A stretch of DNA of 64,000 nt from Acidimicrobiales bacterium mtb01. GTDB taxonomy: Bacteria > Actinomycetota > Acidimicrobiia > Acidimicrobiales > Ilumatobacteraceae. This document shows positions 1 through 64,000 of the stretch, piece by piece. Under the pieces are notes generated by a model. The model was not told the origin of the DNA. It did not search any database and saw only the letters and a list, made by a program, of their open reading frames with translations. Location of the stretch: assembly GCA_004379135.1 (NCBI GenBank), contig NBNI01000004.1, forward strand, positions 1 through 64,000. The letters are read 5' to 3'. The translations under genes were made by a program, and so were the position numbers. Position 1 is the first letter of the stretch. Each line of letters starts with the position of its first letter.

Positions 1-2414
1 CCGGGTGCGCCGAGTGTGACGTCGGTGGCGCGTCAGGCGTCGCAGACGGTGCGGGTGAGTTTCGGTGCGCCGGGCAGCACTGGTGGTTCGGCGATCACGG
101 ATTATGACGTGGAGTATTCGACGAATGGGTCGTTCTCGGCGGGGTCGGGGACGTTTTTCGAGGGTGGTACGACGACGTCGGGTCCGGTCGATGTGACGGG
201 GTTGACGAATGGGACGACGTATTACTTCCGTGTGAGGGCGACGAATGCCGCGGGCGATGGTTCGTGGTCGTCGGTGTCGTCGGGTGGCACCCCGTTCACC
301 ACACCGGGTGCGCCCACGCTTGTCACGGGGACAGCCGGCGACGGGTTGGTGTCGGTTGCATGGACGAACCCGAATGACGGTGGTTCGGCGATCACGGATT
401 ATGACGTGGAGTATTCGACGAATGGGTCGTTCTCGGCGGGGTCGGGAACGTTTTTCGAGGGTGATACGACGACGTCGGGTCCGATCGATGTGACGGGGTT
501 GACGAACGGGACGACGTATTACTTCCGTGTGAGGGCCACGAACATCGTGGGGAATGGTGATTGGTCGGCGATCGGTTCGACATCGGTGACCCCGCGGACC
601 GTTCCTGATGCTCCTAGCTCACCGTCGGTGGCGCGTGAGGATTCGGGAAAGATTCGCGTGACGATCACGGCCCCTGATGACGGTGGTTCGGCGATCACGG
701 ATTACGACATCGAGTATTCGACGAATGGGTCGTTCGCGGCGGGGTCGGGAACATTTTTCGAGGGTGGTGTTGGGCCGGGCCTGGTGCTCGATGTCGATGG
801 TCTTCTGAACGGGACGACGTATTACTTCCGTGTGAGGGCGACGAATGGTGCGGGCGATGGTGATTGGTCTCCGGTGTCCCTCGGTGCTTTCCCATTCACG
901 ACGCCGGGTGCGCCGAGTGTGACGTCGGTGGCGCGTCAGGCGTCGCAGACGGTGCGGGTGAGTTTCGGTGCGCCGGTCAGCGATGGTGGTTCGGCGATCA
1001 CGGATTATGACGTGGAGTATTCGACGAATGGGTCGTTCACGGCGGGGACGGGGACTCTGTTCTCGGATGGTACGACGACGTCGGGTCCGATCGATGTGAC
1101 GGGGTTGACGAATGGGACGACGTATTACTTCCGTGTGAGGGCGACGAATGCCGCGGGCGACAGCGATTGGTCGTCGGTGTCGTCGGGAGCCACTCCTTAC
1201 ACGACCCCCGATGAACCGACGGGTGTGTCGGGTACGCCGGGTGATGGTCAGGTGACGGTGTCGTGGACGGCGCCGGTCAGTAATGGTGGTTCGGCGGTGA
1301 CGGGTTATGTGGTGACGGTGTCGTCGGATGGTTCGTATGCATCGGCGGGTGCGGGGTCGTGTGCGTCGGCGGTTTCGTCGACGTCGACGTCGTGCACGGT
1401 GACTGGTTTGTCGAATGGGACGGCGTACACGTTCAAGGTGGCGGCGGTCAATGCGGCGGGGACGGGGTCGGAGTCGACGCCGTCGTCGTCGGTGACACCA
1501 CGGACGACACCGGGTGCACCGAGTGTGACGTCGGTGGCGCGGCAGGCGTCGCAGACGGTGCGGGTGAGTTTCGGTGCGCCGGGCAGCAATGGTGGTTCGG
1601 CGATCACGGATTACGACATCGAGTATTCGACGAATGGGTCGTTCTCGGCGGGGTCGGGGACGTTGTTCGAGGGTGGTACGACGACGTCGGGTCCGATCGA
1701 TGTGACGGGGTTGACGAATGGGACGACGTATTACTTCCGTGTGAGGGCCACGAATGCCGCGGGTAACGGCGATTGGTCGTCGGTGTCGTCGGGCGCTGTT
1801 CCGTATACGACGCCGGGTGCGCCGAGTGTGACGTCGGTGGCGCGTCAGGCGTCGCAGACGGTGCGGGTGAGTTTCGGTGCGCCGGGCAGCACTGGTGGTT
1901 CGGCGATCACGGATTATGACGTGGAGTATTCGACGAATGGGTCGTTCTCGGCGGGGTCGGGGACGTTTTTCGAGGGTGGTACGACGACGTCGGGTCCGGT
2001 CGATGTGACGGGGTTGACGAATGGGACGACGTATTACTTCCGTGTGAGGGCGACGAATGCCGCGGGTGACAGCGATTGGTCGTCGGTGTCGTCGGGAGCC
2101 ACTCCTTACACCACACCGAGTGCGCCGACGGGTGTCGCGGGGGTTGCGGGGAACGCTTCGGTGACGGTGTCGTGGACGGCGCCGTCGGGCAATGGTGGTT
2201 CGGCGGTCACGGGTTATGTGGTGACGGTGTCGTCGGGTGGTTCGTATGGGGCGGTTGGTGCGGGGTCGTGTACGTCGGCGGGTTCGTCGACGTCGACGTC
2301 GTGCACGGTGACTGGTTTGTCGAACGGGACGGCGTACACGTTCAAGGTGGCGGCGATCAATGCGGCGGGGACGGGGTCGGAGTCGACGCCGTCGTCGTCC
2401 GTGACACCGACAGC
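1..2414 (+). repeat. Eight tandem ~300-bp Fn3-coding repeats
   Basis: Units begin near 1, 306, 606, 906, 1209, 1512, 1815 and 2118. Bases 1-254 are identical to 1813-2066; units 4 and 6 are close to these, units 5 and 8 form a second subtype, and units 2 and 3 are more diverged. Identity at the DNA level, not only the protein level, indicates recent duplication or gene conversion, so copy number may vary between strains and may be mis-assembled. Confidence 0.95.
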
Positions 2415-3783
2415 TCCCGCTCCTCCAACGCCCCCGGTGAGTCCGCCGAGTTCGCCCACCCCGGGAAGCGGCACGGTCGAACCGGTTGCTCCGGGTGTGG
2501 TCCAGGCGAAGGTCTCCGTCCCCGAGGGTGATGTCGTGGTCGAGATCTCCGGTGCGAGAAGCCTCACCGGGGTCGTGACGGTGACCTCGAAGACAGGAAC
2601 TCCTCCTGAGGACGCTTCTGGATTCGTGCTTCCCGGAGGTTGGCTGGAGATTTCCACCACGCTCACCGACTTTTCGTCGGTGGAACTCTGCGTGCCCTAC
2701 AACCGCCAGGCTGTCGCCTCGGCCGGACTTACCGATGATCAGTTGCGTCTCTTCCATTGGAAGAACGGGGTTCGAACCGATATCACGGTTCGCCTCGACA
2801 CCGCTGCCGGACTCGTGTGCGGCAAGACCGACCACTTCTCTCCCTTTGCGATCGGGGCGTTGAAGACGACACGTGTCGCGGGCCCCGATCGCTACGCCAC
2901 TGCAGTTGCCGTTTCTGGCCTCGGATTCGATCCGGGAGTTGCGGTGGCATACGTGGTGACGGGCGAGCAGTACCCCGACGCGATGGCGGCAGGGGTCCAG
3001 GCCGGACGCCAAGGTGGTCCCGTTCTACTCAGTCGGCCATCCGTCCTTCCCCAAGTCACGAAGGCCGAGTTGCAGCGTCTTCGTCCGAGACGCGTCGTCG
3101 TGGTCGGTGGGCAAGCCGCTCTCTCCGAAGCCGTCTTGGTAGCGATCCAGAACGCGCTGCCTGGCACCCCGGTCGAGCGAGTGGCTGGTGTCGATCGCTA
3201 CGAAACCGCCGCCAAGTTGTCGCAACGATCCGGAACTCGGACGGGTGGAACGGTGTACCTCGGCTCGGGTCTTGACGTGACCTCCGCTCTCGCCAGTGCG
3301 ACGGCTGCCGGACGGGATGGTGCTCCGCTCCTTCTCGTCCCCGGAACCTCGACGAGACTTCCCCGTTCGGTGACCGCGGAGTTGGCCCGCCTCAAGCCAT
3401 CACGGGTCGTCGTGGTGGGGGGCACGAATCTGATCTCCTCGGCGCTCACCGATCAGGTCGGACGACTACTCCCGCGGGCCGAGATCGTGGATGTTCCCGG
3501 CAGCAACGCTTACGACGTCGCGGCCCTTTTGTCGGCAACTTTTGCTCCTGGGCAGACGATCTACGTCGCCACGGGTGCCGTGTTCGCCGACGGCCTGGCC
3601 GGTGGAGCTCTGGCCACGTCGAAGCGCCTACCGGTCGTGGTCGTGCCGCCGACCGGGACGCTGCCGGGTTCGGTAGCACTGGCTCTCGCCACTCTGAAGC
3701 CGAGCAAGATCGTCGTTCTCGGCGGTCCGTCGGCCGTCTCGTACAACGTCGAGAATCAGTTGGCGAAATTCCTCCCCGCATAG
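1..3783 (+). CDS. Fn3-repeat surface protein with C-terminal CWB2 cell-wall-binding repeats (5' partial)
   Basis: Secreted or surface-anchored protein, probably adhesive or structural. The reading frame is open to base 1, and the first codons read as the middle of a repeat, so the true start lies to the left; the GTG at 16 is an internal Val. Eight fibronectin-III-like repeats of about 100 residues are visible (1-2414), marked by GGSAITDY, NGTTYYFRVRATN or the variant NGTAYTFKVAA. A Pro/Ser/Thr linker (about 2415-2500) follows, then a beta-rich domain of about 120 residues, then three cell-wall-binding-2 repeats (about 2865-3780) with RVAGPDRYATA, VERVAGVDRYETA and VVVVGG signatures. CWB2 triplets are known to bind cell-wall polymers noncovalently. 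The polysaccharide cluster next door fits a cell-envelope role. No catalytic domain is visible; the ligand is unknown. Confidence 0.9.
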   Translation, partial: PGAPSVTSVARQASQTVRVSFGAPGSTGGSAITDYDVEYSTNGSFSAGSGTFFEGGTTTSGPVDVTGLTNGTTYYFRVRATNAAGDGSWSSVSSGGTPFTTPGAPTLVTGTAGDGLVSVAWTNPNDGGSAITDYDVEYSTNGSFSAGSGTFFEGDTTTSGPIDVTGLTNGTTYYFRVRATNIVGNGDWSAIGSTSVTPRTVPDAPSSPSVAREDSGKIRVTITAPDDGGSAITDYDIEYSTNGSFAAGSGTFFEGGVGPGLVLDVDGLLNGTTYYFRVRATNGAGDGDWSPVSLGAFPFTTPGAPSVTSVARQASQTVRVSFGAPVSDGGSAITDYDVEYSTNGSFTAGTGTLFSDGTTTSGPIDVTGLTNGTTYYFRVRATNAAGDSDWSSVSSGATPYTTPDEPTGVSGTPGDGQVTVSWTAPVSNGGSAVTGYVVTVSSDGSYASAGAGSCASAVSSTSTSCTVTGLSNGTAYTFKVAAVNAAGTGSESTPSSSVTPRTTPGAPSVTSVARQASQTVRVSFGAPGSNGGSAITDYDIEYSTNGSFSAGSGTLFEGGTTTSGPIDVTGLTNGTTYYFRVRATNAAGNGDWSSVSSGAVPYTTPGAPSVTSVARQASQTVRVSFGAPGSTGGSAITDYDVEYSTNGSFSAGSGTFFEGGTTTSGPVDVTGLTNGTTYYFRVRATNAAGDSDWSSVSSGATPYTTPSAPTGVAGVAGNASVTVSWTAPSGNGGSAVTGYVVTVSSGGSYGAVGAGSCTSAGSSTSTSCTVTGLSNGTAYTFKVAAINAAGTGSESTPSSSVTPTAPAPPTPPVSPPSSPTPGSGTVEPVAPGVVQAKVSVPEGDVVVEISGARSLTGVVTVTSKTGTPPEDASGFVLPGGWLEISTTLTDFSSVELCVPYNRQAVASAGLTDDQLRLFHWKNGVRTDITVRLDTAAGLVCGKTDHFSPFAIGALKTTRVAGPDRYATAVAVSGLGFDPGVAVAYVVTGEQYPDAMAAGVQAGRQGGPVLLSRPSVLPQVTKAELQRLRPRRVVVVGGQAALSEAVLVAIQNALPGTPVERVAGVDRYETAAKLSQRSGTRTGGTVYLGSGLDVTSALASATAAGRDGAPLLLVPGTSTRLPRSVTAELARLKPSRVVVVGGTNLISSALTDQVGRLLPRAEIVDVPGSNAYDVAALLSATFAPGQTIYVATGAVFADGLAGGALATSKRLPVVVVPPTGTLPGSVALALATLKPSKIVVLGGPSAVSYNVENQLAKFLPA

Positions 3784-3806
3784 GGGCGGGCTCGACTGAC
3801 GTCCGA

Positions 3807-3858
3807 AGTTCGATGTCGACTGGGTGACTGATCGAAGTCATCCAGTCGAAATCGAACT
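3807..3858. terminator. Long hairpin between the Fn3 protein and the sugar dehydrogenase
   Basis: An outer 7-bp stem (AGTTCGA at 3807-3813 with TCGAACT at 3852-3858) encloses a 2x2 internal loop and an inner 14-bp stem with one mismatch (TCGACTGGGTGACT with AGTCATCCAGTCGA) around a GATCGA loop. No T-run follows, so if it is a terminator it is of the U-less type. It could instead be an operator, since it ends five bases before the -10-like TAGTGT at 3863. Confidence 0.6.
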
Positions 3859-3876
3859 CTCGTAGTGTGTTGCGAG

Positions 3877-5175
3877 ATGACGCGGACGAACGACCTGATC
3901 CGATCGAGTTCCCCGACGTCCGACCTCAGAGTCGTCGTGATCGGGCTCGGTTACGTCGGTCTCCCTCTTGTCGTCGAGGCCTGCCGAGCGGGTTTGGCGG
4001 TCACCGGGCTCGACGTCGACCCGTCGGTGGTCGATCGTCTGCGCGAGGGATCGAGCCATGTCGACGACGTCCCGGACGCAGTGATCGCCGAGACGCTCCG
4101 ACACGGATTTCGCCCCACCATCGATGCCGGGTGCCTCGACGATGCCGATGTCGTCGTCATCTGCGTGCCAACCCCGCTGGACGCCGAGCGTGAGCCCGAC
4201 CTGACCGCGGTGCGCGCGGCGTCGGCCACGATTCGTGATCACCTGCATTCGGGGATGCTCGTGGTGCTCGAATCGACCTCGTATCCGGGGACCACCGACA
4301 CCGTCGTCAGGTCGATCCTGGAGGAGTCCGGATCGATTGCCGGATTGGATTTCCACTTGGCGTTCTCCCCCGAGCGAATCGATCCCGGCAACCCGGTCTG
4401 GGGTCTGCGCAACACTCCGAAGATCGTCGGCGGATTCACCCCGGCGTGCACCGAGCGAGCGGCTCGGTTCTACGGCCGAATCGTCGACACCGTCGTCCGA
4501 GTCTCCGGAACGCGTGAAGCCGAGATGGCCAAGTTGCTGGAGAACACCTATCGCCACGTCAACATCGCTCTCGTCAACGAGATGGCCGTCTTCTCTCACC
4601 ACCTCGGGATCGACCTGTGGGAGGCGATCGACGCGGCCCGCACCAAGCCCTTCGGCTTCGCCGCCTTCTATCCGGGGCCGGGGGTCGGAGGACACTGCAT
4701 ACCCATCGACCCGAACTATCTCTCCAGCCATCTGCGCTCGCTCGGTCACGAGTTTCGCTTCGTCGAATTGGCCCAGGAAATCAGCAACCGGATGCCCGAT
4801 TACGTCGCTTCGCGCGTGGCCGACATGTTGACGACGCGCGGTCGATCCATCCAGGGTGCGCAGATCCTCATCCTGGGAGTTACCTACAAGGCCGACATCG
4901 CCGACGATCGCGAGACCCCGGCTCGCGATCTGGTGCGAAGTCTGTTGAAGCGGGGGGCATCGGTTCGGGCCCACGATCCGATGGTGCGTTCATTCCACGT
5001 CGACGGAGTCGAGATCTCCATGGCTGCCGATCTCGACTCGGCCCTTCACGACTGCGACGTGGCCATTCTCGTCCAGGCCCACTCGGCCTACGATCTCGCC
5101 GTTCTGGCTCGCCACGCTCCTCTCGTGTTCGACACACGGGGGCGCATGCGGGGGTCGAACGTCGAGCGGTTATGA
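3877..5175 (+). CDS. Nucleotide-sugar dehydrogenase (UDP-glucose/GDP-mannose dehydrogenase family, WecC/TviB-like)
   Basis: Predicted to oxidise the C6 alcohol of a UDP- or GDP-sugar to a carboxylate using two NAD+, supplying uronic-acid-type precursors for the polysaccharide made by the following genes. The 432-residue protein has an N-terminal Rossmann motif IGLGYVGLP (about 22-30), the middle-domain segment NTYRHVNIALVNEMA, and the active-site stretch GPGVGGHCIPIDP with the catalytic Cys. The C-terminal domain begins at ILGVTYKADIADDRETPA. Length is normal for the family. I chose ATG 3877 over the in-frame GTG 3865 because TAGTGT (3863-3868) sits eight bases upstream and would overlap the earlier start. 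The stop overlaps the next start as ATGA. Which sugar is used cannot be read from the sequence. Confidence 0.9.
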   Translation: MTRTNDLIRSSSPTSDLRVVVIGLGYVGLPLVVEACRAGLAVTGLDVDPSVVDRLREGSSHVDDVPDAVIAETLRHGFRPTIDAGCLDDADVVVICVPTPLDAEREPDLTAVRAASATIRDHLHSGMLVVLESTSYPGTTDTVVRSILEESGSIAGLDFHLAFSPERIDPGNPVWGLRNTPKIVGGFTPACTERAARFYGRIVDTVVRVSGTREAEMAKLLENTYRHVNIALVNEMAVFSHHLGIDLWEAIDAARTKPFGFAAFYPGPGVGGHCIPIDPNYLSSHLRSLGHEFRFVELAQEISNRMPDYVASRVADMLTTRGRSIQGAQILILGVTYKADIADDRETPARDLVRSLLKRGASVRAHDPMVRSFHVDGVEISMAADLDSALHDCDVAILVQAHSAYDLAVLARHAPLVFDTRGRMRGSNVERL

Positions 5176-6293
5176 CCACGATGCACGTCGTCGCGGTCAC
5201 GACCTCGCATCGGGGTGATGATGCCCGGATCGTCCATCGACAGGCTCGGGTCCTTCTCGGGCTCGGACACCGAGTCACTCTGGTCGCCCCCGATCCGGGA
5301 GACGATGCACGTCGACTCGATCCGCTCGGGCTCGAACGCCGAATCGTGCCCCGCGCTTCGGGGCGTCGGAGGATGGGAGCCTGGCGCGCGGCTCGGCGGG
5401 CCGTTCTTTCGTTGCGATCCGAGGCCGATGTCGTGCTGATCCATGACCTCGAACTCGTCTCCATCGTCACGACGATGCGACGCCGTGGTGCACTCTTCGT
5501 GTGGGACGTCCATGAGGACTTCGAGGCCATGGCTGGTGAAGCCGCGTGGATCCCGCGCCGATTGCGCCCGATCGTGAGGGCGACCGTCGGGATCGCCGAG
5601 GCCCACGCCCGTGTCCGCTGTCGAATCCTCCTCGCGGAGAGCGGCTACCGGAAACGATTCCCATCGGCGCCAGTCGTTCCCAACTCGACCTGGACGCCCG
5701 AATCCGTCGAACCACCCGACGACGACCCGCGGGTGGTGTACATCGGTCGAGTCTCCGTTGACCGGGGAGCCCAGGAACTCGTGGCGCTGGGGGAGAAGCT
5801 CGCGCGGATGGGGGGTCCCCGAGTCGTGGTGGTCGGCCAGGCCGATGACGACTGCCGATCGATCCTGGCGGACGCCCACGACCGAGGAACGATCGAGTGG
5901 CTGGGTCCGTTGCCGAACCCGGTGGCTCTGACGGTGCTCGATGGAGCGCTCGCCGGCCTTTCCCTTCTCCGCGACACCGACAACTATCGGGTTTCTCTCC
6001 CCACGAAAGTGATCGAGTATCTCGCCCATGGTGTACCTGCGATCAGCACCCCGCTCCCGCAGGCCGCCGCGTTGATCGAGGACGCCGCGGCCGGAGTGGT
6101 GACGAAATCTTGGACGGGAGCGACTCTGGTCGATGAAGTCGCCGCCGCCGTGTTCGACTATGCGGCCAACCGCTCGAACCGAAGCAGCGAAGGCGAACGC
6201 GGTTGGAGATATGTGCGCGACAACGCGAGTTGGAACAGCGATGGACGTCGCTTCGTGGAGGCTCTCGAAGGTTTCGTCAGAAGCGGGGAGTGA
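5172..6293 (+). CDS. Glycosyltransferase, GT4-like (GT-B fold)
   Basis: A 373-residue cytoplasmic glycosyltransferase, probably adding one sugar to a lipid-linked intermediate. The N-terminal Rossmann half starts with HVVAVTTSHRGDDARI and contains WDVHEDF. The C-terminal donor-binding half starts with PRVVYIGRVSVDRGAQELV and carries the usual late motif SLPTKVIEYLAHGVPAIST, where the Glu lies at the expected nucleotide-sugar position. ATG 5172 overlaps the dehydrogenase stop by four bases, which indicates coupling; longer in-frame readings upstream are shadows of the dehydrogenase. The 3' end overlaps the convergent ABC exporter by 17 bases. Donor and acceptor are unknown. Confidence 0.85.
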   Translation: MTTMHVVAVTTSHRGDDARIVHRQARVLLGLGHRVTLVAPDPGDDARRLDPLGLERRIVPRASGRRRMGAWRAARRAVLSLRSEADVVLIHDLELVSIVTTMRRRGALFVWDVHEDFEAMAGEAAWIPRRLRPIVRATVGIAEAHARVRCRILLAESGYRKRFPSAPVVPNSTWTPESVEPPDDDPRVVYIGRVSVDRGAQELVALGEKLARMGGPRVVVVGQADDDCRSILADAHDRGTIEWLGPLPNPVALTVLDGALAGLSLLRDTDNYRVSLPTKVIEYLAHGVPAISTPLPQAAALIEDAAAGVVTKSWTGATLVDEVAAAVFDYAANRSNRSSEGERGWRYVRDNASWNSDGRRFVEALEGFVRSGE

Positions 6294-7968
6294 CCCGACC
6301 GTCGACCAACGACACCACTCGGTCGCAGGCGGCCAGGGTCGCTTCGCGATGCGTGACGACGACAACCGAGACATCACCCCGAAGGCGGTTCAGGGTCTCG
6401 GTGATCGCGGCCTCCGATTCGGCGTCGAGCGAGGACGTCGGTTCGTCGAGAATCAGCAAGGACGGTTCGGAGGCCAAGGCGCGAGCGATGGCCAGTCGTT
6501 GCCGCTGTCCTCCCGAGAACTGTCGGGCGGCAGCACCCAAGTCGGTCATGACACCGAGAGGGAAGCGCTCGGGGTCGAGGTGGAGTCCGGCGGCCGTCAG
6601 AGCCCGAACGATGTCGGCGTCGCTCACATCGGTCCGCATGAACCTGACGTTGTCGGCGATCGTGCCATCGAGCAATCGTGTGTCCTGCGGGACGTAGGTC
6701 ACCAGGCGCGACCACGAGGACGCGTCGATGTCGCTTCGCGGGACACCGTCGACTCGGTGGCTTCCACCCGCCGGTTCGAGGAGGCCGAGGAGAATCTGGA
6801 CAAGGGTCGTCTTTCCGGCACCCGAAGGGCCCACGACACCGACGACCTGACCTCGTTCGATCACCAGGTCGATGTAGTCGAGAACACGTGGTCCTCCGGG
6901 ATAGATGAACGAGACGCCGCTCAACTCGATTCGTTCGACACGGTCGAGGCGTCGAGTGCCTTGGCTGTGTCGCGCACTTTCGAACGTGTCGAGATGACCG
7001 ATCAGCTCGCGCGCCGCCGGGGCGATCTGTCCGAGTGCACTCGCGCCGTGCTGCATTTGCTGTCCGTACGAGAGCGAACGGAGCATGATGAGAAGAACCG
7101 CGCCGGTATTCGACAGGTCGTTGGCCGACCCTCCGTCGAGGACGACGAGAGCGAGCAGGATTGCAACGTAGGCGAGTGTGGTGTACGTCGGAGCCACCAG
7201 ATCGCGAAAGAAGCCCATCGCTCTTTGAGACCTCGACTCATCGGCAATGAGTCGATCGAGGTGGGTGTCGGCGGCCGCCGGAACACCGAGCGCCGCGATC
7301 TCCAGGCTCAGGTCGGCGAACTCGGCGACTTTGGTCGCGAACCTCACTTGCTCGCGCTGGGCGTCGGTGGCGCGACGTCGAACCGCTCGGCGAATCGGCC
7401 ACAAAGCCGCGGCGAGAGCGAAGACGACTCCGATGACGACAACCGCGGTGGAGGGTTCGATCACGAATGCGATGACGAGGAGCGACAGAAGGCCGAGTCC
7501 CCCGGCGAGCGCGGCGATCAGCTGATAAGCGAGACTGGCGATCGTCGCCGGGAACTGGACGATCACATGGGACAACAAACCCCGCGGTTGCTGGTTCTGC
7601 ACCTGCCAGGTGGTGTGCAGAAAGGCGTGTCCGAGATCGCGTCGCAGGTCGGACGACAATGACTGGACGAGGCTGTTCTGCCGGTGGGCGGCGACGAGAG
7701 ACGAGACGAGCCGCGCGGCCAGAAGAAGGAGGCCGACCATCGCTGCTCGGCTGATGCTCGCACTCCTCCCACCGATGAGTTCGACGGTCGATCGACCATC
7801 GGCCAGAGCCAGGATCCCACGCGTGACGATGACGAGGAAGGTCGCTTCGAGAAGGGCCGCCACGAACGAACCGAGCGCAACGATGGTGATGCGGCCCCGG
7901 TACGGACCAAGGATCCGCCGCAAGGCTCGCCCGGTCGTGAGCGAATCGTCGACGGGTCGCTCGGACAT
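6277..7968 (-). CDS. ABC exporter, fused permease and ATPase (lipid or polysaccharide flippase type)
   Basis: A half-transporter of 563 residues that would work as a dimer. The membrane domain occupies about 20-310 with several hydrophobic helices. The nucleotide-binding domain has Walker A GPSGAGKTT (380-388), a Q-loop near VPQDTRLL, signature SGGQRQR (485-491), Walker B LLILDEP and H-loop VVVTHRE. The gene is last in a minus-strand run (WcaJ-type primer enzyme, GT2, exporter) with 12 bases between it and the GT2 gene. By context it may flip a lipid-linked oligosaccharide, as PglK- or MsbA-like exporters do. A peptide or drug substrate cannot be excluded from sequence alone. Confidence 0.88.
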   Translation of the reverse strand: MSERPVDDSLTTGRALRRILGPYRGRITIVALGSFVAALLEATFLVIVTRGILALADGRSTVELIGGRSASISRAAMVGLLLLAARLVSSLVAAHRQNSLVQSLSSDLRRDLGHAFLHTTWQVQNQQPRGLLSHVIVQFPATIASLAYQLIAALAGGLGLLSLLVIAFVIEPSTAVVVIGVVFALAAALWPIRRAVRRRATDAQREQVRFATKVAEFADLSLEIAALGVPAAADTHLDRLIADESRSQRAMGFFRDLVAPTYTTLAYVAILLALVVLDGGSANDLSNTGAVLLIMLRSLSYGQQMQHGASALGQIAPAARELIGHLDTFESARHSQGTRRLDRVERIELSGVSFIYPGGPRVLDYIDLVIERGQVVGVVGPSGAGKTTLVQILLGLLEPAGGSHRVDGVPRSDIDASSWSRLVTYVPQDTRLLDGTIADNVRFMRTDVSDADIVRALTAAGLHLDPERFPLGVMTDLGAAARQFSGGQRQRLAIARALASEPSLLILDEPTSSLDAESEAAITETLNRLRGDVSVVVVTHREATLAACDRVVSLVDGRVTPRF

Positions 7969-7980
7969 GCGGTGACGAGG

Positions 7981-8961
7981 TTACCGAGTCGACGGTGAGC
8001 GCCCGAGCCTTCCTCCCAACAGCATTCCCAAGGCCCAGGATAAGTGCATCGTGGGGAAGATGGCCAACAAGCGAGTCCGTTCGGCGATGCCGTGCCCCGT
8101 GAACGTCGAGACGACGACCAGCGAGGCGATGTAGATGCCCGGAACGATCAACACGGCCGGAGCCCACACCGCCACGACCAGCGAAGCGGCGACGGCGACC
8201 AGGACGGCGAGCGGAATCACCTGACGAAGCCGCAACGATGAAGGGTGCTTCCGAAGCACGTCGCGTTTCCACTTTCCGTACGAGAAGAACTGGCGAGCCA
8301 GTGCCGTGAACGATGAGCGGGGGGTGTAGTCGACTCGAAGAGCGGGGTCGAACCACACGATGCGTCCGCTCTTGCGAAGTCGGAAATTGAGCTCGAAGTC
8401 CTCGTTGCCGATGAGTGATTCGTCGAACGAGCCGACGGCTTCGAGAGCGTCGCGTCGGAACACACCGAGGAACACGGTGTCGACAGGGCCCTCCTCGCCT
8501 CCTGTGTGGAAGCGCGCACCGCCCATGCCGAACGGCGACGCGAGGGCCCGGGCGACCGCTCGAGTGAAGGGTGCGTCACCAACCGCCTGTTGAACTCCTC
8601 CCACGTTGGCTGCGCCGGTTCGAACGAGGGTTTCCACCGCACGGGTGATGTAGCCGGGCGGAACAATCGAATGTGCATCGACCCTGACAACCACGGAACC
8701 AGTCGTCGCCCGAATCGCGGCGTTCAGACCCGTGCAACGACCACCACTCGGATTGGGGACGGTACTCACACGACGGTCGTCGCGCGCCAGTTCGTGGGCG
8801 ATTCGATCGGTGTCGTCGCATGATGGCCCGAGAGCCAGGCACACCTGAATGGTGCCCGGGTAGTCCTGGTCGAGAACCGACTCGACGGCTCCGCGCAAAT
8901 GGTTCTCCTCGTCGAGGACCGGCATGACGACCGAGACCGACGGCCAGGGGATCTCAGACAC
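7981..8961 (-). CDS. Glycosyltransferase family 2 with C-terminal membrane segments
   Basis: Inverting GT-A glycosyltransferase of 326 residues. The N-terminus SVSVVMPVLDEENHLRGA is typical, followed by GGRCTGLNAAIRAT, the metal-site VRVDAHS (DAH in place of DxD) and NEDFELNFRLRKSG near the acceptor site. The last ~80 residues hold hydrophobic segments (VIPLAVLVAVAASLVVAVWA and following), so the enzyme is probably membrane-attached like ExoA-type succinoglycan transferases. The start is GTG 8961, overlapping the upstream glycosylphosphotransferase stop by eight bases; the longer frame to 9006 lies inside that gene. Sugar specificity unknown. Confidence 0.87.
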   Translation of the reverse strand: MSEIPWPSVSVVMPVLDEENHLRGAVESVLDQDYPGTIQVCLALGPSCDDTDRIAHELARDDRRVSTVPNPSGGRCTGLNAAIRATTGSVVVRVDAHSIVPPGYITRAVETLVRTGAANVGGVQQAVGDAPFTRAVARALASPFGMGGARFHTGGEEGPVDTVFLGVFRRDALEAVGSFDESLIGNEDFELNFRLRKSGRIVWFDPALRVDYTPRSSFTALARQFFSYGKWKRDVLRKHPSSLRLRQVIPLAVLVAVAASLVVAVWAPAVLIVPGIYIASLVVVSTFTGHGIAERTRLLAIFPTMHLSWALGMLLGGRLGRSPSTR

Positions 8962-10327
8962 GGCGGGTGAGCACCACCCAGATCGTTCGCAGCAGGATCT
9001 GCACATCGAGCGCGAGCGACCAGTTCACGAGGTACTGGAGGTCGTGCCCGACCTTGAAGGCAGCGTCGGTGTGGTAGCGGCCCTCCACCTGCGCGAGGCC
9101 CGTGAGACCCGGTCGCATTTCGTGACGGCGCTCGTAACCGGGAACCGACTCGGCGATCGGGCGAATGAGTTCGGCGCGTTCGGGTCGAGGTCCGACGAGC
9201 GACATGTCGCCGATGAGAACGTTCCATAGTTGTGGCAGCTCGTCCGCTCGCGTGGACCGCATCCACTTGAGGGCGGGAACCACACGGGGATCATCCGTGG
9301 TGGCCAAAACCGCACCACTCTTCTCGGCGTCGACCACCATCGTTCGGAACTTCAAGAGCGTGAACTCGCGGCCGCTTCGCCCGACTCGCGACTGCCGATA
9401 CAGAACCGGCCGACCGGAACGAACGAGCACGTATCCGGCTGCTGTGGCGAGAGAAAGCATGATCAGGGGCGCCAATGCGAGCACGACAGCCAGATCGAAC
9501 CCTCGCTTGAGTTTGGCCTTGTGCGATGGGAGTGCGTGAACCCGCAGCCGCACGAACGGCATGCCCCCGACGTTGCGGACCGCCTGCAGACCGAGCAACG
9601 TTTCCTGAGGGCCGACCCTTTGAAGAAAGCCGACACCTTCGCTCTCGAGAGTCGCGAGAGGTTCGGGGAACACTTTTCCGAACGCCCCCACGTCGAGAAG
9701 GAGGACGTCTGTCGCTTGAGTTCGACGAACCTCGTCGATGAGGCCGACGGTCGAGTCGAGCGACGCGACCACCACCGCCGCACGATCGCTGTGGCCGAGT
9801 TGTTCGACGACGGTTCCGACCGAATCGCCGGAGCCGACGAGCACGACTCGCGGCGGACCCTGCCACCTGAGACCGAAGCGGCGACTCAGATGTCGATTGA
9901 GAACGATGGCGAGGCTTCCCGTGGCGAACAGCACCGCGAGGTTGATGCGGGGCATCAAGTAGCGATCGAGGACCACGAAGGCCAAGCCGTCGACACCGAT
10001 GCCGATTGCCGTTGCCAGGACCACCCGTGGCAACCACGGGCGCTGGCCGAGTCGGGGTTCCCGCTCGTAGAGGCCGGTGAAGTATCCGACGACCAGGTGG
10101 ATGGAGGTGGCGATCCCGAAGCCGATCCAGTAGTGGGACAGGGGGTACGTGGGCCAAGCGGTTCCGAAGCGGACGAGATTGATGAGAACCATCAGGGCGT
10201 ACAGCGAGACGGCGTCGAGGACGAAGAGCACGCGGAAGCCTCGACGCCACAGCGGGACGAGACCGGGCGCGAAACGGGCGACGACCCGGAGGGGCCCCTC
10301 GATCGGTTGTCTCGACGATGCAGTCAC
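8954..10327 (-). CDS. Polyprenyl glycosylphosphotransferase (WcaJ/ExoY-type priming enzyme)
   Basis: Starts polysaccharide assembly by transferring a sugar-1-phosphate to undecaprenyl phosphate. The 457-residue protein has the long-form layout: hydrophobic helices at about 33-145, a degenerate CoA-binding/Rossmann-like domain (VVLVGSGDSVGTVVEQL, about 161-177), a further helix near 275-300, and the C-terminal bacterial sugar transferase core. Core motifs include KFRTMVVDAE, TRADELPQLWNVLIGDMSLV, GPRPE and RPGLTGLAQV. The start is GTG 10327; no strong Shine-Dalgarno is seen. It heads the minus-strand run with a GT2 and an ABC exporter. Length and motifs match the family well; the sugar is probably hexose-1-phosphate. 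Confidence 0.93.
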   Translation of the reverse strand: MTASSRQPIEGPLRVVARFAPGLVPLWRRGFRVLFVLDAVSLYALMVLINLVRFGTAWPTYPLSHYWIGFGIATSIHLVVGYFTGLYEREPRLGQRPWLPRVVLATAIGIGVDGLAFVVLDRYLMPRINLAVLFATGSLAIVLNRHLSRRFGLRWQGPPRVVLVGSGDSVGTVVEQLGHSDRAAVVVASLDSTVGLIDEVRRTQATDVLLLDVGAFGKVFPEPLATLESEGVGFLQRVGPQETLLGLQAVRNVGGMPFVRLRVHALPSHKAKLKRGFDLAVVLALAPLIMLSLATAAGYVLVRSGRPVLYRQSRVGRSGREFTLLKFRTMVVDAEKSGAVLATTDDPRVVPALKWMRSTRADELPQLWNVLIGDMSLVGPRPERAELIRPIAESVPGYERRHEMRPGLTGLAQVEGRYHTDAAFKVGHDLQYLVNWSLALDVQILLRTIWVVLTRRV

Positions 10328-10407
10328 CGAGATGTCACGGTACTACGAGTCCTCGCGCGGCCGCCGCGGTGACGGTCGCTCGGCGTCGACTGCGATAGAC
10401 CAGATCC

Positions 10408-11664
10408 GTGATTCGGTCGGCCTCCCGTCCGCAGTTGTCGGCCCGAATCGCGTTGGTCCTGGTTTTCCTCGTCGGGATGCGCGGAGCTCTCTACCGACTC
10501 AGAATCCAGTTCGGTCCGGTCGGTGGAAGTTTTCTCGATGATCGTCCCACGCAAGTCGCCTTCTTCGTGATCTACGCGGCTGCGACGGCGCTCGGCTTTC
10601 GTGCTCTTCGACCACCCATGAGTCGGCGAACTCTCATTCCTCTCATTCCTCTCATTCCTCTCGTTGCTCTGCTGATCGTTCTGGTGGCTTCGTCGCTCTG
10701 GTCGATCGAAGCAGGCCGGACTCTCGGCCAGTCGCTTCAATTGGTCGCCGGGACGGCGGCTGTCTACGTACTGGTGTCGGGCCTCGACGAAGGAGAGTCC
10801 CATCGAGCACTCCTGATCGCCGGAACGGTTGCGACGGCAGTCAGCGTTGTCGCCGTCGCTCTCGGCTGGGAATGGTCCACCGACGGACGCGGACGGATGA
10901 CCGGGGTCTTCTTCAACCGAAACGCACTCGGGATGGTCGCGTGTTCGACTTTGTTCGCCGCGATCGTGTGGTCGTTGCAGAGAAGACGTGACCACCGAGC
11001 GGCGTTCGTCGCGGCACTCATCGGAGCCTCTGCTCTCGTCGTGTGGTGGCGAACCGGTTCGGCCACGGGCATGGTCGCGGCGGTTTCGGGAATCTTCGCC
11101 TCGGCGTGGGTCGTGGTGCGCCAACGCTCGACCGGCCGACTTCGACGTGTGATCGGCATTGCGCCCATGGTGGCCGTTCTCGGTGTGCTGGCCTTGGTGG
11201 CCGCTCGGGGCACGGTCACTCGTTGGATCGGGCGTGAACCGACCCTCACGGGCCGGACCGATACGTGGGACGTGATCATCGAGGCCTGGTACCGGCGGCC
11301 AGCCCTCGGATTCGGGTTCTTCGCGGGCTGGTTCGATCCCGAAGTGAGGGCGGGCCTGCGGGTCATCGGGTTCAACCACTGGGAAGCTCACAACGGCTAC
11401 CTCGAAGTCCTTTTCGGTGCTGGTTTGTTGGGCGTCGCGGCACTCGCATGGTTCTTGGGTGCTGTCGGTCGCGAGATCGTGGGGCATCTCGACGACGCGC
11501 GGGCGCCTTGGTGGACGGGCTCATTCGTCTTCTTCCTGGTCGCCAACGTCGGCGAGACCAACATCGCCGCGAACCGGTTCGTGTGGTTCGTCCTGGTTGC
11601 GGTCGTCGTCGAGATCTCCTCGGCGCGCCGATCATCGCCGCCCGATTTGGCCGTCACTGACTAG
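10408..11664 (+). CDS. Wzy/WaaL-like O-antigen polymerase or ligase
   Basis: Integral membrane protein of 418 residues, hydrophobic through most of its length (about 10 segments). A late periplasmic-loop motif, EAHNGYLEVLFGAGLLG (about 325-340), is the hallmark of the O-antigen ligase/polymerase domain. Predicted to polymerise lipid-linked repeat units or transfer a finished chain on the outer face of the membrane. Start GTG 10408; an imperfect -10 (TAGACC) lies just upstream. Residues about 76-84 are encoded by a perfect triple 9-bp repeat giving LIPLIPLIP. It is divergent from the priming enzyme, and its stop TAG is reused within the -10 of the next gene. Polymerase versus ligase cannot be decided from sequence. 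Confidence 0.82.
   Translation: MIRSASRPQLSARIALVLVFLVGMRGALYRLRIQFGPVGGSFLDDRPTQVAFFVIYAAATALGFRALRPPMSRRTLIPLIPLIPLVALLIVLVASSLWSIEAGRTLGQSLQLVAGTAAVYVLVSGLDEGESHRALLIAGTVATAVSVVAVALGWEWSTDGRGRMTGVFFNRNALGMVACSTLFAAIVWSLQRRRDHRAAFVAALIGASALVVWWRTGSATGMVAAVSGIFASAWVVVRQRSTGRLRRVIGIAPMVAVLGVLALVAARGTVTRWIGREPTLTGRTDTWDVIIEAWYRRPALGFGFFAGWFDPEVRAGLRVIGFNHWEAHNGYLEVLFGAGLLGVAALAWFLGAVGREIVGHLDDARAPWWTGSFVFFLVANVGETNIAANRFVWFVLVAVVVEISSARRSSPPDLAVTD
10633..10659 (+). repeat. Triple 9-bp in-frame tandem repeat
   Basis: CTCATTCCT occurs three times head to tail and is in frame, coding (Leu-Ile-Pro)x3 within a membrane segment of the polymerase-like protein. Gain or loss of units would change the protein by three residues without a frameshift. 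Confidence 0.9.
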
Positions 11665-11667
11665 GGT
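11662..11667 (+). promoter_or_regulatory. -10 box TAGGGT for a leaderless start
   Basis: TAGGGT followed by six bases (CGCATC) and the GTG at 11674. Its TAG doubles as the stop codon of the polymerase-like gene. Confidence 0.5.
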
Positions 11668-11673
11668 CGCATC

Positions 11674-13089
11674 GTGCGCCGGGTGTGGTTGAACCTGATG
11701 GCGGTCCTCCTCCCGCTTTCTTTCGTGTGGGCCCTCACCAATCCGATGTTCGCTTCCCCCGACGAACCCACTCATATCGCGAGGGCGCAGGGATTCTCGC
11801 GGTTCGACTTTTCGGCACCCTACGAAACGGACGGACTGCCGATGAACGGCGCCGATTGCTATCGATTCGATGCGAATGTCACGGCCGATTGCGCCGACCT
11901 CGATTGGGGCGCCAATGGCACGGAAGTGAATACCAAGACGCGCGATTATCCGCCCCTGTTCCATGCAGTGGCAGCGGTTCCCGCTTTGTTCGCGAGCGGG
12001 TTGGGAGGCGCCTATGTCATGCGGCTGTGGATGGCCGTCGTGTGCTCGTCGCTCCTCGCGTGGGCCGGCGCATTGATGATCCGACGTGGTGGAGGTCGGT
12101 GGCCATTGGCGGGGTTCGTCATCGCGCTCACGCCGATGGCTGTTTTCGTCACGTCGACGGTGAATCCCTCGGGCATCACCGTGGCGTTCTCGGCACTCAC
12201 CGTCGGGGGAGTCGTCGCTCGTAGCATCCATCGTGATCGATCGGCGGGGCCGTTGTGGGCGGTCGGGCTCGGGGTGTGCGGACTCCTGCTCGTGCGACGC
12301 GACAGTGTTCTGTGGGTCGTAATCCTCACCGTGGCCTTGGCTCCAATCGCCCTGGCTGATCGAGGTTTGACGGCATTCTTTCGCCGACTCGATCCGCGAA
12401 GATGGTCGACTCGCGGGAAGTCGACCGCTTTGCTCGGCGTCGCCGGCCTCGTGATGATCGTCGCCTATTGGGTGGGCCCGATCGTCCACCGCTTCTTCAC
12501 CCGAGGAGAAGTGGGTGGCAACGGTTCCCGGTGGCAGGGGCTCGAAGTGATGCGCATTTATCTCGATCAGATGTTCGGAACGTTCGGGTGGATCGACACG
12601 TTCATCGGGCAGGAAGCCACGGCCGTGTTGTCGGGTCTCAGCCTCGCAGTCATCCTGGTCGGTCTCAGCGGTGGTCGTCGCAACCTCGTGGTCGCCGAGG
12701 TCGTTTCCTTGATCGCGCTGCTCACCACCCCGGTCGCGTTCGGGTTCTTCCTGTACCCGTACTTCCAGGGTCGTTACCTGTTGCCGATCTGGGTGATCGT
12801 GGCCGTGGTGTCGGCCTTCGCGGTTCACTCATCGGATCTGGGTCCCCGCATGGGTCAACGACTCGCCGTGATCGTGATGGTGCTGTGGGGCCTCGTCCAC
12901 ATCTGGTCTCTGATCCAGAACCTGAGGCGCTACGCCGTGGGCTTCAGGGGAACCTGGCGGTTCGCATCCGATTCCTCGTGGCAGCCACCCATGATGTCGA
13001 ACGTCGTCGCCCTCTTTCTGATCGCGGCGATGAGCGCGTGGGTTGCTTGGTCGATGCGCCGTCTGGTGCGATTTGCCGACGGTGCGTGA
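11674..13089 (+). CDS. DUF2142 family membrane protein
   Basis: A 471-residue polytopic membrane protein. The segment FASPDEPTHIARAQG near residue 30 is the typical DUF2142 opening (an acidic DE pair in the first outer loop), resembling GT-C glycosyltransferases. TSTVNPSGITVAFSAL and the long run of hydrophobic helices fit the family. Probable role: envelope glycan assembly using a polyprenyl-phosphate-linked sugar; this is inferred from fold similarity and context, as DUF2142 has no fully established reaction. It abuts the convergent Wzm-like gene with no gap (13089/13090). A distant paralogue lies at 36814-38304. Confidence 0.82.
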   Translation: MRRVWLNLMAVLLPLSFVWALTNPMFASPDEPTHIARAQGFSRFDFSAPYETDGLPMNGADCYRFDANVTADCADLDWGANGTEVNTKTRDYPPLFHAVAAVPALFASGLGGAYVMRLWMAVVCSSLLAWAGALMIRRGGGRWPLAGFVIALTPMAVFVTSTVNPSGITVAFSALTVGGVVARSIHRDRSAGPLWAVGLGVCGLLLVRRDSVLWVVILTVALAPIALADRGLTAFFRRLDPRRWSTRGKSTALLGVAGLVMIVAYWVGPIVHRFFTRGEVGGNGSRWQGLEVMRIYLDQMFGTFGWIDTFIGQEATAVLSGLSLAVILVGLSGGRRNLVVAEVVSLIALLTTPVAFGFFLYPYFQGRYLLPIWVIVAVVSAFAVHSSDLGPRMGQRLAVIVMVLWGLVHIWSLIQNLRRYAVGFRGTWRFASDSSWQPPMMSNVVALFLIAAMSAWVAWSMRRLVRFADGA

Positions 13090-13899
13090 TCAGACTTCCT
13101 CGGCGAGCCGCCGGTCGAGATGCCGGAAGGCCCACCAGCCGGCGCCCAGACTCGCGAAGGCCCAGATCGCGAAGATCCCGAGGCTGTCCCACTTCGGCGC
13201 CTGTGCGTGATACAGGCAGTCACGAAAGATTTCGACGACCAATTTCATCGGATTGTTGTCGAGTACCGGACGAATCGACGACGGTGCCTGCTCGTCGATG
13301 AGATCCGGGTTGTAGACGATCGGTGTCGCGAAGAACCACACTTGGAGCACGATTCCCCACAGGTAGGCCAGGTCCTTGAAGTAGACCGAAAGAGCGCTGA
13401 GGGCCAGAGCGAAGCCCGAAGCGAAGATTCCGAGCAGGACCACGGTCACGAGGACGATGGGCAGCCAGGGAAGGAACGGGCTGCCGACGAACAACAGAAT
13501 GACGCACAACAGCCCGAGTTCGATGGCGAATTGGACCGTCGCGTGAAGCACCGTCGAGAAGACGAGGACTTCTCGGGGAAACGCGACTCGGCGAACCAGC
13601 CCAGCGTTGGCCGAGATGGCACCGAGTCCACTGTTGTTGATCAGCGCCCAGTAATTCCAGGGCAGCAGCGCGCACAAGAGAAACCAGGCGAAACCGTGGA
13701 TTCCGCTGTTGACCCCTCGGGGAGCCTCGGCGTCGAAGAGAACGCCGAATACGAAGAAATAGATGGCCACGTTGGCCAGAGGGTTGAGCATCGACCAGGT
13801 CCACCCGAGGAACGAACGCCGATACTTGGTGCGGAGTTCTCGCAGGGTGAGGTTCCAGAGCAGTTCACGGGATGCGAACACGCTGGCGACCGGGTTCAT
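13090..13899 (-). CDS. wzm: Polysaccharide ABC exporter permease (Wzm/TagG-like)
   Basis: ABC-2 type permease of 269 residues with about six hydrophobic helices. The N-terminal amphipathic segment ending in LTLRELRTKYRRSFLGWTW is diagnostic of Wzm/TagG/KpsM exporters. It pairs with the divergent ATPase at 13941 to move a lipid-linked polysaccharide out of the cytoplasm. I chose ATG 13899 (MNPVASVF) over ATG 13905: TAGGTT (13908-13913) is eight bases upstream of 13899 but only two from 13905. The much longer in-frame reading runs into the divergent gene and is rejected. Length is normal for the family. Confidence 0.9.
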   Translation of the reverse strand: MNPVASVFASRELLWNLTLRELRTKYRRSFLGWTWSMLNPLANVAIYFFVFGVLFDAEAPRGVNSGIHGFAWFLLCALLPWNYWALINNSGLGAISANAGLVRRVAFPREVLVFSTVLHATVQFAIELGLLCVILLFVGSPFLPWLPIVLVTVVLLGIFASGFALALSALSVYFKDLAYLWGIVLQVWFFATPIVYNPDLIDEQAPSSIRPVLDNNPMKLVVEIFRDCLYHAQAPKWDSLGIFAIWAFASLGAGWWAFRHLDRRLAEEV

Positions 13900-13907
13900 G
13901 CCCATCA

Positions 13908-13913
13908 AACCTA
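13908..13913 (-). promoter_or_regulatory. -10 box TAGGTT upstream of wzm
   Basis: Read on the minus strand, TAGGTT is followed by eight bases and ATG 13899, one or two bases longer than the spacing at the plus-strand examples. It falls in the short wzm/wzt divergent region. Confidence 0.35.
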
Positions 13914-13940
13914 GTGGCGATCGGCAAGACTGACGGGGAC

Positions 13941-15149
13941 ATGAGCCAGGCAGTCGTCGTCCGAGATCTCTGGAAGAGTTTTCGCCTCTATCACGAGAAG
14001 AATCAGTTCCTGAAGGCGGCCGTTCTTCGTGGACGGCGAGCCCGCTTCGAGGAATTCTGGGCATTGAAGGGGGTCTCGTTCGAGGTTCCCCACGGATCGA
14101 CCTTCGGGGTGATCGGTTCGAATGGCTCGGGAAAGAGCACGCTGCTGAAGTGTTTGACCGGAATCTTGTTCCCCGATCGTGGTTCCGTTTCGATCGAGGG
14201 TCGCGTGTCGGCCCTTCTCGAACTCGGTGCGGGTTTCCACCCCGAACTGACGGGACGAGAGAACGTCTTTCTCAACGGCGCGATTCTCGGTCTCACGAAG
14301 AAGGAAATCGAGGAGAGATTCGACGCCATCGTCGACTTCTCCGGTATCGAAGCCTTCATCGACACGCCGGTCAAGAATTACTCCTCAGGGATGTTCGTGC
14401 GCCTCGGGTTCGCTGTGGCGGCCCACGTCGATCCCGAAATCCTCCTGATCGACGAGGTGCTCTCGGTGGGCGACGAGGGGTTCCAACGCAAATGCGCCGA
14501 GAAGATCGAGAAGTTCAGACGAGAAGGGCGAACGATCGTATTCGTCAGTCACGGTCTGTCCCAGGTCGAGCAACTGTGCGAGACGGTTGCCTGGATCGAA
14601 AAGGGCGACATACGTCGGATTGGGCCGGCCCGTGAGGTGATCTCCGAGTACTCGGGCGAGAGCCGTCAGGCCATGACCGTCGAGGGAGAAATCGGTTCAC
14701 GTTGGGGCAGCCGAGAAGCGACGATCGATGGAGTCAGGCTCGTCGACGCCGATGGCATCGAAACGGTGATCTTCCGAACGCTCGATCCGTTTCGCGTGAA
14801 GATCGACTTCACGACTCACGTTCCCCTTCGCGACGTGGTGCTCAACATGCGTGTCGACACCCTGACCGGCCAACCAGTCTGGGGGACGTCGACTCGAAGG
14901 GCCAATCAGCAAATCCCACTGGTGAACGGTCCGGCTCACGTCGAGCTGTCGATCGACTCCCTGCCTCTTCTCGAAGGCACGTACGAACTCACCTTGGCAG
15001 TGACCGACTGGACCGAGATGCACCCGTACGACCATTGGGAGAAGAAAGTTCGCTTCGAAGTGAGGCAGTACCGATCCAACGACATCGCTCTCGTCGACAT
15101 CCCTTCTCGCTGGACTGTCGTGCTCGACCCCCGGGAAGAGGGTCGGTGA
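13941..15149 (+). CDS. wzt: Polysaccharide ABC exporter ATPase (Wzt/TagH-like)
   Basis: ATP-binding partner of the divergent Wzm-like permease; 402 residues. Walker A is GVIGSNGSGKST (about 57-68), the signature is NYSSGMFVRLGFAVA (about 147-160), and Walker B is ILLIDEVLSVGD (about 167-178). This variant signature (SSGM in place of SGGQ) is typical of polysaccharide exporters. A C-terminal extension of about 150 residues, beta-rich and starting near residue 250, resembles the Wzt carbohydrate-binding domain that recognises the chain end; its ligand is unknown. Start ATG 13941 gives the canonical VRDLWKSFRLYHEK N-terminus. The stop overlaps the next GT2 start as GTGA. Confidence 0.92.
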   Translation: MSQAVVVRDLWKSFRLYHEKNQFLKAAVLRGRRARFEEFWALKGVSFEVPHGSTFGVIGSNGSGKSTLLKCLTGILFPDRGSVSIEGRVSALLELGAGFHPELTGRENVFLNGAILGLTKKEIEERFDAIVDFSGIEAFIDTPVKNYSSGMFVRLGFAVAAHVDPEILLIDEVLSVGDEGFQRKCAEKIEKFRREGRTIVFVSHGLSQVEQLCETVAWIEKGDIRRIGPAREVISEYSGESRQAMTVEGEIGSRWGSREATIDGVRLVDADGIETVIFRTLDPFRVKIDFTTHVPLRDVVLNMRVDTLTGQPVWGTSTRRANQQIPLVNGPAHVELSIDSLPLLEGTYELTLAVTDWTEMHPYDHWEKKVRFEVRQYRSNDIALVDIPSRWTVVLDPREEGR

Positions 15150-16138
15150 CGATCCCGCGAGTTGCCTGCGTGACTGTCACGTACGGACCCACGCCGACAC
15201 TCGCTCCGATGCTGGAGTCTCTGCATCGCACGGTCGCCGATCGGAACGTCGACGTCGTTGTCGCGAGCCAGCCGGATGCGGCCGGAGAGTCGGCGGCCGA
15301 TGTCGTTGCACGGTTCCCCTGGGTCCACCATGTCGTTCTTCACGAGAACAAAGGCTTCGCCGGGGCCAACAACCTCGCGGTGTCGGAGGTCGACTGCACG
15401 CTCGTCGCGTTTCTGAATCCCGACCTGATCCTGACCGAGGGTTGGTTGGATCCTCTCGAAGAGGCACTCGGCGACCCGACCGTCACCATCGCCGCCCCGC
15501 CCCTGCTGACTCCGGGCGGCGAGATCGACGAGGCCGGCCAGATCATGTATAGCGACGGAGGCAGTGAGCCGTGGGGCGGTTCCGGTTTCGCGGCTCCCTA
15601 CGATCGAATCATGTTCTCGCGTGACGTGGACTATGCGTCCGCTGCTTGTTGGCTCGTCCGCCGCGACGACTTCCTCGGACTCGGCGGGTTCTGCACCGAG
15701 TACCACCCGGCTTACTTCGAAGATGTCGATTTCGCGTTCCGAGCGCGTCGCTCGGGTGGTCGTACCAGGTTGGTGACCAAGCGCCCCGTGGTCCACGACC
15801 ATGCGCTGCCGAAACCGGACCGAGTCGGGATCGCGATGAGTTCGCGGGAGATCTTCCGGCATCGTCAGGCGGACGAACTTCGGTCGCAGCCCGATCGGCG
15901 ATCCGAGGATGAGGGAGTGGAGCGGGTCCGTGACCATTTCTGTTCCGATCGTCGGCTCGAGGTCGTGCCGCGCGGAATCGGTGTTGCCGAGGCAGAACGT
16001 CGGGTGGCGGAGGCCGGCCGATGGGCCTTCGAACATCCCACCGCAAGGATGACCGTTCATTGTGATGTCTATCCGATGGTCGAGGCGTGGCGACGACAGT
16101 GGTGTCCGAGTGGCCTCGAACTGCTCGTCGAACCGTGA
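15146..16138 (+). CDS. Glycosyltransferase family 2 (rhamnosyltransferase-like)
   Basis: GT-A enzyme of 330 residues. Motifs in order: VACVTVTYGPTPTL, HENKGFAGANNLAV, the metal-site FLNPDLIL (NPD variant of DxD), then ASAACWLVRRDDFLGLGGF and YFEDVDFAFRARRSG. This set is typical of WbbL/RfbF-like rhamnosyltransferases, but donor specificity is not readable. GTG 15146 overlaps the wzt stop by four bases. The final ~90 residues are a hydrophilic tail of unclear function. The longer frame starting at 14702 is a shadow of wzt. Confidence 0.85.
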   Translation: MTIPRVACVTVTYGPTPTLAPMLESLHRTVADRNVDVVVASQPDAAGESAADVVARFPWVHHVVLHENKGFAGANNLAVSEVDCTLVAFLNPDLILTEGWLDPLEEALGDPTVTIAAPPLLTPGGEIDEAGQIMYSDGGSEPWGGSGFAAPYDRIMFSRDVDYASAACWLVRRDDFLGLGGFCTEYHPAYFEDVDFAFRARRSGGRTRLVTKRPVVHDHALPKPDRVGIAMSSREIFRHRQADELRSQPDRRSEDEGVERVRDHFCSDRRLEVVPRGIGVAEAERRVAEAGRWAFEHPTARMTVHCDVYPMVEAWRRQWCPSGLELLVEP

Positions 16139-17607
16139 AGCGAGCGTTCACCCATCGAAGTGGTTCGTTCCTGCTCACGGTCGGTGTTGCTCTTGCGATC
16201 GGTTTTGGGCTGAGGTGGTGGATTCTCGGGACCTCCCTTGGCCAACTGAGTGCCGACGAGGCGTACACCGGGCTGCAGGCGTTTCGCATTCTCGACGGTG
16301 ATCGCCCGATCGTGATCGAAGGCCAGGCGTATACGGCCGTGCTCGACAGTTACCTTCTCGCACCGATCATCGCGTTGTTTGGTGCGAGTGTGCTGGTGCT
16401 GAAATGGCTGACAGCGTTCTGGTGGCTCGCTGCGTCGGTTGTCGTCGGCACTCTTGCTTCACGGATCGCCGGGCCGCGAGAGGGCATTCTGGCGGCGATT
16501 GTCTGTTGGCTCGCACCGGGTTCACTACTCGTCCTGTCCACACGGGGCTACGAGGGATACGGTCTCGGACTCCTCGTGACCATGTCGGTCGCCGTTCTCG
16601 CACGACGTTCGGCCGAGGAAAAAGAGCCACGAATCCCGACTTCGGTTCTTCTCGGGCTCTGCAGTGGTCTGGTCTTGTACATCCATCCCATGTATGCGGC
16701 GACGGCTCTGCCGATGGTTCTCGTGCCCGCATGGATTCACCGTCGTCGATTGCGGTCGTGGATGTCGCCGGCTTTGTTGGGCGCGGTCGCGATCAACATC
16801 CCGTTCCTGGCCTGGAATGCTCGAAACGAGTGGGCTTCCTTCACCCAGCCGACTCCGACCGACATCGGATACATCGAGCGTCTGTTCGGCCTGTTCGGTG
16901 GCCTTCTCCCCAGGTCCTTCGGACTTCGCGACGGTGACGGTAGTTGGGTACTTCCCTGGCCGATCACTGCGCTCGTCGGGGTTTCACTTCTTGCCTCGGT
17001 GATCGTGGGATTCCGGCATCTGTGGGCGCATTCACCGGGTGGGAGAGTTCTTGCCGCGCCCCTCGTCGCTTGCTGGCCCATCATGGCCTTGTTCAGCAAT
17101 CTGGCCTTCGTCGCCGACGGTCGGTACGGGATCATTCCGTTTCCCTTCATCGTGATCGCGTTCGCCGTCGGCCTCGGCCTAATCTTCGGATCTGATCGAT
17201 GGGTCCCAACCTCGTCAGCCGCCATTCTTCTGTGGGTCGTGCTGCTCATCGTTCCGTGGCTCGGTTCGAATGCGGGATCGCGCATCGGAGATCCCAACTC
17301 CGACGTCGAGGAGGTGATCGAAGTGCTGGAGAGCGCCGGAGTCGACAAGGTGTCGGGGAGTTTCTGGTGGGTGCTTCCGGTCGAGTACCTGAGCGGTCGC
17401 CAGATTCGTGGAGCAGTTACCGGCACACCGTTCGCCGTGCGCGTCATCGACAGTCAGACGATCGTCACGGGGACTCCTGACGCCGAGGTGGCATACGTGT
17501 TCGCCGTTGGTGACGAGCAGACCGAGGTGCTCAGATCACCGGTCGATTCCTATCGTCGCGTCGAAGTCGGCGCAGCGGTCGTGTATCTTCCCATCGCCAC
17601 GGACTGA
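16135..17607 (+). CDS. GT39/ArnT-like membrane glycosyltransferase (GT-C fold)
   Basis: Polytopic membrane protein of 490 residues with about 11-12 hydrophobic segments and a C-terminal soluble domain of about 110 residues. The first outer loop has LGQLSADEAYTGLQ, whose DE pair matches the catalytic acidic site of PMT/ArnT enzymes that use polyprenyl-phosphate sugars. GTG 16135 overlaps the previous stop by four bases (GTGA), matching its neighbours; GTG 16087 is an upstream alternative that would add 16 residues. The DPM1-like gene that follows could make the polyprenyl-phosphate sugar it would need. Acceptor unknown. Confidence 0.75.
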   Translation: MKRAFTHRSGSFLLTVGVALAIGFGLRWWILGTSLGQLSADEAYTGLQAFRILDGDRPIVIEGQAYTAVLDSYLLAPIIALFGASVLVLKWLTAFWWLAASVVVGTLASRIAGPREGILAAIVCWLAPGSLLVLSTRGYEGYGLGLLVTMSVAVLARRSAEEKEPRIPTSVLLGLCSGLVLYIHPMYAATALPMVLVPAWIHRRRLRSWMSPALLGAVAINIPFLAWNARNEWASFTQPTPTDIGYIERLFGLFGGLLPRSFGLRDGDGSWVLPWPITALVGVSLLASVIVGFRHLWAHSPGGRVLAAPLVACWPIMALFSNLAFVADGRYGIIPFPFIVIAFAVGLGLIFGSDRWVPTSSAAILLWVVLLIVPWLGSNAGSRIGDPNSDVEEVIEVLESAGVDKVSGSFWWVLPVEYLSGRQIRGAVTGTPFAVRVIDSQTIVTGTPDAEVAYVFAVGDEQTEVLRSPVDSYRRVEVGAAVVYLPIATD

Positions 17608-17619
17608 AGGGAGTCGATC

Positions 17620-18363
17620 GTGTGGAATGGACTGTCGCTCGCCGTTGTGCTCCCCACGTACAACGAGCACCTTTCCATTCGCGAATGCATCGAGCAGTTC
17701 GAGGAGCTCGGTGTGGTCGACCGTATTCTGGTCGTCAACAACAATGCTCATCCGGACACACCGGCGCGGGTGGCGACGACGTCGGCGATCGAGGTTCACG
17801 AGACACTGCAGGGTTATGGAGCAGCCATACGACGTGGTTTCGCCGAGACGGCTCGATTCGATCTCGTCTGCGTGTGCGAGCCCGACGGGACGTTCGTTCC
17901 CAGCGATCTTCTCAAGCTCCTTTCCTATGCCGCCGATGTCGACATCGTCTTCGGTTCGAGAACGGTGCAGACATTCATCTTCTCGGGCGCGAACATGGGC
18001 CGTTTCCTTCGCTACGGAAACTGGGCTGTCGCGAAGTTGACCGAGATCTTGTTCGACACCGTGTCCCTCTCGGACGTGGGATGCACTTTCCGGGTGGTCA
18101 GTCGGAAAGCGATCGACACGATGTCACCGAGCTTTCGGAGCGTCGGCTCCGACTTCGGCTTCGAGATGATGTTGTCAGCGGCCGCCATGCGCATACCCAT
18201 GGTTCAGATCCCGGTTCATTACCAAGCACGTGTCGGGCGCAGTTCGGTGACGGGTAATCGTTGGGTGGCCATGAGACTCGGTCTCTCCATGATCGCTCTG
18301 TGCCTCAAGGCGCGCATCGCCAAGAGACGACGTGTCGGCTCCACCGGCAACGGGGGCGATTAG
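17620..18363 (+). CDS. Polyprenyl-phosphate glycosyltransferase (DPM1-like GT2)
   Basis: Soluble GT2 enzyme of 247 residues, like dolichol-phosphate mannosyltransferase: it would load a sugar from a nucleotide donor onto polyprenyl phosphate. Motifs: LAVVLPTYNEHLSIRECI at the N-terminus, GYGAAIRRGF, CEPDGTFVPSD at the metal site, and SDVGCTFRVVSRKAI. There is no clear C-terminal membrane pair, although LGLSMIALCLKA is hydrophobic. Start GTG 17620 is supported by an AGGGAG Shine-Dalgarno nine bases upstream. It sits directly after the GT-C enzyme that could consume its product; that pairing is an inference. Confidence 0.85.
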   Translation: MWNGLSLAVVLPTYNEHLSIRECIEQFEELGVVDRILVVNNNAHPDTPARVATTSAIEVHETLQGYGAAIRRGFAETARFDLVCVCEPDGTFVPSDLLKLLSYAADVDIVFGSRTVQTFIFSGANMGRFLRYGNWAVAKLTEILFDTVSLSDVGCTFRVVSRKAIDTMSPSFRSVGSDFGFEMMLSAAAMRIPMVQIPVHYQARVGRSSVTGNRWVAMRLGLSMIALCLKARIAKRRRVGSTGNGGD

Positions 18364-18366
18364 GCT
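18361..18366 (+). promoter_or_regulatory. -10 box TAGGCT for a leaderless start
   Basis: TAGGCT, then CGGGAC, then GTG 18373. The 18 bases from the box through the second codon are identical to those in front of selD (46305-46322). The TAG is also the stop codon of the DPM1-like gene. Confidence 0.5.
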
Positions 18367-18372
18367 CGGGAC

Positions 18373-18675
18373 GTGAGCCGAATCAGGTCCGTCGCCCGTC
18401 GGGTTCTTCGCCACTCTCGACGACAGATTCGCCGGGATGTCGACGAGATCCGGACCTTGCTCGTCGACGTTCAGTCGCGCATGGAGACGGTCGACCGGAT
18501 CGTTCAGGACCTCAACCACGAGATTCGCCACGGGGCGGGGGAGTCCCTGCCGCTGTTCATGGGTTACGCCGAGCGCCTCCGGCTCGACGCCGAAACCGCG
18601 GTCGGGGTGGCTCAGCTCATCGAACGGCGCCTTTTCGAGTTGGAGGATCGTCTCGATGGAAACGCCCGGGACTGA
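18373..18675 (+). CDS. Small coiled-coil protein of unknown function
   Basis: A 100-residue protein I do not recognise. The first 20 residues are strongly basic (Arg-rich); the rest is a predicted long helix rich in Glu, Asp, Leu and Val with heptad-like spacing (IRTLLVDVQSRMETVDRIV, and LIERRLFELEDRL near the end). No signal peptide or membrane segment. It lies three bases before the tandem glycosyltransferase and just after the DPM1-like gene, so it is probably co-expressed with them; a scaffold or tether for glycosyltransferases is one guess. The well-formed TAGGCT-N6-GTG upstream and the lack of a competing frame support a real gene. Confidence 0.65.
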   Translation: MSRIRSVARRVLRHSRRQIRRDVDEIRTLLVDVQSRMETVDRIVQDLNHEIRHGAGESLPLFMGYAERLRLDAETAVGVAQLIERRLFELEDRLDGNARD

Positions 18676-18678
18676 ACC

Positions 18679-21042
18679 GTGCCCTCTCTCGGTGAACGTC
18701 GCCGCATTCTGATCGACGCCCGCCCGATCAACCATCCGACTGCAGGGCAACGCGGAATCGGTCGCTACACGGCCGGGCTCATCTCCGGCCTCTCGGCGGC
18801 CGGTGCCGACGTGGTGGCTGCATGTTCGTCGAGGGCCGAATGCGACCTCGTGATCGCGACCGTTCCGGGCATCGACGTTCGCCCTTGGAAGCCGGAGTTG
18901 GTGCGGGAAGTCGTCGATCGGGATGCGTGGTACATCGCCACCCAACTGATGCTCCATCCGATGACGCTCGATCCGGTTCCCCGTGCGGTGTCGGAAGCTC
19001 GGTTGCCCGTCGCGGCCGTGATGTACGACGTCATTCCCGAACGTTTCCCATCGAGATACTTGAACCACCCGCAGTCGCGACAGCTCTCCGCGGTCCGCAC
19101 GATGCTTGCACGGTCATTGGACGGTCTACTCGCGATCAGTTCGTTCACCGCGGAGACCGCATGTCGTGAACTCGGTGTGCCGATGAACCGCGTCGTTTCG
19201 ATTGGAGCGGGAGTGGGCGAGGTGTTCACGCCGTCGAAGGATGATCCTTGGCCCGGATTGCGGAGGCTGGTCGAGCTCGGAGTGAGTCGCCGCCGACGGC
19301 TGGTGGTCGCGGTGACCGGGGGAGATCAGAGGAAGAACACCGAGGCGCTCATCCGCGCTTGGTCCTTGCTGGGGGAGCGCAGTCGTCGGAATTGCCAGTT
19401 GGTCGTCGCCTGCGCGGTGGGTTCCTCCGTTCTCGCTCGCTGGGCCGAGACGGTGAACGAGAGCGGTCTTGCTCTCGGCCGCGACGTGGTGTTCACCGAC
19501 TCGGTCTCCGATGAGGAACTCGTTCTTCTCCACCGGGCTGCGACTCTTGCCGTCTTCCCCTCGCTGGAGGAGGGCTTCGGACTTCCCGTGGCGGAAGCAG
19601 CCGCCGTTGGTTGCCCGGTGATCTGCTCCGACACGTCGTCCTTGCCCGAGGTGATCGGGTCGGAGGAAGCGCTCTTCAGCCCGTACGACGTCCGTTCGAT
19701 CGCACGAGCGATCGAATGGGGAATCCATGACGAGGCTCACCGAACACGTCTTCTCGAGGCGGCAGGGCGGGCTCGTCACGAGTGGACCTGGCTACGGACC
19801 GGTCAACGGACCCTCCACGCACTCGATCACTTCTCGTCGCACGTCGACATCGCACGCCGACGCGCGATTCGATCGAAGGTTGCGATCTGTGCGCCCCCGA
19901 GGACGTCGCCCTCTGCCATCGGCTCCTACACCGCGAACGTCGTGGACGATCTCGTCGCGCGGGCGACCGCCGATATCGAGTTGTTCGTCGACCTCTCGGG
20001 TACGAGTGATCGACCCGGCTCGGGGAAGTGGATGGCTTCCGCGATCGGCCGGTACCGACACGATTACGAATTCGACCATGTGGTGTGTGCATTGGGAAGT
20101 TCCTCGCATCACCTGTCCACGGCGTTCGTTGCCGAGAGCTTTCCCACCCACCTCTGGTTGCATGAGGCCTCTTTGGCCGGCTGCTATTTGCATGCCGTCG
20201 CCCACTCGAGTTCATCCGAGTGGGGCAAGGCCTTCATCGAGCGGCGTTCGGAACTCGGTGCGGATTTCCACTCCTTGGCGCCTGAAGACTTCCAAGTTCG
20301 CGGCATACCGCTTCTTCGCGCAGTGTTGGCCAAGGCCAGGTCGGTGGTGGTGAGTTCGGTTGCCGCTGCTGAACGCGTCGTGTCCAGTTCCGTGGACTGC
20401 CCCCCGGTTCTCGTTCTGCCTCTCGCGTTTCCCGATGTGCCCGGAGTGGTGACGAAACCCATTCGCCGAGTGGTGTCGATCGGATGGTTGGGGACCAACA
20501 AGCGACTGGAAGTCCTCGCCCATGTTGCTCGGTTGGCTGCCGTCGATGTCGTCTTCATCGGACCCACCGTGCCTCGTGCGGTCGACGGCCTTCGGGCGAC
20601 TGCACGAGAACTCGGGGTGTCGGAGCGCATATCCATTCTGGGACAACTGAGCGAAGAGCGACTGCATCACGAAATCCTGGCGTCTCGCGTGGGCATACAG
20701 CTCAGGGCTGACTCGACAGGCCAGAGATCGGCGGCGGTCAACGACCTTCTGGCGCGAGGTCTGCCCGTCGTCACGAACATCGCGGAGGAGTCGGTTGGCT
20801 CGGGTCTCCGATTCGCGGACACCACCGGCCTCGAGGACGAAACTGCCGCCCAGTTGGTCGTTGAGTCGGTGGGGGGTCTTCTCGACGACGACGACGAATG
20901 GGTGGCGAGTTCGCGATCGGCACGTGAGGTGGCGTCGAGGTGGACTTTTGCGGACGTCGCCGAAGTCCTCGAGATCTGGCTTCGGACCCACGAGAGCCAT
21001 GAGCGCGGTTCGATCGTTCGTGCCGAAATGATCGGAAGATGA
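18679..21042 (+). CDS. Two-domain glycosyltransferase (tandem GT4/GT-B modules)
   Basis: A 787-residue fusion of two GT-B modules. Module 1 (about 1-385) begins ILIDARPINHPTAGQRGIGR and carries the standard donor-site motif EEGFGLPVAEAAAVG, so it looks active. Module 2 (about 390-780) begins KVAICAPPRTSPSAIGSYT; its donor region reads SRVGIQLRADSTGQRSAAVN, where the expected E-x7-E pattern is replaced, so it may use another sugar site or be a non-catalytic partner. GTG 18679 lies three bases after the coiled-coil gene stop. The stop overlaps the next start as ATGA. Bifunctional chain extension is plausible; sugars unknown. Confidence 0.85.
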   Translation: MPSLGERRRILIDARPINHPTAGQRGIGRYTAGLISGLSAAGADVVAACSSRAECDLVIATVPGIDVRPWKPELVREVVDRDAWYIATQLMLHPMTLDPVPRAVSEARLPVAAVMYDVIPERFPSRYLNHPQSRQLSAVRTMLARSLDGLLAISSFTAETACRELGVPMNRVVSIGAGVGEVFTPSKDDPWPGLRRLVELGVSRRRRLVVAVTGGDQRKNTEALIRAWSLLGERSRRNCQLVVACAVGSSVLARWAETVNESGLALGRDVVFTDSVSDEELVLLHRAATLAVFPSLEEGFGLPVAEAAAVGCPVICSDTSSLPEVIGSEEALFSPYDVRSIARAIEWGIHDEAHRTRLLEAAGRARHEWTWLRTGQRTLHALDHFSSHVDIARRRAIRSKVAICAPPRTSPSAIGSYTANVVDDLVARATADIELFVDLSGTSDRPGSGKWMASAIGRYRHDYEFDHVVCALGSSSHHLSTAFVAESFPTHLWLHEASLAGCYLHAVAHSSSSEWGKAFIERRSELGADFHSLAPEDFQVRGIPLLRAVLAKARSVVVSSVAAAERVVSSSVDCPPVLVLPLAFPDVPGVVTKPIRRVVSIGWLGTNKRLEVLAHVARLAAVDVVFIGPTVPRAVDGLRATARELGVSERISILGQLSEERLHHEILASRVGIQLRADSTGQRSAAVNDLLARGLPVVTNIAEESVGSGLRFADTTGLEDETAAQLVVESVGGLLDDDDEWVASSRSAREVASRWTFADVAEVLEIWLRTHESHERGSIVRAEMIGR

Positions 21043-22394
21043 CCGAAGTCCCCCGCATTCGTGTCGTCGTGATCAACTTCGACGGCGGAGACATGACGAT
21101 CGATTGCCTTCAATCTTTGCTCGGAACGGATTGGCCCTCCGAAAAGTTGGAGATCGTTCTCGTCGACAACGGGTCTCTGGACGACGTCGTCGAACAAGTC
21201 GCCCGTCGATTTCCTGAAGTCCGCATCCTCGAGCCGTTGGCCAACTTGGGCTTTGCGGGCGGTTGCAACCTGGGGATCACGGCCCCGGTCGTCGCGGGCT
21301 CCGAGCCGGCCTTCGTGGCTCTGGTCAACAACGACGCGACGGTGCAGCGAAGTTGGCTCCGGGAGTTGCACCGGGCCATCGAAGCCGCTCCCGATATCGG
21401 AGCCTCTTCCGCCAAGATGCTGTTCGCCGATCGAGTGAACGGTCTCGAATTCGAGGTTCATCCGCACGAGGCGAAGCCGGAAACGGCTGACTTCATGAGA
21501 ATCACCGGCCTTCGGGTCGACGGCATCCGGGATGACGACCGGGTCGTGTTCGATGAGGGCGTTTTCGGCCCGACCGGCTTCATGTCGAATGAAGGCGCTG
21601 AGATGAGCCGGTGGACGAAGGGCCGAGGGTCGATTCGAGTGAGGGTCGTGGAAGGTTCTGCTGCTCGAAGCCTCGAACTTCGACTTTCGTCGTCCCACCC
21701 GTCCAGGGTGAGATTTCATGGCGATGGAGTCGAGAATTCCTTCGATCTGTCGAGTGACCCGACCTGGGTGCGAGTCGATCTTCCGGCGACGACTTTCGAT
21801 GTGATCAACAATGTGGGCTCCAATCTGTTCGCCGGCGGTTTCGGCGGCGATCGCGGTTTTCTCGAGCGTGATCGAGGGCAGTACGACTCGCCGGCGGAGG
21901 TCTTCGCGTGGTGCGGCGGCGCCGTACTTCTGAGGTGTGGCTATCTCGACTCTGTCGGTGTTTTCGACGAGCGCTTGTTCCTTTACTACGAGGACACCGA
22001 CCTCTCATGGCGCGGACGACTCCAGGGTTGGCGATACGTGTACGAACCGGCAGCTGTGGTTCGGCATCGCCACGCGCAGTCGAGCGGAGTGGGTTCCCCT
22101 GTGTTTCGATTCCATACCGAGCGCAATCGGTTGCTCGTTCTCGCGAAGTGTGCCCCGGTCGGACTGGCTGTACGTGCCGGACTGGGCGAGCTGCGACGCA
22201 TGATCATCTGCAATGTTCGCGATCTTCTCCTGCGACCGCTCGCTCTTCGAATCCCTGTTCGGATCGAGGCCGCCCATCGGCGGCGCGTGTTCTTCTCGTA
22301 CGTGTCGTTGTTGCCGGGAATGATCCGCGATCGGGTGATGATGGATCGACGAGTGAGTCGTCGCTCATTGATTCGGTGGCAGGTGTCGAAGTGA
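21039..22394 (+). CDS. Glycosyltransferase family 2 with a ~145-residue inserted domain
   Basis: A 451-residue GT2. The N-terminal half is canonical: RVVVINFDGGDMTIDCL, LVDNGS, ANLGFAGGCNLGI and LVNNDATV at the metal site (about 95-102). The second half of the fold resumes at about 284 with EVFAWCGGAVLLRCGYLD and LYYEDTDLSWRGRLQGW. Between them, about 133-280, lies extra sequence rich in beta-strand-forming residues (RGSIRVRVVEG, LELRLSS, PTWVRVDLPAT) that is not part of the GT-A core and looks like a small beta-sandwich, perhaps carbohydrate-binding. Start ATG 21039 overlaps the previous stop by four bases; its own stop overlaps the next start as GTGA. Confidence 0.85.
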   Translation: MTEVPRIRVVVINFDGGDMTIDCLQSLLGTDWPSEKLEIVLVDNGSLDDVVEQVARRFPEVRILEPLANLGFAGGCNLGITAPVVAGSEPAFVALVNNDATVQRSWLRELHRAIEAAPDIGASSAKMLFADRVNGLEFEVHPHEAKPETADFMRITGLRVDGIRDDDRVVFDEGVFGPTGFMSNEGAEMSRWTKGRGSIRVRVVEGSAARSLELRLSSSHPSRVRFHGDGVENSFDLSSDPTWVRVDLPATTFDVINNVGSNLFAGGFGGDRGFLERDRGQYDSPAEVFAWCGGAVLLRCGYLDSVGVFDERLFLYYEDTDLSWRGRLQGWRYVYEPAAVVRHRHAQSSGVGSPVFRFHTERNRLLVLAKCAPVGLAVRAGLGELRRMIICNVRDLLLRPLALRIPVRIEAAHRRRVFFSYVSLLPGMIRDRVMMDRRVSRRSLIRWQVSK

Positions 22395-23572
22395 GCCGTG
22401 TCGCGATCTACAACCTGTACTGGCACACCTACGGTGGGGGCGAGCAGGTGAGTGGTGGTTTCGCCGAGCATCTTGCCCGCTCTCACGACGTGACGCTGCT
22501 CGGTCCGGTGGCGCCCGATGTCGAAGCCGGTCGTCTGCGATTGGGCGTCGACTTGTCCAACTGTCGCCATGTCTCCGTGATGGGCGATGACGAGGCAAGC
22601 GAAGCGAGCGAAGATTTCGATGTTTTCGTGAACGGGACGTACCGCAGCAACGCCCGCAATCGCTCGCGAGTCGGACTGTATTACGTGCATTTCCCAGAAC
22701 CTCCACCGACACCCCGTGATCGTGTCCGGTCATCGGTGTCTCGGGTTGGCCTTCGGTGCGTCACTCCCTTCGTGAAGGGCTGGGATGGTGACGACACGTT
22801 ACATCGAATCAAACGGGGATTAGAAAAGCGCCGCCGCGATCTGTCGTGGGTCGAGTCGTACACGCGATTCCTCGCCAATTCCGAGTACACCGCCCGATGG
22901 GTACGCGAGCTTTGGGGTGCGTCGGGCGACGTGGTTTACCCAGCCGTTCGTCCGGTCGTGAGCGACGTTCCGAACGCCGACAAGGGCCCTCTCATCGCGT
23001 CGCTGGGTCGGTTCTTCGATCCGTCGCTCGGGCACTGCAAGAAGCAGCGCGACATGCTCGAGGCATACACACGCCTGCACCAGGCCGGCCGGACGAACGT
23101 GGGCTCGGAGACGTGGCGGTTGGCGTTGGTGGGTGGTGCCGACGCTGCGAGCCGTGAGTACACCCTGAGCGTGCGACGAGCCGCGGTGAATCTGCCGGTG
23201 GACGTGTTGATCAACAAGCCGCGTTCGGTGGTGGAAGACACTCTGCGTTCGGCGTCGATCTACTGGCACGGAACCGGTTTCGGCGAGGACGTGCACCGTC
23301 ATCCCGAACGCTTCGAGCACTTCGGTATCGCGGTGGTGGAAGCCATGCTGGCTGGTGCGGTCCCCGTGGTGTTCGGCGAGGCCGGGCCGGCCGAGATCGT
23401 GCGTCACGGAGTGGACGGGTATCACTGGCGCTCGTTGGACGAGTTGGCCGATCGCACGATCGAGTTGATGAACGACGGCGAGAAGCGACGGGTGATGAGC
23501 GAGTCGGCGGTCGCAAGGGCACGTGAGTTCTCGATCGAGCGCTTCCGCTCCGCGATCGACGCCCTCCTTTGA
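22391..23572 (+). CDS. Glycosyltransferase, GT4 family
   Basis: A 393-residue GT-B enzyme and the last gene of the plus-strand glycan run. The N-terminus reads VAIYNLYWHTYGGGEQVSGG, with the glycine loop of the acceptor domain. The C-terminal half has IASLGRFFDPSLGHCKKQRD, then HPERFEHFGIAVVEAMLAGA and VPVVFGEAGPAEIV, the usual E-x7-E donor motif. GTG 22391 overlaps the previous stop by four bases. The gene ends just before a pair of inverted hairpin elements separating it from the convergent aceE. Donor and acceptor unknown. Confidence 0.88.
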   Translation: MSRVAIYNLYWHTYGGGEQVSGGFAEHLARSHDVTLLGPVAPDVEAGRLRLGVDLSNCRHVSVMGDDEASEASEDFDVFVNGTYRSNARNRSRVGLYYVHFPEPPPTPRDRVRSSVSRVGLRCVTPFVKGWDGDDTLHRIKRGLEKRRRDLSWVESYTRFLANSEYTARWVRELWGASGDVVYPAVRPVVSDVPNADKGPLIASLGRFFDPSLGHCKKQRDMLEAYTRLHQAGRTNVGSETWRLALVGGADAASREYTLSVRRAAVNLPVDVLINKPRSVVEDTLRSASIYWHGTGFGEDVHRHPERFEHFGIAVVEAMLAGAVPVVFGEAGPAEIVRHGVDGYHWRSLDELADRTIELMNDGEKRRVMSESAVARAREFSIERFRSAIDALL

Positions 23573-23575
23573 CCA

Positions 23576-23681
23576 TTGGGCGCGAAACCGTGCCATTTCT
23601 GGCACCTTTGACGCCCATGGTGAGCGCTGGCCCGTGGGTTGGGCGTCAGACATGCCAGAAATGGCACGGTTTCGCGCCCAA
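23576..23681. repeat. Two inverted copies of a palindromic intergenic element (probable bidirectional terminator)
   Basis: The right copy (23639-23681) begins TTGGGCGTCAGACATGCCAG and ends GGTTTCGCGCCCAA. The left copy (23576-23617) is the same element on the other strand. The outer 29 bases of the two copies are perfect reverse complements (23576-23604 with 23653-23681), so the whole block can fold as one long cruciform or as two small hairpins, each with a TGCCA-GAAA-TGGCA core. It lies between convergent genes, a terminator-like position. Confidence 0.85.
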
Positions 23682-23704
23682 GAGGGGATGGGTCAGCCTG
23701 CTCG

Positions 23705-26437
<2,733 letters not shown>

Positions 26438-26510
26438 GAGCGACAGTCTCGCAGAGTTACCCGCGGGTATGACGGGCTTGGTGGACGTGGTGCGCCAAGA
26501 TGAACAACGC

Positions 26511-26996
26511 ATGTCCGGCCCCACGCGACCCACGAACATCGACGACGCGCTTGTGGTGTACACCGATGGCGCGTGCAGCGGAAATCCCGGGCCCGGGGGA
26601 TGGGCGTGGGCGGTGTCGCCGGCCGGCGAACCGTACGCATCGGGCGGCGAACGCAACACGACCAATCAGCGCATGGAGTTGACCGCGGTGCTCGAAGCGT
26701 TGCGCACGAATCTGCCCATCGCGCACGCGTCGGTGAAGCGGCTCGTGATCGTGTCGGATTCGACCTACGTGGTGAATTGCTTCAAGGACCGCTGGTGGGT
26801 GCGTTGGAAGGCCAACGGGTGGCGCAACGCGAAGAAGGAGCCGGTGGCCAACGACGACCTGTGGCGGCCCCTGATCGAGATGTACGAGTCGCTGGCGGCG
26901 GGTGAGCGGCCCGACTTCCAGTGGGTGAAGGGGCACAGCGGCGATCCCATGAACGACATCGTGGATGCCCTGGCCGTGGCCGCCACCCCCCGATAG
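26511..26996 (+). CDS. rnhA: Ribonuclease HI
   Basis: Degrades the RNA strand of RNA-DNA hybrids. The 161-residue protein shows the four acidic active-site positions in order: VVYTDGACSGNPG, QRMELTAVLEAL, IVSDSTYVV and, near the C-terminus, the last Asp in GDPMNDIVDALA. WVKGHSGDP supplies the conserved His loop. I chose ATG 26511 (MSGPTRPTNIDD); ATG 26469 is in frame and would add 14 residues with no obvious family counterpart. It is divergent from aceE with about 70 bases between them. The window also encodes RNase HII at 47380. Confidence 0.92.
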   Translation: MSGPTRPTNIDDALVVYTDGACSGNPGPGGWAWAVSPAGEPYASGGERNTTNQRMELTAVLEALRTNLPIAHASVKRLVIVSDSTYVVNCFKDRWWVRWKANGWRNAKKEPVANDDLWRPLIEMYESLAAGERPDFQWVKGHSGDPMNDIVDALAVAATPR

Positions 26997-27149
26997 GCCC
27001 AGGGGCGTACACCCAGGCCAGAGGGGCCGTGACCCCCGCCCGAGGCCCGAACTCGGTACCTTGCCCGTGTCACAGGGCGAGCCGGTCGTCCGATTGCTCA
27101 AGGTGGGACGTTTCGGGGCCGAAACCCGGGTGTCCCCGAACTCCACTCC

Positions 27150-30100
27150 GTGAACCCTCGATCCCGCCTCCTCCGCCTCGCCATTGGGCCTCTGGTGGCC
27201 GCCTCCGGCCTTGTTTCGGTCGTGATGCCCTTGGGCGCCCCCTCGGCCCACGCGGCCCCCTCGACGGACCACGCGGTGGTCGTCGTGCTGGAAGGTCAGG
27301 GCAACGGCCATGGCCGCGGACTCAGCCAGTGGGGCTCGTACGGCTGGGCCACGGCCTACGGCAAGGACTGGACCTGGATCCTCGACCACTACTACGGCGG
27401 AACCGTCATGGGCACGGCCGCCGGCGACCAGCGCATGACCGTGCGCCTGCTCGATCTCGACGGCGCGTTCACGTCGGTGGTGGCGCCCACGGGCGACGCC
27501 TCGGTGAACGGTGTGGGTGCGTACGCGTCGGTCACGGTGCGCTTGGTGTCGGGCGTGAATCAGTTCGACGCGTGGGGTTCGGCGACGCCGATCTGCCCGG
27601 CGCCCACGGCCGATCTCGGGACCGCGACTCCGTCCACCATCACGGTGCCCGACGGTCCCATCGCGCGCGGATCCATTGATCGCAACGCGGTGCGACAGAT
27701 CCAGGTGTTCCTCACGCAGGCGTCGGCCGTGCTCGGAGTGCCCGCCATGAATCCGGGCGGTACCGACGGGTTGTTCGGGCCGATGACCGAGAACTCGGTG
27801 AAGGCCTTCCAGACGACGATGCAGGCGCAGGGTTCGTTCGCCGGACTCGTGGATGGCGTGTGGGGCCCCGACACCGCGGCCGCCGCGCGCCTCGTGATTC
27901 CGCAACTGCCGGTCGCCGCCACCGGAACGTGGGCGTACCTCGGACGCTTCCCGCTCGCATCGAACGGATGGGGAGTGCGCATCGCAACGCCGAGCGGAGA
28001 TCTCGCGACGACGTCGCCCGACACGACTCTCGGCGTGTGCCAGGCCAACGGATCGGTTCGTCACTACCGCGGCGCGATCGTCACCGCCTACGCCGGCGGA
28101 ACCAACACGCCGCAGCGAACGCTCAACGACGTTCCGGTCGAGCAGTACTTGCGCGGTGTCGTGCCACGCGAGTCGCCGGCGTCGTGGGGTGACGCGGCCG
28201 GCGGCGCCGGGATCAACGCGTTGCGCGCGCAATCGGTGGCGGCTCGTTCGTACGGACTCGCGCAAAATCGCTACACGTACGCCAAGTCGTGCGACTCGGA
28301 TTCGTGTCAGGTGTACGGGGGAGCGGCGACGCGTCCGAGCGCAACCGGTTCCGCGAGCATCCTCGAAGACGCACGCACCGATCGCGCCATCGTCGATTCC
28401 GCGGGCGTGATTCGCGTGCGACCCGACAATCCCACCGCGCCGGTCTCCACCGAGTTCTCATCGTCGAACGGCGATCGCACGGCCGGCGGCGCGTTCACGT
28501 CGGTGGATGATCCGGGCGACATGATCGACGCGAATCCGTGGAACCGCTGGACACGTGTGCTGGACGCGAGTGCGCTGGCGGGTCGTTACGGCTTGTCGTC
28601 AATCACCGGTGCCACCAACGAGAACGATCCGTTATCGGTCAACCGCGGCTGGCAGGGGATGTGGGCGTTGCAGACGCGCCTGATGTCGGGATCGTCGTCG
28701 AAGGTGGTGAGCCACGCCACGCTGCGATCGGCCTACGACCTGCCTTCCATCGCGTTCACCGTGCGCGTGGTGAAGCGCGACGTGGTGCTCGTCGACGACT
28801 TCTTGTTCATCGGCGACTCGGTGGGCGAGAGCATCGCTGCCCGGTCGCAAACGGGTGAACTGCCGTCGCTGTTGAGCGGCGTGTTCGCGTCGTCGTATTA
28901 CGACGCCCTCACCAATCGCTGCACCGTCGGAGCCTGCGTCGCGAATCAGTTCGACGGCTTGGGCGTGGCGCAGAACGCGCCGGGAACCCCCGACATTGCG
29001 ATCGTGGCACTCGGGTACAACGACTCGGGCTCGGCCATGGCCGGCGAGATCGACCAGGTGATGACCGCCCTCGTGAACCGAGGTGTGCGCCTGGTGGGTT
29101 GGGTGAATCTGTCCGAACGGCGCACGAGCAACGGTTCGCCCGCTTACGCGAGGCACAACGAGGCGTTGCGCGCGGCCGCGGTGAAGTGGCCGCAACTACG
29201 GGTGCTCGACTGGAACGGCGCGAGCTCTCTCGGCTCGCAGTCGCGTTGGTACAGCGACGGCGTGCACCTCACCACATCGGGTCAGGCGCAGTTCGCCCTG
29301 TGGCTTCGCGATCGCATCATCGAGATGGTGGCCGGCATCGAGCAGACACGCGTGTTCGGTGACGATCGCTACCTGACCGCGGTGCAGATCTCCTCGCAGG
29401 CTCGCTCGGCCGGTGCGATCACCGGTGGCGAAGTCGTGATCGTGAACGGCACCGGAACCGTCGACGGTCTGGCGGCGGCCGGATTCGCCGGGGCGCGGCG
29501 CGCGGCGATTCTGCTGACGCGGGCCGATGCGTTGCCCGCAGATGTGGCCGCGCATCTTCAATCACTGAATCCCTCGCGCGTGACCGTGGTGGGTGGCGTG
29601 AACGCGGTGATGCCGGCCGTCCTCGATCAGATTCGCGCGCTCGTGCCGGCGGCCATCGTCGAGCGGGTGGAGGGTGCCGATCGATACCTCACGGCGCAGG
29701 CGCTCGCGCGCACGGTGTTCGCCGATGCACCCGTTCTCTACATCGCGAGCGGGCAGTCGCAAGTCGACGCGTTGTCGATCGCTCCGGCCGCGTACGCACA
29801 AGCCGATCCGCTGCTGTTGTCGACGCCTCTCGGTCTCGACGACGGCACGCAGGCGGCCGTGCGCGAATGGTGGGCCGCCAATCCGACCGGTCGAGTGGTG
29901 ATCGTCGGCGGAACATCGGCCATCGGCAGCGGGTTGGAGAAGCAGTTGTTGTTCTTCGGAATCCCGGCCAACAAGACCACGCGTCTCAATGGCAAGGATC
30001 GGTACGAGACGAGTTCGGCCGCGGTGGCGTGGGTGCGATCCAACGTGACGGGATTCGCGTCGGGGAGCATCGGAGTCGCATCGGGGCAATCGCCCATCGA

Positions 30101-30284
30101 CTCGCTGACGTCGTCGCCACTTCTCGCCGGTGGAGCCCTTCGGTCGCCATTGCTCCTGGTTCCGCCCTGCGGCGCGGTGCCCGCCACCACCAAGACCGCA
30201 CTCGCAACGGTTACACGGCAGTACGTGATCGGCGGTCCGGGCGCGGTTTGTGACGCGCTGGCTTTGGCTCTCAAGCAGCGCTAG
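27150..30284 (+). CDS. Secreted SpoIID-like / peptidoglycan-binding / SGNH hydrolase / CWB2 fusion protein
   Basis: A 1044-residue exported, wall-attached protein, probably acting on peptidoglycan or its substituents. A signal peptide covers about 1-36 (hydrophobic core, then SAHA-AP). A SpoIID/LytB domain is split: GHGRGLSQWGSYGWA (54-68) and VPVEQYLRGVVPRESP (328-343), whose Glu341 aligns with the SpoIID catalytic Glu, then ALRAQSVAARSYG. Inserted at about 178-250 is a peptidoglycan-binding-like module (DGLFGPMTENSVKAFQ, DGVWGPDTAAA). An SGNH hydrolase domain follows at 548-727: FIGDS (Ser556), GYND (Asn624) and DGVHL (Asp703/His706). Three CWB2 repeats (about 733-1044) end the protein, each with a V-x-G-x-DRY start. 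Substrates of the two catalytic domains are unproven. Start GTG 27150; no clear ribosome-binding site. Confidence 0.88.
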   Translation: MNPRSRLLRLAIGPLVAASGLVSVVMPLGAPSAHAAPSTDHAVVVVLEGQGNGHGRGLSQWGSYGWATAYGKDWTWILDHYYGGTVMGTAAGDQRMTVRLLDLDGAFTSVVAPTGDASVNGVGAYASVTVRLVSGVNQFDAWGSATPICPAPTADLGTATPSTITVPDGPIARGSIDRNAVRQIQVFLTQASAVLGVPAMNPGGTDGLFGPMTENSVKAFQTTMQAQGSFAGLVDGVWGPDTAAAARLVIPQLPVAATGTWAYLGRFPLASNGWGVRIATPSGDLATTSPDTTLGVCQANGSVRHYRGAIVTAYAGGTNTPQRTLNDVPVEQYLRGVVPRESPASWGDAAGGAGINALRAQSVAARSYGLAQNRYTYAKSCDSDSCQVYGGAATRPSATGSASILEDARTDRAIVDSAGVIRVRPDNPTAPVSTEFSSSNGDRTAGGAFTSVDDPGDMIDANPWNRWTRVLDASALAGRYGLSSITGATNENDPLSVNRGWQGMWALQTRLMSGSSSKVVSHATLRSAYDLPSIAFTVRVVKRDVVLVDDFLFIGDSVGESIAARSQTGELPSLLSGVFASSYYDALTNRCTVGACVANQFDGLGVAQNAPGTPDIAIVALGYNDSGSAMAGEIDQVMTALVNRGVRLVGWVNLSERRTSNGSPAYARHNEALRAAAVKWPQLRVLDWNGASSLGSQSRWYSDGVHLTTSGQAQFALWLRDRIIEMVAGIEQTRVFGDDRYLTAVQISSQARSAGAITGGEVVIVNGTGTVDGLAAAGFAGARRAAILLTRADALPADVAAHLQSLNPSRVTVVGGVNAVMPAVLDQIRALVPAAIVERVEGADRYLTAQALARTVFADAPVLYIASGQSQVDALSIAPAAYAQADPLLLSTPLGLDDGTQAAVREWWAANPTGRVVIVGGTSAIGSGLEKQLLFFGIPANKTTRLNGKDRYETSSAAVAWVRSNVTGFASGSIGVASGQSPIDSLTSSPLLAGGALRSPLLLVPPCGAVPATTKTALATVTRQYVIGGPGAVCDALALALKQR

Positions 30285-30287
30285 TCG

Positions 30288-30293
30288 TAGCCT
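30288..30293 (+). promoter_or_regulatory. -10 box TAGCCT for a leaderless start
   Basis: TAGCCT, seven bases (CGCCCGC), then ATG 30301. It begins four bases after the stop of the wall protein, so the SDR gene probably has its own promoter. Confidence 0.5.
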
Positions 30294-30300
30294 CGCCCGC

Positions 30301-31077
30301 ATGGACATCAAGGGAGCAAGTGCAATCGTTACTGGCGGCGCATCCGGAATCGGAGCCGCCACCGCTCGTCTTCTCGCCGCGCGCGGTGCGAAGGTGGTCG
30401 TGGCCGACCTTCAAGAAGACAAGGGCAACGCCGTCGCCAAGGAAATCGGCGGCGCGTTCTGCAAGGTCGACGTCACCAAGACCGACGACATCGTCAACGC
30501 CATCGAGATGGCGAAGTCGATGGGACCGTTGCGCGTGCTCGTGAACTCGGCCGGTATCGGCTGGGCGCAGCGCACCGTGGGCAAGGACGGCTCGTACGAC
30601 TCGGCCGCCAACCTCGACGCGTACAAGAAGGTCATCGCCATCAACCTGGTGGGCACCTTCGACTGCATCCGTCTGGCCGCCACCGCCATGAGCACCACCG
30701 AGCCGCTCGAGTGGGGCGAGCGCGGAGCGATCGTCAACATCGCTTCGGTCGCCGCGTTCGACGGTCAGATCGGTCAGGCCGCGTACTCGTCGTCGAAGGG
30801 CGGCGTCGTGGGCATGACACTTCCCATCGCGCGCGATCTCGCCGCGGTTGGTGTTCGTGTGAACACCGTTGCGCCGGGCCTCATCAACACGCCGATCTAC
30901 GGCGAGGGCCAGGGCAGCGAGCAGTTCAAGGAGAAGTTGCAGACGGGTGTGCTGTTCCCGAATCGCCTCGGCTTCGACACCGAGTTGGCGTCGATGGTCG
31001 TCGAGTGCGTGACCAACAGCTACATGAACGCCGAGACCATTCGCGTCGACGGCGGCATCCGCATGCCACCCAAGTGA
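30301..31077 (+). CDS. SDR family dehydrogenase, 3-hydroxyacyl-CoA dehydrogenase type II-like
   Basis: NAD-dependent short-chain dehydrogenase of 258 residues. The NAD-binding motif TGGASGIG lies at about 11-18, then DVTKTDD, NSAGIGWA, the Ser of NIASVAAFDGQ, and catalytic YSSSK. C-terminal NTVAPGLINTP and the ending DGGIRMPPK are standard. Overall it resembles the HSD10 / 3-hydroxy-2-methylbutyryl-CoA dehydrogenase group (characteristic GIGWAQRT and PLEWGERGAIVNIASVAAF), so a role in beta-oxidation or branched-chain amino-acid breakdown is likely. ATG 30301 replaces a longer frame overlapping the upstream gene. The 3' end faces argJ across a hairpin. Confidence 0.87.
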   Translation: MDIKGASAIVTGGASGIGAATARLLAARGAKVVVADLQEDKGNAVAKEIGGAFCKVDVTKTDDIVNAIEMAKSMGPLRVLVNSAGIGWAQRTVGKDGSYDSAANLDAYKKVIAINLVGTFDCIRLAATAMSTTEPLEWGERGAIVNIASVAAFDGQIGQAAYSSSKGGVVGMTLPIARDLAAVGVRVNTVAPGLINTPIYGEGQGSEQFKEKLQTGVLFPNRLGFDTELASMVVECVTNSYMNAETIRVDGGIRMPPK

Positions 31078-31088
31078 CTTTTCTGGTG

Positions 31089-31138
31089 GATCTGGGTCGT
31101 GAAAATGACCGGAAATGGTCGATTCCGCGACCCAGATC
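31089..31138. terminator. Two-tier hairpin between convergent genes, related to the dispersed element
   Basis: Outer arms GATCTGGGTCG (31089-31099) and CGACCCAGATC (31128-31138) are perfect complements; an inner stem GACC/GGTC (31107-31110 with 31117-31120) closes on GGAAAT. The plan (GGG outer stem, GAAA-containing inner loop, TTTCG/TTCCG before the right arm) matches the elements at 23639 and 45405 although the stem bases differ. Position between two convergent stops fits a bidirectional terminator. Confidence 0.7.
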
Positions 31139-31150
31139 GCCAAGGGTTGG

Positions 31151-32308
31151 TCAGGTTGTGTAGTCGGCGTTGATGCGGACGTAGCCGTCGGTGAGGTCGC
31201 AACCCCACACGGTCGCGTCCGCATCTCCTGTATTCAGGCTCACGTGAATCAGCACGTCGTCGCCCTTCATGTACTCGGCCAGGCGTGCGAGTCCACCGCC
31301 GTCCACCGGTGACGGGTACACCTCCTGCGATCCGAATCGGATGACGACCTTCTCCTGGTCGATGTCGGTGTACTGACTGCACTTGCCCACGGCCATCGCC
31401 ACACGACCCCAATTCGGGTCGGCGCCGTGGATGGCCGTCTTCACGAGCGGCGAGTTGACGATCGACTTGGCGACTGTCTTGGCCTGTTCGGCATCGCGGG
31501 CGCGATCGACGCGCACTTCGATGAGGGTCTCGGCGCCTTCGCCATCACGCGCCACTTGCTTCGTGAGCGAAAGCGCAACGTCGTGGAGCGCCGACTCGAG
31601 AGCGGAATGATCGACCGGGCCGGCCGCGCCGCTCGCCAGGACGATGGCGGTGTCGCTGGTGGAGGTGTCGGTGTCGACCGAGACGCAGTTGAACGTGTGA
31701 TCGATCACGCGCCGCCAGATGGCGTCGAGGGTGGCACCATCGACGGCCGCATCGGTGAACGCCAACGTGATGAGCGTCGCCATATCGGGTTCGATCATGC
31801 CGACACCCTTGGCCACGCCCACCACACGGGCCGACGACCCGGCCACCGTGGCCTCGGCGATCTTGGGCACGGTGTCGGTGGTCATGATTCCGCGCGCGAC
31901 GTCGTCGGCGTTCGAGTCGGGGAGCGGCAACGGCAGGCGACCGAGACCCGTACGAATGCGCTCGATCGGATACACGCGGCCGATCACACCGGTGGACGCG
32001 ATGAGCACGTCGCTCGGCGCACAGCCGAGATGCGACGCGACACCCGCCGCCACTTCGCGCGCGTGCTCGAGCCCGACCGGACCATTGGCCACGTTGGCGT
32101 TCTTGGAGATCACCGCCACGGCGCGGGCCGAACGATCGGCGAGATGCTCGCGGCTCACCAGCACACTCGGTCCGGCGAATCGGCTTCGCGTGAACACTCC
32201 GGCCGCGGCCACGGGTGCGTCGCACGCGACGATCGTGAAGTCCTTCGTGTCGTCCTTGATGCCCACATTGGTGACGAAACTGCGGAAGCCCGCCGGCAAC
32301 GCGACCAT
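31151..32308 (-). CDS. argJ: Bifunctional glutamate N-acetyltransferase / ornithine acetyltransferase
   Basis: Arginine biosynthesis: transfers acetyl from N-acetylornithine to glutamate and, in bifunctional forms, also uses acetyl-CoA. The 385-residue precursor has the self-cleavage site in GMIEPDMATLITLAF, cut between Ala and Thr so that Thr becomes the nucleophile of the beta chain. Other family marks are VNSPLVKTAIHGADPNWGR and the C-terminal GCDLTDGYVRINADYTT. Start ATG 32308 (MVALPAGFRS) is one base beyond the dapD stop; the extra in-frame residues upstream lie inside dapD. It is the last gene of lysS-dapD-argJ. No other arg gene is next to it. Confidence 0.95.
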   Translation of the reverse strand: MVALPAGFRSFVTNVGIKDDTKDFTIVACDAPVAAAGVFTRSRFAGPSVLVSREHLADRSARAVAVISKNANVANGPVGLEHAREVAAGVASHLGCAPSDVLIASTGVIGRVYPIERIRTGLGRLPLPLPDSNADDVARGIMTTDTVPKIAEATVAGSSARVVGVAKGVGMIEPDMATLITLAFTDAAVDGATLDAIWRRVIDHTFNCVSVDTDTSTSDTAIVLASGAAGPVDHSALESALHDVALSLTKQVARDGEGAETLIEVRVDRARDAEQAKTVAKSIVNSPLVKTAIHGADPNWGRVAMAVGKCSQYTDIDQEKVVIRFGSQEVYPSPVDGGGLARLAEYMKGDDVLIHVSLNTGDADATVWGCDLTDGYVRINADYTT

Positions 32309-32309
32309 G

Positions 32310-33236
32310 TCAGTTCTTGTGCAGGGCGGCGTTGAGTCCGCCCCAGTCGCCGGTGCGCTGCACGACTTCAACCGCTCCGGTGATGCTGTTGCGACGGAAC
32401 AGTAGTCCGCTCGCACCCGAGAGTTCGCGACCCTTCACCACACCGCCGTCGGGAAGTTTCACGAGGGTTCCGCCGGTCACGTAGAGCCCGGCCTCCACGA
32501 TGCATTCGTCGCCCAAACTGATGCCGATTCCAGCGTTGGCTCCGAGCAGACAACGCTCGCCGATGCTCACGACTTCCTTGCCGCCGCCCGAGAGCGTGCC
32601 CATGATCGACGCACCGCCGCCGATGTCGCTGCCGTCGCCCACCACGACTCCGGCCGAGATGCGACCTTCCACCATCGATGCGCCGAGCGTACCGGCGTTG
32701 AAGTTGCAGAAACCCTCGTGCATCACGGTGGTGCCGGGGGAGAGGTGCGCGCCGAGGCGCACACGGTCGGTATCGGCGATGCGCACACCGCTCGGCACCA
32801 CGTAGTCGGTCATGCGCGGGAACTTGTCGAGGCCGTGCACCGTGAGGATGCGGCCGCTGTTGCGCTCCTGCCATCGGACTTCTTCCACGCGATCGGGAAG
32901 GATCGGGCCGAGGTTGGTCCACGCGACGTTGGTGAGCAATCCGAAGGCGCCGTCGAGATTGAGCGACCGCGGCTTGGCCAGGCGATGCGAAAGCAGTTGC
33001 AGACGCAGGTAAACGTCGACGGCATCGGCCGGCGCCGCGTCGGTGTCGACGGTGACGGTTTCGGACGTGACGCTCACGGCGCGCAGCGCGTGCACCTGGC
33101 GATCGGCGGCACGAGAGTTCGTCGGCGCCGACTCGCCCCACCCGAGCGTGTGGAACCAGGCGTCGAGGATCTGGCCGTCGTTGCTCGATCCGTCGGCGAC
33201 GCGGGTGACGAGAGCATGACCCCAAGCGGTGGGCAT
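32310..33236 (-). CDS. dapD: Tetrahydrodipicolinate N-succinyltransferase
   Basis: Succinylates tetrahydrodipicolinate in the lysine/meso-diaminopimelate pathway, feeding both protein and peptidoglycan synthesis. At 308 residues it is of the long actinobacterial type. The C-terminal half is a left-handed beta-helix with hexapeptide repeats ([59 protein letters not shown]). Start ATG 33236 follows a strong AAAGGAG Shine-Dalgarno six bases upstream in the 29-base gap after lysS. The pairing of lysine biosynthesis with lysyl-tRNA synthetase in one operon is functionally coherent. Confidence 0.95.
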
Positions 33237-33265
33237 CGGAGCTCCTTTCGTACGAGAGGTGGTGA

Positions 33266-34867
33266 CTAGAAGACTTCGGGGCGAAGGGTCGGGAAGAGGA
33301 TGACTTCCTTGATGGACGTGACGCCGGCCAACAACATGGCGAGGCGATCCATACCGATTCCGAGACCGCCGGTGGGCGGCATGCCGTATTCGAGGGCGCG
33401 CAGGTAGTCCTCATCGACTGTTCCGCGCTCGGCATCGCCGGCGTCCTTGGCCGCCTGCTCCTCCTCGAATCGCGCGCGCTGCTCGACCGGATCGTTGAGC
33501 TCGGAGTAGCCGTTGGCGAGTTCGCGCGTGCCCACGAACAACTCGAAGCGCTCGGTGAGATGCGGGTCGTTGCGGTCGGCTCGGGCCAACGGCGAGATTT
33601 CGACGGGATGGCCCGTGACGAACGTGGGCTCGATCAACGACGTCTCGGCCAACGCTTCGAAGATCTCCTCGATGATCTTGCCCGAACCCCAACGGGCCTC
33701 GCAGCGCACGCCGTGCTTGTCGGCCAGCGCGCGTAGTTGCTCGACCGGTTGCGACGGGTGCACTTCGACGCCCGTCTTCTCGGCCACCAGATCGATCATG
33801 CGGGCCTTGCGCCACGGCTTGGCCAGATCGACGTGGTGCGCGTTGCCTTCATGGTCGAAGATGTCGACCTCGGTGGTGCCGATCGAGTCGCGCGCGGCTT
33901 GGACGATCAATTCCTCGGTGATGTTCATGACCTCGGAGTAGTCGCCGAAGGCCTGGTAGAGCTCCATCATCGTGAACTCGGGGTTGTGACGAGTGCTGAT
34001 CCCCTCGTTGCGGAACACGCGACCGATCTCGAACACGCGCTCCATGCCGCCGACGATGAGTCGCTTGAGGTGCAATTCGAGAGCGATGCGCAGATACAGC
34101 TGCATGTCGAGCGCGTTGTGGTGCGTGAGGAACGGGCGGGCGTGGGCGCCGCCGGCCTCCACGTGGAGCACCGGAGTCTCGACTTCGATGAATCCCTTGC
34201 CGGCCAACGTACGACGGAACGACGAGATCACGGCGTGGCGAACCTGGAAGGCGCGACGAGCCTCGTCGTTGACGATGAGGTCGGCGTAGCGCTGGCGGAA
34301 GCGGGTGTCGACATCGGACAAACCGCGCCACTTGTCGGGCATCGGGCGGACGGCCTTGGCGAGCAACTGCAGCGATTCGACCTTCACCGACAGCTCGCCC
34401 TTGCGCGTGGTCATGATCGTGCCGCGCACACCGACCCAGTCGCCCAGATCAAGCCGGCCTATGTCGGTGAACGCGTCGTCGCCCACCACGGCCTTCGACA
34501 CGAACAATTGGATGTCGTCGTCGCGATCGCGCACGGTGGCGAAGATGAGCTTGCCCTGTTCGCGCTTCAGCATGACGCGGCCGGCGATGGCCACCGCGTG
34601 TTCGGTTTCGGTGCCGGGTTCGAGTGCGCCCCATGTGGCGCGTGCCTCACTGAGCGTGTACGTGCGATCGAAGCGGTACGGGTACGGCTCGACACCGGCC
34701 GCCCGCATCTCGGCCAGACGATCGAGACGGCGGGCCTTTTCGGCGGCGAGTCCGCTACCCGACAGTTCGGACGAATCGGACGGCTGTGCCGAATCGTCGG
34801 TCGGGTTCGGATCGTTGCTCACGAACAGGAAACCGTAGTTCGTTTCGTCACGCGGCGAGATGTTCAT
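33266..34867 (-). CDS. lysS: Lysine--tRNA ligase, class II
   Basis: Charges tRNA-Lys. About 533 residues: an OB-fold anticodon-binding domain ([20 protein letters not shown]) followed by the class II core with motif 1 ([20 protein letters not shown]), motif 2 ([19 protein letters not shown]) and motif 3 ([15 protein letters not shown]). The last residues FPTLRPEVF are typical of the bacterial enzyme. The start is uncertain: ATG 34867 has AGGG just upstream; GTG 34822 ([10 protein letters not shown]) would be 15 residues shorter. The longer frame overlaps the divergent lpdA. First gene of lysS-dapD-argJ. Confidence 0.94.
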
Positions 34868-34903
34868 TCGCCCTGGTGACGCCGGAAATCGGCGCCCGAT
34901 CGT

Positions 34904-34909
34904 TAGCCT
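34904..34909 (+). promoter_or_regulatory. -10 box TAGCCT for a leaderless start
   Basis: TAGCCT, seven bases (TGAGGCC), then ATG 34917; lies in the 49-base lysS/lpdA divergent gap. A GAGG is present but only two bases from the ATG, too close for a normal Shine-Dalgarno. Confidence 0.5.
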
Positions 34910-34916
34910 TGAGGCC

Positions 34917-36290
34917 ATGGCCGTGCGGTTCCTGATCATCGGTGGTGGACCGGCAGGCAACACCGCCGCCACCTTCGCCGCCCGTCTCGGCGCCGACGTC
35001 ACGATGGTCGAGCGCGACGTCGTGGGCGGGGCGGCCCATCTGCTCGATTGCATCCCGTCCAAGACGATGATCGCCACCGGCGGTGCGATGTCGTTCAGCC
35101 GTCGTCTGCACGGCATGGGCCTCGAGGACGTCGAGCCAGAGATCGACGTCGATGCTCTCACCGAGCGCATCGAAGGCATCAAGACGCACCTCGGCAACAA
35201 CACCACGCAGCTCCTGCAGAGCCAGGGTGTGAAGATCGTTCGTGGTTCGGCTCGTTTCAAGAGCCCTACGTCCGTGGTGGTCGACCAGGTGGAGAACGGC
35301 AAGACCGCCAGCCGAACCATCGAGTTCGACGCCTGCCTCATCGCCACTGGTTCGCGGCCGCGCATCCCCGACTGGGTGCAACCCGACGGCGAGCGAATCC
35401 TCACCACGCGCGAGTGCTATCCGCCGCGGGTGTTCCCGAAGAGCGTGTGCGTGATCGGCTCGGGTGTGACGGGTGTGGAGTTCGTGCACATGTTCTCGTC
35501 GTTCGGCGCCAAGGTCACGCTGGTCGTCAGCCGTCAGCAGGTGCTGCCGGGCAAGGACCCCGAAGTGGCGGCCGTGCTCGAGGACGACTTCCTTCGACGC
35601 GGCGTCTCGCTGCTCAAGGGTGCGCGGGCCAAGTCGATCACGCGTGAGGGGGAAGAAGTGGTGGTGCGCTGCGACGATGGCCGCGAGGTGCGCGCGTCGC
35701 ACGCGGTGCTGGCCATCGGTTCGGTTCCCAACAGCGACGGACTCGACCTCGAGGCCGCGGGTGTGATGCCCGACAAGAACGGCTTCATCTCCATCAACCA
35801 CCACTGCATCACGAACGTCGAGCACATCTACGCGGCCGGCGACGTGAGCGGCAAACTCCCGTTGTCGTCGGTGGCGTCGATGCAGGGTCGCAAGGTGGCA
35901 GAGCACGTGATGGGCTTGCACACGCGCGAGCACCGCCATCTCGATTACGACAAGGCCGCGTCGGCCATCTTCACCGAACCCGAGATCGCCGACGTTGGTC
36001 TGGCCGAAGCCGAAGCGTTCGCGTCGGGTCGCAAAATCCGTGTGACGAAGGTGCCGTTCTCGGCCACACCGAAGGCGCTCATCAACAATGATTCGCGCGG
36101 TTTCGTGAAGATCATCTCCGACCCCGCCACCGGTGTGGTGCTGGGTGGTTCGATCGTGGGCCGTCATGCCGCCGAGCTCATCAGCGTGATCGCGCTCGCG
36201 GTCACCGCCAACCTGAAAGTGACCGACATCGTGGAGAGTCTGCTCGTGCACCCCGCTCTGTCCGAGGCGTTGGCCGAGGCCGCCGAATGA
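34917..36290 (+). CDS. lpdA: LpdA-type flavoprotein NAD(P)H dehydrogenase (lipoamide dehydrogenase-like, disulfide incomplete)
   Basis: A 457-residue FAD protein of the pyridine nucleotide-disulfide oxidoreductase family. FAD motif FLIIGGGPAGNTAA (about 5-18), NAD motif VIGSGVTGVEF (about 180), and EHIYAAGDVSGKLPL before the dimer domain. At the redox-active site it reads VGGAAHLLDCIPSK: only the second Cys is present, where true lipoamide dehydrogenases have CxxxxC. The mycobacterial LpdA (Rv3303c) shows the same replacement and acts as an NAD(P)H:quinone reductase, so that activity is more likely than an E3 role. ATG 34917 is in frame with ATG 34860, which I reject because it lies within the divergent lysS 5' region. 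The stop overlaps the RDD gene start. Confidence 0.87.
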   Translation: MAVRFLIIGGGPAGNTAATFAARLGADVTMVERDVVGGAAHLLDCIPSKTMIATGGAMSFSRRLHGMGLEDVEPEIDVDALTERIEGIKTHLGNNTTQLLQSQGVKIVRGSARFKSPTSVVVDQVENGKTASRTIEFDACLIATGSRPRIPDWVQPDGERILTTRECYPPRVFPKSVCVIGSGVTGVEFVHMFSSFGAKVTLVVSRQQVLPGKDPEVAAVLEDDFLRRGVSLLKGARAKSITREGEEVVVRCDDGREVRASHAVLAIGSVPNSDGLDLEAAGVMPDKNGFISINHHCITNVEHIYAAGDVSGKLPLSSVASMQGRKVAEHVMGLHTREHRHLDYDKAASAIFTEPEIADVGLAEAEAFASGRKIRVTKVPFSATPKALINNDSRGFVKIISDPATGVVLGGSIVGRHAAELISVIALAVTANLKVTDIVESLLVHPALSEALAEAAE

Positions 36291-36757
36291 GCGACATCCC
36301 GCCGCCCCCGCCCGGTTCGCCGACCGCCGATCGCCTCGCGTCGGTGGGGCAGCGCGCGATCGCCCAGGTGATCGACGGCCTCATCATCGGCGTGCCGCTG
36401 TTCATCGTCACGGCCTCGATCGGTGGCGACATCACCGACCGTAACAACGACAACTTGTTGTGGCTCACGGTGCTGTGGCTCGGCGTGAGCCTCGTGTACA
36501 ACACGGCGTTCGTCGCCAGCACGGGCGCGACCCTCGGCAAGCGCATCATGAAGTTGCGCGTGGTCAACCGCGTCGATGGTTCACCGGTCGCGTTGTCGTA
36601 CTCAGCGGTTCGTGCCCTCGTGCCTACGGTGGCCGGTCTGATCCCGGTGATCGGGTTCGCCCTCAACATCGCGGTCTACGTCCGGGCGATCTTCCACCCA
36701 TATCGCCAAGGCCTGCACGACGCCGCCGCCGGCACGATCGTCGTTCGTCGAGACTGA
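36287..36757 (+). CDS. RDD family membrane protein
   Basis: Small integral membrane protein of 156 residues. A Pro-rich N-terminus (IPPPPPGSPTADR) precedes the RDD pattern in RAIAQVIDGLIIGVPLFI (Arg, then Asp within the first helix). Three further hydrophobic stretches follow, and TLGKRIMKLRVVNRVDG is the usual cytoplasmic loop. Function of the family is unsettled; some members affect ion transport or envelope stress. ATG 36287 overlaps the lpdA stop as ATGA, so the two are co-translated. Confidence 0.85.
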   Translation: MSDIPPPPPGSPTADRLASVGQRAIAQVIDGLIIGVPLFIVTASIGGDITDRNNDNLLWLTVLWLGVSLVYNTAFVASTGATLGKRIMKLRVVNRVDGSPVALSYSAVRALVPTVAGLIPVIGFALNIAVYVRAIFHPYRQGLHDAAAGTIVVRRD

Positions 36758-36813
36758 ATTCTTGACTGTTAGCGTTCAATTCCGGACGGTAGAGCCCGTC
36801 ACGGGGGAGAAGC

Positions 36814-38304
36814 GTGGGGACTTGGCGGCAAATCATGCAAGCGCGTGCGCTCGCGCCGGTCGTCTTCGCTTTGAGCCTTCTTTTGCTCGGGACGGCGTGG
36901 GCTCTCTCGTCGCCGGTTGGCTCGAGTCCGGACGACGACTTCCACTTGCCGAGTATCTGGTGCTCTCCGACGGCACCGAACGACCTGTGTCGCGACCTCG
37001 GCCCATCTTCCCGTGACGGCTTCAAAAGAGTCGAAGTCGTGGCATCTCTCGGTCCCGAAGTGGCTTGCTTTCGGTATCAGATGTTCGAGTCGGCCGCTTG
37101 CCAGGATCTGCAAACGACCGACCTCGTCGAAACCACGGCGAATGACGATCTGTATCCGGGTGGCTACTACTTCCTGATGGGGTCACTCGCCCGCGAAGGA
37201 ATCGCACAGAGTGTGGTTCTCATGCGGCTGTTCAACTTTGCGTTGTGCATGGCCATGCTCGTTCTGTCCGTTTTTCTCGCCCCCACCCGGATCCGCCGAT
37301 CGGCGGCGGTGGCGCTCGTCGTCACGTCGGTTCCGATGACCTTGTTCTTGTTCTCGTCCACCAACCCGAGTGGCATGGTGATTTCCTCGACATCGGTGGT
37401 GTGGATCTTGATGCATGCACTTCTCGAACCGGCGGGAAGACGTGCTCGGGCCTTGCAGGTCGGACTGCTCGTGTTGGCGGCCACCCTGGCTCTGACCAGT
37501 CGTTCGGACGCTGGAGTCTTCCTCGTCGTCGCAGCCGTGTCGGTGGCCTTCTCCCAACCACGCTCGAAGATCAAGGAAGTGATGTCGCATCGCGTCGTGG
37601 TGGCTCTGGTGGCGGCCTCGGCGGTCTTCATTGCGCTCGCACTCGTCTCGCGCTTCCCCGATGCGGGGATCGGCATCGGAATGCAGAAGGTCGACTACGA
37701 CCGAACGTTGGCCGAGGTTTTCTTCTACAACTTCATCAATCTTCCCCTGATGTGGACGGGCGGACTCGGTGGTCAGGGCCTGGGCTGGCTCGACACCCCG
37801 CTTCCACTCGTGGTCACATTCGTCGCGGTACCGCTCGTCGTCGTCTTGATCACGCTCGGCTATCGCGATGCTTCGACGGAAGGACGTCGCAGCGTCGCGT
37901 GGATTCTCGCCATGCTCGCGGTGATTCCGTTCTACGTGATGGCGATCGATCGAAGCCTGGTGGGCGAAATCTTTCAGGCGCGTTACTTGTTGCCACTCCT
38001 ACCCATCGCGGTGATGTGTGCCCTCGCGTCGACGCGATTCTCGAGGGGTGAGATTTCGATCGGTTCGGCGGGGATCTTCGCGGTGGTCGCGCTGAGCGTT
38101 GCGCAAGCTGCAGCTCTTCATGCGAACATGCGCCGATACGTGACCGGAGTGGAAGTTCGAGTCCTCGACCTCGATTCCGGGCGCGAATGGTGGTGGCCGT
38201 GGGGACCGTCAGCGAACTTGGTTTTGGTGATGGGAACGGCCGGATTCGCCATCGCCGCCTGGCAGATCTCCCGGTGGGTCGACCGCTCGGGTGTTATGCG
38301 ATGA
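36814..38304 (+). CDS. DUF2142-like polytopic membrane protein
   Basis: A 496-residue membrane protein with about 11 hydrophobic segments. The outer loop SPVGSSPDDDFHLPSIWC and the segment FSSTNPSGMVISSTSVVW correspond in position and sequence to FASPDEPTHIARAQG and TSTVNPSGITVAFSA of the DUF2142 protein at 11674, so the two are distant paralogues. Start GTG 36814 is set by a strong GGGGGAG Shine-Dalgarno five bases upstream; ATG 36835 is the alternative. A possible -35 TTGACT lies at 36762. It is isolated from other glycan genes and overlaps the convergent carboxylase by 11 bases. Likely envelope glycan assembly; not proven. Confidence 0.7.
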   Translation: MGTWRQIMQARALAPVVFALSLLLLGTAWALSSPVGSSPDDDFHLPSIWCSPTAPNDLCRDLGPSSRDGFKRVEVVASLGPEVACFRYQMFESAACQDLQTTDLVETTANDDLYPGGYYFLMGSLAREGIAQSVVLMRLFNFALCMAMLVLSVFLAPTRIRRSAAVALVVTSVPMTLFLFSSTNPSGMVISSTSVVWILMHALLEPAGRRARALQVGLLVLAATLALTSRSDAGVFLVVAAVSVAFSQPRSKIKEVMSHRVVVALVAASAVFIALALVSRFPDAGIGIGMQKVDYDRTLAEVFFYNFINLPLMWTGGLGGQGLGWLDTPLPLVVTFVAVPLVVVLITLGYRDASTEGRRSVAWILAMLAVIPFYVMAIDRSLVGEIFQARYLLPLLPIAVMCALASTRFSRGEISIGSAGIFAVVALSVAQAAALHANMRRYVTGVEVRVLDLDSGREWWWPWGPSANLVLVMGTAGFAIAAWQISRWVDRSGVMR

Positions 38305-40090
38305 CGACGAGGACGTCGCCGCCGCCGACGGTGTCGCCGGCCTTGCAACGAACTTCCTTCACGGTGCCCGACTTCTCGGCCTGGATCTGGTTCTCCATCT
38401 TCATGGCCTCCAGAACCACCACCGCCTGACCGGCTTCCACCGTCGCACCGACTTCCACGAGCACCTTCACGATCGTGCCCTGCATCGGAGCGGCCACTTC
38501 GCCCGATCCGCCACCGGCTCCGCCGCCCGAACCCGACGCGCGCGTCGTCTTCTTCGCGGCCGCCTTGCCGCCGCTGGCGACCACGGCCACCGCCGTCTGC
38601 TCGGGAACCCACATGGCCACGTCGAAACGCTTGCCGTTCACCTCGACCGTGGTGTTGCGACGCACGAGCGGTTCGGCGTCGTCGGCGCCACCGGCCGGCT
38701 TGGGTGCTTCCACTCCGGAGAGGTCGAGAACTTCTTCGACCCACTTCGTGGAGTGCGTGACCGCGGAGAAATCAGGATGCTTCAGAATCGCGATGTCGGC
38801 CGGAATGGTGGTGGCGACTCCTTCGACCACCATTTCCTCGAGAGCGCGAATGGTGCGCGCGATCGCGGTGGGGCGATCCTTGCCCCACACGATCAGCTTG
38901 CCGACGAGATTGTCGTAGTACTGGCTGATCTCGTCACCCGACTCGTAACCCGAGTCGAAGCGAACACCGAAACCATCGGACGCGACGAGCTTGGTGATCT
39001 TGCCGGGTGAGGGCAGGAACTTGCCGCCGGCCGGATTCTCGGCGTTGATGCGAATTTCGATGCCGTGGCCGTTGCGCCGCGCCGTGACTTCCTTCTGCGT
39101 CATGGGCAACTTCTCGCCGCCGGCCACGCGGATCTGCCATTCGACGAGGTCGATACCGGTGATCACTTCGCTTACGGGGTGCTCCACCTGCAGACGCGTG
39201 TTCATCTCGAGGAAGAAGAACTCGCCGTCCTGATAGATGAATTCGACGGTGCCAGCGTTGAAGTAGCCGACCGCCTTGGCGGCCTTGACCGCGGCTTCGC
39301 CCATCGCGTCTTCGACGCCGTCGGGCAGCGACGGGGCCGGAGCCTCTTCGACGAGTTTCTGGTGACGACGCTGTGCCGAGCAGTCGCGCGTGGACACCCA
39401 CACGTAATTGCCGTGCATATCGCCGACCAACTGCACTTCCACGTGACGCGGCCACGTGAGGTACTTCTCGACGTAGATCTCGTCGCGACCGAAGAACGCC
39501 TTGGCTTCGCGCTGCGCGCTGTCCATCGCGTCTTGCACTTCGGCGGCGCTGCGCACCACCTTCATGCCGCGGCCGCCACCGCCGAACGCGGCCTTGATGG
39601 CAATGGGCCAGCCGAACTCCTCGCCGAACTTGGTGATCTCGGCGGCGGTGGTGACGAACTCGGTGGTGCCCGGAACGATGGGGGCGCCGCCGCGGAGGGC
39701 GGCCTTGCGGCTCGACACCTTGTCGCCCATCTCGCGGATGGCGTCGGCGGGCGGTCCGATGAAAGCGACTCCCATCTTGGCGATGGCGTCGGCGAAGTCG
39801 GCATTCTCGGAGAAGAAGCCGTAGCCCGGGTGCACGCCGTCGGCACCGCTCTTGCGGATGGCATCGAGGATGGCCTCGGTGTTCAGGTAGCTCTCGGCCG
39901 CCGTCTGGCCGCCCAGCGCGTAGGCCTCGTCGGCCAGGCGCACATGCAGGGCGTTGCGGTCGAGCTCGGAGTAGACGGCCACGGTGGCGATTCCCATCTC
40001 GCGGGCGGCGCGGATGACGCGCACGGCGATCTCACCGCGGTTCGCGATGAGGATTTTCGTCAGCGGTTTGGGGGTCACTTTGGGGAGCAC
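38294..40090 (-). CDS. Acyl-CoA carboxylase alpha chain (biotin carboxylase + biotin carrier)
   Basis: ATP-dependent carboxylation of its own biotin, then hand-over to a carboxyltransferase beta chain for acetyl- or propionyl-CoA carboxylation. About 598 residues: N-terminal KILIANRGEIAVRVIRAARE, ATP-grasp with GGGGRGMKVVRS, EMNTRLQVEHPVSE, a linker region, and the C-terminal biotinyl domain with VLEAMKMENQI, whose Lys is biotinylated. This matches actinobacterial AccA-type proteins. The start is uncertain: TTG 40099, GTG 40090 and GTG 40078 are all possible; 40090 is chosen because the AT-rich stretch ending near 40104 could serve as a -10. The beta chain is not in the window. The divergent birA would biotinylate it. 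Confidence 0.9.
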   Translation of the reverse strand: MLPKVTPKPLTKILIANRGEIAVRVIRAAREMGIATVAVYSELDRNALHVRLADEAYALGGQTAAESYLNTEAILDAIRKSGADGVHPGYGFFSENADFADAIAKMGVAFIGPPADAIREMGDKVSSRKAALRGGAPIVPGTTEFVTTAAEITKFGEEFGWPIAIKAAFGGGGRGMKVVRSAAEVQDAMDSAQREAKAFFGRDEIYVEKYLTWPRHVEVQLVGDMHGNYVWVSTRDCSAQRRHQKLVEEAPAPSLPDGVEDAMGEAAVKAAKAVGYFNAGTVEFIYQDGEFFFLEMNTRLQVEHPVSEVITGIDLVEWQIRVAGGEKLPMTQKEVTARRNGHGIEIRINAENPAGGKFLPSPGKITKLVASDGFGVRFDSGYESGDEISQYYDNLVGKLIVWGKDRPTAIARTIRALEEMVVEGVATTIPADIAILKHPDFSAVTHSTKWVEEVLDLSGVEAPKPAGGADDAEPLVRRNTTVEVNGKRFDVAMWVPEQTAVAVVASGGKAAAKKTTRASGSGGGAGGGSGEVAAPMQGTIVKVLVEVGATVEAGQAVVVLEAMKMENQIQAEKSGTVKEVRCKAGDTVGGGDVLVVIA

Positions 40091-40108
40091 GAGTGACAAT
40101 GTTGGTGC

Positions 40109-40873
40109 ATGGACCGCCCGTCAGCCACACCAAACGAGGCCGTGGGCACCTGGACGGTCGAGCGGGTGGCCGAAACCGGCAGCACCAACGACGATCTTTT
40201 CGACCGCGGCCGGGCCGGGGCGCCCGACCACCTGGCCCTGGTAGCCGCCCACCAGACTGCGGGCAAGGGCCGACTCGATCGCCGCTGGGAGGCCCCTCCG
40301 GGGGCAAACCTCCTGGTCAGCCTGCTGTTTCGAGCCGTTCCGCCCACTCCGCATGAGCTCGTTCATGCCGTCGCCCTGGCCGCCGCCAACGCCACCGTCA
40401 CCACCACGGGTGTGGCACCTGTTCTCAAATGGCCCAACGACCTTCTGAGCCCCGACAGCACGTCGAAGTTGGCCGGAATCCTCGCCACCGCCGGTCCGTT
40501 CGCGGGCGATCGCCCGACCTTCGTGGTGGTGGGACTCGGTCTCAACGTGAACTGGGCGCCCGAGGGGGCCACGTCGTTGGCGGCGATGGCGGGCCGCGAA
40601 GTGGACGTGGACGAGGTGCTGCGCGCACTTCTCACGTCGCTCGATCGATACACCGCGATGACGCCAACTCAACTGCACGAGGCCTATCGCAATCGACTCG
40701 GGACTCTTCGACGCGAAGTGATCGTGTACCTACCCGGTGACAGCACCGTGGAAGGGCGTGCGCTCGACATCGAAGCCGACGGTCGACTGGTCGTTCTCGA
40801 TCGTTGCGGTGTGACGCATCGATTCTCGGTTGGCGACGTCGTGCACGTGAGGACAACTAACTTCGGTTCATGA
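40109..40873 (+). CDS. birA: Biotin--[acetyl-CoA carboxylase] ligase
   Basis: Activates biotin to biotinyl-AMP and attaches it to the carrier Lys of biotin-dependent carboxylases. The 254-residue protein has ETGSTNDDLFDRG, the biotin/AMP loop AGKGRLDRRWEAPPGANL, the catalytic KWPNDLL and GLGLNVNW, plus the small C-terminal SH3-like domain. There is no N-terminal HTH, so it is a ligase without repressor function. ATG 40109 is only about 18 bases from the divergent carboxylase start. The stop overlaps the LCP gene start by four bases. Confidence 0.94.
   Translation: MDRPSATPNEAVGTWTVERVAETGSTNDDLFDRGRAGAPDHLALVAAHQTAGKGRLDRRWEAPPGANLLVSLLFRAVPPTPHELVHAVALAAANATVTTTGVAPVLKWPNDLLSPDSTSKLAGILATAGPFAGDRPTFVVVGLGLNVNWAPEGATSLAAMAGREVDVDEVLRALLTSLDRYTAMTPTQLHEAYRNRLGTLRREVIVYLPGDSTVEGRALDIEADGRLVVLDRCGVTHRFSVGDVVHVRTTNFGS
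40858..40863 (+). promoter_or_regulatory. -10 box TAACTT for a leaderless start
   Basis: TAACTT, six bases (CGGTTC), then ATG 40870. Because it lies in the 3' end of birA, the LCP gene may have both coupled and independent expression. Confidence 0.4.
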
Positions 40874-41874
40874 CCGAACGGGCCCCGCGAGCGCGCCGCC
40901 GCTGGATGGGCTCGAGTGCACTCGTCTTGGTGGTGGTGTTCGCGCTCGCGTCGTCGCTCGGATTGCTGGCGGCCACGAATCAGCAGGAGTCGAATGTCGA
41001 ACGGGTGAGCGAACTGTCCGACGTGATGGCCGACACCGGCGGGCCGTTCGTCAACTACTTACTGGTGGGGAGCGATACGCGCGAAGGAGCCGATCCGAAC
41101 AGCCCCGATTACGGCGGAATCGGCGCTGCCGAGGACACTGGCGGCCGCCGCAGCGACACCATGATGGTGCTGCACGTCGACAACGATCTCGATGTCGCGT
41201 CGATCATGTCGATTCCGCGCGACCTCTGGGTGAACGTGCCCGGATACGGGGAGAATCGCATCAACACGGCTTACACGCACGGGGCCGATGTGCTCGTTCG
41301 GACGGTGCAAGAGGCTCTTGGAATCCCGATCAACCATTACATCGAGGTCGACTTCAACTCGTTCAAGGCGATCGTGGGCGCGCTCGGCGGAGTCGACATC
41401 TGTTTCGGCGCGCCCACCCGCGACGTGCACACCGGTCTGTGGGTGCCGGCACCCGGTTGCTACACGCTCGATCCGATGCAGTCGCTGGCTTACGCGCGTA
41501 GTCGTTACTTCGAGACTTTCCGCGTGGACGACTGGAAGGTGGATGGTCGGGCCGACCTCGGGCGGATCGAGCGGCAGCAGACGTTCGTGCAAGCGGCGGT
41601 GTCGAAGGCCCAGCAGCAGATGACGGCCAATCCGCTGCGAGCGAGCGATCTCATCAACGCCGCGGTGGCGTCGTTGCGAGTCGACCCCGGCACCGATCTC
41701 GTCGAGTCGATCGAGTACCTGCGGCCCCTCGCGTCGAGTGGCGTCGTGAGGTATTCGCTTCCGGTGGCGCCCACCGAGATCGGTGGTAGATCGGTGCTGG
41801 TTCTCGGCGCCGATTCGGCTGCGATCCTTGGCTATCTGGCCGGTTCGGGCGAGCCGCCGGCCCCTTCGGAATAG
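40870..41874 (+). CDS. LCP (LytR-CpsA-Psr) family glycopolymer ligase
   Basis: Membrane-anchored phosphotransferase expected to attach a lipid-linked glycopolymer to peptidoglycan on the outer face. The 334-residue protein has a short basic N-terminus and one hydrophobic segment (about 14-35), then the LCP core: NYLLVGSDTREG, RRSDTMMVLHVD with the conserved Arg/Asp, MSIPRDLWVNVPGYGENRIN and the later LAYARSRY. These Arg and Asp residues bind the polyprenyl pyrophosphate in characterised members. It precedes rmlACBD by 61 bases, suggesting that the polymer it handles contains rhamnose; that is inference. Confidence 0.92.
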   Translation: MTERAPRARRRWMGSSALVLVVVFALASSLGLLAATNQQESNVERVSELSDVMADTGGPFVNYLLVGSDTREGADPNSPDYGGIGAAEDTGGRRSDTMMVLHVDNDLDVASIMSIPRDLWVNVPGYGENRINTAYTHGADVLVRTVQEALGIPINHYIEVDFNSFKAIVGALGGVDICFGAPTRDVHTGLWVPAPGCYTLDPMQSLAYARSRYFETFRVDDWKVDGRADLGRIERQQTFVQAAVSKAQQQMTANPLRASDLINAAVASLRVDPGTDLVESIEYLRPLASSGVVRYSLPVAPTEIGGRSVLVLGADSAAILGYLAGSGEPPAPSE

Positions 41875-41935
41875 CCTGAGTCGACCGGCACGGCCTGGCA
41901 GAATGGCCGTGGTCGAACGCTCGGCCACATCGCCC

Positions 41936-43015
41936 ATGAAAGCCCTCATCCTCGCCGGCGGTGCCGGGACACGGCTGCGGCCCATCACACACACCAGCGC
42001 GAAGCAACTCGTGCCGGTGGCCAACAAGCCGATCCTGTTCTACGGGATCGAGGCGATGGTGTCCGCGGGCATCACCGAGATCGGCGTGATCGTCGGCGAC
42101 ACGCGGGCGGAGATGATGGCGGCTCTCGGCGACGGAAGCCAGTGGGGCGCGCAGATCACCTTCATTCCGCAGGACGCGCCGCTCGGATTGGCGCACTGCG
42201 TACTGATCGCGCGCGACTTCCTCGGTGACGACGACTTCGTGATGTACCTGGGCGACAACCTGCTCGAGCAGGATCTGGCCGCGTTCGTCCGGGCGTTCGA
42301 GTCGGCCCGCGCGTCGTCCGAACCGCCGACTGCGCAGATCTTGTTGAAGCAGGTTCCCGATCCGCATCGGTTCGGCATCGCCGAACTCGACGCCAACGGA
42401 AACGTGGTGCACCTCGTCGAGAAGCCGGCCGATCCGCCCACTGACCTCGCACTCGTGGGCGTGTACTTGTTCGATCGCACCATCCACACCGCGGTGCGCG
42501 AGATCAAGCCGTCGGGTCGAGGCGAGCTCGAGATCACCGACGCCATCCAGTGGTTGGTCGATCGAGGTCTTCGCGTTCGCTGCGAGCTGCTCACCGGCTG
42601 GTGGATCGATACGGGAAAGCTCACGCCGCTTCTCGAGGCGAACCGCCTTCTGCTCGAAGTGATCGAACCGCGCATCGATGGCGACATCGATGCCGAGTCG
42701 TATGTCGATGGACGAGTGGTCGTCGAAGCTGGTGCAGTGGTGCGCAACTCGACGTTGCGCGGTCCGCTGGTCATCGGTGCCAACGCGGTTGTCACCAGCA
42801 GCTTCATCGGACCGTATTCAGCCATCGGCAACGGTTGCGAAGTGATGCACAGCGAAATCGAGCACTCGGTGATCATGGAGCGCAGTCGCATCATCGATAT
42901 CCCGCGCCTGGAGGACAGCCTCATCGGTCGCGAAGCCGAAGTGATGCGGTCGGGTCGCAAGCCGCGTGCGCTGAGACTCATGATCGGTGATCACTGCCAG
43001 ATCGATACGGAGTGA
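41936..43015 (+). CDS. rmlA: Glucose-1-phosphate thymidylyltransferase, long type
   Basis: First step of dTDP-L-rhamnose synthesis: dTTP plus glucose-1-phosphate gives dTDP-glucose. The nucleotidyltransferase signature KALILAGGAGTRLRPITHT opens the protein; then MYLGDNLLEQD and FGIAELDANGNVVHLVEKP. At 359 residues it is the long form with a C-terminal left-handed beta-helix (NSTLRGPLVIGANAVVTSS, GPYSAIGNGCEVMHSEIEHS), as in StrD-like enzymes, not the ~290-residue RmlA. ATG 41936 gives the canonical N-terminus; ATG 41903 is in frame but adds a non-conserved stretch. rmlC starts one base after the stop. Confidence 0.93.
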   Translation: MKALILAGGAGTRLRPITHTSAKQLVPVANKPILFYGIEAMVSAGITEIGVIVGDTRAEMMAALGDGSQWGAQITFIPQDAPLGLAHCVLIARDFLGDDDFVMYLGDNLLEQDLAAFVRAFESARASSEPPTAQILLKQVPDPHRFGIAELDANGNVVHLVEKPADPPTDLALVGVYLFDRTIHTAVREIKPSGRGELEITDAIQWLVDRGLRVRCELLTGWWIDTGKLTPLLEANRLLLEVIEPRIDGDIDAESYVDGRVVVEAGAVVRNSTLRGPLVIGANAVVTSSFIGPYSAIGNGCEVMHSEIEHSVIMERSRIIDIPRLEDSLIGREAEVMRSGRKPRALRLMIGDHCQIDTE

Positions 43016-43016
43016 C

Positions 43017-43580
43017 ATGGCAACGCAAGCCGAACGCATCTACGAAAGCGACCTGATCAGCGGAGTCTGGATCGCGGAGCCCAAAGTCCACGGCGACGAA
43101 CGCGGTCTGTTCGTCGAGTCGTATCGCCGCGAGTGGATCCCGGGCGCGCGCGAGATGATCCAGACCAATCGGTCGAACAAGCAGGCCGGAGCACTCGTCG
43201 GTCTGCACTATCACCTCCACCAGGCCGACTACTGGTATGTGATCAGCGGTTCGATGCGGGTCGTGTTGCACGACCTTCGCGTGGGCAGCCCCACCGACGG
43301 CGCGACGCAAGCCGTCGATCTTCGCGGCGACATTCACAAGGGCGTGTTCATCCCGCCCGGCGTCGCGCACGGGTTCGCGGCGCACACCGATCTCGTGATG
43401 ACCTACCTCGTCGACGGCTACTACAACCCGTCCGATGAGCTGGGTGTGGCGTGGGACGATCCAGCCATCGGTGCGGACTGGGGCGTCACCTCGCCGGTGA
43501 TGTCGGTACGGGATGCCAACAACCCGCGTCGCACCGACATACCCGATCATCAGCGACCGCGTTGGCCGTTGCGCACCTGA
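43017..43580 (+). CDS. rmlC: dTDP-4-dehydrorhamnose 3,5-epimerase family protein
   Basis: Third step of the dTDP-rhamnose route: epimerises dTDP-4-keto-6-deoxyglucose at C3 and C5. A 187-residue cupin. HGDERGLFVESYRREW supplies the conserved Arg/Glu near the start, ALVGLHYHLHQADYW the catalytic His region, and HKGVFIPPGVAHGFAAHTD the later cupin strand. Sequence is somewhat diverged from enterobacterial RmlC, but its place between rmlA and rmlB makes the call firm. ATG 43017 is preferred over the frame start at 42987, which lies inside rmlA. Confidence 0.88.
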   Translation: MATQAERIYESDLISGVWIAEPKVHGDERGLFVESYRREWIPGAREMIQTNRSNKQAGALVGLHYHLHQADYWYVISGSMRVVLHDLRVGSPTDGATQAVDLRGDIHKGVFIPPGVAHGFAAHTDLVMTYLVDGYYNPSDELGVAWDDPAIGADWGVTSPVMSVRDANNPRRTDIPDHQRPRWPLRT

Positions 43581-43587
43581 GGCGATC

Positions 43588-44553
43588 GTGAAACTGTTCG
43601 TGACCGGCGCAGCGGGATTCATCGGGTCGAACTACGTGCGTTGGCTGCTGGCCAACTCCGATGATCAGGTGACGATCTTCGACAAGCTCACATACGCGGG
43701 CAACATCGAGAGCATTCGCGACGTCGTCGACGATCGCCGTTGCCGATTCGTGCAGGGTGACATCTGCGATGCCGACGTCGTGCTCGACGCGATGAAGACC
43801 CACGATGCGGTGGTCCACTTCGCGGCTGAGAGCCACGTGGATCGGAGCATCGTCGATCCGTATGCCTTCGTGCGCACCAACGCTTTCGGTACCAACGTGA
43901 TGTGCGATGTGGCGCGGCAGGTCGGTGTTGAGCGGTTCCTTCACATCAGCACCGACGAGGTGTACGGCTCGATCGAGACGGGATCGTTCACCGAGACCGA
44001 TCGGCTCGGACCCCGCTCGCCGTACGCGGCTTCGAAGGCGAGCAGCGATCTCATCGCGCTGTCGTACGTGACCACCCACGGAATGCCGGTGGTCGTCACG
44101 CGCTGCTCCAACAACTTCGGTCCATATCAGTTCCCCGAAAAGCTCATCCCGCTGTTCACCACCAACTTGCTCGACGGCAAGAAGGTCCCGCTCTACGGCG
44201 ACGGTGGCAACGTGCGCGACTGGATCCACGTGGAGGATCACAATCGTGCGGCGCATCTGGTTCTGAAAGAGGGCGAAGTGGGCGAGGTCTACAACATCGG
44301 CGCGCACAACGAGATCACCAATCGCGAAATCACGTATCGCCTGCTCGAGCTGTGCGGGCGCGACGAGTCGTTCGTGCAGCCGGTGGCCGATCGTCTCGGT
44401 CACGATCGGCGCTACTCGGTGACCATCGACAAGATCAGCGCGCTGGGTTGGAAGATGCAGCGGTCGTTCGAGGAGTCGCTCGCCGAGACCGTTCAGTGGT
44501 ACCGCGACAATCGCTCGTGGTGGGAGCCGCTCAAGGCGCGCGCCGGACTGTGA
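43588..44553 (+). CDS. rmlB: dTDP-glucose 4,6-dehydratase
   Basis: Second step: NAD-dependent dehydration of dTDP-glucose to the 4-keto-6-deoxy sugar. 321-residue extended SDR with NAD motif VTGAAGFIGSNYVR (about 5-18), FDKLTYAGNIESI, HFAAESHVDRSI, STDEVYGSI carrying the Thr/Asp/Glu catalytic residues, and YAASKASSD with the catalytic Tyr/Lys; NNFGPYQFPEKLIPLFTTN follows. GTG 43588 has a GAGG Shine-Dalgarno. Overlaps the rmlD start by four bases. Confidence 0.95.
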   Translation: MKLFVTGAAGFIGSNYVRWLLANSDDQVTIFDKLTYAGNIESIRDVVDDRRCRFVQGDICDADVVLDAMKTHDAVVHFAAESHVDRSIVDPYAFVRTNAFGTNVMCDVARQVGVERFLHISTDEVYGSIETGSFTETDRLGPRSPYAASKASSDLIALSYVTTHGMPVVVTRCSNNFGPYQFPEKLIPLFTTNLLDGKKVPLYGDGGNVRDWIHVEDHNRAAHLVLKEGEVGEVYNIGAHNEITNREITYRLLELCGRDESFVQPVADRLGHDRRYSVTIDKISALGWKMQRSFEESLAETVQWYRDNRSWWEPLKARAGL

Positions 44554-45398
44554 ACCGCGTCCTCGTCACCGGAGCGGCCGGTCAATTGGGTCACGACGTC
44601 GTGGCGGTCGCAACGTCGCGCGGCGACACCGTGCTGGCGGTCGATCAGGTCGATCTCGACATCACGCAACGCGAACAAGTCCATGAGGCGATCGCGGAAT
44701 GGCGACCCGACGTGATCATCAACTGCGCGGCCATGACGGCAGTCGATCGGTGCGAGTCGGAATCCGAGAAGGCATTCGCCGTGAACGAACACGCGGTGCG
44801 CTGGATCGCCGAGGCCTGCGACGCAATCGATGCGCGCCTGGTGCACCTCAGCACCGACTACGTGTTCGACGGAACCAAGACCGCGCCGTACGTGGAGACC
44901 GATGCGCCCAACCCACAGAGCGTGTACGGCGCCTCGAAGTTGGCTGGGGAGAAGGCGGCGCTCGAACTCGGCTCGAACGCGGTGGTGGTGCGCACGGCGT
45001 GGGTGTGCGGTGCGAACGGCTCGAACATGGTGCGCACGGTGCAACGACTGGTGGCCAAGGGCAATGACTTGGCGTTCGTGAGCGATCAGGTCGGGTGTCC
45101 CACTTTCACGGCCGATCTGGCGCCGGCGTTGTTCACCCTCGTCGACGATCGGCACAGTGGAGTGTTCCATCTCACGAATCAAGGTGCGGTGAGTTGGCAC
45201 GGCTTCGTGCGCGAGATCGTGCGCGAGTTGGGAAGCGATCCCGACACGGTGCGCGCGATCACGACAGCCGAGTTGGTGCCGCCGCGTCCGGCCAAGCGCC
45301 CGGCCAATAGCGTTTTGGCCAACAAGGCTTGGTGCGACGCGGGGTATGAGCCGTTGCGCGACTTCCGCCTCCCACTCCACGAATTGCTGGCCCGTTAG
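44550..45398 (+). CDS. rmlD: dTDP-4-dehydrorhamnose reductase
   Basis: Last step: NADPH-dependent reduction giving dTDP-L-rhamnose. 282 residues: VLVTGAAGQLGHDV at the N-terminus, NCAAMTAVDRCE, HLSTDYVFDGTKTAPYVE, the YGASKLAGE catalytic Tyr/Lys, and VVRTAWVCGANGSNMV. GTG 44550 overlaps the rmlB stop (GTGA). A copy of the dispersed palindromic element follows its stop by six bases and separates it from the convergent MOSC gene. Rhamnose made here could feed both the LCP-attached polymer and the polysaccharide of the first 23 kb. Confidence 0.95.
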   Translation: MNRVLVTGAAGQLGHDVVAVATSRGDTVLAVDQVDLDITQREQVHEAIAEWRPDVIINCAAMTAVDRCESESEKAFAVNEHAVRWIAEACDAIDARLVHLSTDYVFDGTKTAPYVETDAPNPQSVYGASKLAGEKAALELGSNAVVVRTAWVCGANGSNMVRTVQRLVAKGNDLAFVSDQVGCPTFTADLAPALFTLVDDRHSGVFHLTNQGAVSWHGFVREIVRELGSDPDTVRAITTAELVPPRPAKRPANSVLANKAWCDAGYEPLRDFRLPLHELLAR

Positions 45399-45404
45399 CC
45401 CTGC

Positions 45405-45447
45405 TTGGGCGTCAGACATGCCAGAAGTGGCATGGTTTCGCGCCCAA
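45405..45447. repeat. Dispersed palindromic element, single copy
   Basis: Starts TTGGGCGTCAGACATGCCAG and ends GGTTTCGCGCCCAA, differing from the 23639-23681 copy at two positions (A to G in the GAAA loop, C to T after the inner stem). Inner stem TGCCA/TGGCA, outer stem TTGGGCG/CGCCCAA. Lies between convergent rmlD and the MOSC gene. Confidence 0.85.
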
Positions 45448-45465
45448 TGAGGAGGGGAGTGGGGG

Positions 45466-46209
45466 TCAGGGTTCGAGGGTGATCGGGTCGCCCGGGTGCA
45501 CCAGACCGCGTTCGGTCACCGTCGCGTACACCCGACTGATTGCTCCGCCGAACTCGCTCTCCCGATCGTGGTGCAGCCGTCCGAAGTCGCCGTCCTTCAT
45601 CCACTGCGCATTCTTCTTGCACGGAACCGCGTACGCCCACACCTCGCACATCACCTCGCCGATCCGCAGGCGAACACCGGGTCGCACGTCGTTCCAGTCG
45701 AGACCGAGCACGGTGATGTTCTCACCGGCCGAGCCGTACGAAATCGGATGACCAACGGCTCGCAGACGATCGATCACCTCGGCCGACCACAGGCACAACG
45801 CCTGGAACGGCCGGCCGTGATGTTCGCGCGCCTTCTGAACGTCGCCCTCGATACCGCGCCAACCCACGTACGCTTCGTCGACCGGTCCCTTCGGCACGCC
45901 GCCCTTGCTCGTGTTCACGCGTTCCACGATTCCGTTCCGAGTCGCGGGCACGTGGCCGCCCACGCGCAACGTGAGAGGTGCGGCCGCCACGGTGGCCCAC
46001 ACCTGGGCGAGCAACTCGGGTATCGCGTCGCTCGACATCTTCATCACGTCGACGTTCCGCAGGAGATCGTCCAGACGACTCGCCAGGTGAGCGATCGGAT
46101 TCGGATCGCGGGTTCCGCTCATCATCGCGAGGATGATCGGCGCGTTGATGAGCGTCTTGCGCGCGTCCTGGTCGGTGAAGACATAAGGGCCGACCGGGAT
46201 CAACGACAC
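45466..46209 (-). CDS. MOSC domain protein
   Basis: A 247-residue protein whose C-terminal ~150 residues form a MOSC domain, a fold shared with the C-terminus of molybdenum cofactor sulfurase and with YiiM/mARC proteins. Marks are GIVERVNTSKGGVPKGPVDE, GIEGDVQKAREHHGRPFQAL, SYGSAGENITV and VWAYAVPCKKNAQWM, which carries the conserved Cys thought to hold persulfide sulfur. The first ~90 residues (through GGHVPATRNG) are a separate helical segment I do not recognise. Start GTG 46209 gives the longest form; an internal start nearer the MOSC domain is possible. Divergent from selD. Confidence 0.8.
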   Translation of the reverse strand: MSLIPVGPYVFTDQDARKTLINAPIILAMMSGTRDPNPIAHLASRLDDLLRNVDVMKMSSDAIPELLAQVWATVAAAPLTLRVGGHVPATRNGIVERVNTSKGGVPKGPVDEAYVGWRGIEGDVQKAREHHGRPFQALCLWSAEVIDRLRAVGHPISYGSAGENITVLGLDWNDVRPGVRLRIGEVMCEVWAYAVPCKKNAQWMKDGDFGRLHHDRESEFGGAISRVYATVTERGLVHPGDPITLEP

Positions 46210-46242
46210 GTCAGGGGAGTCAATCGGTTGAAGGGGCGCTCC

Positions 46243-46284
46243 CGGGCGTCAGACATGCCAGAAGTGGCAGGGTTTCGCGCCCAA
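46243..46284. repeat. Dispersed palindromic element in a divergent gap
   Basis: Begins CGGGCGTCAGACATGCCAGA and ends GGTTTCGCGCCCAA; closest to the 45405 copy. Unlike the others it lies between divergent genes (MOSC protein and selD), 21 bases before the selD -10 box, so it cannot be a simple terminator for either. Confidence 0.85.
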
Positions 46285-46304
46285 TAGGAGGAGGGAGGAA
46301 CACC

Positions 46305-46310
46305 TAGGCT
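46305..46310 (+). promoter_or_regulatory. -10 box TAGGCT for a leaderless start
   Basis: TAGGCT, CGGGAC, GTG 46317, identical through the second codon to the site in front of the coiled-coil gene at 18373. An AGGAGGAGGGAGGAA run lies just upstream of the box, not at Shine-Dalgarno distance. Confidence 0.5.
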
Positions 46311-46316
46311 CGGGAC

Positions 46317-47351
46317 GTGAGCGACTCTCCGCGACTCGACCGATTGAAACTCGAGGATCTGCGGCTCACCGAGTGGACCTCGTGCGGGGGTTGCGCCGCC
46401 AAATGGGGCAAGGACCTCCTCGCCGGCCTGGTCGACGAACTGCCGTCCTCGCTCGATCCGTCGCTCCTCGTCGGCCTGGCGCCGTTCGACGACGCCGCGG
46501 TCTACCGCCTTGGCCCCGACCTGGCGCTGGTGAGCACCACCGACTTCTTCCCGCCCCTCGTCGACCACCCGGCCGACTTCGGCGCCATCGCCGCCGCCAA
46601 CGCCTGCAGCGACGTGTTCGCCATGGGCGGACGCGTGGTCCTGGCCGTCAACGTCGCGGCGTTCCCCGAACACTTCCCGCGCGAGGCGATCGTCGCCATC
46701 TTCGACGCCGCGTCAGCGGTGGTCGCCGCGGCCGGCGGCAGCATCGCGGGCGGTCACACCATCCGCAATCCCGAACCCATCTTCGGACTCGCGGTGCAAG
46801 GCGTCGTGCATCCCGATCGCATCTTCCGCAAGGACGGAGCGCGCGTCGGCGACGTTCTCGTCATCTCCAAACCGCTCGGCACCGGCATCGTGCTCGCCGG
46901 CGGATCCGACTCCGACAAGCGCGCGGCCATCGAGGGCATGAAGACGCTCAACCGCGCCGCGAGCGAACTCCTTCAATCCACCCCGGGTGTCCACGCGGTC
47001 ACCGACGTGACCGGATACGGCTTGGCGGGCCACGGCTGGGAGATGGCCGAACGCGCCGACGCCACGTTCGAGATCGACTCGCACGCGTTGCCCACGTATG
47101 CCGGCGCCCTCGACGCCGCGCAACGCGGAGTCCGGACCGGTGGCGACGCGCGCAACCGCACCGCCGTCGGCGCGCACGTGGAAGTCGCCGGCGACGCGAC
47201 GCCGCACATCGACGCGATCGTGTTCGATCCGCAGACCTCGGGTGGTCTGCTGGCCGCCGTCGACCCCGCTCATGTCGAGTCGCTCACGGCGGGTCCGTTC
47301 ACCGCGATCGGTCGTGTGGTCGCAGGGCCAGCCGGCCTGCGCATCGTGTGA
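46317..47351 (+). CDS. selD: Selenide, water dikinase (selenophosphate synthase)
   Basis: Makes selenophosphate from selenide and ATP, the selenium donor for selenocysteine, selenouridine or a selenium-dependent molybdenum cofactor. The 344-residue PurM-like protein has TEWTSCGGCAAKWGKDLL at the N-terminus, with the catalytic Cys and Lys, then FDDAAVYRLG, STTDFFPPLVDHPADFG, SDVFAMGG, IAGGHTIRNPEPIFGLAV, TDVTGYGLAGHGWEMA and DPQTSGGLLAAV, all standard. GTG 46317 follows a -10-like box. No selA, selB, SECIS or tRNA-Sec is visible in the window, so which selenium use it serves is open. Confidence 0.93.
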   Translation: MSDSPRLDRLKLEDLRLTEWTSCGGCAAKWGKDLLAGLVDELPSSLDPSLLVGLAPFDDAAVYRLGPDLALVSTTDFFPPLVDHPADFGAIAAANACSDVFAMGGRVVLAVNVAAFPEHFPREAIVAIFDAASAVVAAAGGSIAGGHTIRNPEPIFGLAVQGVVHPDRIFRKDGARVGDVLVISKPLGTGIVLAGGSDSDKRAAIEGMKTLNRAASELLQSTPGVHAVTDVTGYGLAGHGWEMAERADATFEIDSHALPTYAGALDAAQRGVRTGGDARNRTAVGAHVEVAGDATPHIDAIVFDPQTSGGLLAAVDPAHVESLTAGPFTAIGRVVAGPAGLRIV

Positions 47352-47379
47352 GCATGAATCGTGTGAGCACGGTCGGCTG

Positions 47380-48069
47380 ATGGCGACCGAACGTCGCGCC
47401 CCCACGCGCGAAGCCGAAGACCGACTGCGCGCCGACGGCCATCGCATCGTCGCGGGTGTCGACGAAGTCGGCAAGGGCGCCTGGGCCGGGCCGCTCGCGG
47501 TGGGCATTGCGATCGTCCCCGACGACGACACCGATGCACCGATTCGCGACTCGAAGACAATCACCGAGAAGGCCCGCGAGAAGATGTTCGACACCGTGGC
47601 CGCATGGTGCACGGCGTGGTCGGTCGGAATGGCGTCACCTCAAGAGTGCGACGAGTGGGGGATGGCCGAGGCGCAACGCGTCGCGACCAAGCGCGCACTC
47701 GCGGCGCTCGGCACGACACCGGACGCCGCAGTGGTGGACGGATCGTGGAACTTCGTGAGTCCGTTGGTGCCGCGCGTCCAGATGATGGTCAAGGCCGACA
47801 CGTCGTGTCTGTCGGTCGCGGCGGCGTCGATCCTCGCCAAGGTCACGCGCGATCGCCTCATGCGCGACCTCGCCCATGATTTCCCGATGTATCGGTTCGA
47901 GGGCAACAAGGGGTATCCGTGCCAATGGCACCGCACCGCGCTGGCGGGTTACGGCCCGTCGTCGGTGCACCGCACCTCGTGGGCCTTCATGGACGGTGTC
48001 CCGTGGCCCGGCGCACCGCGCCGAGCCCGCGAACTCACGCTTTTTGAGTACCGGTCTTCAAATCCTTGA
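47380..48069 (+). CDS. rnhB: Ribonuclease HII
   Basis: Removes RNA primers and single misincorporated ribonucleotides from DNA. 229 residues; active-site Asp-Glu in IVAGVDEVGKGAWAGPLAVG, then RDSKTITEKAREKM, the third acid in VVDGSWNFV, and KADTSCLSVAAASILAKVTR followed by FEGNKGYPCQWHRTAL. ATG 47380 was chosen because the longer frame overlaps selD. The 3' end overlaps the convergent acyl-CoA dehydrogenase by 35 bases. Confidence 0.93.
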   Translation: MATERRAPTREAEDRLRADGHRIVAGVDEVGKGAWAGPLAVGIAIVPDDDTDAPIRDSKTITEKAREKMFDTVAAWCTAWSVGMASPQECDEWGMAEAQRVATKRALAALGTTPDAAVVDGSWNFVSPLVPRVQMMVKADTSCLSVAAASILAKVTRDRLMRDLAHDFPMYRFEGNKGYPCQWHRTALAGYGPSSVHRTSWAFMDGVPWPGAPRRARELTLFEYRSSNP

Positions 48070-49303
48070 AGGCGCTGGTGGAGTCGATGCCCGGATCCTT
48101 CGGAAGGCCCAGCACGCGCTCGGCGAGGATGTTCCGCATCACTTCGTCCGAACCGCCGGCGATGCGGCCACCGGGCGTACCGAGGATCAACTGGCTCCAG
48201 GCGTAGGTGCCCCACTCGCCGCTGTCGGCCACCAACTTGGCGCCGAGCACGTGCGACAGGAAGTCGCCCATGCGGCGCATGTTGTCGGTGCCCACCAGTT
48301 TGGCCATGCTCATCTCGGGTCCGGGCATCTGGCCGGCCTTGATCTTGTCGAGCGCGCGCTGGTTGTTGTACGCGGCCACGCGATTGTTGATGATGATGTT
48401 GGCCAGTTCGTCGCGCAGCACCGGATCGTCCTGCACGCCATAGAACTTCGCCATCTCGATGACGCGGGCGAACATGTTGATGCCGCCGCCACCGCCACCG
48501 CCACCGGCGCCGATAGCCGCGCGCTCGTTCATGAGCGTGGTGAGAGCGACGTTCCAGCCGTTGTTCACGTCGCCCAGACGATGATCATCGCGCACGCGCA
48601 CTTCGGTGAAGAACACCTCGTTGAACGACGCGCCGCCGGTCATCTGGCGCAGCGGGCGGATCTCCACACCGGGCGCCTTCATGTCGACGATGAATCCGGT
48701 GAGGCCCTTGTGCTTGGGCAGGTTCACGTCGGTGCGCGCGATGATCTCGCCGATGTCGCTGTAGTGCGCGCCGCTCGTCCACACCTTCTGGCCGGTGATG
48801 ATCCACTCGTCGCCGTCGCGCTCGGCCTTGGTCGACAAGCTGGCGAGGTCGCTGCCCGCACCGGGTTCGCTGAACAACTGGCAGCCGATGATCTCGCCGC
48901 GCCACATCTTCTGCAGGTACGACGAACGTGCGAGTTCGGAACCGTGCGCGAGGATCGTGGGCGCAACCATGCCGAGGCCGATGGTGAAGCAGCCCTGGTT
49001 CGGCACCTCGAACTTCGACTCGACCGAGTCGTACGCGCGTTGGTAGGCGGCGGGTAGCGCGCGGCCGCCGAACTGCTCGGGTCCGGTGATCCAGCCGAAG
49101 CCGGCGTCGTACTTCTTCTGACGCCATTCCTGCGCCTTGGCGACGTCGCGCCGCTCGCTCGAGCGGTCCTTCTCCTCGAACATCGACACCTTGTCGGAGC
49201 CCTCGCCCCACACGAACTTCTTCTCGGCCGCCTTGCGTTCGGCGTTGGCCTCGAGGAACTTCAGCGCTTGGGCCTGGAACTCTTCGATCGACGGATGAGC
49301 CAC
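48035..49303 (-). CDS. Acyl-CoA dehydrogenase
   Basis: FAD enzyme of 422 residues oxidising an acyl-CoA to the enoyl-CoA; substrate not readable. Marks: QLFSEPGAGSDLASLSTKAE (the FAD/substrate loop), WIITGQKVWTSGAHYSDIG, GFIVDMKAPGVEIRPL, and RIAGGSDEVMRNILAERVLG near the C-terminus. A run of eight glycines (NERAAIGAGGGGGGGGIN) encoded by mixed GGT/GGC codons around 48480-48508 lies before the C-terminal helical domain. GTG 49303 is set by a GAGGAGG Shine-Dalgarno; the much longer in-frame reading upstream is antisense shadow. Confidence 0.9.
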   Translation of the reverse strand: MAHPSIEEFQAQALKFLEANAERKAAEKKFVWGEGSDKVSMFEEKDRSSERRDVAKAQEWRQKKYDAGFGWITGPEQFGGRALPAAYQRAYDSVESKFEVPNQGCFTIGLGMVAPTILAHGSELARSSYLQKMWRGEIIGCQLFSEPGAGSDLASLSTKAERDGDEWIITGQKVWTSGAHYSDIGEIIARTDVNLPKHKGLTGFIVDMKAPGVEIRPLRQMTGGASFNEVFFTEVRVRDDHRLGDVNNGWNVALTTLMNERAAIGAGGGGGGGGINMFARVIEMAKFYGVQDDPVLRDELANIIINNRVAAYNNQRALDKIKAGQMPGPEMSMAKLVGTDNMRRMGDFLSHVLGAKLVADSGEWGTYAWSQLILGTPGGRIAGGSDEVMRNILAERVLGLPKDPGIDSTSAFKDLKTGTQKA

Positions 49304-49359
49304 GGTGTCCTCCTCGCGATTCCGGTGTCGCGAACCGTACCGCCTCCGGGCTCGCGAAC

Positions 49360-49365
49360 TAGGCT
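49360..49365 (+). promoter_or_regulatory. -10 box TAGGCT for a leaderless start
   Basis: TAGGCT, seven bases (CGAACGC), then ATG 49373, in the 69-base gap divergent from the acyl-CoA dehydrogenase. A minus-strand TACGGT at 49335-49340 could serve that gene. Confidence 0.5.
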
Positions 49366-49372
49366 CGAACGC

Positions 49373-49834
49373 ATGGGTCAGCCCGTCGTCGTCGTCGAAA
49401 AACCGAGTCGCCGCCCCGGCATCGTGCGGTTCGAAGCCAATCGCAGCCTCTCGGGCATGGGTCACGAGAGTTTCGTGAACGGAGACGCCTCGGGGCACTT
49501 CGCGCGGGCGGTCACACCGTCGGCCGAACTCGCGCGTCGCTTGTTCGCCACCGGTCGCGTGTCGGCGGTCCACGTGTATCAGAACGTCATCACGGTCGAT
49601 CTCGAGAAGGGTTTCGACTCCACCGGTCTGGCCGATGTGGTGCGCGACTTGTACCAGTACTGGAAGCCGGGCATGGAACCGCCGGCTTTCGAGGATCTGG
49701 TTCCGGCCGACGAGCCGGCAGCTGCTCCCACCATCGATGCCGGTGGCGATCCGAAGCTCGCCGAGGCACTCAAGAAAGTTCCGGCGCACCTGCTCGAACG
49801 CAGCCGCGCCGCCCGCGCCCGCCTCAAGGGCTGA
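49373..49834 (+). CDS. Nfu N-terminal-domain-like protein without cysteines
   Basis: A 153-residue protein. Residues about 15-75 (GIVRFEANRSL, AELARRLFATGRVSAVHVYQ, NVITVDLEKG) resemble the N-terminal domain of Nfu/HIRIP5 iron-sulfur scaffold proteins, whose usual core is SPLARRLF-x-GV-x-V-x-NFVTV. The C-terminal CxxC NifU domain that binds the cluster is missing, and the protein has no Cys at all; instead there is an acidic/Ala-rich linker and a basic helix (LLERSRAARARL). It may be an adaptor in Fe-S cluster delivery, but the role is uncertain. ATG 49373 is chosen over the frame start at 49268, which lies inside the divergent gene. Confidence 0.75.
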   Translation: MGQPVVVVEKPSRRPGIVRFEANRSLSGMGHESFVNGDASGHFARAVTPSAELARRLFATGRVSAVHVYQNVITVDLEKGFDSTGLADVVRDLYQYWKPGMEPPAFEDLVPADEPAAAPTIDAGGDPKLAEALKKVPAHLLERSRAARARLKG

Positions 49835-49963
49835 GACAGGGCTGACACCCGTCACAGCGTTTTCGTCCCGGAACCGGACGTTGGGCGCGCGAGACGTGCG
49901 AAGAATCACTCTGTAACTTGGTTTCCGAGGGGGCACGACCCTCCGTCCACCGCGAAACTTCTT

Positions 49964-49969
49964 TAGCCT
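49964..49969 (+). promoter_or_regulatory. -10 box TAGCCT for a leaderless start
   Basis: TAGCCT, six bases (GTCGAC), then GTG 49976. The 130 bases upstream to the Nfu_N-like gene show no clear CarH-type operator palindrome. Confidence 0.5.
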
Positions 49970-49975
49970 GTCGAC

Positions 49976-50965
49976 GTGAGCACCGAGTTCTTGACGCTGG
50001 AAGAAGCCGCCGAGCGGCTCGGCGTCCATTACATGACTGCTTACCGCTACGTGCGTCAGGGCAAGTTGTCGGCCACGCGCGTGAAGGGTGTCTGGCAGGT
50101 CACGCCGCAGGCGATCGACGAATTCCGTCAGCGTGCCAACGAGCGCAAGGAGCGTCCGCGTACCGGTGACGACTCGCGTCGTACCGGCGACTACGTGAAC
50201 GAACTTCACACCTGTCTCGTGAACGCCGACGCTGGTGGCGCGTGGGGTGTGCTGCAACGTGCGATCGACGCCGGCGGCGAGATCGGCGACGTGTACCTGG
50301 CAATCCTCGCTCCGGCCATGGCGCGCATCGGCGAAGAGTGGTCGCGCGGCGAGATCGACATCGCGATCGAACACCAAGCCACGGCCATCGCCACACGTCT
50401 CGTCGGTCAGATGAGCCCGCGTTTCGTGCGTCGCGGCCGTCGTCGCGGTGAAGTCCTCATCGGCGGCCCGTCGGGCGAACGCCACGCGCTCGCTCTGGCC
50501 ATGCTCGGCGATCTTCTTCGTCTCGAGGGTTACGACGTGTTCGACCTAGGTGCCGACACGCCGGCCAACTCGTTCGTGCATGCGGCATCCAAGATCAACA
50601 ACCTCACCGCCGTCGGTGTGAGCGTCACCACCACCGAGTCGGTGGAAGGCGCGATCGACGTGGTGCGCACGCTGCGCCGCGCCATCGGCGACGAGGTGCC
50701 GGTGGTTCTCGGCGGCTCGGCCATCAGTGGGCCCGAACACGCGCGCGAGATCGGCGCCGACTTCTACGCCAACGGTGCGCGGGGCTTCGTCGAACTGCTC
50801 GACTCCATCACCCGCGGCAGTTCCACCGTCGACGACGAGATGGCCCGCGAAACCGACTCCAAGTCGAAGGCAGCGAAGACCACGCGCAAGAAGACTCCGA
50901 GCGAAGCGGGCGGCAGTGGCGCGCAGTCGCGCCGCCAGTCCGACGCCGACGCGTCGAACAACTAG
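49976..50965 (+). CDS. CarH-like B12-dependent photoreceptor regulator with excisionase-type HTH
   Basis: Predicted light- or cobalamin-responsive DNA-binding regulator, 329 residues. The N-terminal HTH (FLTLEEAAERLGVHYMTAYR, then YVRQGKLSATRVKGVW; about 5-50) is of the excisionase/BldC type, not a full MerR domain. A four-helix B12-capping domain (about 75-150) has W122 and E132-H133, exactly the W-x9-EH motif that in CarH packs against the adenosyl group. The Rossmann B12-binding domain (about 158-280) has GERHALAL, where His170 would be the lower axial ligand (E-x-H motif), followed by YDVFDLGADTP. A disordered Lys/Ser/Arg-rich tail follows. A non-photosensory methyltransferase-like sensor is possible, but the W-x9-EH motif favours CarH. 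Confidence 0.85.
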   Translation: MSTEFLTLEEAAERLGVHYMTAYRYVRQGKLSATRVKGVWQVTPQAIDEFRQRANERKERPRTGDDSRRTGDYVNELHTCLVNADAGGAWGVLQRAIDAGGEIGDVYLAILAPAMARIGEEWSRGEIDIAIEHQATAIATRLVGQMSPRFVRRGRRRGEVLIGGPSGERHALALAMLGDLLRLEGYDVFDLGADTPANSFVHAASKINNLTAVGVSVTTTESVEGAIDVVRTLRRAIGDEVPVVLGGSAISGPEHAREIGADFYANGARGFVELLDSITRGSSTVDDEMARETDSKSKAAKTTRKKTPSEAGGSGAQSRRQSDADASNN

Positions 50966-51876
50966 CCGACGCTGACCAGATCCTCCAGCGACGCGCCCAC
51001 GGTGCGCATCGCCGCCACGGTTCCGCCATCGGCAATGACGTCGATTCCTGTGAGAAACGCGGCGTTCGGTCCGGCCACGAAATCCACGACCGCCGCGATG
51101 TCCTCGGGCGTTCCGATGCGCTGGAGCGCCGAGGCCTCGATCATCTGGCGCATCACCGACCCCGACGGGCTCTCGAATTCGGCGGTGGCCATGGGGGTGG
51201 CGACGATGCCCGGGCTCACCGACACGATGCGCGCACCCTTGCGACCCCACGGCACCGCCGCGGCCTGCACGCGCAACTGATTGGCCCGTTTGGCCACGCC
51301 GTACGCGCGTGATCCGTCGAGATGCTTCGGATCGAGAATCGTGAGACGGGCGAGATCCTTGGTGGGAGTGGTGGCCAACAGGTTCTCGTCGTGAGCGGGC
51401 AGGGGAGTGAGCGCGCCGGCGATCGACGCGATGCACACCATCACGGCACCTGGTTCGACGATGTCGGCGAACGCGTCGATCATGAGCGCGGTTCCCACCA
51501 CGTCGACCGCCACCAGTCGTGCGGGCGGCGCCTGCACGGGTGACACGCCCGCGGTATGGACGATCACCCGCGGCACGCCGAGTTGCTGGGCCGTCGCGGC
51601 CAGATGGGCCACCGCGGCCGGCTCGGCCACATCGGTCGGCACTTCGTGCACCACATGGCCGTCGTGACGCAGCAACGCCGCGCCATGACGCAGATGCGCG
51701 ACGTCGCGATCGGCCAACACGATGGGCCGACCGGCACCGAGACGGCGGGCCACCGCGAGGCCGATGCCGCCGGCCCCGGTCACCACCACGAGGTCGGGCC
51801 GGGCGTGCCCGAGAGCGGGATGCCGGTGGCCAGAAGAGCGGTGATCAGTTGAATCGTGGTCGGAAGATGTCGTCAT
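50962..51876 (-). CDS. SDR family oxidoreductase
   Basis: Short-chain dehydrogenase of 304 residues. A His/Ser-rich N-terminus of about 25 residues (DHDSTDHRSSGHRHPALGHA) precedes VVVTGAGGIGLAVARRL. Then come HTAGVSP, a Ser in CIASIAGAL, the catalytic Tyr/Lys in RAYGVAKRANQL and SPGIVATPM, with GIDVIADGG near the end. The segment between Ser and Tyr is longer than usual (about 40 residues, with DENLLATTPTKDLARL), as in 3-alpha-hydroxysteroid dehydrogenase-like SDRs, so a steroid or other hydrophobic substrate is possible. The His-rich start may bind metal. Its stop overlaps the photoreceptor stop by four bases. Confidence 0.82.
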   Translation of the reverse strand: MTTSSDHDSTDHRSSGHRHPALGHARPDLVVVTGAGGIGLAVARRLGAGRPIVLADRDVAHLRHGAALLRHDGHVVHEVPTDVAEPAAVAHLAATAQQLGVPRVIVHTAGVSPVQAPPARLVAVDVVGTALMIDAFADIVEPGAVMVCIASIAGALTPLPAHDENLLATTPTKDLARLTILDPKHLDGSRAYGVAKRANQLRVQAAAVPWGRKGARIVSVSPGIVATPMATAEFESPSGSVMRQMIEASALQRIGTPEDIAAVVDFVAGPNAAFLTGIDVIADGGTVAAMRTVGASLEDLVSVG

Positions 51877-51960
51877 GACCTGGTCGTAGTGGTCGAAACG
51901 GGTGGCGCGGTGGCGGTGGATGTCCCGACCCGGGGGCGCGGATGTCCCGCCCGGAAAACA

Positions 51961-51976
51961 TCGAACACCTGTTCGA
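51961..51976. promoter_or_regulatory. LexA binding site (SOS box) of imuA-imuB
   Basis: TCGAACACCTGTTCGA is a perfect match to the actinobacterial LexA consensus TCGAAC-N4-GTTCGA. It ends at the base before the -10 box, so bound LexA would cover the promoter. Confidence 0.9.
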
Positions 51977-51982
51977 TAGTGT
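51977..51982 (+). promoter_or_regulatory. -10 box TAGTGT of imuA
   Basis: TAGTGT follows the SOS box with no gap; seven bases later comes ATG 51990, so the transcript would start at or next to the start codon. Confidence 0.6.
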
Positions 51983-51989
51983 CGCCGTC

Positions 51990-52712
51990 ATGGCCCTCGA
52001 GTCCGTCCGTCGCACCCTCGCCGATCTGCCGGCGGCCGAGCGCCAACGGGCCGTGCGCGCCGTGGTGGGCGAACACGCGCCGCTCACCCTCGCGCGCGAA
52101 CGCACGCTGCCGGTGCACCCCGTGCTGCAGCCGCTCGTTCCCGCGCTCACGCGCGGCCACACCGTGCAGTGCACGGGCACGGCCGCCATGTCGTGCGCGC
52201 TCGCACTCATGGTCGCGCCCACCCAAGGCGGTTCGTGGGCCGGTGTGGTGGGCGTCCCCGAACTCGGCGTCGCCGCCGCCACCGAACTCGGTGTGGCGGT
52301 GTCGCGCACCGTGTTCGTCAGCGCACTCACCGAAGCCGATGCCCCCAACGCGCTCAGCGCTCTCGTCGACGGTGTCGACGTGGTGGTGCTGTCGCGGGCC
52401 ATCACGTCGGCGTTGTCGCCGTCGCTCGCACGACGTCTGCAAACGCGTGTGCAATCACGCGGTGGTGTGTTGGTGGTGGTTGGTGCGGCGGGTGCGTTGA
52501 GCATCGACCTGCAGCTCGTGTCGTCGGTGCACGAGTGGGAAGGCCTGGGCGACGGCCACGGTCATCTGCAGAGACGGCGTGTGTCGTTGCAACTCGACGG
52601 CCGTCGTCACGGTCGCACCACGCGTCACGACGTGTGGTTGCCCGGGCCGACCGGAGCACTCGAACCCGTGGTGCGCGAAGGCGCCGTCGTTCCGTTGCGC
52701 CGCACCGGCTGA
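51990..52712 (+). CDS. imuA: ImuA-type SOS mutagenesis protein (RecA-like)
   Basis: Partner of ImuB in damage-induced mutagenesis; 240 residues. The protein follows the actinobacterial ImuA' pattern: HPVLQPLVPALTRGHTVQCT, where the Walker A region is degenerate (no GxxxxGKT), then SWAGVVGVPELGVAAATELG and VDGVDVVVLSR in place of Walker B. ATP binding is therefore doubtful, as in other ImuA' proteins. ATG 51990 is fixed by the SOS box and -10 immediately upstream; the longer in-frame start at 51942 lies within the operator. imuB begins one base after the stop. Confidence 0.85.
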   Translation: MALESVRRTLADLPAAERQRAVRAVVGEHAPLTLARERTLPVHPVLQPLVPALTRGHTVQCTGTAAMSCALALMVAPTQGGSWAGVVGVPELGVAAATELGVAVSRTVFVSALTEADAPNALSALVDGVDVVVLSRAITSALSPSLARRLQTRVQSRGGVLVVVGAAGALSIDLQLVSSVHEWEGLGDGHGHLQRRRVSLQLDGRRHGRTTRHDVWLPGPTGALEPVVREGAVVPLRRTG

Positions 52713-52713
52713 C

Positions 52714-54336
52714 ATGGCGCCACCGCGTTGCGCCGTGGTCTGGAGTCCGGCCTGGCCGCTCACGGCGGCCGTTCTCGCCGGACGAGCGGGTCGGGGTCCG
52801 CAGTTCGATCCGCAGGCGCCCCTGGCCGTTCTGCACGCGCAGCGCGTGGTGTGCTGTTCGCCGGCGGCCGAACGCGACGGTGTGCGCGCGGGTCAGCGCA
52901 AACGCCAGGCCCAGGGTGCGTGTCCGCACCTCGTGCTCGTGCCGCACGACCCCGATCGCGATGCCCGCTGTTTCGAACCGGTGGTGCGTTCGGTCGGTTC
53001 GCTCGTTCCGCTGCTCGACGTCGAATCGCCCGGCTGTCTGCTCATGGCCACGCGCGGACCCTCGCGTTACGTGGGCGGCGACGACGCGTTGGCCCAACGC
53101 CTCGGTGAACTCGCGGTGCACGGTCTGGCCGATGCCGCCGTGGCCGGCGGTGGATTCGGTGTCGGCATCGCCGATGGTCGACTGGCCGCCACTCTCGCGG
53201 CGCGGCTCGCGGTGCAACGCGGTCGACCGGTGGTGGTGCCCACCGAACGCACCACCGAATTCCTCGCCCCGCATCCGGTCTCGGTTCTCGTCGCCGCGGC
53301 CGGCTGCGATCCGCAACTCGTCGATCTGCTCGAACGACTGGGTCTGGCGCGTCTGGGCGACGTGGCGGCGCTGTCGCCGATGCATCTGTTCGATCGCTTC
53401 GGCGCCCTGGGCGAGCGTCTGCATCGTCTGGTCACCGGGGCCGACGACACCCCGCCGTCGGCGGCGGCACCTCCCGACGACCTGAGCGTCGAACAGATCT
53501 TCGACGACCCGGTGCCGCAACTCGACATGCTGGTCTTCGCGGCCAAGGCGTTGGCCGATCGGCTCGACGGTCACCTCATCGACCACGGTCAGGTGTGCAC
53601 GCGCGTGATCGTCGAATCCGAATCCGATCACGGCGACGTCTCGCGTCGGGTGTGGTACCGCTCCGAAGGCTTGCGCGCGTCGGCTCTGGTCGATCGCGTG
53701 CGCTGGCAACTCGACGGCTGGATCAACGGCGACGATCCACCGTCGGCCGGCATCGTGCTGCTGCGCATCACGCCCACCGACGTGCGCCACGACTGGGGTA
53801 CTCAGATGGGTTTCTGGGGCGAGCGTTCGCAGGCCGACGACGCCGCGGTCAAGACCATCACGCGGCTCATCGGTCTGCTGGGTCCGCCTTCGGTCGATGT
53901 GGCGTCGTGGCGCGGCGGACGCGATCCGCACCAGGTGTACGAACTCGTGCCGGTGGCCGAACTCGGGGCCGATGGCCGACTCGCCGTCGAACGACCGGCC
54001 GACGTTCCGCCCTGGCCCGGTGCGCTGCCCGCACCATCACCGTCGGTCGTGCACGCCGAACCCATCGCCGTGTCGGTTCTCGATCAGCGCGATCGCGCGG
54101 TGTCGGTGAGCGGACGCGGTGTGGCCAGTGCGGCGCCGTGCACGCTCATGCTCGGCGATCACCGTTGCACCGTGGTGTCGTGGGCCGGGCCCTGGCCGGT
54201 CGACGAACGCTGGTGGGACACCCGCGCGCGTCGCGCCGCTCGATTCCAGTTGCTCGTGCGCGACGGCGACGACGTTCGGGCCTATCTGGCCGAAGTCGCC
54301 GCCGGTCGGTGGTGGATCACCGCCGAGTACCAGTAG
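52714..54336 (+). CDS. imuB: ImuB, inactive Y-family polymerase-like protein
   Basis: Adaptor of the mutasome; in characterised actinobacteria it links the beta clamp, ImuA' and the error-prone polymerase DnaE2. 540 residues. The N-terminal palm/finger region (CAVVWSPAWPLTAAVLAGRA, VCCSPAAERDGVRAGQRKRQ and ACPHLVLVPHDPDRDARCFE) is homologous to DinB-type polymerases but lacks their catalytic DxD and DE acids, as expected for ImuB. The C-terminal part contains RVIVESESDHGD and the ImuB-C-like region ending AAGRWWITAEYQ. ATG 52714. No dnaE2 gene follows; the next gene is a convergent regulator. Confidence 0.88.
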   Translation: MAPPRCAVVWSPAWPLTAAVLAGRAGRGPQFDPQAPLAVLHAQRVVCCSPAAERDGVRAGQRKRQAQGACPHLVLVPHDPDRDARCFEPVVRSVGSLVPLLDVESPGCLLMATRGPSRYVGGDDALAQRLGELAVHGLADAAVAGGGFGVGIADGRLAATLAARLAVQRGRPVVVPTERTTEFLAPHPVSVLVAAAGCDPQLVDLLERLGLARLGDVAALSPMHLFDRFGALGERLHRLVTGADDTPPSAAAPPDDLSVEQIFDDPVPQLDMLVFAAKALADRLDGHLIDHGQVCTRVIVESESDHGDVSRRVWYRSEGLRASALVDRVRWQLDGWINGDDPPSAGIVLLRITPTDVRHDWGTQMGFWGERSQADDAAVKTITRLIGLLGPPSVDVASWRGGRDPHQVYELVPVAELGADGRLAVERPADVPPWPGALPAPSPSVVHAEPIAVSVLDQRDRAVSVSGRGVASAAPCTLMLGDHRCTVVSWAGPWPVDERWWDTRARRAARFQLLVRDGDDVRAYLAEVAAGRWWITAEYQ

Positions 54337-54353
54337 TCGTCACGCACTGCCCG

Positions 54354-55139
54354 CTATGCACTGCGCGCGGCGAGCGGGCGCAGGCGGCGGTTCGCGAACA
54401 TGTCGTCCGACAACCGGAAACCCACACCGCGCACGGTGTGCATGAACCGCACGTCGCTCGCGCGGTGACGCAGTTTGCGACGCAGGTTCGACAGATGCAC
54501 GTCCACCACGTGGGTGTCGCCGTACCAGTTGGGGCCCCACACCGACTCGATCAACGCGGCCCGGCTGGTCACCTCGTACGGTGTCTCGCAGAGACGGGCG
54601 AACAAGTCGTACTCGAGGCGCGTGGCCGCGATGAGATGGCCGTTCACCTTGATCTCGCGGCGGCCGGTGTCGATGGAGAGCGGGCCGAACACCAGCGTCT
54701 TGCTGGTGCCCACTTCCTCGACCGCGCGATGGCGGCGCGCCCGCATGACCATCGAACGGCAGCGCAACGCGATCTCCTCGGGGGTCACCTCGGACGAGAC
54801 GACGTCGTCGATTCCGCGTTCGAGGGCCGACAGTCGCTGTTCGCGCGAATCTGCTCCCACCACGATGGTGTACACGTCGGAGCGTTGTTTGAGCTTCTCG
54901 ACGAACGGATCCGCACTCGGGTGGGCTTCGCGAGCATCGAGCACGACGATCTCGGGCTCGAACGACTCGAGCAGGGCATCGATCGTGGTGAGGTCGTCGG
55001 TCGCGCGCACGACGAAACCGACCAGAGACAAGGCGTTCTCGGCGGTGCGGCGATCCGAATGGTGGGCCAGGGCCACCACGGCTCGGGGAGCGGCGTCGGG
55101 GACCGACGCCAAGGGGCGGCGATCGTTACGGGATGACAT
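54354..55139 (-). CDS. OmpR/PhoB-type regulator with degenerate receiver domain
   Basis: DNA-binding regulator of 261 residues. The C-terminal winged helix (about 145-245) is canonical: LTSRAALIESVWGPNWYGDT-like region with THVVDVHLSNLRRKL and MHTVRGVGFRL. The receiver (about 20-135) keeps a possible phospho-acceptor Asp68 (IVVLDAR), but the usual N-terminal acidic pair is replaced by ALAHHSD and the conserved Lys by Ser (DDVVSSEVTP for DYxTKPF). Phosphorylation by a kinase is therefore doubtful, and no histidine kinase gene is adjacent. ATG 55139 has AAAGGA eight bases upstream. The residues upstream of this ATG in the same frame are not conserved-looking. Confidence 0.85.
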   Translation of the reverse strand: MSSRNDRRPLASVPDAAPRAVVALAHHSDRRTAENALSLVGFVVRATDDLTTIDALLESFEPEIVVLDAREAHPSADPFVEKLKQRSDVYTIVVGADSREQRLSALERGIDDVVSSEVTPEEIALRCRSMVMRARRHRAVEEVGTSKTLVFGPLSIDTGRREIKVNGHLIAATRLEYDLFARLCETPYEVTSRAALIESVWGPNWYGDTHVVDVHLSNLRRKLRHRASDVRFMHTVRGVGFRLSDDMFANRRLRPLAARSA

Positions 55140-55171
55140 GAAGTTCCTTTCTCGGCTGGTGATGTCGTGTC

Positions 55172-55188
55172 GTCCGCACGGTGCGGAC
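55172..55188. promoter_or_regulatory. Small palindrome in the regulator's 5' region
   Basis: GTCCGCA-CGG-TGCGGAC: perfect 7-bp arms around three bases, 33-49 bases upstream of the regulator start. Could be a dyad operator or an mRNA hairpin. Confidence 0.5.
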
Positions 55189-55220
55189 ACCGTGAGAGAG
55201 GGCGTCGTCGTCGATGTCTC

Positions 55221-55256
55221 GCACTTTTCGCCCGAACTTTCCGGTTGAACTTTTCG
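55221..55256. promoter_or_regulatory. Three direct repeats at 13-bp spacing
   Basis: GCACTTTTCG (55221), GAACTTTCCG (55234) and GAACTTTTCG (55247), each starting exactly 13 bases after the last, in the 170-base gap between the degenerate regulator and the divergent PLP enzyme. The pattern suits head-to-tail binding by an OmpR-type protein, perhaps autoregulation. Confidence 0.6.
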
Positions 55257-55309
55257 GGAACCCCGAATTCCCGGGCGGAGGCGAGGCTGGTCTTGGTTGA
55301 CTAGCGGAC

Positions 55310-56482
55310 GTGACCGTCGACGGCCAGGAGCCACGCCACCCCGAGACCACCTCGGTGCACGCTGGACGTACGCCAGGCATCCGCGCGATGGCCCCGGTGC
55401 TGTGGGCGTCCACCACGTTCGAGATCGACACGCTCGCCGACGGCCAGCGGATGGCGCATTCGTCGCGTGCGACCGAGTTCTACAGCCGCCACGGCAACCC
55501 CACCATCAACGCGTTCGAGGCGGCGGTGGCCGAATTGGAGGGCGCCGATGCGGCGCGGGCCTTCGCCTCCGGAATGGGTGCGATCACCGGCGTGGTGCTC
55601 GGCCTGTGCGGCAAGGGCGATCACGTGGTGGCGCAGAAGCAGGCGTACGGCGGCACCACCCAGTTGCTCGCTGGCGTGTGCCCGCGTTTCGGGATCGACG
55701 TCACGTTCGTGGACGGAACCAAGCCAGGTGCGTTCGCCGAGGCGGTGATTCCGGGTCGCACGATGCTCGTGCTGGCCGAGACGCCCGCCAATCCTCTTCT
55801 CGATCTGGTCGATCTCGACGAGTTGGGCGCGATCAAGGGCCCGATCACCGCGGTCGACTCCACCCTGGCCACACCACTCGGCGTGCGGCCGCTCGAACAT
55901 GGCGTCCAGTTGGTGATCCATTCGGCCACCAAGGCCATGGCGGGTCACAACGACGCGACGCTCGGCGTGGTGGCCGGCGAGCGCGATCTCATCGACGCGC
56001 TGTGGGGTTTCGCGGTGCTGCAAGGTGCATGCGCGTCGCCGTTCGACGCGATGAACGGATTGCGCGGCTTGCGCACGCTCGGTCCGCGTCTGCGCCAGCA
56101 AGAGCAGACCGCGGTGGCGGTGGGTCGCGCGCTCGAAGCACATCGATCGGTGAACTGGGTACGGCATCCGCGCCTCGAATCGCATCCACAGTTCGCGTTG
56201 GGGCAGCGGCAGTATTCGCAGTTCGGGGGAGTGCTGGCGTTCGAGTTGGCCGGTGGCCGCGAGGCGGGCGCGCGTTTCGTCGAGGCGGTGCGTTTGTGCC
56301 GGCCGGCCACGTCGATGGGCGGGCCCGAGACCTTGGTGACCCATCCGGCGTCGACCACGCACGCCGGACTCACGCCCGACGAGTTGGCCGCCGCCGGCAT
56401 CACGCCTGGCACGGTGCGCATGAGCTGCGGGCTCGAGCACACCGACGACGTGGTGGCCGACGTGCTCGCCGCCCTCGCCTGA
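55310..56482 (+). CDS. Trans-sulfuration enzyme family protein (cystathionine gamma-lyase/synthase or methionine gamma-lyase type)
   Basis: PLP enzyme of 390 residues in the Cys/Met metabolism family. TTSVHAGRTPG at the start, YSRHGNPTINAFEAAVAELE, SGMGAI for phosphate binding, ETPANPLLDLVDL, the stacking Asp in VDSTLATPLGVRPLEHG, and the Schiff-base Lys in HSATKAMAGHNDATLG; GGPETLVTHPASTTHAGL near the C-terminus is standard. Family members differ in reaction (elimination or replacement), and the sequence does not decide. GTG 55310; the nearest -10-like sequence (TTGACT/TAGCGG) is imperfect. It lies next to the sulfonate operon, so a sulfur-metabolism role fits. Confidence 0.87.
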   Translation: MTVDGQEPRHPETTSVHAGRTPGIRAMAPVLWASTTFEIDTLADGQRMAHSSRATEFYSRHGNPTINAFEAAVAELEGADAARAFASGMGAITGVVLGLCGKGDHVVAQKQAYGGTTQLLAGVCPRFGIDVTFVDGTKPGAFAEAVIPGRTMLVLAETPANPLLDLVDLDELGAIKGPITAVDSTLATPLGVRPLEHGVQLVIHSATKAMAGHNDATLGVVAGERDLIDALWGFAVLQGACASPFDAMNGLRGLRTLGPRLRQQEQTAVAVGRALEAHRSVNWVRHPRLESHPQFALGQRQYSQFGGVLAFELAGGREAGARFVEAVRLCRPATSMGGPETLVTHPASTTHAGLTPDELAAAGITPGTVRMSCGLEHTDDVVADVLAALA

Positions 56483-56488
56483 TTTCGA

Positions 56489-57313
56489 TCAGAGGCCGAG
56501 CAATTGTGACCTCAACGTCCGGCAGGTTTCGACGAAGTCGGGCCGGGAACGTATCTCGGCCACCGTCGAGTTCAGAGTGACGAAGCCGAACCGAAGGTCG
56601 TCGACCACTCGCCCCGGACGGTGACTCATCACGAGTACCCGTGTCCCGAGGAGGACGGCCTCCTCCACGCTGTGGGTGACCATCACGACGGTGCGCCGCG
56701 TTTCTCGCCAGATCTCACGAAGAGAATGCTGGAGGTTTTCGCGGGTGAGGGCATCGAGGGCCCCGAAAGGTTCGTCCAGGAGAAGAATGGGTGGATCGAC
56801 CGCGAGCGCCCGAGCGATCTGACACCGCTGCTGCATCCCGCCGGAGAGTTCGTGGGGCCATTGATCGGCGAATTCGGACAACCCGACGCGTGCCAATTCG
56901 GCATCGGCTCGCGAGCGCCGTTCGCTCCTCGGGAGGTTCCGTACCCGAAGTCCGAGTTCGACATTCCGGCGAACGGTCAACCACGGGTACAGCGACGTCG
57001 ATTGTTGGAACACCACCGCGCGGTCGCGCGACGGCCCCACCACCCGGCGATCATCGATGAAGACGTCACCGGAGGTGGGTCGGATCAATCCGGCCAGGAT
57101 TTCGAGCAAGGTCGACTTGCCGCAGCCCGATGGACCAACGATCACGAGGAACTCGCCGGCGACGACGTCGAGATCGAGCGGGTCGAGGGACACGACATCG
57201 CGGACCCCGCCGCGGTACACGTGGCTCACGCCCCGCAAGCGGAGACCGCGGACCGTCTCGCCCTCGGCACCTGGCGAGGGGGCGGTCTCCGCTTGCTGGG
57301 GCGTGACGGTCAC
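56489..57313 (-). CDS. ssuB: Alkanesulfonate/aliphatic sulfonate ABC transporter ATPase
   Basis: Energises sulfonate import; 274 residues. Walker A VIVGPSGCGKSTLLEIL, Q-loop VVFQQSTSLYPWLTV, signature LSGGMQQRCQIARAL, Walker B ILLLDEPFGALD and H-loop VVMVTHSVEEAV, all typical of the NrtD/SsuB/TauB group. GTG 57313 overlaps the binding-protein stop (GTGA); the longer frame runs antisense through that gene. Last gene of the minus-strand ssu operon; ends six bases from the convergent PLP enzyme. Taurine or nitrate-like substrates are possible, but the SsuD-like monooxygenase upstream favours sulfonates. Confidence 0.9.
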   Translation of the reverse strand: MTVTPQQAETAPSPGAEGETVRGLRLRGVSHVYRGGVRDVVSLDPLDLDVVAGEFLVIVGPSGCGKSTLLEILAGLIRPTSGDVFIDDRRVVGPSRDRAVVFQQSTSLYPWLTVRRNVELGLRVRNLPRSERRSRADAELARVGLSEFADQWPHELSGGMQQRCQIARALAVDPPILLLDEPFGALDALTRENLQHSLREIWRETRRTVVMVTHSVEEAVLLGTRVLVMSHRPGRVVDDLRFGFVTLNSTVAEIRSRPDFVETCRTLRSQLLGL

Positions 57314-58401
57314 TTGGCGGCCTGGGCGTAGGTCGTCACCACGGCATTTCGGTAGGCATCCTCGGCGGCGACGTCCGGAATCTTTCCCTGCGCCTTGTTG
57401 AACTGGGCGGCGGCGAAGAGATTCGTCGCCAGTCCTCCACCCAGGAAGTCGGCTCCGGCCTGTGTCTGCGCATCGAGGAAGACCAGACCACCGAGTTGGA
57501 CCTTGGCCTCTTCGGGGGTGATGTTCAGTTCGAGTCCGTTGGCCTTGGCGGCGGCTTCGATGTCGTTCTTGATGATCGACACCGCCTGGTTGTTCACGTC
57601 CACGAAGATCTGAACGACCTGCGGGTACTTGCTGGCGAATTCGTTCGTCACGATGGCAAGGTCGTACGTCGTCTTGCCGCGCTCCGACAATTCCTTGCTG
57701 GTGATCAGGATCTTGGCGCCGTCGGCTTTCAACTTCGACAGATTCGGATCCCACACGTAGGCGCCGTCGATGTCACCCTGCTGCCACGCCGCGGTGATGG
57801 CGTCGGGTTCGCTGTCGATGACGTTCACGTCGCTCTCCGGGACGCCCGCGTCGGCGAGAGCCGCCAGCAGACTGAAGTGAGCCGTCGACGCGAAGGGTGT
57901 CGCGATGGTCTTCCCCTTCAGGTCGGCGATCGTTTCGATGCCGCGATCGGACTTGACCACCAAAGCCTCGGCTTCACCGATCACGTCGAAGATCCACGGC
58001 ACCTGGTACTCGATTCCGGTGGAGATTCCTCGTGACGTGGGGCTGCTCCCGACGAGTCCGAAGTCGACTCCGCCGGCCAGAACGGCCTCATTGACCGAGC
58101 CGCCACTGTCGAACAGCAACCATTCCACTTCGACCCCGTCGCCGAGCGCCTGTTCGAGCAGTTCCTGATTCTTCACGATCAGCAGTCCGCCGGGCACGTT
58201 CTGGTACCCGATGCGAACCTTGTCGGGGAGCTCGAGCGGAGCTTCAGTTTCGGTCGGGGCGGACTCGCTCGCGGGTGGAGCGGTGGATGCCGCCTCGGTC
58301 GTGTTCGACGACGAGTCGGATCCACCGCAAGCACCGAGGACCGCCAATCCGATCAGGGTGAGGACACTCGCCTTGCCCATGAGGGCCTTGGACTTCTTCA
58401 T
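57310..58401 (-). CDS. ssuA: Sulfonate ABC transporter substrate-binding lipoprotein
   Basis: Extracellular, lipid-anchored binding protein of 363 residues. The signal peptide ends in the lipobox VLGAC (Cys near residue 24), followed by a Ser/Thr/Glu linker. The periplasmic-binding fold begins PDKVRIGYQNVPGGLLIVKN, then VDFGLVGSSPTSRGI, TIATPFASTAHFSLL and GDIDGAYVWDPNLSKL, as in SsuA/TauA proteins. ATG 58401 has AAGGAG seven bases upstream. It lies 41 bases after ssuC and overlaps ssuB. Confidence 0.9.
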   Translation of the reverse strand: MKKSKALMGKASVLTLIGLAVLGACGGSDSSSNTTEAASTAPPASESAPTETEAPLELPDKVRIGYQNVPGGLLIVKNQELLEQALGDGVEVEWLLFDSGGSVNEAVLAGGVDFGLVGSSPTSRGISTGIEYQVPWIFDVIGEAEALVVKSDRGIETIADLKGKTIATPFASTAHFSLLAALADAGVPESDVNVIDSEPDAITAAWQQGDIDGAYVWDPNLSKLKADGAKILITSKELSERGKTTYDLAIVTNEFASKYPQVVQIFVDVNNQAVSIIKNDIEAAAKANGLELNITPEEAKVQLGGLVFLDAQTQAGADFLGGGLATNLFAAAQFNKAQGKIPDVAAEDAYRNAVVTTYAQAAK

Positions 58402-58442
58402 TGTTCTCCTTGGTTGATGGTTCTGTTTTCCGATCATTCGAT

Positions 58443-59315
58443 TCATGACCGTCTTCGCCAGGGGAGCAGACGACGCTCGATGAGCCGAATGACAAGATCC
58501 ATGAGCACGGCGACGACCCCGATAACGATCACGCACAAGATCGCGACGTCGCTGCGCAACTCCTTCTTGGTCGCCCACGCGAGTCCGCCGATTCCGGGAA
58601 TTCCGTTGGATGTTTCGGCGGCCACGATGGTGGTCCAGGCGAAGCCGATGGCCACTCTGAGCCCGGTCAGAAGATCCGGGAGGGTGGAGGGGAGAATCGT
58701 GTGCCTCACGAGGTCGCGTCGCGTCGCTCCGAGAGTGAGTGCGGCTTTCACTCGCTCGGGTTGGATCGATGCCACGCCGGCTGCGACGCCGATCGCGATG
58801 GGTGGAAACGCAGCGATGAAGAGAAGCCACACCTTCGATGTGTCGTCGATGCCGAACCAGATGATGAGAAGGCTGAAATACCCGAGAGGCGGCAGCGATC
58901 TCAAGAAGCCGACGATCGGCTCGGCCACCGCTTGAAAGGTTCGGAACAACCCGAGACCCAGACCGAGCGGCGCGCCGAACGCCGCGGCCCAGAAGACGCC
59001 GCGAATGATGCGCCACAAACTCGCGCCGACATGCTCCCAGAGGTAGTGCCCCGATAGTCCCCGCCGCCCGCCTTCCGAGGTGACCGATTCGACGAGGGCC
59101 GACCACACGCGATCGGGCGTGGGAAGGATGATCTCGCTCCAGATCTGGAGGTACGCCACCAGACTCCAGATTCCGCCCACCAGAGCGATCGCGACGATGG
59201 GCCCGACTCCACGAAAGCGTCTCGACGGATCCGAATGTCCGGCGAGACGTCGGGCCCAGGGCAGGTCCAGACCGTCGGTGGCAACCGACTTGGACACGGT
59301 GCGGTCAGCGCGCAC
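58443..59315 (-). CDS. ssuC: Sulfonate ABC transporter permease
   Basis: Membrane component, 290 residues with about six hydrophobic segments. The permease EAA-like loop reads AALTLGATRRDLVRHTILPS, contacting the ATPase, followed by LPDLLTGLRVAIGFAWTTIV. IILPTPDRVWSALVE near the start is characteristic of SsuC/TauC. GTG 59315 overlaps the ssuD stop by 11 bases; GTG 59297 is an alternative. Confidence 0.9.
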   Translation of the reverse strand: MRADRTVSKSVATDGLDLPWARRLAGHSDPSRRFRGVGPIVAIALVGGIWSLVAYLQIWSEIILPTPDRVWSALVESVTSEGGRRGLSGHYLWEHVGASLWRIIRGVFWAAAFGAPLGLGLGLFRTFQAVAEPIVGFLRSLPPLGYFSLLIIWFGIDDTSKVWLLFIAAFPPIAIGVAAGVASIQPERVKAALTLGATRRDLVRHTILPSTLPDLLTGLRVAIGFAWTTIVAAETSNGIPGIGGLAWATKKELRSDVAILCVIVIGVVAVLMDLVIRLIERRLLPWRRRS

Positions 59316-60441
59316 TGGACACCGCGTCGTGGTTCAACAGGATACGGGACTCCAGTCCGTCGACGCTCGAGTCCGCGAGGAGGCCGCGCCGCCTCAGAAT
59401 GGGCATCACGCCTTCGCCGAACCAGAAGGCCTCCTCGAGATGCGGATGTCCCGACAGGATGAACTCATCGAATCCGAGAGCGTGGTATTCCTCGATGCGG
59501 TCGGCGACTTCCTCGTGGCTGCCCACCAATGCGGTTCCGGCGCCTCCCCGAACCAGACCGACACCGGCCCACAGGTTCGGTGAGATCTCGAGATTGTCGA
59601 GCGAGCCTCCGTGAAGCGACTGCATGCGTTGCTGGCCCACCGAGGCGCTCTTCTTCATCGCCTCCTGTGCGCTGCGAACGGTGACCGGATCGATGTCCTC
59701 GAGGAAGCGTCTCGTCTCGTTCCACGCGTCGATGGAGCGGTCACGGCTGATCACGTGGAGTCGGATGCCGAACCGAAGCGTTCGTTCCCTCTCCGACGCG
59801 AGCTTCTGGAGGCGATCGAGTCTGGGTTCCACCATCGCCGGCGGTTCACCCCAGGTGAGGTGCACGTCGACGTGTTTGGCCGCGACCTGTTCGGCCGCTG
59901 CGGATGCGCCGCCGAAGTACAGGGGAACCGGGTCGGGTGCGCGGTTCACCGTCGCTCCCTCGACGTCGAAGTAGCGGCCGCGGAAGTCGAAGGCCGCCCC
60001 GGAGAGAGCGCCTTTGAGGACGGTGAGGAACTCGTCGGTTCGCGCATAGCGCTCGTCGTGATCGAGCCATTCTCCGAAGCGTCGCTGCTCCGCGTCTTCC
60101 CCACCGGTGACGATGTTGAGGAGAAGTCGTCCCCCCGAGATTCGATGGAACGTGCTGGCTTTCTGGGCGGCCAACGTGGGCGAGATCGAGTTGGGCCGGA
60201 ACGCCACCAGGAACTTGAGTCGGCGCGTTTCGCGGACGAGTGCCGCCGTGACCAGCCACGCATCCTCGCACCAGGTTCCCGTGGGGGTGAGAACACTCGT
60301 GAATCCGAGATCTTCGGCGGCCCGAGCAACCTGAGAGAGGTAGTCGATCGTCGGAGGACGACGGTGACCCTGCGGACCGAACGGTACGACCGTCCGGCTG
60401 TCACCCGCCGTTGGAAGGAACCACGCGAGACTGATCGTCAT
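59305..60441 (-). CDS. ssuD: FMNH2-dependent alkanesulfonate monooxygenase
   Basis: Cleaves the C-S bond of alkanesulfonates, releasing sulfite for assimilation. 378 residues, close to E. coli SsuD (381). Luciferase-like TIM barrel: SLAWFLPTAGDSRTVVPFG, ARAAEDLGFTSVLTPTGTW with the conserved Cys (WCEDAW), VAFRPNSISPTLAAQKAST, GRLLLNIVTGGEDAEQRRFG and RYARTDEFL, matching the family closely. A separate FMN reductase (SsuE) is not in the window. ATG 60441 overlaps the upstream small gene's stop as ATGA. Confidence 0.93.
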   Translation of the reverse strand: MTISLAWFLPTAGDSRTVVPFGPQGHRRPPTIDYLSQVARAAEDLGFTSVLTPTGTWCEDAWLVTAALVRETRRLKFLVAFRPNSISPTLAAQKASTFHRISGGRLLLNIVTGGEDAEQRRFGEWLDHDERYARTDEFLTVLKGALSGAAFDFRGRYFDVEGATVNRAPDPVPLYFGGASAAAEQVAAKHVDVHLTWGEPPAMVEPRLDRLQKLASERERTLRFGIRLHVISRDRSIDAWNETRRFLEDIDPVTVRSAQEAMKKSASVGQQRMQSLHGGSLDNLEISPNLWAGVGLVRGGAGTALVGSHEEVADRIEEYHALGFDEFILSGHPHLEEAFWFGEGVMPILRRRGLLADSSVDGLESRILLNHDAVSSAR

Positions 60442-60893
60442 GCGATGCGTCCGAACCCGGAGATCATTGGCGACGACGGGATCACAACGACTGCAGTCGC
60501 GCCCGCGCTGACTCGAGAACGTGGAGAGGATCCGTGCGTACCAGCGACGAACGCGCCCACCACGAACTCGATCTCGAACCACTCGGCCCAGTCGAAGAGG
60601 TCGGCAAAGTCGCCCTCGACCGGCCAGTGCGCGAGCCAGGCCTCGTACGAAGCAGCAGCCAGAAGGAGTTCACGGGTCGGGGTGTCGGCAAGGTGGGTGT
60701 CGAGCACGGGAGGGGTCACCGCAGCCAGTCCCTCGGCGATCGCCTGGAAGACCGATGTCCCGGCCGACCGCAGATTCGAGGGGTGGATCGTTCGGGACGC
60801 GGCTCGCCGCCACTCGGGGGACGAGCCAGCCGACGAGGAGTCGGTGTCGCACGACGGGTGATCGGAGCGGAGTCGAGGGGTGGGAAGGCTCAT
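60438..60893 (-). CDS. Hypothetical protein, first gene of the sulfonate operon
   Basis: A 151-residue protein I do not recognise. It has a Ser/Arg-rich N-terminus with one Cys (DHPSCDTDSSS), a central helical part (VFQAIAEGLAAVTPPVLDTH), then an acidic/aromatic segment (WPVEGDFADLFDWAEWFEIE) and a hydrophobic C-terminus (VVGAFVAGTHG, AGATAVVVIPSSP). No signal peptide or membrane helix is convincing. Support for a real gene: an AGGAA Shine-Dalgarno just before ATG 60893, an AT-rich promoter upstream, and a four-base ATGA overlap with ssuD. By position it should act in sulfonate uptake or desulfonation, perhaps as a regulator or flavin-handling partner. Confidence 0.7.
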   Translation of the reverse strand: MSLPTPRLRSDHPSCDTDSSSAGSSPEWRRAASRTIHPSNLRSAGTSVFQAIAEGLAAVTPPVLDTHLADTPTRELLLAAASYEAWLAHWPVEGDFADLFDWAEWFEIEFVVGAFVAGTHGSSPRSRVSAGATAVVVIPSSPMISGFGRIA

Positions 60894-60914
60894 GGTTTCC
60901 TGCGATAGGAGGGA

Positions 60915-60944
60915 CGATCGGAGGATAATCTTAAAAGCCGATCG
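60915..60944 (-). promoter_or_regulatory. Promoter and inverted repeat of the ssu operon
   Basis: Minus-strand -10 TAAGAT (60928-60933) lies about 35 bases before the first operon ATG, in one of the most AT-rich patches of the window; ATGACT or TATGAC about 16 bases further up may act as -35. The -10 is framed by CGATCGG (60915-60921) and CCGATCG (60938-60944), a 7-bp dyad with a 16-base gap that could bind a sulfur-starvation regulator. Confidence 0.55.
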
Positions 60945-61072
60945 GAATAGTCATAATTAAAACCAGTCGATTCTCCCGTGTCAAATCGAGCCGGACTCGG
61001 CTCCCGCGGGGTGATCCCGGTACCCGCCGAAGACGTAGACAGACCCCCAGCCAGGTGGAATTCGGCGACGAC

Positions 61073-61078
61073 TAGGGT
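61073..61078 (+). promoter_or_regulatory. -10 box TAGGGT of hemA, leaderless
   Basis: TAGGGT, six bases (GGCCGG), then GTG 61085. It would drive the hemA-hemC-hemD operon, divergent from the ssu operon. Confidence 0.55.
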
Positions 61079-61084
61079 GGCCGG

Positions 61085-62350
61085 GTGGCGCTCTCGATGC
61101 TCGGGGTCAGCTATCGGGATGTTCCGATTCGTCGACTCGCCGATCTGGAGGGTCGCGCCGACGAGGTGTGGGCCACGCTCGGAGACATGGTCAAGCGTCG
61201 GCAAGGCCCACACGGGGCGCTGGTTCTCTCCACCTGCAATCGCTTCGAGGTCTACGTGGACGGCGATGTCGCGGTCGCCCGGCGCCTCCTGACCCCGCTG
61301 CTGGGCGACGTGCTCACGGTGGTCGAGGGCGAAGAAGCCATCCGGCATCTGTTCTCCGTCGCGAGCGGCCTGGATTCGATGGTGGCGGGCGAGAACGAGA
61401 TCGCCGGACAAGTTCGTGATGCATTGCGCCGAGCCCAGGGCTCCGGTCTCGGTACCGCGACACTCACTCGAATCTTCGAACGTGCGCTTTCCGCATCTCG
61501 ACGGGTGAGAGGCTTGGGCCGACCCGTCGGTGCCGGCCGCTCGGTGGCATCAGTCGGTCTCGACCTCGTTGTCGAGCGTCATGGTTCCCTCGATGGCTCG
61601 ATCGTTCTGTTGATCGGCACCGGATCGCTCGCGCGCTCGGTGGTGAATGCGGTCTTCGATCTCGGAGCGGACGCGATCGGAGTGTTCTCCCCGAGTGGAC
61701 GTCGGTTGGCGTTCGAGCCAGTCAACGATGACGATCCCAACACGTTCGTCGTCACTCCCGGCAATCTCGAATCCGTCATCCGCCAAGCGAACGTGGTCAT
61801 TGGTTGCAGTGGCCGCGGAGGTCGGCCGATCTCTTCCGAATTGATCGCGCTCGCACGTAGCGAACGTGGGATTCTCCCGATCCTCGATCTGGCGGTGTCG
61901 TCCGACTTCGACCCCGAGGTGTCGACGCTCGAGTTCGTCGACTTCATCGATCTCGAGTCGATCAGACGCCGCGAATCCGCTCTCGAGTCCGATCCGTTGC
62001 GCGGTGCCCAGAGGATGATCGACGACGCCGTCGAGGAGTTCGTCGGTGATCTCCGGGCCCGACGTGCTTCGTCGACGATCGCCTCGGTTCGACGGAGCAT
62101 CGATCGCATGATCGATGAGGAGGTTCGGCGAGTCGAGAAGCGCTTGGGACCGGCGGCGGCCGACGAAGTGAGGCGTTCGCTTCGGAAGTTGGCCAATTCG
62201 ATTCTGCACGAGCCGATTGTTCGACTGAAGGACGGTGCACGATCCCGGGACGACGAAGCCTTCCATCGGGCGATGGACGAGTTGAATTGGCTGGCGAACG
62301 TCGAAATCGGCCGCACACTGGTCGAGCAGGTCTCTGATGGCGATCACTGA
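61085..62350 (+). CDS. hemA: Glutamyl-tRNA reductase
   Basis: First committed step of C5-pathway tetrapyrrole synthesis: reduces glutamyl-tRNA to glutamate-1-semialdehyde with NADPH. 421 residues. The catalytic Cys51 lies in VLSTCNRFEVYV; RHLFSVASGLDSMVAGENEI is the hallmark substrate loop; SVGLDLVVERHGSLDGSIVL leads into the NADPH domain with LIGTGSLARSVV. The C-terminal dimerisation helices end with LRKLANSILHEPIVRLKD. The N-terminus LGVSYRDVPIRRLADL is the usual one, supporting GTG 61085. Overlaps hemC by 14 bases. Confidence 0.95.
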   Translation: MALSMLGVSYRDVPIRRLADLEGRADEVWATLGDMVKRRQGPHGALVLSTCNRFEVYVDGDVAVARRLLTPLLGDVLTVVEGEEAIRHLFSVASGLDSMVAGENEIAGQVRDALRRAQGSGLGTATLTRIFERALSASRRVRGLGRPVGAGRSVASVGLDLVVERHGSLDGSIVLLIGTGSLARSVVNAVFDLGADAIGVFSPSGRRLAFEPVNDDDPNTFVVTPGNLESVIRQANVVIGCSGRGGRPISSELIALARSERGILPILDLAVSSDFDPEVSTLEFVDFIDLESIRRRESALESDPLRGAQRMIDDAVEEFVGDLRARRASSTIASVRRSIDRMIDEEVRRVEKRLGPAAADEVRRSLRKLANSILHEPIVRLKDGARSRDDEAFHRAMDELNWLANVEIGRTLVEQVSDGDH

Positions 62351-63269
62351 GGTACCACTTCGTCTCGGGACGCGGGGCAGCACCCTGGCTCTCGTCCAGG
62401 CCCGCCTGGTCGCCGGGGAATTGCTCGCCGAGGTCGGTCTCGAGTCTCGAATCGACGTGATCTCCACCGAAGGCGACGACACAGCGACGTCGCTCACATC
62501 TCCGGCTGCACCCGGTGTCTTCGTTTCCGGACTTCGTCGTGCTCTTCTTGCGGGCGAGGTCGACTTCATCGTCCACTCGTGCAAGGACCTTCCCTCGGGT
62601 CCGGCCGCGGGAATCGAATTGGCCGCTCTGCTCCGGCGCGGTGATCATCGCGATGTCCTGGTGTCGCGCGATCGACTGACTCTGCGCGAACTCGCGCCCG
62701 GTGCCGTCGTCGGAACGTCGTCGCCCCGGCGGGCGGCTCGGATGCGTTTCCTTCGCCCCGATCTCGAGGTTCGTCCGATTCGCGGCAACGTCGACTCCCG
62801 ACTCGCCGCGTTGCGCCAGGGTTCCTTCGATGCACTCGTTCTCGCGGCGGCCGGCCTCGATCGACTCGGGCGGTTGGTCGAAGCCACTCACTACTTCGAG
62901 CTCGACGATTTGGTTCCGGCTCCCGGCCAAGGCTGTCTGGCCGTCGAGTGTCGGACCGGCGACCTCTTCGCTCTCGAGCGAGTCGCGCGCCTCGACGATG
63001 CGGAAACACGGACGTGCGTCCTCGCCGAACGCGCGATTCTCGCCGCGCTCTCGGCCTCGTGCGCCACCGCGGTCGGCGCGTACGCCCGAGTGGCCGACCA
63101 GCGACTCGAAGTCGTGGCCGAACTGTCCGATCCGAACGGCCGACGACACGAGCGGTTCGTCGATTCGTGTCGCCTCGGGAACGACCCGGTTCGAAGTGCC
63201 GTCGAACTCGGAGGGTCGATCGGACGTCGACTGAAGGAGTCCGATCTCGGAAGGACTCTCGCTGGCTGA
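62337..63269 (+). CDS. hemC: Hydroxymethylbilane synthase (porphobilinogen deaminase)
   Basis: Links four porphobilinogens into hydroxymethylbilane. 310 residues. LRLGTRGSTLALVQARLV at the start, catalytic Asp84 in VHSCKDLPS, VGTSSPRRAARMRFLRPD, RGNVDSRLAALRQGSFDAL, APGQGCLAVECR, and Cys242 in LSASCATAVGAYA that would carry the dipyrromethane cofactor. The usual Met before Lys83 is Cys82, a minor change. ATG 62337 overlaps the end of hemA. The stop overlaps the proposed hemD start by eight bases. Confidence 0.95.
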   Translation: MAITEVPLRLGTRGSTLALVQARLVAGELLAEVGLESRIDVISTEGDDTATSLTSPAAPGVFVSGLRRALLAGEVDFIVHSCKDLPSGPAAGIELAALLRRGDHRDVLVSRDRLTLRELAPGAVVGTSSPRRAARMRFLRPDLEVRPIRGNVDSRLAALRQGSFDALVLAAAGLDRLGRLVEATHYFELDDLVPAPGQGCLAVECRTGDLFALERVARLDDAETRTCVLAERAILAALSASCATAVGAYARVADQRLEVVAELSDPNGRRHERFVDSCRLGNDPVRSAVELGGSIGRRLKESDLGRTLAG

Positions 63270-64000
63270 TACCCCGTCCCCGGTTCTCCTGATCCGCCCG
63301 ACCGGCAACGACGTCGATGCCGATGCTCTTCTCGAGTGGGGCATCCGATCGGTGCAGTGCCCCATGATCCGCATCGAGCCGAGCGGAGATCGAGTCGGGG
63401 CGCAGGCGATGCTCGATCGGATCGACCACAGCGAAACACATTCGTGGCTCGTCGCAACTTCGGTCAACGCCATCACGATGTGGGCGGCCGTCGTCGGTCT
63501 CGACACGTTGAAGGATTCGATCACCCGAGCATCCGATCTGCGCTTCGCCGCGATCGGTGACGCGACCCGCGAAGCACTGGTCGCCTTCGGTGCACGCGAT
63601 GTCGTCGTCCCCCCGGTGGCCGACGCCGCGACACTCGCTCACGCGTTGATCGACGGGTACGAGCCGGGCTTGGCGATCGTCCCGCGGGGTTCGTTGGCTC
63701 GGCCCACGTTGATCGACGCATTGTCGGAGGCGGGCTGGGCCATCGAATCGTCGGTGGTGTACCGGACCGACGTCGCAGATCCGGATCCGTCGATCGTCAC
63801 GCGATTGCTCGCAGGTGGTTTCGCGGCCGTCGTCGTCCGTTCGCCAAGTGCCGCGACCGCTCTCGCTCGGTGGGGTGCTCTCGCCTCGGCGCCGATAGTT
63901 TGCTCCGGGCAGGTCACGGCGACCGCGGTGAAGGACCTCGGCTCGACAGTGGCGGCCATCTCCGAATCACCACGACCGTCGGACGTCGCGAAAGCCGTCG
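63262..64000 (+). CDS. hemD: Uroporphyrinogen-III synthase (3' partial, probable CTG start)
   Basis: Cyclises and inverts ring D of hydroxymethylbilane. Cut by the right window edge after about 246 codons. The frame reads PVLLIRPTGNDVDADALLEW, then SWLVATSVNAITMWA, RFAAIGDATREALVAFGARD, LAIVPRGSLARPTLIDALSE, AAVVVRSPSAATAL and VCSGQVTATAV, the family pattern of two Rossmann-like lobes. No ATG, GTG or TTG lies between the in-frame TGA at 63232 and the conserved first strand; the only near-start codon is CTG 63262 (LADTPSPVLL), six bases after GGAAGGA (63249-63255). I therefore propose a CTG start overlapping hemC. An error or frameshift in this region is the alternative. Confidence 0.85.
   Translation, partial: MADTPSPVLLIRPTGNDVDADALLEWGIRSVQCPMIRIEPSGDRVGAQAMLDRIDHSETHSWLVATSVNAITMWAAVVGLDTLKDSITRASDLRFAAIGDATREALVAFGARDVVVPPVADAATLAHALIDGYEPGLAIVPRGSLARPTLIDALSEAGWAIESSVVYRTDVADPDPSIVTRLLAGGFAAVVVRSPSAATALARWGALASAPIVCSGQVTATAVKDLGSTVAAISESPRPSDVAKAV

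Follow-up and report, generated by a model that had tools for sequence, protein, structure and literature searches.

Carotenoid genes are the main known targets of class I LitR/CarH proteins; in Pseudomonas, class II LitR has light-inducible targets that include photolyase and furan-fatty-acid synthase genes, and a gene for an FAD-dependent oxidoreductase lies in the same region (excerpts of PMC9758184). According to excerpts of the SignatureFinder study (PMC11796333), cobalamin domains that respond to light are recognised by the elements GxxW, EH, GxxH, and GxxxP; green light elicited a response from four proteins bearing this signature, whereas one signature-free protein gave none. The same excerpts describe CtMerR, in which light drives a tetramer-to-monomer change, and report that the H132A variant of Thermus thermophilus CarH (TtCarH) fails to monomerise, whereas CtMerR, with Arg at that position, does monomerise and is light-responsive. 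Light-responsive cobalamin domains joined to helix-turn-helix (HTH) domains were already noted there, so the fusion of an HTH to a cobalamin-binding domain (CBD) is not new as such.

The window analysed here is a stretch of 64,000 nucleotides, in which an earlier note, made from the sequence alone, had proposed a CarH-type B12 photoreceptor with an excisionase-type DNA-binding domain. The gene (49976–50965, plus strand, GTG start) encodes a putative adenosylcobalamin (AdoCbl)-dependent photoreceptor and repressor of 329 aa. Three domains were placed on it, namely, a DNA-binding domain of the HTH_17/excisionase type at residues 5–53 (49988–50134, plus strand), a four-helix B12-binding_2 cap at residues 75–144 (50198–50407, plus strand), and a Rossmann-type B12-binding domain at residues 163–265 (50462–50770, plus strand). 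Both B12 domains scored above their Pfam cut-offs and are arranged as in CarH. The excisionase- or BldC-like nature of the DNA-binding part was borne out by PF12728 HTH_17 (45.5 bits; cut-off, 27) and by the NCBIfam excisionase family TIGR01764 (37.3 bits; cut-off, 28.8); the Pfam MerR model PF00376 stayed below its cut-off (15.5 bits versus 28.2).

An AF2 model of the protein was built from 64 aligned family sequences (mean pLDDT 89.1, pTM 0.73), and the comparison with CarH that had been suggested was made on it. The predicted CBD was nearest to the photocobilins 8j2w (Z 25.1) and 8j2y (Z 24.8); CtMerR matched at Z 21.5 and CarH at about Z 20. MetH and corrinoid folds matched likewise (1bmt, Z 22.4; 3ezx, Z 22.2), so the CBD fold by itself is no proof of light sensing. 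When the predicted HTH was compared in isolation, RacA, phage Xis, BldC, and MerR-family domains tied (VIA Z 6–8), Foldseek gave a best E value of 0.014 with zero hits below 0.001, and SoxR, NmlR, and the domain of TtCarH were also matched. As modelled, the HTH is a short member of the winged-HTH class common to MerR and not unrelated to MerR; because BldC and MerR share this fold, the description of the domain as standing in place of a MerR domain was an overstatement. The HTH core residues V17, Y19, T21, R24, Y25, and W40 are invariant.

All four elements of the light signature are present in the protein. The cap carries G119/W122 and E132-H133, and the Rossmann-type domain carries G167 with the axial H170 (GxxH) and G192/P196 (GxxxP); the motifs W122-x9-E132-H133 and E168-R169-H170 lie at the residues given for them beforehand. 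Conservation was assessed in best-scoring homologs, drawn from the best 80 of 289 confirmed relatives (79 loci) and the 30 best loci of the genome search; matches were present at 111 loci, and removal of the MetH locus and of identical proteins left 94 distinct homologs. Among these 94 best-scoring homologs, G119, W122, E132, H133, H170, G192, and P196 were invariant (94/94), G167 was kept in 89, and position 168 held E (73 homologs) or D (21). The position of CarH His132 is occupied by Ser123 in the window protein and, among the same best-scoring sequences, by A in 58, S in 12, E in 11, and H in 6. The genome's sole other B12-binding_2 protein lies in a 1264-aa frame, was read as MetH, and is without W-x9-EH in its translated part. 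The proposed search for cobalamin genes was answered in part, by an adenosyltransferase of the CobA/CobO/BtuR family in the genome. Judged by these sequence features, the window protein is very probably a B12 photoreceptor. It is not CarH in the strict sense because of its BldC/excisionase-like DNA-binding part, its score of 68.1 bits against a cut-off of 400 for the CarH equivalog NF052513, and Ser123 in place of CarH His132. Thus, in silico, the full light signature and the structure matches of the CBD uphold the photoreceptor part of the first proposal, whereas its CarH identity had to be loosened.

Directly upstream of the photoreceptor gene lies a conserved neighbour, an Nfu_N-like gene (nfu, 49268–49834, plus strand; a weak match, PF08712, 18.6 bits versus a cut-off of 27). 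Downstream, a short-chain dehydrogenase (SDR) gene identified by profile matches (50962–51876, minus strand) separates it from imuA' (51990–52712, plus strand; NF058630, 107.2 bits, cut-off 65) and the Y-family-like imuB (52579–54336, plus strand; PF00817 IMS, 32.9 bits, cut-off 23.2). These two genes and a perfect LexA/SOS-type box, TCGAACACCTGTTCGA (51961–51976, plus strand), the sole perfect copy in 64 kb, are found about 1 kb downstream of the photoreceptor. The likely start of imuA' is the ATG at 51990, 29 nt past the start of the LexA box; the imuB coordinates are those of the maximal ORF, its true start is probably later, and Pol IV models scored below their cut-offs on it. A DnaE2-like gene on the window's contig (C5:74161–77292) is 67–72% identical to the DnaE2 of locus L021, which itself scores 1355 against a profile cut-off of 939, and a perfect LexA-type box stands about 220 nt before the match. 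Together with a LexA gene (233.8 bits, cut-off 110.95), the genome thus holds all parts of the mutasome: imuA', imuB, dnaE2, LexA box, and LexA.

The earlier note had seen no adjacent carotenoid or photolyase gene and had looked to a distant regulon instead. On the first point we agree: neither kind of gene adjoins the photoreceptor in the window neighbourhood examined, the sole photolyase/cryptochrome match of the genome is on another contig (C1:827562–828146), and SQS_PSY (crtB-type, phytoene synthase family) had zero matches in the genome, for which reason carotenoid control in this strain was set aside. The second overlooked the local link to imuA'-imuB and the LexA box. The photolyase/cryptochrome gene (L142, C1:826062–829646 of the same genome) is followed about 15 nt on by an HrcA-like gene (assigned by eye) on the same strand. 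A cobalamin riboswitch was also considered and dropped, the window being without an Rfam match at gathering scores.

Most of the protein's relatives (best 80 of 289) come from MAGs of Ilumatobacteraceae/Acidimicrobiia, and many have isolate names of the lake, pond, or river type, in keeping with the suggested aquatic actinobacterium; a few records among these 80 are named otherwise, for example, Acidobacteria or Bifidobacterium, and plasmid CarH references were distant matches in the CBD only. Within an Acidimicrobiia clade, the gene order is a small Nfu-like gene, the photoreceptor, and imuA'-imuB, often then NUDIX and dnaE2; the imu and dnaE2 genes are those of the mutasome, which is under LexA control and carries out error-prone DNA synthesis induced by damage. 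Clustering of the same-strand downstream ORFs around the 94 best-scoring homologs placed imuA' at 62 loci, imuB at 60, NUDIX-type ORFs at 31 (two scanned), and DnaE2-type ORFs at 24. Among the matches listed for whole genomes, 44 of 66 family hits were followed by imuA' on the same strand, 38 with a gap of at most 573 nt between matched ends and six at 1.18–1.55 kb; 19 hits were unlinked, and three were in genomes without a listed imuA' match. Conversely, 49 of 120 relatives had imuA' and no family member among the matches listed; one of them, G020, has a cut-off photoreceptor-family fragment beside imuA'.

Nfu was found upstream in all 36 imu-linked loci with enough upstream DNA, the window imuA' query matched 36/38 linked loci, and imuB was kept in 21/21, whereas the outer genes were kept less (acyl-CoA dehydrogenase, 9/18; response regulator, 10/18). 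Membership of the linked set was itself decided by imuA'/imuB, which leaves the tree and the outer-gene comparison as the only independent evidence. Twenty imuA' loci that have no family member next to them were fetched; in 11, nfu preceded imuA' by 55–297 nt (matched ends), implying that the photoreceptor gene was cleanly inserted or lost between nfu and the LexA promoter.

The spacing between the photoreceptor stop and the LexA-type box was measured in 38 non-redundant linked loci (L108 left out). In 29 of them, the box was within 60 nt of the stop, with a median of 15 nt for these 29; 34 had it within 100 nt; in one of the 38, L107, a box before imuA' was looked for and none was found. With the box so close behind the stop, there is little room for a terminator, and transcription from the photoreceptor promoter should therefore enter imuA'. 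On this sequence arrangement, control of the imu genes by the photoreceptor in relatives is a plausible proposal, to which we give somewhat less than even odds. In the window strain, it is unlikely that such control through read-through still works. The SDR there is 94% identical in L003 (1061–1960), absent at the same place in L004, and represented only by a shortened remnant (10987–11226) in L009, a 94%-identical relative. In a second subgroup, the photoreceptor and imuA' are split by another minus-strand ORF, about 455 aa long, in L045 (871–2280) and L075 (10847–12230), a similarly wide spacing occurs in L031, L056, and L076, and in L055, L080, and L233 nfu is kept upstream while an imuA' match downstream is absent. 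Because the SDR interrupts the arrangement and the window's own promoter box is degenerate, the link characterises the family more than the window strain, where it may be fading.

The promoter region just before the GTG (49933–49969, plus strand) contains this degenerate copy of the relatives' box, GCACGACCCTCCGTCC (49933–49948), which mismatches the pattern TYAYGC, and a possible -10 element, TAGCCT (49964–49969), from which we infer a leaderless-type start of the photoreceptor gene. In relatives, the box (TYAYGC; fuller form, GCACGATCACGCA) is often near -39 and is followed by a TAGCCT/TACGGT-like -10. It occurred in 21 of 37 linked promoters (shuffles, 3.0 ± 1.6) and in 7 of 27 non-linked ones (shuffles, 1.9 ± 1.4), counts to be read knowing that the pattern was picked after inspection, that the shuffles kept dinucleotide blocks only, and that sequence kinship inflates the count. 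These figures cover 64 of 65 loci, as L045 lacked upstream DNA; L108 was treated as non-linked here and as linked later, its imuA' being 1552 nt on. A simple pattern count was used because the end of nfu, being conserved, misled a home-made Gibbs sampler.

A search for other targets was made with the exact 12-mer CACRRTCACGCA, which gave 70 hits in 27 genomes versus 22 for the reversed-pattern control (summed). TAnnnT followed the 12-mer by 8–36 nt in three of 68 contexts, two of them photoreceptor genes (L144 and L154) and one an unclear gene (L168); the remaining two hits (G015:C45 and G012:C179) are photoreceptor promoters. The two exact hits in the window genome (L146 and L172) are without such a -10, and the one near a photolyase looks coding. 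The exact 12-mer search of the 27 genomes therefore yielded no convincing second promoter target, although degenerate sites may exist. A wider regulon acting through the strict 12-mer pattern was rejected on this result.

Given the computed domains, light signature, fold, upstream box in many relatives, gene order, and LexA box near the photoreceptor stop, the reading that we favour, with a probability of roughly 0.47, is a light-responsive repressor of its own kind, in which a BldC-like winged HTH is combined with a CarH-type CBD and whose operon feeds the mutasome. In the dark, the photoreceptor, with its predicted AdoCbl bound, would multimerise and, as a predicted repressor, bind in head-to-tail order to repeats around position -35 of the photoreceptor promoter. 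In the predicted response to light, the Co–C bond would break, the protein would be released, and the promoter would open. In Ilumatobacteraceae and close kin, predicted read-through would usually carry transcription from this promoter into imuA'-imuB, often with NUDIX and dnaE2, so that the mutasome level would depend on light in addition to LexA. The predicted output in mutagenesis would be error-prone lesion bypass armed in sunlit water. Tentatively, we propose that a family of freshwater actinobacteria has a B12 green-light receptor wired to the SOS mutasome, such that daylight, and not DNA damage alone, would set the cells' capacity for error-prone synthesis and the mutation rate would be light-gated. 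The mutasome link is the interesting part of this reading; the domain set varies a known theme.

The strongest alternative, which we consider a real possibility, is that the B12 photoreceptor controls only itself and unlinked genes such as photolyase, its adjacency to imuA' being an inherited accident and the mutasome being under LexA alone. The LexA-type box stands directly before imuA', and because imuA' has its own LexA promoter, a photoreceptor upstream need not matter for it. A photolyase is present elsewhere in the window genome, a reverse-strand gene stands between photoreceptor and imuA' in L003, L045, L075, and the window, and L055, L080, and L233 have nfu and the photoreceptor without imu. 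In a quickly built tree with some long branches, rooted with 12 remote paralogs as outgroup, the 39 imu-linked rows all grouped in a single clade (SH-aLRT 97) of 43 rows; in the remaining four (L037, L061, L069, and L104), the downstream DNA was too short to tell. The single clade suggests one gain of the imu link, which would suit an accident. Furthermore, nfu is as conserved as the imu genes, and since the conserved block includes nfu, slow rearrangement in one clade could explain it. Three results speak for the other side: the order is kept in 39/39 informative clade members while the outer genes vary; the room for a terminator is small in most linked loci; and the exact 12-mer box was in no other promoter of the 27 genomes.

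One loss of the imu link is quite possible because the unlinked L055 and L080 sat inside the linked group on an earlier tree without paralogs, likewise quick and with some long branches; on the rooted tree they and L233 are outside. For these analyses, L103 and the partial L067 were left out and the rest was thinned to 65 at 88% identity; alignment A1 comprised 64 rows (L090 left out) and alignment A2 46 rows.

Some family members have other gene contexts. Among 20 fetched members that are not imu-linked, W-x9-EH was kept in 19, and W-x9-EH, GxxH, and GxxxP were all matched in 17 (exceptions, L231, L247, and L249). L231 (G042, minus strand, about 4032–4896) has lost W-x9-EH and kept the HTH, and it is perhaps a light-blind derivative. 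Ten neighbouring genes of such members were picked by eye and scanned: a bacteriorhodopsin-family gene adjoined three remote members (L235, 1764–5696; L236, 3058–4801; L241, 3837–5408), L235 was also near a lycopene cyclase gene, and L246 and L250 lay in clusters of CMAS and amine-oxidase genes, with a fatty-acid desaturase in one of the two. This family gene context supports light sensing.

Direct-repeat periodicity was weak in imu-linked promoters (lag 10, z 2.3) and in other members (z 2.0). Upstream of 10 of 12 remote paralogs, it reached z 5.4 at lag 10 and z 11.9 at lag 20, a partly post hoc result, since L243 and L244 were excluded after their sequences had been viewed. CarH and BldC bind DNA head-to-tail, BldC on direct repeats, and the repeats of the paralogs fit such binding by the HTH. 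The upstream DNA of the rhodopsin-side paralog group contains 10/20-bp direct repeats, for example, TTTAG-N5-TTTAG.

Two further upstream contexts were observed. A sigma-70 factor gene is directly upstream on the same strand in L048, L049, L051, L052, L077, L079, and L081; it is SigB-like (L052 was scanned and the others were assigned by clustering), and in L077 stop and start overlap. A light-controlled sigma factor is possible in this subclade. Biotin-synthesis-like genes are upstream in L026, L043, L053, L064, L065, L070, and L074, called from an aminotransferase class III in L026 (Pfam) and from BioF- and BioD-like genes recognised by eye.

It is improbable that the photoreceptor candidate senses cobalamin supply (AdoCbl versus other forms) or redox/ROS through Co–C chemistry, and not light. 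Such a role would accord with the matches of corrinoid-protein and MetH models to its domains, all below their cut-offs, and with the likeness to MetH in fold; light sensing of the window protein, for its part, is read from signature and context. Against it, green-light responses went with the signature in all four bearers and were missing from the signature-free protein (excerpts of PMC11796333), and family members adjoin rhodopsin and lycopene cyclase genes. That the protein belongs to a corrinoid methyltransferase system and bears its HTH by accident is scarcely credible, as the matches to pyl_corrinoid (65.8 bits; cut-off, 215.3), MtgC (63.9; 370), and MtbC (58.3; 350) are weak and far below cut-off, W-x9-EH and the HTH core are invariant, and by score the protein did not group with methyltransferase-activation proteins, a clustering that the earlier note had raised.

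If the conserved link to translesion synthesis is true, mutagenic repair would be anticipatory, light-armed before damage is sensed, and sunlight would be tied to evolvability in lake bacteria. The protein would also offer a green-light switch that is new, compact, and equipped with a BldC-like DNA-binding part. The daytime timing of bacterial mutagenesis would become directly testable, and the rhodopsin-side receptors provide a second testable case.

In the open-licence PMC literature, as far as the excerpts reached, no link of a B12 photoreceptor or CarH to imuB or the mutasome was found; PMC8508746, in which LitR, imuA, imuB, and dnaE2 occur together, has imuB in an SOS passage unrelated to B12 photoreceptors in the excerpts at hand. 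The mycobacterial ImuA'-ImuB-DnaE2 mutasome (excerpts of PMC10421592) has the same three genes, and the boxes here are of the LexA type. Compared with class I CarH/LitR (TtCarH, PDB 5c8d/5c8e), the window protein shares the CBD fold, the adenosyl-contact W, the E-H pair, the axial H, an N-terminal winged HTH, and, as predicted, likely DNA binding in the dark. It differs in having a DNA-binding domain of the HTH_17/BldC-like type, which scores below the MerR cut-off, and Ser in place of His132; the CarH model gives 68 of the 400 bits set as cut-off, and its neighbours, in place of carotenoid genes, are those of the mutasome. CtMerR of Chloracidobacterium thermophilum (PDB 8jbs/8jbt; excerpts of PMC11796333) resembles it in having the full signature, an atypical DNA-binding domain, and no His132. 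A phmmer comparison of the two was significant over residues 85–278 only, with the HTH outside the match. The host of CtMerR belongs to a different phylum. BldC and phage excisionase (HTH_17, TIGR01764) have the same short winged HTH as the window protein and are not known to carry a sensor domain. The photocobilins (PDB 8j2w, and 8j2y from an Acidimicrobiaceae bacterium) come nearest to the window protein in the structure of the CBD (Z 25). They contain a biliverdin domain, and AbDPcob a diguanylate cyclase as well; the window protein has an HTH instead.
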